Source of the DNA: Akkermansiaceae bacterium
GTDB lineage: Bacteria > Verrucomicrobiota > Verrucomicrobiia > Verrucomicrobiales > Akkermansiaceae
NCBI GenBank assembly: GCA_028293225.1
Contig: JAQGPE010000484.1
Location: 1-11,225, forward strand
Direction of reading: 5' to 3'
Length of the DNA: 11,225 bases
Shown here: piece by piece, positions 1-11,225 of the stretch
How the letters are laid out: each line of letters starts with the position of its first letter
How positions within the stretch are numbered: position 1 is the first letter of the stretch
Notes under the pieces: generated by a model
Databases searched by the model: none
Told to the model about the DNA's origin: nothing
The model's input: the letters and a program-made list of their open reading frames with translations, nothing else
Position numbers and translations under genes: made by a program

Positions 1-2
1 AG

Positions 3-419
3 AAGACCTGGGAAGAGTTCTACCAGACCTACTGGCGGCTGATTTACGCGGTCGGCATCAAGGCCGGACTGCGCCCGGATGAAGCTCACGACTGCGTCCA
101 GGAGACCATCCTGTCGATCGCCAAGCAGAGCAAAAAGAAGCTTTACGACCCCGAGCAGGGCTCCTTCAAGACCTGGCTGATGAACATGACCCACTGGCGG
201 ATCAACGACCAGTTCCGCAAGCGCAAGAAGGACACCGCCATGGCGGGCGCCGACTGGGAGGACGATCGCAAAACGGCGATGATCGACCGTTTCGAGGACC
301 CCAAGGGCGACGTGCTGGCCCGGCTGTGGGACGTGGAATGGAAAAAAAACGTCGCCGACGCCGCACAGTCCCGGGTCAAGGCACAGTTCTCGCCCAAGAA
401 GAACCAGATATTCCACTAA
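3..419 (+). CDS. ECF-like RNA polymerase sigma factor, 5'-truncated by window edge and ended by a premature TAA
   Basis: The frame is open from the left edge, so the true start lies outside the window. Region 2 is clear: an FYQTYW segment, then DEAHDCVQETILSIAKQ (region 2.2-like), then GSFKTWLMNMTHWRINDQFRKRKK, which fits the -10-recognition helix of region 2.4. Such a protein would bind core RNA polymerase and direct it to a subset of promoters. The reading frame ends at TAA 417-419, just after NQIFH, at the first part of region 4. Homologues usually continue there into a helix-turn-helix that reads the -35 element, and exactly that continuation is found in the same frame after the stop (next entry). 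The product as read would therefore keep core and -10 contacts but lack -35 recognition. Overlap of the original gene end with the following kinase suggests the kinase belongs to the same regulatory unit. The sigma assignment is firm; the ECF subgroup is not determined. Confidence 0.8.
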   Translation, partial: KTWEEFYQTYWRLIYAVGIKAGLRPDEAHDCVQETILSIAKQSKKKLYDPEQGSFKTWLMNMTHWRINDQFRKRKKDTAMAGADWEDDRKTAMIDRFEDPKGDVLARLWDVEWKKNVADAAQSRVKAQFSPKKNQIFH

Positions 420-560
420 TACGTCATCAATCAGAGGGACGCGAAGAACGTGCAGGACCACCTGAACGTGAGCATGGCGCAAGTTTATCTCGCGAAACAC
501 CGCGTCGGCTCCGTTCTTAAGAAAGAACTCTCCCGACTCGACGAGGATGCCGACGAATAA
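420..560 (+). pseudogene. Detached region 4 (helix-turn-helix) of the same sigma factor
   Basis: Immediately after the TAA at 417-419 the same frame continues for 46 codons to TAA 558-560. The translation begins YVINQRDAKNVQDHL and continues NVSMAQVYLAKHRVGSVLKKEL. This is the sigma-70 region 4.2 pattern (xxVxxxLxVSxxxVYxxKHRV), which is preserved rather than scrambled. No frameshift separates the halves, so one nonsense change is sufficient, for example a TTA or other sense codon becoming TAA. The segment has no convincing start or ribosome-binding site of its own. Its end overlaps the kinase start (ATG 547) by 14 nt, so ribosomes reaching 558-560 would normally feed the kinase start. Possible explanations are a recent pseudogene, a sequencing or assembly error, or stop-codon readthrough; the sequence alone cannot separate them. 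Confidence 0.7.
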
Positions 561-3261
561 CCCGCGACCGGAACCGGTGATCCCGGATCACGAGGTCCTG
601 CGGAAAATCGGCGGCGGGTCCTATGGGGAAGTGTGGCTGGCGCGTGGCGTCACGGGCGCCCTGAGAGCGGTGAAAGTCGTTTACCGCGAGGACTTTGACG
701 ACGTCAGGGGCTTTGAGCGGGAATTCGAGGGGATCCTCAAGTTCGAGCCGATCTCCCGCGACCACCCGGGGCTGGTCAATATCCTGCACGTGGGCCGCAG
801 CCCGGATTTCTCGTTCTATTACTACGTGATGGAGCTGGGTGACGACGTCACCTCCGGCCGGGAGATCAACCCGATCGAGTACGAGGCGCGGACCCTGAGC
901 AGCGACACGAAGCGGACGCCGGGCCGGCGGCTGGCGACGGAGCACTGCATCGACTGCGGCCTGCGCCTGGCGGAGGCGCTGCGGCATCTGCACGACGGCG
1001 GGCTGGCGCATCGTGACGTGAAGCCGTCGAACGTGATTTTCGTCAACGGCAAGGCCAAGCTCGCTGATATCGGGCTGGTGGCGACCCGCGGGCAGCGGAC
1101 CTTTGTCGGCACGGAGGGCTTCGTCCCGCCGGAAGGGCCCGGCTCGGCTCAGGCCGACGTCTACAGCCTCGGAAAAGTCCTGTATGAGATCGCCACCGGC
1201 AAGGACCGGCTGGATTTCCCGGAACTGCCGGATGAACTGCCGGGCGGGGCCGAGCGCAAGCGCTGGCTGGCGCTGAACCAGATCATCTGCGACATCTGCG
1301 AGCCGCAGCTTTCAAAGCGGACCATCGCCTCGGCCGGGGAGCTGGCCGATTCGTTGCGGCGCCTGCAGCAGGGCAAGCGGCGGAAGCGCCGACGGCGTCC
1401 GGTCGGGGCTTTCTTCGCCACGCTGCTGGTCGGCGGGGTGCTCGCGCTGGGCGGCTGGCTGGCTCTGAAGGGGAGCGGCCTGGGTCAGCAGATCACCAGG
1501 AGTAATCTCGGCAAGTATTTCGAGGAATCTCCGCCTCCGCCGGCCCCTCCCAAGCCGCGGGCCCAGGTCCTGGTGAAGATTTCCAGCCAGCCCTCGGGCG
1601 CCCATGTCTTCGACAAGATCAAAGGCAAGCAACTCGAGGATACCCCCTGCGAAATCGTGGGCCCTGAAGGGGATCCGTTGTCGCTCTATCTGCAGTTGGA
1701 AGGATACAACGACCAGCCCGTCGAGGATGTGATCAAGGACAACGGCGAGCCCATGCCCCTGCTGGTGACGTTGGTGAAATTCACCCCGCCGGTGCCCGCC
1801 CAGCCGTGGGTCTTCAAGCAGGCCTACCGGCCCTTTGGCGGAGTGCCGGATCCGAATGCCACCGATCCCCGCTCGCCGCCGGCCTTTTATCACGAAACCG
1901 AGGGGCCGGTCGAAAAGGCTCCGTGGGAGGAATACCTGAAGGCGAAATCCCGTCCGCCGGAGGTTTCCGAATTCCTCGACGTGGATGCCGTGGGCGGAGG
2001 CCCCAAGCAAGGCATCGTGCTGACCAGCGAGAGCGAGGCGAACCTCTATTGTCAGTGGCTGATGGCCGAGGGGTTAAAGACCGGCTTCCTCAAGGAACAG
2101 CATGAGATCACGCCGGTGATGCTGACGGATTTCAATGATCCGGGCCTGAGCGAGCGAGCGAGGAAAGACGGCCTGCATCCCTTCAAGTGCCAGGTTCGCC
2201 TCGTCACCTACGCCACTCTGGTGATTTCGACCATCCCGGGCGGAGCCGAAGTCTACCTGCGGCAGCAGTCCGAGGGCTTCCAGGCTTCCAAGGGAGTCAC
2301 GGCGGAGGGCGCTCCTCTGGCGATTCCCCAGATCCGCCCGGGCGAAACCTCGATCTCGGTGATCCGGGAGGGCTATAAGCCCTTGAACGAAACCTTCACC
2401 CTGAAGCCGGGGGAAACCAAAACCCTGAGCCGCAAGCTGGTGCCGAACCAGAGCGTGGTGATGGACAAGCCCTGGGAAAACAGCCTGGGGATGAAATTCG
2501 TACCCGTGGCCAAGGATCTGATGGCCTGCGTCTGGGAGACCCGGGTGAAGGACTACATCCACTATGTGAGCTCGGCCAATCTGGCCCCTCCGCCGCAGCC
2601 GAACTTCCAACAGGATCCGAATCATCCGATCGTGTTCGTTTCCCGCGATGACGCGGTCGCCTTCTGCACCTGGCTGACCAAAACGGAGCGGGACCAGGAG
2701 AGGATCACGGAGACCCACGAGTACCGGCTGCCGACCGACTACGAGTGGAGCTCCCTGGCCGGCCTGGAAGGGGAGGACCCCTACTCGACTCCGGCCCGCC
2801 GCGACAACCAGAGCCGCGCTCCCCTGCCTCCGCTGGTGGGGCCCCAGTACTTCTGGTATGCCGGGTGGCCGCCGCCCGATAATTTCGCCAATCTGGCGGA
2901 CGTCAGCGCCGGCAATGACAATCTGTCTTCCGGCCGGACCATCCCCGGGTATCACGACCCCTTCAAGAACACCGCCCCGGTCGGCAGTTTCCCGCCGGAA
3001 AAGCTGCACGGCCTCTATGATCTCTGCGGAAACGTGAACGAGTGGGTGAGCGAGAACTACAGCGCCACCAACCCGGTCCCGTCCGGCGTGCTGCGCGGCG
3101 GCGGCTGGAACACCTATCAGGCGAACAACCTCTACATCGGCGCCCGCACGGTCCAGCCGCCGACCTTCCGCGATGATGCCTCCGGCTTTCGCGTGATGCT
3201 TGCCAAGATGGCGCAGCCGGACGAAAAGACCTCCGACTCCACAGTTCCCGACCATGGTTGA
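547..3261 (+). CDS. Transmembrane Ser/Thr protein kinase with two PEGA domains and SUMF1/FGE-like sensor region
   Basis: This 904-residue protein has a cytoplasmic kinase domain at about 14-275. Visible motifs are the glycine loop IGGGSYGEVW (21-30), the ATP-anchoring Lys43 in AVKVV, HRDVKPSN (155-162, catalytic Asp157), DIG instead of DFG (174-176) with the metal-binding Asp kept, a GTEGFVPPE activation segment (188-196) and the F-helix Asp204. A basic stretch (277-284) precedes one hydrophobic transmembrane helix (about 287-307), then a proline-rich linker (329-338). Outside the membrane are a PEGA-like domain (340-410), a degenerate SUMF1-like segment (about 459-545), a second PEGA (556-633) and a fuller SUMF1/FGE-like domain (636-887) with NSLGMKFVPV, YRLPTDYEW, LYDLCGNVNEWV and VLRGGGW. 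The cysteine pair needed for formylglycine formation is absent, so a binding or sensing role is more likely than catalysis. The start overlaps the sigma-factor end and GAGG directly precedes the ATG, which suggests translational coupling. The natural ligand and phosphorylation targets are unknown. Confidence 0.93.
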   Translation: MPTNNPRPEPVIPDHEVLRKIGGGSYGEVWLARGVTGALRAVKVVYREDFDDVRGFEREFEGILKFEPISRDHPGLVNILHVGRSPDFSFYYYVMELGDDVTSGREINPIEYEARTLSSDTKRTPGRRLATEHCIDCGLRLAEALRHLHDGGLAHRDVKPSNVIFVNGKAKLADIGLVATRGQRTFVGTEGFVPPEGPGSAQADVYSLGKVLYEIATGKDRLDFPELPDELPGGAERKRWLALNQIICDICEPQLSKRTIASAGELADSLRRLQQGKRRKRRRRPVGAFFATLLVGGVLALGGWLALKGSGLGQQITRSNLGKYFEESPPPPAPPKPRAQVLVKISSQPSGAHVFDKIKGKQLEDTPCEIVGPEGDPLSLYLQLEGYNDQPVEDVIKDNGEPMPLLVTLVKFTPPVPAQPWVFKQAYRPFGGVPDPNATDPRSPPAFYHETEGPVEKAPWEEYLKAKSRPPEVSEFLDVDAVGGGPKQGIVLTSESEANLYCQWLMAEGLKTGFLKEQHEITPVMLTDFNDPGLSERARKDGLHPFKCQVRLVTYATLVISTIPGGAEVYLRQQSEGFQASKGVTAEGAPLAIPQIRPGETSISVIREGYKPLNETFTLKPGETKTLSRKLVPNQSVVMDKPWENSLGMKFVPVAKDLMACVWETRVKDYIHYVSSANLAPPPQPNFQQDPNHPIVFVSRDDAVAFCTWLTKTERDQERITETHEYRLPTDYEWSSLAGLEGEDPYSTPARRDNQSRAPLPPLVGPQYFWYAGWPPPDNFANLADVSAGNDNLSSGRTIPGYHDPFKNTAPVGSFPPEKLHGLYDLCGNVNEWVSENYSATNPVPSGVLRGGGWNTYQANNLYIGARTVQPPTFRDDASGFRVMLAKMAQPDEKTSDSTVPDHG

Positions 3262-3664
3262 AATCCAGATCCAGTACGAAGGCGACCTGCACTGCTCCGC
3301 CACCCACGGCCCGTCCGGCACCGTTCTCGCCACCGACGCGCCGGTCGATAACCAGGGCCGCGGCGAATCCTTTTCCCCAACGGATCTGCTTGCCACCTCT
3401 CTGGGCACCTGCATGAGCACCATCATGGGCATCACCGCCAAGCGGAAGGAGATCGCCCTGGAAGGACTCAAGGTCACGGTCAAAAAGCACATGTCCACGG
3501 ACACCCCGCGCCGCATCGGCCGGCTGGAAGTCGATCTGGAAGTGCCGCTGGCCGCCGATCATCCGGAGCGGGCCCTGCTGGAGGCCGCCGCGCTGGCCTG
3601 CCCGGTCCACCACAGCCTGCACCCGGATATCGTCCTGGAGATCCGCTGGCACTGGATCGGCTGA
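3254..3664 (+). CDS. OsmC-family protein (thiol peroxidase-like)
   Basis: The product is a 136-residue protein, the usual OsmC/Ohr size. Family features are an N-terminal beta segment (MVEIQIQYEG), the block ESFSPTDLLATSLGTCMSTIMG around Cys53, and ACPVHHSL around Cys116. These are the two positions occupied by the redox cysteines of the family, which reduce organic hydroperoxides in the cytoplasm. The start at 3254 was chosen because conserved sequence begins there. An upstream in-frame ATG at 3200 would add 18 residues with no family character that lie inside the kinase gene. ATG 3254 overlaps the kinase stop (TGA 3259-3261) by 8 nt, so translation is probably coupled to the kinase. The family includes members with little known peroxidase activity, so the substrate is open. 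It is convergent with the lipoprotein gene 30 nt downstream. Confidence 0.9.
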   Translation: MVEIQIQYEGDLHCSATHGPSGTVLATDAPVDNQGRGESFSPTDLLATSLGTCMSTIMGITAKRKEIALEGLKVTVKKHMSTDTPRRIGRLEVDLEVPLAADHPERALLEAAALACPVHHSLHPDIVLEIRWHWIG

Positions 3665-3698
3665 GCCGATCCTTTTCCCCAGGCCGCCGGTGGCTCAG
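3661..3698. terminator. Inverted repeat between convergent genes, possible bidirectional terminator
   Basis: CTGAGCC at 3661-3667 pairs perfectly with GGCTCAG at 3692-3698, with a 24-nt loop. The left arm contains the osmC stop TGA (3662-3664) and the right arm contains the opposing lipoprotein stop (TGA on the minus strand, 3697-3695). Neither strand shows a T-run after the stem, so it is not a textbook intrinsic terminator. Its position between tail-to-tail genes is the main argument for a termination or mRNA 3'-end role. Confidence 0.4.
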
Positions 3699-4450
3699 TT
3701 GACCCCGGCCGCCTGGAGCTTCGCCCGCAGCGCGCGGGTTTCCGGCGAGGCCTTGCTGTCCAGGGCATCGCCGAATTTTTTGCCAATGAAGGACTCCATC
3801 TGCAGATCCAGGTATTCCTGGTTGAAGAGGTTTTTCGGCAGCTTGCCGGTGCGGATCCAGTCCTGCAACGCGGTGCCGAGAGCGTCGTAACACGCGCCGA
3901 GCGTTTCTTCCGGGCTGCTGCCGTCGGCCGGGCCGGTTGCGGTCACGCCCAGAGCGGCGGTTTTGGCGGTCAGATCCTTTTCCTGCGCCGCGGCATCGGT
4001 GTGCAGCAATTTCACCAGGCTGGGATCGGTGGCGGTGCGGATTTCCGCCATGGTCTCGCAGAAGGCGGTCACCCGTTCGGTTGCTTCCCGGCGCGGCCCG
4101 GAGTCTGTGGCGGCGATCCATTGGAGGACCGGTTGCTGCAGCAGAACGAATTCCTCGAGGTGCCGGCTGCGGTAGCGCCCGGCCACGGCCGCCAGATTCC
4201 GCAACTCCGGGTGGGCGGCGACGTCGCGCTCCAGGCTTTTCTGATAGGCTTCCTCCAGGCCGCTCGTGTCGGGCTTCGCTGCGGGTGGTGGTGGCTGGAC
4301 GACCGCCGCTGGCGGAGGGGTTGGCGCGACCGGTGCGGCGGCGACTTTCTCCGGCGCTTTCGGCGGCGCGGCCGGGGCTTCTTCTTTCTTACTGCAGGAG
4401 GAAGCCGCGACCGCCAGGAGCAGACACGCGAGAGGGGTACGAAGAGGCAT
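3695..4450 (-). CDS. Predicted lipoprotein of unknown function
   Basis: This 251-residue protein begins with a short lipoprotein-type signal: MPLR, then a hydrophobic run LACLLLAVA, then ASSC with Cys19 as the likely lipidated residue. The lipobox is weak (Ala-Ser-Ser before Cys). The start at 4450 is preferred over the upstream ATG at 4486 because it places the positive charge and hydrophobic core in the normal order. Residues 20-63 form an Ala/Pro/Lys-rich linker suited to holding a domain away from the membrane. Residues 64-251 look largely alpha-helical, contain Cys131 and Cys187, and resemble no family I can name. The gene lies 48 nt downstream of the esterase on the same strand, so co-transcription is plausible, but no functional link can be read from the sequence. 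Confidence 0.75.
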   Translation of the reverse strand: MPLRTPLACLLLAVAASSCSKKEEAPAAPPKAPEKVAAAPVAPTPPPAAVVQPPPPAAKPDTSGLEEAYQKSLERDVAAHPELRNLAAVAGRYRSRHLEEFVLLQQPVLQWIAATDSGPRREATERVTAFCETMAEIRTATDPSLVKLLHTDAAAQEKDLTAKTAALGVTATGPADGSSPEETLGACYDALGTALQDWIRTGKLPKNLFNQEYLDLQMESFIGKKFGDALDSKASPETRALRAKLQAAGVN

Positions 4451-4498
4451 TGTCACAATAGAAGTCCGGCCGCGCCAGTGGTCCAACGGGAAGTGTGG

Positions 4499-6484
4499 TT
4501 ACTTCGCTCCTTCGAAGGCCTGCAGATCGGTCATGAAGCCGAAGGTCTCGGCATAGCCGTACTGCTGCGGGTAGTGATCGACGAAGGTCGCGCGCACATA
4601 GCGGGCGGGCGTTTTCGCGAAGCTCACGTCGGCCTTGGCTTCGGTGTTGGCGGCGAACTCGTGGCTGCCCACGTCCTTGAAGCTCTTGCCGTCTTCGCTC
4701 ACGGAAATCGCGATCGTCTTGGTGGAGCCGAACCCCGGCACGCCGAAGCGGACGGTCTGAAGCGGGTGGCTGCCGCCCAGGTCAACGGTGACGTTTTTCG
4801 GGAAGCGGGGATCCTCGCCGGTGGCGTAGCAGGTGCCGTTGCCGCCCGCCCAGCTGCCGTCGGTCAGGCCGCTGTCCCAGTCGTGGGTGTTGCGATTGCT
4901 GGAGGTGAAGGGGCGTTTGAGGGCGACGTTTTTGCCGAGGTCGGGATCTTCCGGCCAGTGGGTGTTGAAGGCTCCCGCGGGCAGGCCCTGGTTGTTGCGC
5001 AGGTTCGGCTCGGCGACCTGCGACCAGGCGAAGCGCGCGGACTTCGGCTGGGGAATGCCGGGGTTCTTGAGGATGACGTCGCCACCAGAAATGCCGGCGA
5101 GCGCGGGTTTGAAGACGCCGTCGGCGCCGGCGATTTCGAAGCTGTCCGGAGCCTTGTCGTCGCGGGTGGACAGACCGGGCTCGCTATACTTGAACTTGAT
5201 TTTCACCGAGTCGCCGGAGATTTCGTAGCCGTTGTAAAGAGGCCCCGAGGCGACCACGCCGGTCTTGCCATAGGTCTCGGCGAGCGCCCAGCGGGCCAGG
5301 CGGTAGCCGACGTCGGACTTATCGTCGGGGTGGATGTTGGCGACATTGCCGATGTCGTTGGTGACGGCCATCCCGGTGTGGGGGATTTTCAGCGCCTCCT
5401 GCTGGGCGACCCACAGCTCCGGCACCTGGTCGCCCTTGTTCTGGCCGTAGTTATATGGAGCGATCTGGACGTAGAGGAACGGACCGGCGGGGACGCCGAA
5501 CTGCCTGCGCCAGCCGTTGATCAGCACCTGCATTTCCTGGGTGTAGAGCATGCCCTCACCGACGTTCGACTCGCCCTGATACCAGAGGAAGCCGCGCAGG
5601 CCGTAGGGGACCAGCGGGTGGATCATCGCCTGGTAGAGGCCGATGTTGCCCGCTCCGGTGCCGACCGGGAGAATCTGGGGAATCGGCGGCTGCTCCGGGA
5701 CCTGCTTGCCGTCTTTCAACGCGGCATCGGCCAGGTTGGTCCAGTCGCGGGTCGCGATGACGTGCTTCTTAAGAGCGTCGGTGAAGGCGGGCGTGCCGGG
5801 GGTGTGGGCGGCGCGGTTGTTTTTCATGTCCTCCAGCTCGGGGACGCCTTCGAAGCCTTCGTCGGCGAACCAGGGCTCGATCCGCGAGCCGCCCCAGGAG
5901 GCGTGGATGATGCCGACCGGGACCTTCAGTTCCTCGGTCAGGCGGCGGCCGAAGAAATAGCCGACGGCCGAAAAGCGCTGGCAGGTCTCCGGGGTGGCTG
6001 CTTCCCAGGCGCCGCGCAGGTCATCCTGGCGGTAGGCGGAGGTATTGCGCTGGACCTGGAACAGGCGCAGCAGGGGCACGGGGCCGGATTTCGCGATCTC
6101 CTGGTCGACCGTGCGGGTCTGGGCGACGGCGAACTCCATGTTCGACTGGCCGCTGGCCAGCCAGACTTCGCCGATCAGCACATCTTTGATGGTCACCGGG
6201 GCGGCGCCGGCTTCGCTCACTTCCAGGTTCTGGCCCTGGGCATTGGCCGGCATCGCTTCCAGATCGACGCGCCAGCGGCCGTCCGCCGCCGCGGTGGCGG
6301 TCTTCTGCTTGCCGGCGAATTTGACGGTCACTTCCTTGCCCGGCGCGGCCCAGCCCCAGACCGGGACCGGCCGGTCGCGCTGGAGGACTTCGCCGTCGGT
6401 GAAAACCTTTGGCAGGCGAATTTCAGCGTGCGCGCCCGTGAGGAGGGCGGTCGTGAGCAGGATGAAGCGCAGATTGGAGAGCAT
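4499..6484 (-). CDS. Secreted SASA-family carbohydrate O-acetylesterase (sialate O-acetylesterase-like) with discoidin-like C-terminal domain
   Basis: The product is 661 residues with a signal peptide (MLSNLRFILLTTALLTGAHA, cleavage near 20), hence exported. The N-terminal beta region begins IRLPKVFTDGEVLQRDRPVPVWGWA, typical of this family. The SGNH-like esterase core shows GEVWLASGQSNMEF with nucleophile Ser114, HASWGGSRIEPW (194-205), GFLWYQGESN (298-307), and a late DIGNVANIHPDDKSDVG block with candidate catalytic His385. Residues about 515-657 form an F5/8 type C (discoidin)-like beta domain (NVALKRPFTSSNRNTHDWDSGLTDG, split here as NVALKRPFTSSN and HDWDSGLTDG; VTVDLGG; ISVSEDGKSF; ARYVRATF) expected to bind glycans. 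The family removes O-acetyl groups from sialic acids, but many environmental members act on plant or algal polysaccharides, so the substrate is not settled. It is divergent from cysJ across a 165-nt gap and is followed by a lipoprotein gene. Confidence 0.88.
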   Translation of the reverse strand: MLSNLRFILLTTALLTGAHAEIRLPKVFTDGEVLQRDRPVPVWGWAAPGKEVTVKFAGKQKTATAAADGRWRVDLEAMPANAQGQNLEVSEAGAAPVTIKDVLIGEVWLASGQSNMEFAVAQTRTVDQEIAKSGPVPLLRLFQVQRNTSAYRQDDLRGAWEAATPETCQRFSAVGYFFGRRLTEELKVPVGIIHASWGGSRIEPWFADEGFEGVPELEDMKNNRAAHTPGTPAFTDALKKHVIATRDWTNLADAALKDGKQVPEQPPIPQILPVGTGAGNIGLYQAMIHPLVPYGLRGFLWYQGESNVGEGMLYTQEMQVLINGWRRQFGVPAGPFLYVQIAPYNYGQNKGDQVPELWVAQQEALKIPHTGMAVTNDIGNVANIHPDDKSDVGYRLARWALAETYGKTGVVASGPLYNGYEISGDSVKIKFKYSEPGLSTRDDKAPDSFEIAGADGVFKPALAGISGGDVILKNPGIPQPKSARFAWSQVAEPNLRNNQGLPAGAFNTHWPEDPDLGKNVALKRPFTSSNRNTHDWDSGLTDGSWAGGNGTCYATGEDPRFPKNVTVDLGGSHPLQTVRFGVPGFGSTKTIAISVSEDGKSFKDVGSHEFAANTEAKADVSFAKTPARYVRATFVDHYPQQYGYAETFGFMTDLQAFEGAK

Positions 6485-6588
6485 CGGCGGTTAGATACAC
6501 CCAAACGGGGTTGAATCTACCAATACCGTGGCATTTCGACATCGCGGGATTGCGGTGACACCACATCGGCGCAATTTCCCTTGCGTGG

Positions 6589-6617
6589 TCGGCGGTCGCC
6601 ATGGATGCTGCCGCCGA
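6589..6617 (+). promoter_or_regulatory. GC-rich hairpin upstream of cysJ
   Basis: TCGGCGG (6589-6595) pairs perfectly with CCGCCGA (6611-6617) around a 15-nt loop. It lies 13 nt before the palindrome that overlaps the cysJ ribosome-binding region. No T-run follows, so a terminator is unlikely. It may be part of a 5' untranslated structure if transcription starts further upstream, or it may be chance in GC-rich DNA. Confidence 0.3.
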
Positions 6618-6629
6618 AACCATACAAAA

Positions 6630-6646
6630 CTGAGTAACTAACTAAG
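6630..6646 (+). promoter_or_regulatory. Candidate operator: imperfect palindrome overlapping the cysJ ribosome-binding region
   Basis: CTGAGTAACTAACTAAG reads as CTnAGT-N5-ACTnAG: five of six half-site positions are mirror-symmetric, and one further inner pair matches. It sits in a locally AT-rich patch just before the cysJ ATG (6650) and includes the AAGG that serves as Shine-Dalgarno. A protein bound here would be well placed to block transcription of the sulfite reductase genes. An Rrf2-type (CymR-like) or other sulfur regulator is a possible binder, but no regulator gene is in the window. Confidence 0.4.
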
Positions 6647-6649
6647 GTA

Positions 6650-8422
6650 ATGCTACCGGAGCACGCTCCCTTTTCTCCCGACCAGCGCCGCGCGATCGAA
6701 ATCGCACTGGCAGGCCTCGATGCAACCCAGCGCTTCTGGCTGGGCGGATTTCTCTCCGCAGGCTCCACCGTGGCTGCTGCTCCTGCCAAGGCCGCCGCCC
6801 CTTCCAAACTCACGATTCTGTATGGCACGGAGTCCGGCAACTCCGAGAAACTGGCCGATCTCTCCGCGAAGGAGGCCAAGAAAAAGGGCTTCCAGCCCGC
6901 GGTGAAGAACATGGCCGAGATCGCTCCGGAGGAACTCGCCAAGGTCGAGAACCTGCTGGTGATCGTCAGCACCTGGGGCGACGGCGAACCGCCGGAAACC
7001 GCCACGCCTTTCTATAAGCAGTTCATGGGCGCCTCCGTGCCGCTGTCGAAGCTGCGCTATACCGTTTGCGCACTGGGCGACACGGCTTATGAGAAGTTTT
7101 GCCAGACCGGCAAGGACATCGACGCCAAGCTGGAACAGCTCGGCGGTACCCGGGTCGCGCCGCGCCAGGACTGCGACGTCGAGTATGAGGAGCCCTACCA
7201 GGCATGGTTGAAGAGCGCCCTGCAGGCCTTCGAACCGGCCGCTGGGGCCGCCTCGATCGAGGTCGTTTCCGCGCCCGCGCCCGCCGCCCCGGCGGTCGAG
7301 TATGGCAAGAAGAACGCCTTTCCCGGCGAACTGCTGGAAAAGGTCATTCTGAACGGCAAGGGCACGGTCAAGGAGACCTGGCACTATGAAATTTCCTTGG
7401 AAGGCTCCGGCCTGAACTACGAGCCGGGCGACGCGCTGGCCGTGATCCCGGTCAACGCGCCGGATCTGGTCGAGGGCATCCTGAAGGCTTCGCGCCTGTC
7501 CGGGGCCGAGACCGTGGAAGTGAAAGGCGTGGGTCCGAAGATCCTGGCCGACGCGCTTCGCGAGGACCTCGACATCACCGCGCTGTCCCGCTCGGTCCTG
7601 ACCAAGCTCCAGGCGCTGTCGGGTTCGCCGAAGCTGGCGGCCCTGCTGGCTGACGATGCCAAGGACCAGTTGAAGGATTACCTCTGGGGTCGCTGGATCA
7701 CCGACGCGATCGAGGATTTCGCGCCGGAGGGCCTGGCCGCCGCCGGTTTCGCCACGCTGTTCCGCAAGCTGCCGCCGCGCCTTTACTCGATCGCTTCCAG
7801 CCCGCTGGCCCACCCCGGCGAAGTGCACCTGACCATCGCGTCGGTCCGCTACCAGGCCCACGGCCGGACCCGCAAGGGCGTCGCCTCGACCTACCTGGCC
7901 GACCTGGTGAAAAAGGGCGATACGGTCCCGGTCTACACGCACCAGAACAAGAACTTCCGCCTGCCTGTCTCCGGTGACACGCCGGTGATCATGGTCGGCC
8001 CCGGCACCGGCGTCGCGCCGTTCCGCTCCTTCGTGGAGCACCGCGGCACGCTCGGCCACGCGGGCAAGAACTGGCTGTTCTTCGGCGATCAGCACTACAC
8101 CTACGATTTCCTGTATCAACTGGAGTGGCAGGAGCACCTGGCCAACGGAGCGCTGGGCAAGCTCGATGTCGCCTTCTCCCGTGACCAGCCGGAAAAGCTC
8201 TACGTCCAGCACCGCATGCTGGCGCAGGCGAAAGAGCTCTACGCATGGCTGCAGGAAGGCGCCCACTTTTACGTCTGCGGCGATGCCTCGCGCATGGCTC
8301 ACGACGTCCACGAGGCGCTGCTCACCGTGGTCGAGCAGCAGTCCGGCCAATCCCGCGAAGCCGCGGAAGCCTACGTCGACGAACTCAAGAAATCGAAACG
8401 CTATCAGCGCGACGTCTATTGA
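6650..8422 (+). CDS. cysJ: Assimilatory NADPH-sulfite reductase flavoprotein (alpha) subunit
   Basis: This 590-residue protein is close to the family length (about 600) and carries electrons from NADPH through FAD and FMN to the CysI hemoprotein, which reduces sulfite to sulfide in the cytoplasm. The N-terminal segment [20 protein letters not shown] is typical of CysJ. The flavodoxin-like FMN domain (54-190) shows [25 protein letters not shown] and [20 protein letters not shown]. An Ala/Pro linker (198-216) leads to the FAD domain (222-440) with RLYSIASS (377-384) and [10 protein letters not shown] (410-419). The NADP(H) domain (445-590) shows [32 protein letters not shown] and the characteristic C-terminal end RYQRDVY. 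The start at 6650 is supported by a close AAGG and by the family N-terminus beginning a few residues later. It lies 76 nt before cysI on the same strand, an expected operon pair. Its expression may be controlled by the palindrome over its start region. Confidence 0.96.
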
Positions 8423-8498
8423 GAATCCATTTTCCCGCTTTAGTTTCCCCATCCCCGAATCCGAATTCCCGCAGGTTAGAGGCCCGCGGTTCCCCGTT

Positions 8499-10220
8499 AT
8501 GAGTGACAAGAAGCTCGCTGCCAACGAAGGCATCAAGACCCGATCGAACTACCTCCGCGGCACCATCGCGGAAGGTCTCGCGGACCTGTCGACAGGTTCG
8601 CTGTCGGAAGACGACCAGCAGCTCATCAAGTTCCACGGCTCCTACCAGCAGGACGACCGCGACCTGCGGCCGGACCGCCGCAAGCACCGTCTGGAAAAGG
8701 CCTACTCCTTCATGATCCGCATCCGCGTGCCGGGCGGGGTGGCGACGCCCCACCAGTGGCTGGAGACGGACCGCATCGCCGAACAGTTCGCGAACGGCAC
8801 CATCAAGCTGACCACCCGCCAGGCCTTCCAGCTGCACGGGATCATCAAGACCAATCTCAAGCGCACGATCCAGGAGATCAACCAGACCGCCATGGATACC
8901 ATCGCGGCCTGCGGCGATGTGAACCGCAACGTGATGTGCAATCCGAACCCGCACCTTTCCTCCGTGCACGCGGAGGTGCTGAAGGCGGCGCAGGAGATTT
9001 CCGACCACCTCACCCCGCAGACCAAGGCCTATCACGAGATCTGGCTGGATGGCGAGAAGCTGGAGTCGAGCGAGGCGGAGCAGGAGCCGATCTATGGCAA
9101 AACTTACCTGCCGCGGAAATTCAAGATCACCATCGCCGTGCCGCCGAGCAACGACGTGGACATCTTCGCCAACTGCCTTTCGTTCATCGCGATCGTCGAT
9201 CACCACGGCAAGCTGGTGGGCTACAACGTCGCCGTAGGCGGCGGCATGGGCTCGACTCACGGCAATGACGCGACCTACCCGCGGCTGGCCGACGTGATCG
9301 GCTTCTGCACGCCGGAGCAGATCGTGGATGTCTCGGAGAAGGTGGTGCTGGTGCAACGCGACTTCGGCGACCGCGCCGACCGCAAGCATTCCCGTTTCAA
9401 GTACACCGTCGACGACCACGGTCCGGACTGGATCCTGGCCAAGCTCAACGAGTACCTCGGCTACGCTCTGGAGCCGGCGAGCCCCTATGTTTTCACGACC
9501 AATGGCGACCGCTTCTGCTGGGTCGAGGACGAGGTCGGCAACTACCACTACACTCTCTTCGTCGAGGGTGGCCGCGTCCTGGACACGGAGGCCTACCCGA
9601 TGCGCACCGGCTTGCGCGAGATCGCCAAGATCCACGACGGCGACTTCCGCCTGACCGCCAACCAGAACGTGATCATCGCCAACGTTTCCTCGAAGAAGCG
9701 CGCGGAGATCGAGGCGCTGCTGGAAAAGTACGGCATGCATCGTAGCCACGAGCGCAGCGCCCTGCGGCTGTCGTCGATCGCCTGCGTGTCGCTGCCGACC
9801 TGCGGCCTGGCGCTGGCTGAGGCCGAGCGCTACCTGCCGGACGTGGTCGAAAAGCTGGAGGAAACACTGGAGAACGTCGGCCTGCGCCACGACTCCATCA
9901 CCATCCGCATGACCGGCTGCCCGAACGGTTGCGGCCGCCCCTTCATCTCGGAGATCGGCTTCGTCGGCCGCGGTCCGGACCGCTACAATGTCTACCTGGG
10001 CGGCGGCCACGCCGGCCAGCGCCTGAGCAAGCTGTATCGTCAGGACGTCGATGCCGCGGACATCCAGCCGCTGCTGTCACCGATCCTGGAGCGCTACGCC
10101 AAGGAGCGCGAACAGGGCGAACACTTCGGCGATTTCGTCATTCGCGCCGGTTACGTCGTCGCGACCGTGCAGGGCAAGGACTTCCACCAGAACATCAAAG
10201 AAGAGGCGCTCAAGAACTGA
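8499..10220 (+). CDS. cysI: Assimilatory sulfite reductase hemoprotein (beta) subunit
   Basis: This 573-residue protein matches the usual CysI length (about 570). It holds the siroheme coupled to a 4Fe-4S cluster and performs the six-electron reduction of sulfite to sulfide with electrons from CysJ. Family landmarks are [10 protein letters not shown] (17-26), [17 protein letters not shown] (44-60), [12 protein letters not shown] (104-115), DVNRNVMC (140-147), [15 protein letters not shown] (202-216) and [12 protein letters not shown] (540-551). The cluster ligands are in place: CX5C at Cys429/Cys435 and GCPNGCGR with Cys474/Cys478. Arg107, Arg143, Lys207 and Lys209 lie in the blocks that hold the siroheme-site basic residues. 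The start at 8499 (MSDKK) fits the family; the frame is open further upstream but there it only overlaps cysJ out of frame. No strong Shine-Dalgarno precedes the ATG (an AGAGG lies 16 nt upstream), so cotranslation with cysJ may matter. Confidence 0.96.
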
Positions 10221-10386
10221 GGTCTCGCATGCCAGCCGTGAAATGAAACGGATCCATCCAGAGGAGAATCGAATGTCGTGTCGCGAACGGGACGGGTGCT
10301 GTCGGGGCCCCGTTTAGAAGCGCGCCTGTCTTCGTTTTTCGCATCGATCGATTCCTCACCTCCTCATTCATTTCACCGCTTTTCCT
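10221..10386 (+). promoter_or_regulatory. cysI-cysH intergenic leader with possible attenuator
   Basis: This 166-nt spacer contains, in order, a strong Shine-Dalgarno (GAGGAG, 10261-10266), the cysteine-rich 14-codon ORF, overlapping hairpins, a T5 run (10335-10339) and a long pyrimidine-rich stretch ending at the cysH ATG. AACGGG (10286-10291) pairs with CCCGTT (10309-10314), and CGCG (10282-10285) can extend the stem with CGCG (10321-10324) across a 6-nt bulge. The tandem copy GACGGG (10291-10296) can compete for the same CCCGTT arm. A weaker stem GAAG/CTTC (10317-10320/10330-10333) lies just before the T-run. The layout resembles a peptide-controlled attenuator, but the terminator part is weak. 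Confidence 0.4.
10273..10317 (+). CDS. Cysteine-rich leader peptide upstream of cysH (candidate)
   Basis: The ORF encodes 14 residues, MSCRERDGCCRGPV, then TAG. GAGGAG ends 6 nt before the ATG, the best Shine-Dalgarno in the window and far better than those of the sulfur enzyme genes around it. Three of 14 codons are cysteine (TGT 10279, then tandem TGC-TGT 10297-10302). An in-frame ATG at 10243 would give 24 residues but has no Shine-Dalgarno. It ends 69 nt before cysH, whose product starts sulfite formation for cysteine synthesis. Short Cys-codon leader ORFs that sense cysteine by ribosome stalling are known from mycobacteria; here the same role is inferred from position and composition. 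The peptide itself may have no function. Chance occurrence is possible because the ORF is so short. Confidence 0.5.
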   Translation: MSCRERDGCCRGPV

Positions 10387-11118
10387 ATGTCCACTCTCAT
10401 TCACTCCCACGCCACGGCAGCCGATCAGCTGTCTGCGGAACTCTCCCGGCTGAAGGCCGGGGAACGCCTGAAGCTGCTCCACGAGCGCTATGGCAAGCGG
10501 CTGGTCGCCTCGACCAGTTTCGGCCTGCAAGCCGCGGTCATGCTGCAGCTCATCGCGGAGAACGCGCCGGAGATCCCGGTCATCTTCATCGATACCGGCT
10601 ACCATTTCCCTGAGACCTACCGCTACGCCGCGGAGCTGGAGAAAAGCCTCGGCATCGACCTGCGGGTCTATCAGCCGACGCACTCCGCCGCCCGCATCGA
10701 GGCGCTGTGGGGCAAGCTCTGGGAGCAGGGCCGGGAGGGCGCCGACCAGTATGGCATCCTCACCAAGATCGAGCCGATGGACCGCGCGCTCAAGGACCTC
10801 AATGCGGACGTCTGGATCAGCGGCGTGCGCCGCAGCCAGTCCAGCTCCCGCATCGAGCGGCCCTTCGCCGAGCAGCAGAAGAAGACGCTGAAGGTCTACC
10901 CGATCCTCGACTGGGCCGACGCCCAGGTGTCCGTCTACATGAACCAGAACCACCTGCCGCCGCACCCGCTGGCGGAGCAGGGCTATGTCACCATGGGCGA
11001 CTGGCACAGCACCCGCCCGGCGGTCGATGGTCTGTCCGCGGAGGACACCCGCTTCAATGGCGAGAAGTACGAGTGCGGCCTGCACCTCGACTCCGGCAAT
11101 GCGGATTTCCAGATCTGA
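10387..11118 (+). CDS. cysH: Phosphoadenosine phosphosulfate (PAPS) reductase, thioredoxin-dependent type
   Basis: This 243-residue protein has nearly the length of the E. coli enzyme (244). It reduces PAPS to sulfite plus adenosine 3',5'-bisphosphate in the cytoplasm using thioredoxin or glutaredoxin. Visible features are the nucleotide-binding STSFGLQAAVMLQLI (42-56), FIDTGYHFPETY (67-78), WISGVRRSQSSSR (143-155), and the C-terminal catalytic ECGLH with Cys230. This is the only cysteine in the protein. The CC...CxxC set that holds the 4Fe-4S cluster in APS reductases is missing, which argues for PAPS rather than APS as substrate and implies an APS kinase elsewhere in the genome. The ATG is preceded by a pyrimidine-rich stretch with no Shine-Dalgarno, an unusual context that fits control by the leader just upstream. 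Sulfite made here is the substrate of the CysJI enzyme encoded upstream. Confidence 0.94.
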   Translation: MSTLIHSHATAADQLSAELSRLKAGERLKLLHERYGKRLVASTSFGLQAAVMLQLIAENAPEIPVIFIDTGYHFPETYRYAAELEKSLGIDLRVYQPTHSAARIEALWGKLWEQGREGADQYGILTKIEPMDRALKDLNADVWISGVRRSQSSSRIERPFAEQQKKTLKVYPILDWADAQVSVYMNQNHLPPHPLAEQGYVTMGDWHSTRPAVDGLSAEDTRFNGEKYECGLHLDSGNADFQI

Positions 11119-11198
11119 AGAAATCGGCCACGAAAATAGATCCCGCGGCTTCATTTATCCTGTTAGACCTACTCTCGTAATCCCAACCGTAAATTCCC

Positions 11199-11225
11199 AT
11201 GCCTATCGCATCATCCATGGTTGCC
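11199..11225 (+). CDS. Possible start of a further gene, cut by the window edge
   Basis: An ATG at 11199 opens a frame reading MPIASSMVA to the window end. It lies 80 nt after cysH on the same strand in a locally AT-rich spacer (11119-11198) that could hold a promoter. No Shine-Dalgarno is visible and an alternative in-frame ATG lies at 11217. Nine codons are too few to name a product. A further sulfur-assimilation gene would fit the context, but this is only a guess. Confidence 0.3.

Follow-up and report, generated by a model that had tools for sequence, protein, structure and literature searches.

A candidate mid-operon cysteine leader-peptide attenuator between cysI and cysH in Akkermansiaceae

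Attenuators of the trp and his operons, as described in PMC1183508, place a short open reading frame (ORF) with codons for the product of the pathway, together with a T-tailed hairpin, before a biosynthetic gene. For cysteine, leader peptides that precede cys operons were predicted in Mycobacterium and in a small number of further Actinobacteria; in that description, these are short ORFs with runs of Cys codons near the stop codon, placed before sulfur or cysteine genes and without conserved terminator hairpins (PMC1262725). The ilvB leaders of Actinobacteria that are treated in the same paper carry branched-chain codons and lie before ilvB operons, and codon replacement in the S. coelicolor ilvB leader was reported there to be without effect (PMC1262725). 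Mycobacterial polycysteine ORFs are reported to attenuate in response to cysteine (Canestrari 2020, as cited in PMC9031893, PMC9094748, and PMC13236596), and the citing accounts portray them as leaderless ORFs with contiguous Cys codons that act by translation attenuation on a downstream operonic gene. A survey from 2010 stated that leader-peptide systems had, to its authors' knowledge, been shown only in Proteobacteria and Actinobacteria (ermC aside), and itself added a leader-peptide system in bacilli (PMC2965389). In the open-licence papers that we searched, mostly by title and abstract, nothing relevant was found on leader-peptide attenuation in Verrucomicrobiota (the leader treated in one paper that came up concerns antibiotic resistance), and searches for cysteine leaders, for attenuation, and for Luteolibacter likewise returned no case from this phylum.

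Here, we describe a locus of an Akkermansiaceae bacterium, contained in an 11,225-nt stretch of DNA (hereafter, the window), in which a short ORF with three Cys codons precedes cysH. In our reading, to which we give a probability of roughly 0.4, cysH is controlled in response to cysteine by an attenuator of the leader-peptide type that sits mid-operon, in the cysI-cysH spacer, and of which the window holds a diverged or separately arisen version. The attenuator is fairly founded in six related genomes, hereafter referred to as "carriers," whose shared element is probably a cysteine-linked leader. The ORF of the window is a fair candidate for such a leader.

The window's operon and its Cys-codon ORF

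The window contains a cysJIH operon with all three genes on the plus strand. The first, cysJ (6650..8422), encodes the flavoprotein subunit of sulfite reductase, with the Pfam domains Flavodoxin_1, FAD_binding_1, and NAD_binding_1, and scores 650.9 bits against the TIGR01931 cysJ model, which is under the cut-off of 668.15. It is followed by cysI (8499..10220), which encodes the hemoprotein subunit (TIGR02041 CysI, 808.1 bits, above cut-off), and by cysH (10387..11118), the (P)APS reductase gene that is presumed to be regulated (Pfam PAPS_reduct; NF002537, 253.2 bits, above cut-off). Names attached to the closest CysH records include Luteolibacter, Haloferula, and Akkermansiaceae, which points to a Luteolibacter-like member of the Verrucomicrobiota. 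Between cysI and cysH lies a spacer of 166 nt (10221..10386, plus strand), compared with a median of 20 nt over 95 distinct spacers, which remained from 110 cysI-cysH loci after removal of 12 duplicates and three unusable loci (L081, L101, and L104). No sigma-70-like promoter site, the one type that was sought, was found in 6300-11225, and an Rfam scan of the window gave no matches up to an E value of 1 and no curated cis-regulatory family. Upstream of the operon, the region 5' of cysJ (6570-6649) displays two blocks that relatives keep at fixed spacing (CCTTGCG, followed by an AATGCT-like block), as well as AAAC..TACAAA and AACTAAGGTAATG; it is probably the promoter and leader of the cysJIH operon. 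The window is also home to a large protein (547-3261) with protein kinase, PEGA, and FGE-sulfatase (formylglycine-generating-like) domains.

The initial annotation of this DNA had called attention to a 14-codon ORF with three Cys codons in the cysI-cysH spacer, and such an ORF is indeed present at 10273..10317 on the plus strand. It encodes MSCRERDGCCRGPV followed by a stop codon (ATG TCG TGT CGC GAA CGG GAC GGG TGC TGT CGG GGC CCC GTT TAG), with Cys at codons 3, 9, and 10 (10279-10281, 10297-10299, and 10300-10302). An alternative in-frame start, ATG 10243, would extend it to 24 codons, and the frame is open upstream to 10051, within cysI. A Shine-Dalgarno-like (SD-like) GAGGAG was confirmed at 10261..10266 (plus strand), 6 nt from the ATG, as was the statement that cysH itself has no such site: The longest match to the SD consensus measures 5 nt for the ORF but 2 nt for cysH, and 3 nt each for cysI and cysJ. 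The weight that had been put on this site was too large, because long ORFs of the window's genome show no enrichment of SD-like sites ahead of them (17 of 87, compared with 13 of 87 for a control position 40 nt off, in 179 kb), which weakens any argument built on it; the ORF of the carriers, moreover, has no evident SD.

The abundance of Cys codons is uncommon by chance. When the spacer was dinucleotide-shuffled 5000 times, 0.14% of the shuffles held an ATG ORF of 8-30 codons that included three or more Cys codons, compared with 1.0% of 7010 same-genome segments of 166 nt (179 kb); these shares fell to 0.02% and 0.09%, respectively, when an SD match of at least 5 nt was added, although these figures overstate the surprise because the ORF criteria were chosen after the ORF was seen. 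ATG ORFs of such length occur in 30-41% of random segments. In an NCBIfam scan, neither the 88-codon frame nor the window peptide, which was entered twice over to attain 20 residues, had a match. A search of the window's genome with the pattern CAGCGGTGTCG was uninformative (232 matches with at most one mismatch, versus 135 for the reversed pattern).

A leader ORF in six relatives and its likeness to the window

We examined a genus sample of 18 genomes (the window's genome and 17 others) and a family sample of 260 genomes. At the same spot as in the window, a leader ORF is found in 6 of the 17 other genus genomes (L002, L004, L005, L007, L009, and L012), at least one of which is a named strain, Haloferula sp. 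BvORR071. Their cysI-cysH spacers, 122-133 nt long, contain one conserved element, which begins with the ATG of the ORF, 7 nt past the cysI stop codon. The encoded peptides are MNRECETGYQRCRP in both L002 and L005, MNRECETGCQRCRP in L004, MNTRECETDYQRCRS in L007, MNHRECETGYQRCRP in L009, and MTREQETGYQRCRP in L012. The remaining 11 genus genomes have spacers shorter than 60 nt with neither the leader element nor a two-Cys ORF, and that they do without it counts against the attenuator. Of the 95 distinct spacers, only that of the window and those of five of the six carriers contain an ATG ORF with at least two Cys codons; ORFs of this kind that start with GTG or TTG occur in two further spacers.

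Five carriers have two or three Cys codons, and one has a single one. All six share the later Cys, which is codon 12 or, in ORFs with an inserted codon, codon 13. The earlier one (codon 5 or 6) is kept in five, with both TGT and TGC in use, and is absent in L012. In L004, a third Cys stands at a position that is Tyr in the others, a difference of two base changes. The residues QRCR are invariant in the six, and Pro precedes the stop codon in five, with L007 ending in CRS-stop (the window's ORF ends in GPV-stop). Tandem Cys codons, which had been taken for the key feature of the system, are a property of the window, which has one adjacent pair (CC), and of none of the six carriers.

The ORF of the carriers bears the mark of coding selection. 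Its pN/pS is 0.28, a value that was reached or undercut in 31 of 2000 column permutations, and 0.15 without the most divergent row, L012 (10 of 2000 permutations as low), in an alignment that leaves out the additional codon of L007 and L009; in the two alternative frames, the trend is reversed. Both indels within the ORF amount to one whole codon (2 of 2), and indels 3' of the stop codon come in other lengths as well. A check on this method is offered by a frame before cysJ in four non-carriers (L031, L032, L034, and L037), which has two Cys codons at matching places. As a second cysteine leader, this frame was rejected: pN (0.181) and pS (0.178) are about equal, L034 has an internal stop codon, and the kept bases form two promoter-like blocks at fixed spacing. 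The regions before cysD (17 loci) and cysE likewise lacked a conserved Cys ORF, which counts against the attenuator, the cysE search being a weak test on 17 of 22 matches that begin inside the protein, with five weaker matches left out, including the sole match of the window's genome.

A covariance model built from the six carriers found one site per carrier, before cysH, and matched 6 of the 18 genus genomes and, with stricter filters, 6 of the 260 family genomes. Among the candidates scored, namely, 150 (genus) and 16 (family) first-look candidates per genome, numbers at which weak second copies could escape, no element was found elsewhere than before cysH in either sample. Each of the six carriers also has another small conserved motif, CGCG-N5-CGCGGTTT, whose end is a short way 5' of the cysH start; its CGGTTT is, by eye, complementary to an AAACCG within the leader ORF of four of them.

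The window's spacer resembles those of the six carriers (global p 0.0015 and local p 0.0065, 2000 shuffles), while two unrelated spacers of the window, used as negative controls, gave p 0.51 and 0.73. Broken down by part, the similarity had p 0.08 from the spacer start to the stop codon, p 0.02 from the stop codon to the T-run (a comparison in which the rows of L005 and L007 ended short of their T-run), p 0.16 for the whole tail past the stop codon, and p 0.33 past the T-run. The ORF alone displayed no DNA similarity to the carriers (p 0.29), and its peptide gave p 0.31 versus residue-shuffled peptides and p 0.013 versus nucleotide-shuffled codons. In the best alignment, with L009, the window's ATG stands opposite out-of-frame bases of codons 5-6, and the stop codons coincide. 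Run on the window with filters off, the covariance model gave no match at this spot and two chance-level matches elsewhere. A CysI-CysH tree of 26 rows leaves the branching order of the window, carriers, and non-carriers at their fork unresolved. Common descent of the window's spacer with those of the carriers is likely, given the similarity over the whole spacer, and we infer that the window's version diverged or arose separately. The expectation that relatives would share a short Cys-codon ORF under coding constraint was borne out in 6 of 17 relatives, with pN/pS of 0.28 in the six, and failed for the ORF of the window itself, which is not conserved in its exact form and whose peptide is not matched (p 0.31).

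Hairpins and ribosome position

In the carriers, the second half of the leader ORF pairs with a sequence that ends in a T-rich run, which is broken in two of the six (L002 and L007). Termination at this hairpin is plausible. In stretches of 70-76 nt, which were trimmed after the fold was seen, the stability z scores were -4.0 (L002), -2.1 (L004), -5.1 (L005), -3.4 (L007), -1.5 (L009), and -0.65 (L012), and with flanks included (94-101 nt), they were -2.3, -1.3, -3.2, -1.25, -0.6, and -0.6 in the same order; values below -2 were thus obtained for four of six carriers in the trimmed stretches and for two of six with flanks. Standard pairs occupy 93% of the cells of the carriers' hairpin, a level of pairing that shuffled controls reach as well. 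Covarying stems, which had been proposed as a check, did not appear: Over the six carriers, none of the 25 pairs changed on both sides, and there was no compensatory base-pair change.

To model the position of the ribosome, the bases under it were blocked, and the pairing of the 3' foot of the hairpin was computed. In free RNA, foot pairing amounted to 0.65-0.92 over the six carriers (0.70-0.92 in the five with the early Cys). With a ribosome stalled with its A site at the early Cys, it was 0.11-0.14 in all five carriers that have this codon, and with the ribosome at the stop codon, it was 0.60-0.91 over the six (0.67-0.91 in the five). Two other footprints gave 0.09-0.48 at the early Cys and 0.52-0.91 at the stop codon; the smaller footprint raised the early-Cys values to 0.11-0.48. 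A ribosome stalled at the later Cys has a much smaller opening effect on the foot (0.34-0.84), and stalls at several codons near the early Cys also open it, so that the masking result is not Cys-specific. In this model, the geometry of the carriers is compatible with cysteine control and no proof of it. For the window, foot pairing was 0.40, 0.48, and 0.62 for stalls at Cys3, Cys9, and Cys10, respectively, versus 0.77 when free, and it ranged from 0.03 to 0.83 with the ribosome at the stop codon, depending on footprint.

For the window, the initial annotation had drawn a hairpin of AACGGG (10286-10291) with CCCGTT (10309-10314), a competing arm GACGGG (10291-10296), and a T5 run thereafter. 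All three arms are present as placed, and so is the T5 (10335..10339, plus strand). The drawn hairpin (10286..10314, plus strand), however, proved to be a minor alternative, the weakest of three folds in a 62-nt stretch: Its constrained energy is -13.5 kcal/mol, compared with -20.0 kcal/mol for the competing ACGGG arm and -25.0 kcal/mol for a long hairpin (10283..10342, plus strand). The T5 marks the foot of the latter and is separated from the drawn hairpin by 20 nt. This long hairpin shares the architecture of that of the carriers, with its 5' arm within the leader ORF and its foot at the T-run. Which fold is favored varies with the stretch (62 and 180 nt favor the long hairpin, 103 and 120 nt the competing arm), and the stability is ordinary, with z of -0.94 in 62 nt (38 of 200 shuffles as low), +0.46 in 103 nt, and -1.76 in 180 nt. 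In the 180-nt fold, GAGGAG pairs long-range with a sequence 5' of cysH. A simple terminator scan, applied to the spacer of the window and to that of L005, was negative for both.

Other spacers of the family contain structures of their own. By eye, the cysI-cysH spacers of L020 and L096, and L029, have seemingly unrelated hairpins without an ATG two-Cys ORF, and such hairpins in other family members may reflect repeated evolution of an intra-operon hairpin at this place. The spacers of L074 and L082 are long and, again by eye, resemble inserted repeat-type sequence.

Proposed mechanism, rival readings, and known systems

In the proposed attenuator, a ribosome would enter the ORF of 14-15 codons directly past cysI, and the second half of this ORF would form the 5' arm of a terminator-like hairpin, the 3' arm of which has a T-rich run at its end. 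With ample cysteine, the ribosome would reach the stop codon in the loop region and the hairpin foot could close, upon which transcription into cysH would end or drop. When Cys-tRNA is short, the ribosome would stall at the early Cys codon and cover the 5' foot, so that the hairpin could not close and cysH would be made. We infer all three elements of this scheme, i.e., translation of the leader, termination, and the cysteine response, from sequence. What survives of the cysteine attenuator that was originally suggested before cysH is its type, which the ORF of the carriers, the constraint on it, the hairpin, and the spacer similarity sustain; the hairpin as drawn, the weight on the SD, and the emphasis on tandem Cys codons are abandoned.

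The window's ORF could instead be a chance ORF in a long, fast-evolving spacer, with a leader that is real in the carriers and was lost or never present here, which we regard as unlikely, if a serious contender. It would explain why the covariance model misses the window, why neither the peptide (p 0.31) nor the DNA of the ORF alone (p 0.29) resembles the carriers, and why the hairpin is ordinary (z -0.94); it also fits with the 30-41% of random segments that contain ATG ORFs this long and with the absence of a two-Cys ORF from 7 of the 14 spacers of at least 60 nt (L020, L074, L082, L091, L096, L100, and L110). Yet, three Cys codons are rare (0.14-1.0%) and located where the carriers keep Cys codons, and the similarity over the whole spacer (p 0.0015), with two control spacers negative, argues against mere chance.

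A different objection concerns cysteine itself. The hairpin might be an ordinary intra-operon terminator, or a stabilizer of an mRNA end, that sets the cysJI:cysH ratio, with the ORF as a translation relay from cysI to cysH and cysteine not sensed. The start of the carriers' ORF 7 nt past the cysI stop codon, with no evident SD, would suit such a relay, as would the lack of an SD at the window's cysH and the hairpins that L020 and L096 seem, by eye, to carry in spacers that lack a two-Cys ORF; PMC4833913, moreover, puts forward reinitiation at leader genes as a hypothesis. But a relay needs no conserved Cys codons, whereas Cys is kept through synonymous changes, and the leader stop codon lies 69-78 nt before cysH, far past the peak at 10-11 bp that PMC4833913 gives for Actinobacteria. 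We rate a relay as a poor prospect. Least probable of all, the end of the leader (Q-R-C-R-P-stop) might arrest the ribosome as a nascent peptide, in response to some molecule and not to a shortage of Cys-tRNA. TnaC also ends in Pro-stop, and QRCR in six of six carriers, along with Pro before the stop codon in five of six, would be in line with arrest; the endings GPV-stop in the window and CRS-stop in L007 are not, and the invariant bases also build the 5' arm of the hairpin, which could explain their conservation without arrest.

Extending the attenuator reading to the phylum, we tentatively propose, as a possibility short of an even bet, that Verrucomicrobiota own a cysteine-sensing attenuator in the middle of cysJIH, in which the ORF is the terminator arm and is fed by ribosomes leaving cysI, and which would time CysH after sulfite reductase. 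If true, sulfite reductase would be made first, and the sulfite-producing CysH would be switched on only at cysteine shortage; a possible reason for the mid-operon placement is that toxic sulfite would be kept low. The element would also turn over fast, and the window would hold a rebuilt version with other Cys positions and its own ribosome-binding site.

Compared with the trp and his attenuators, which it resembles in its short ORF with codons for the pathway product and its T-tailed hairpin before a biosynthetic gene, the element described here lies inside an operon, where it would control only cysH and what lies downstream; its ORF is itself the 5' arm of the putative terminator, and no separate antiterminator stem was identified. 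With the actinobacterial cysteine leaders, it has in common a short Cys-codon ORF before sulfur or cysteine genes, but the carriers combine spaced single Cys codons with a hairpin, and they belong to a different phylum. The proposed cysteine-responsive attenuation of a downstream operonic gene is akin to that of the mycobacterial polycysteine ORFs, although here cysI precedes the ORF within an operon, on one strand with it, which, together with the negative search for sigma-70-like sites in 6300-11225, speaks against a leaderless placement at a 5' end. A cysteine attenuator in mid-operon position would add both a phylum and a placement to the leader-peptide systems.
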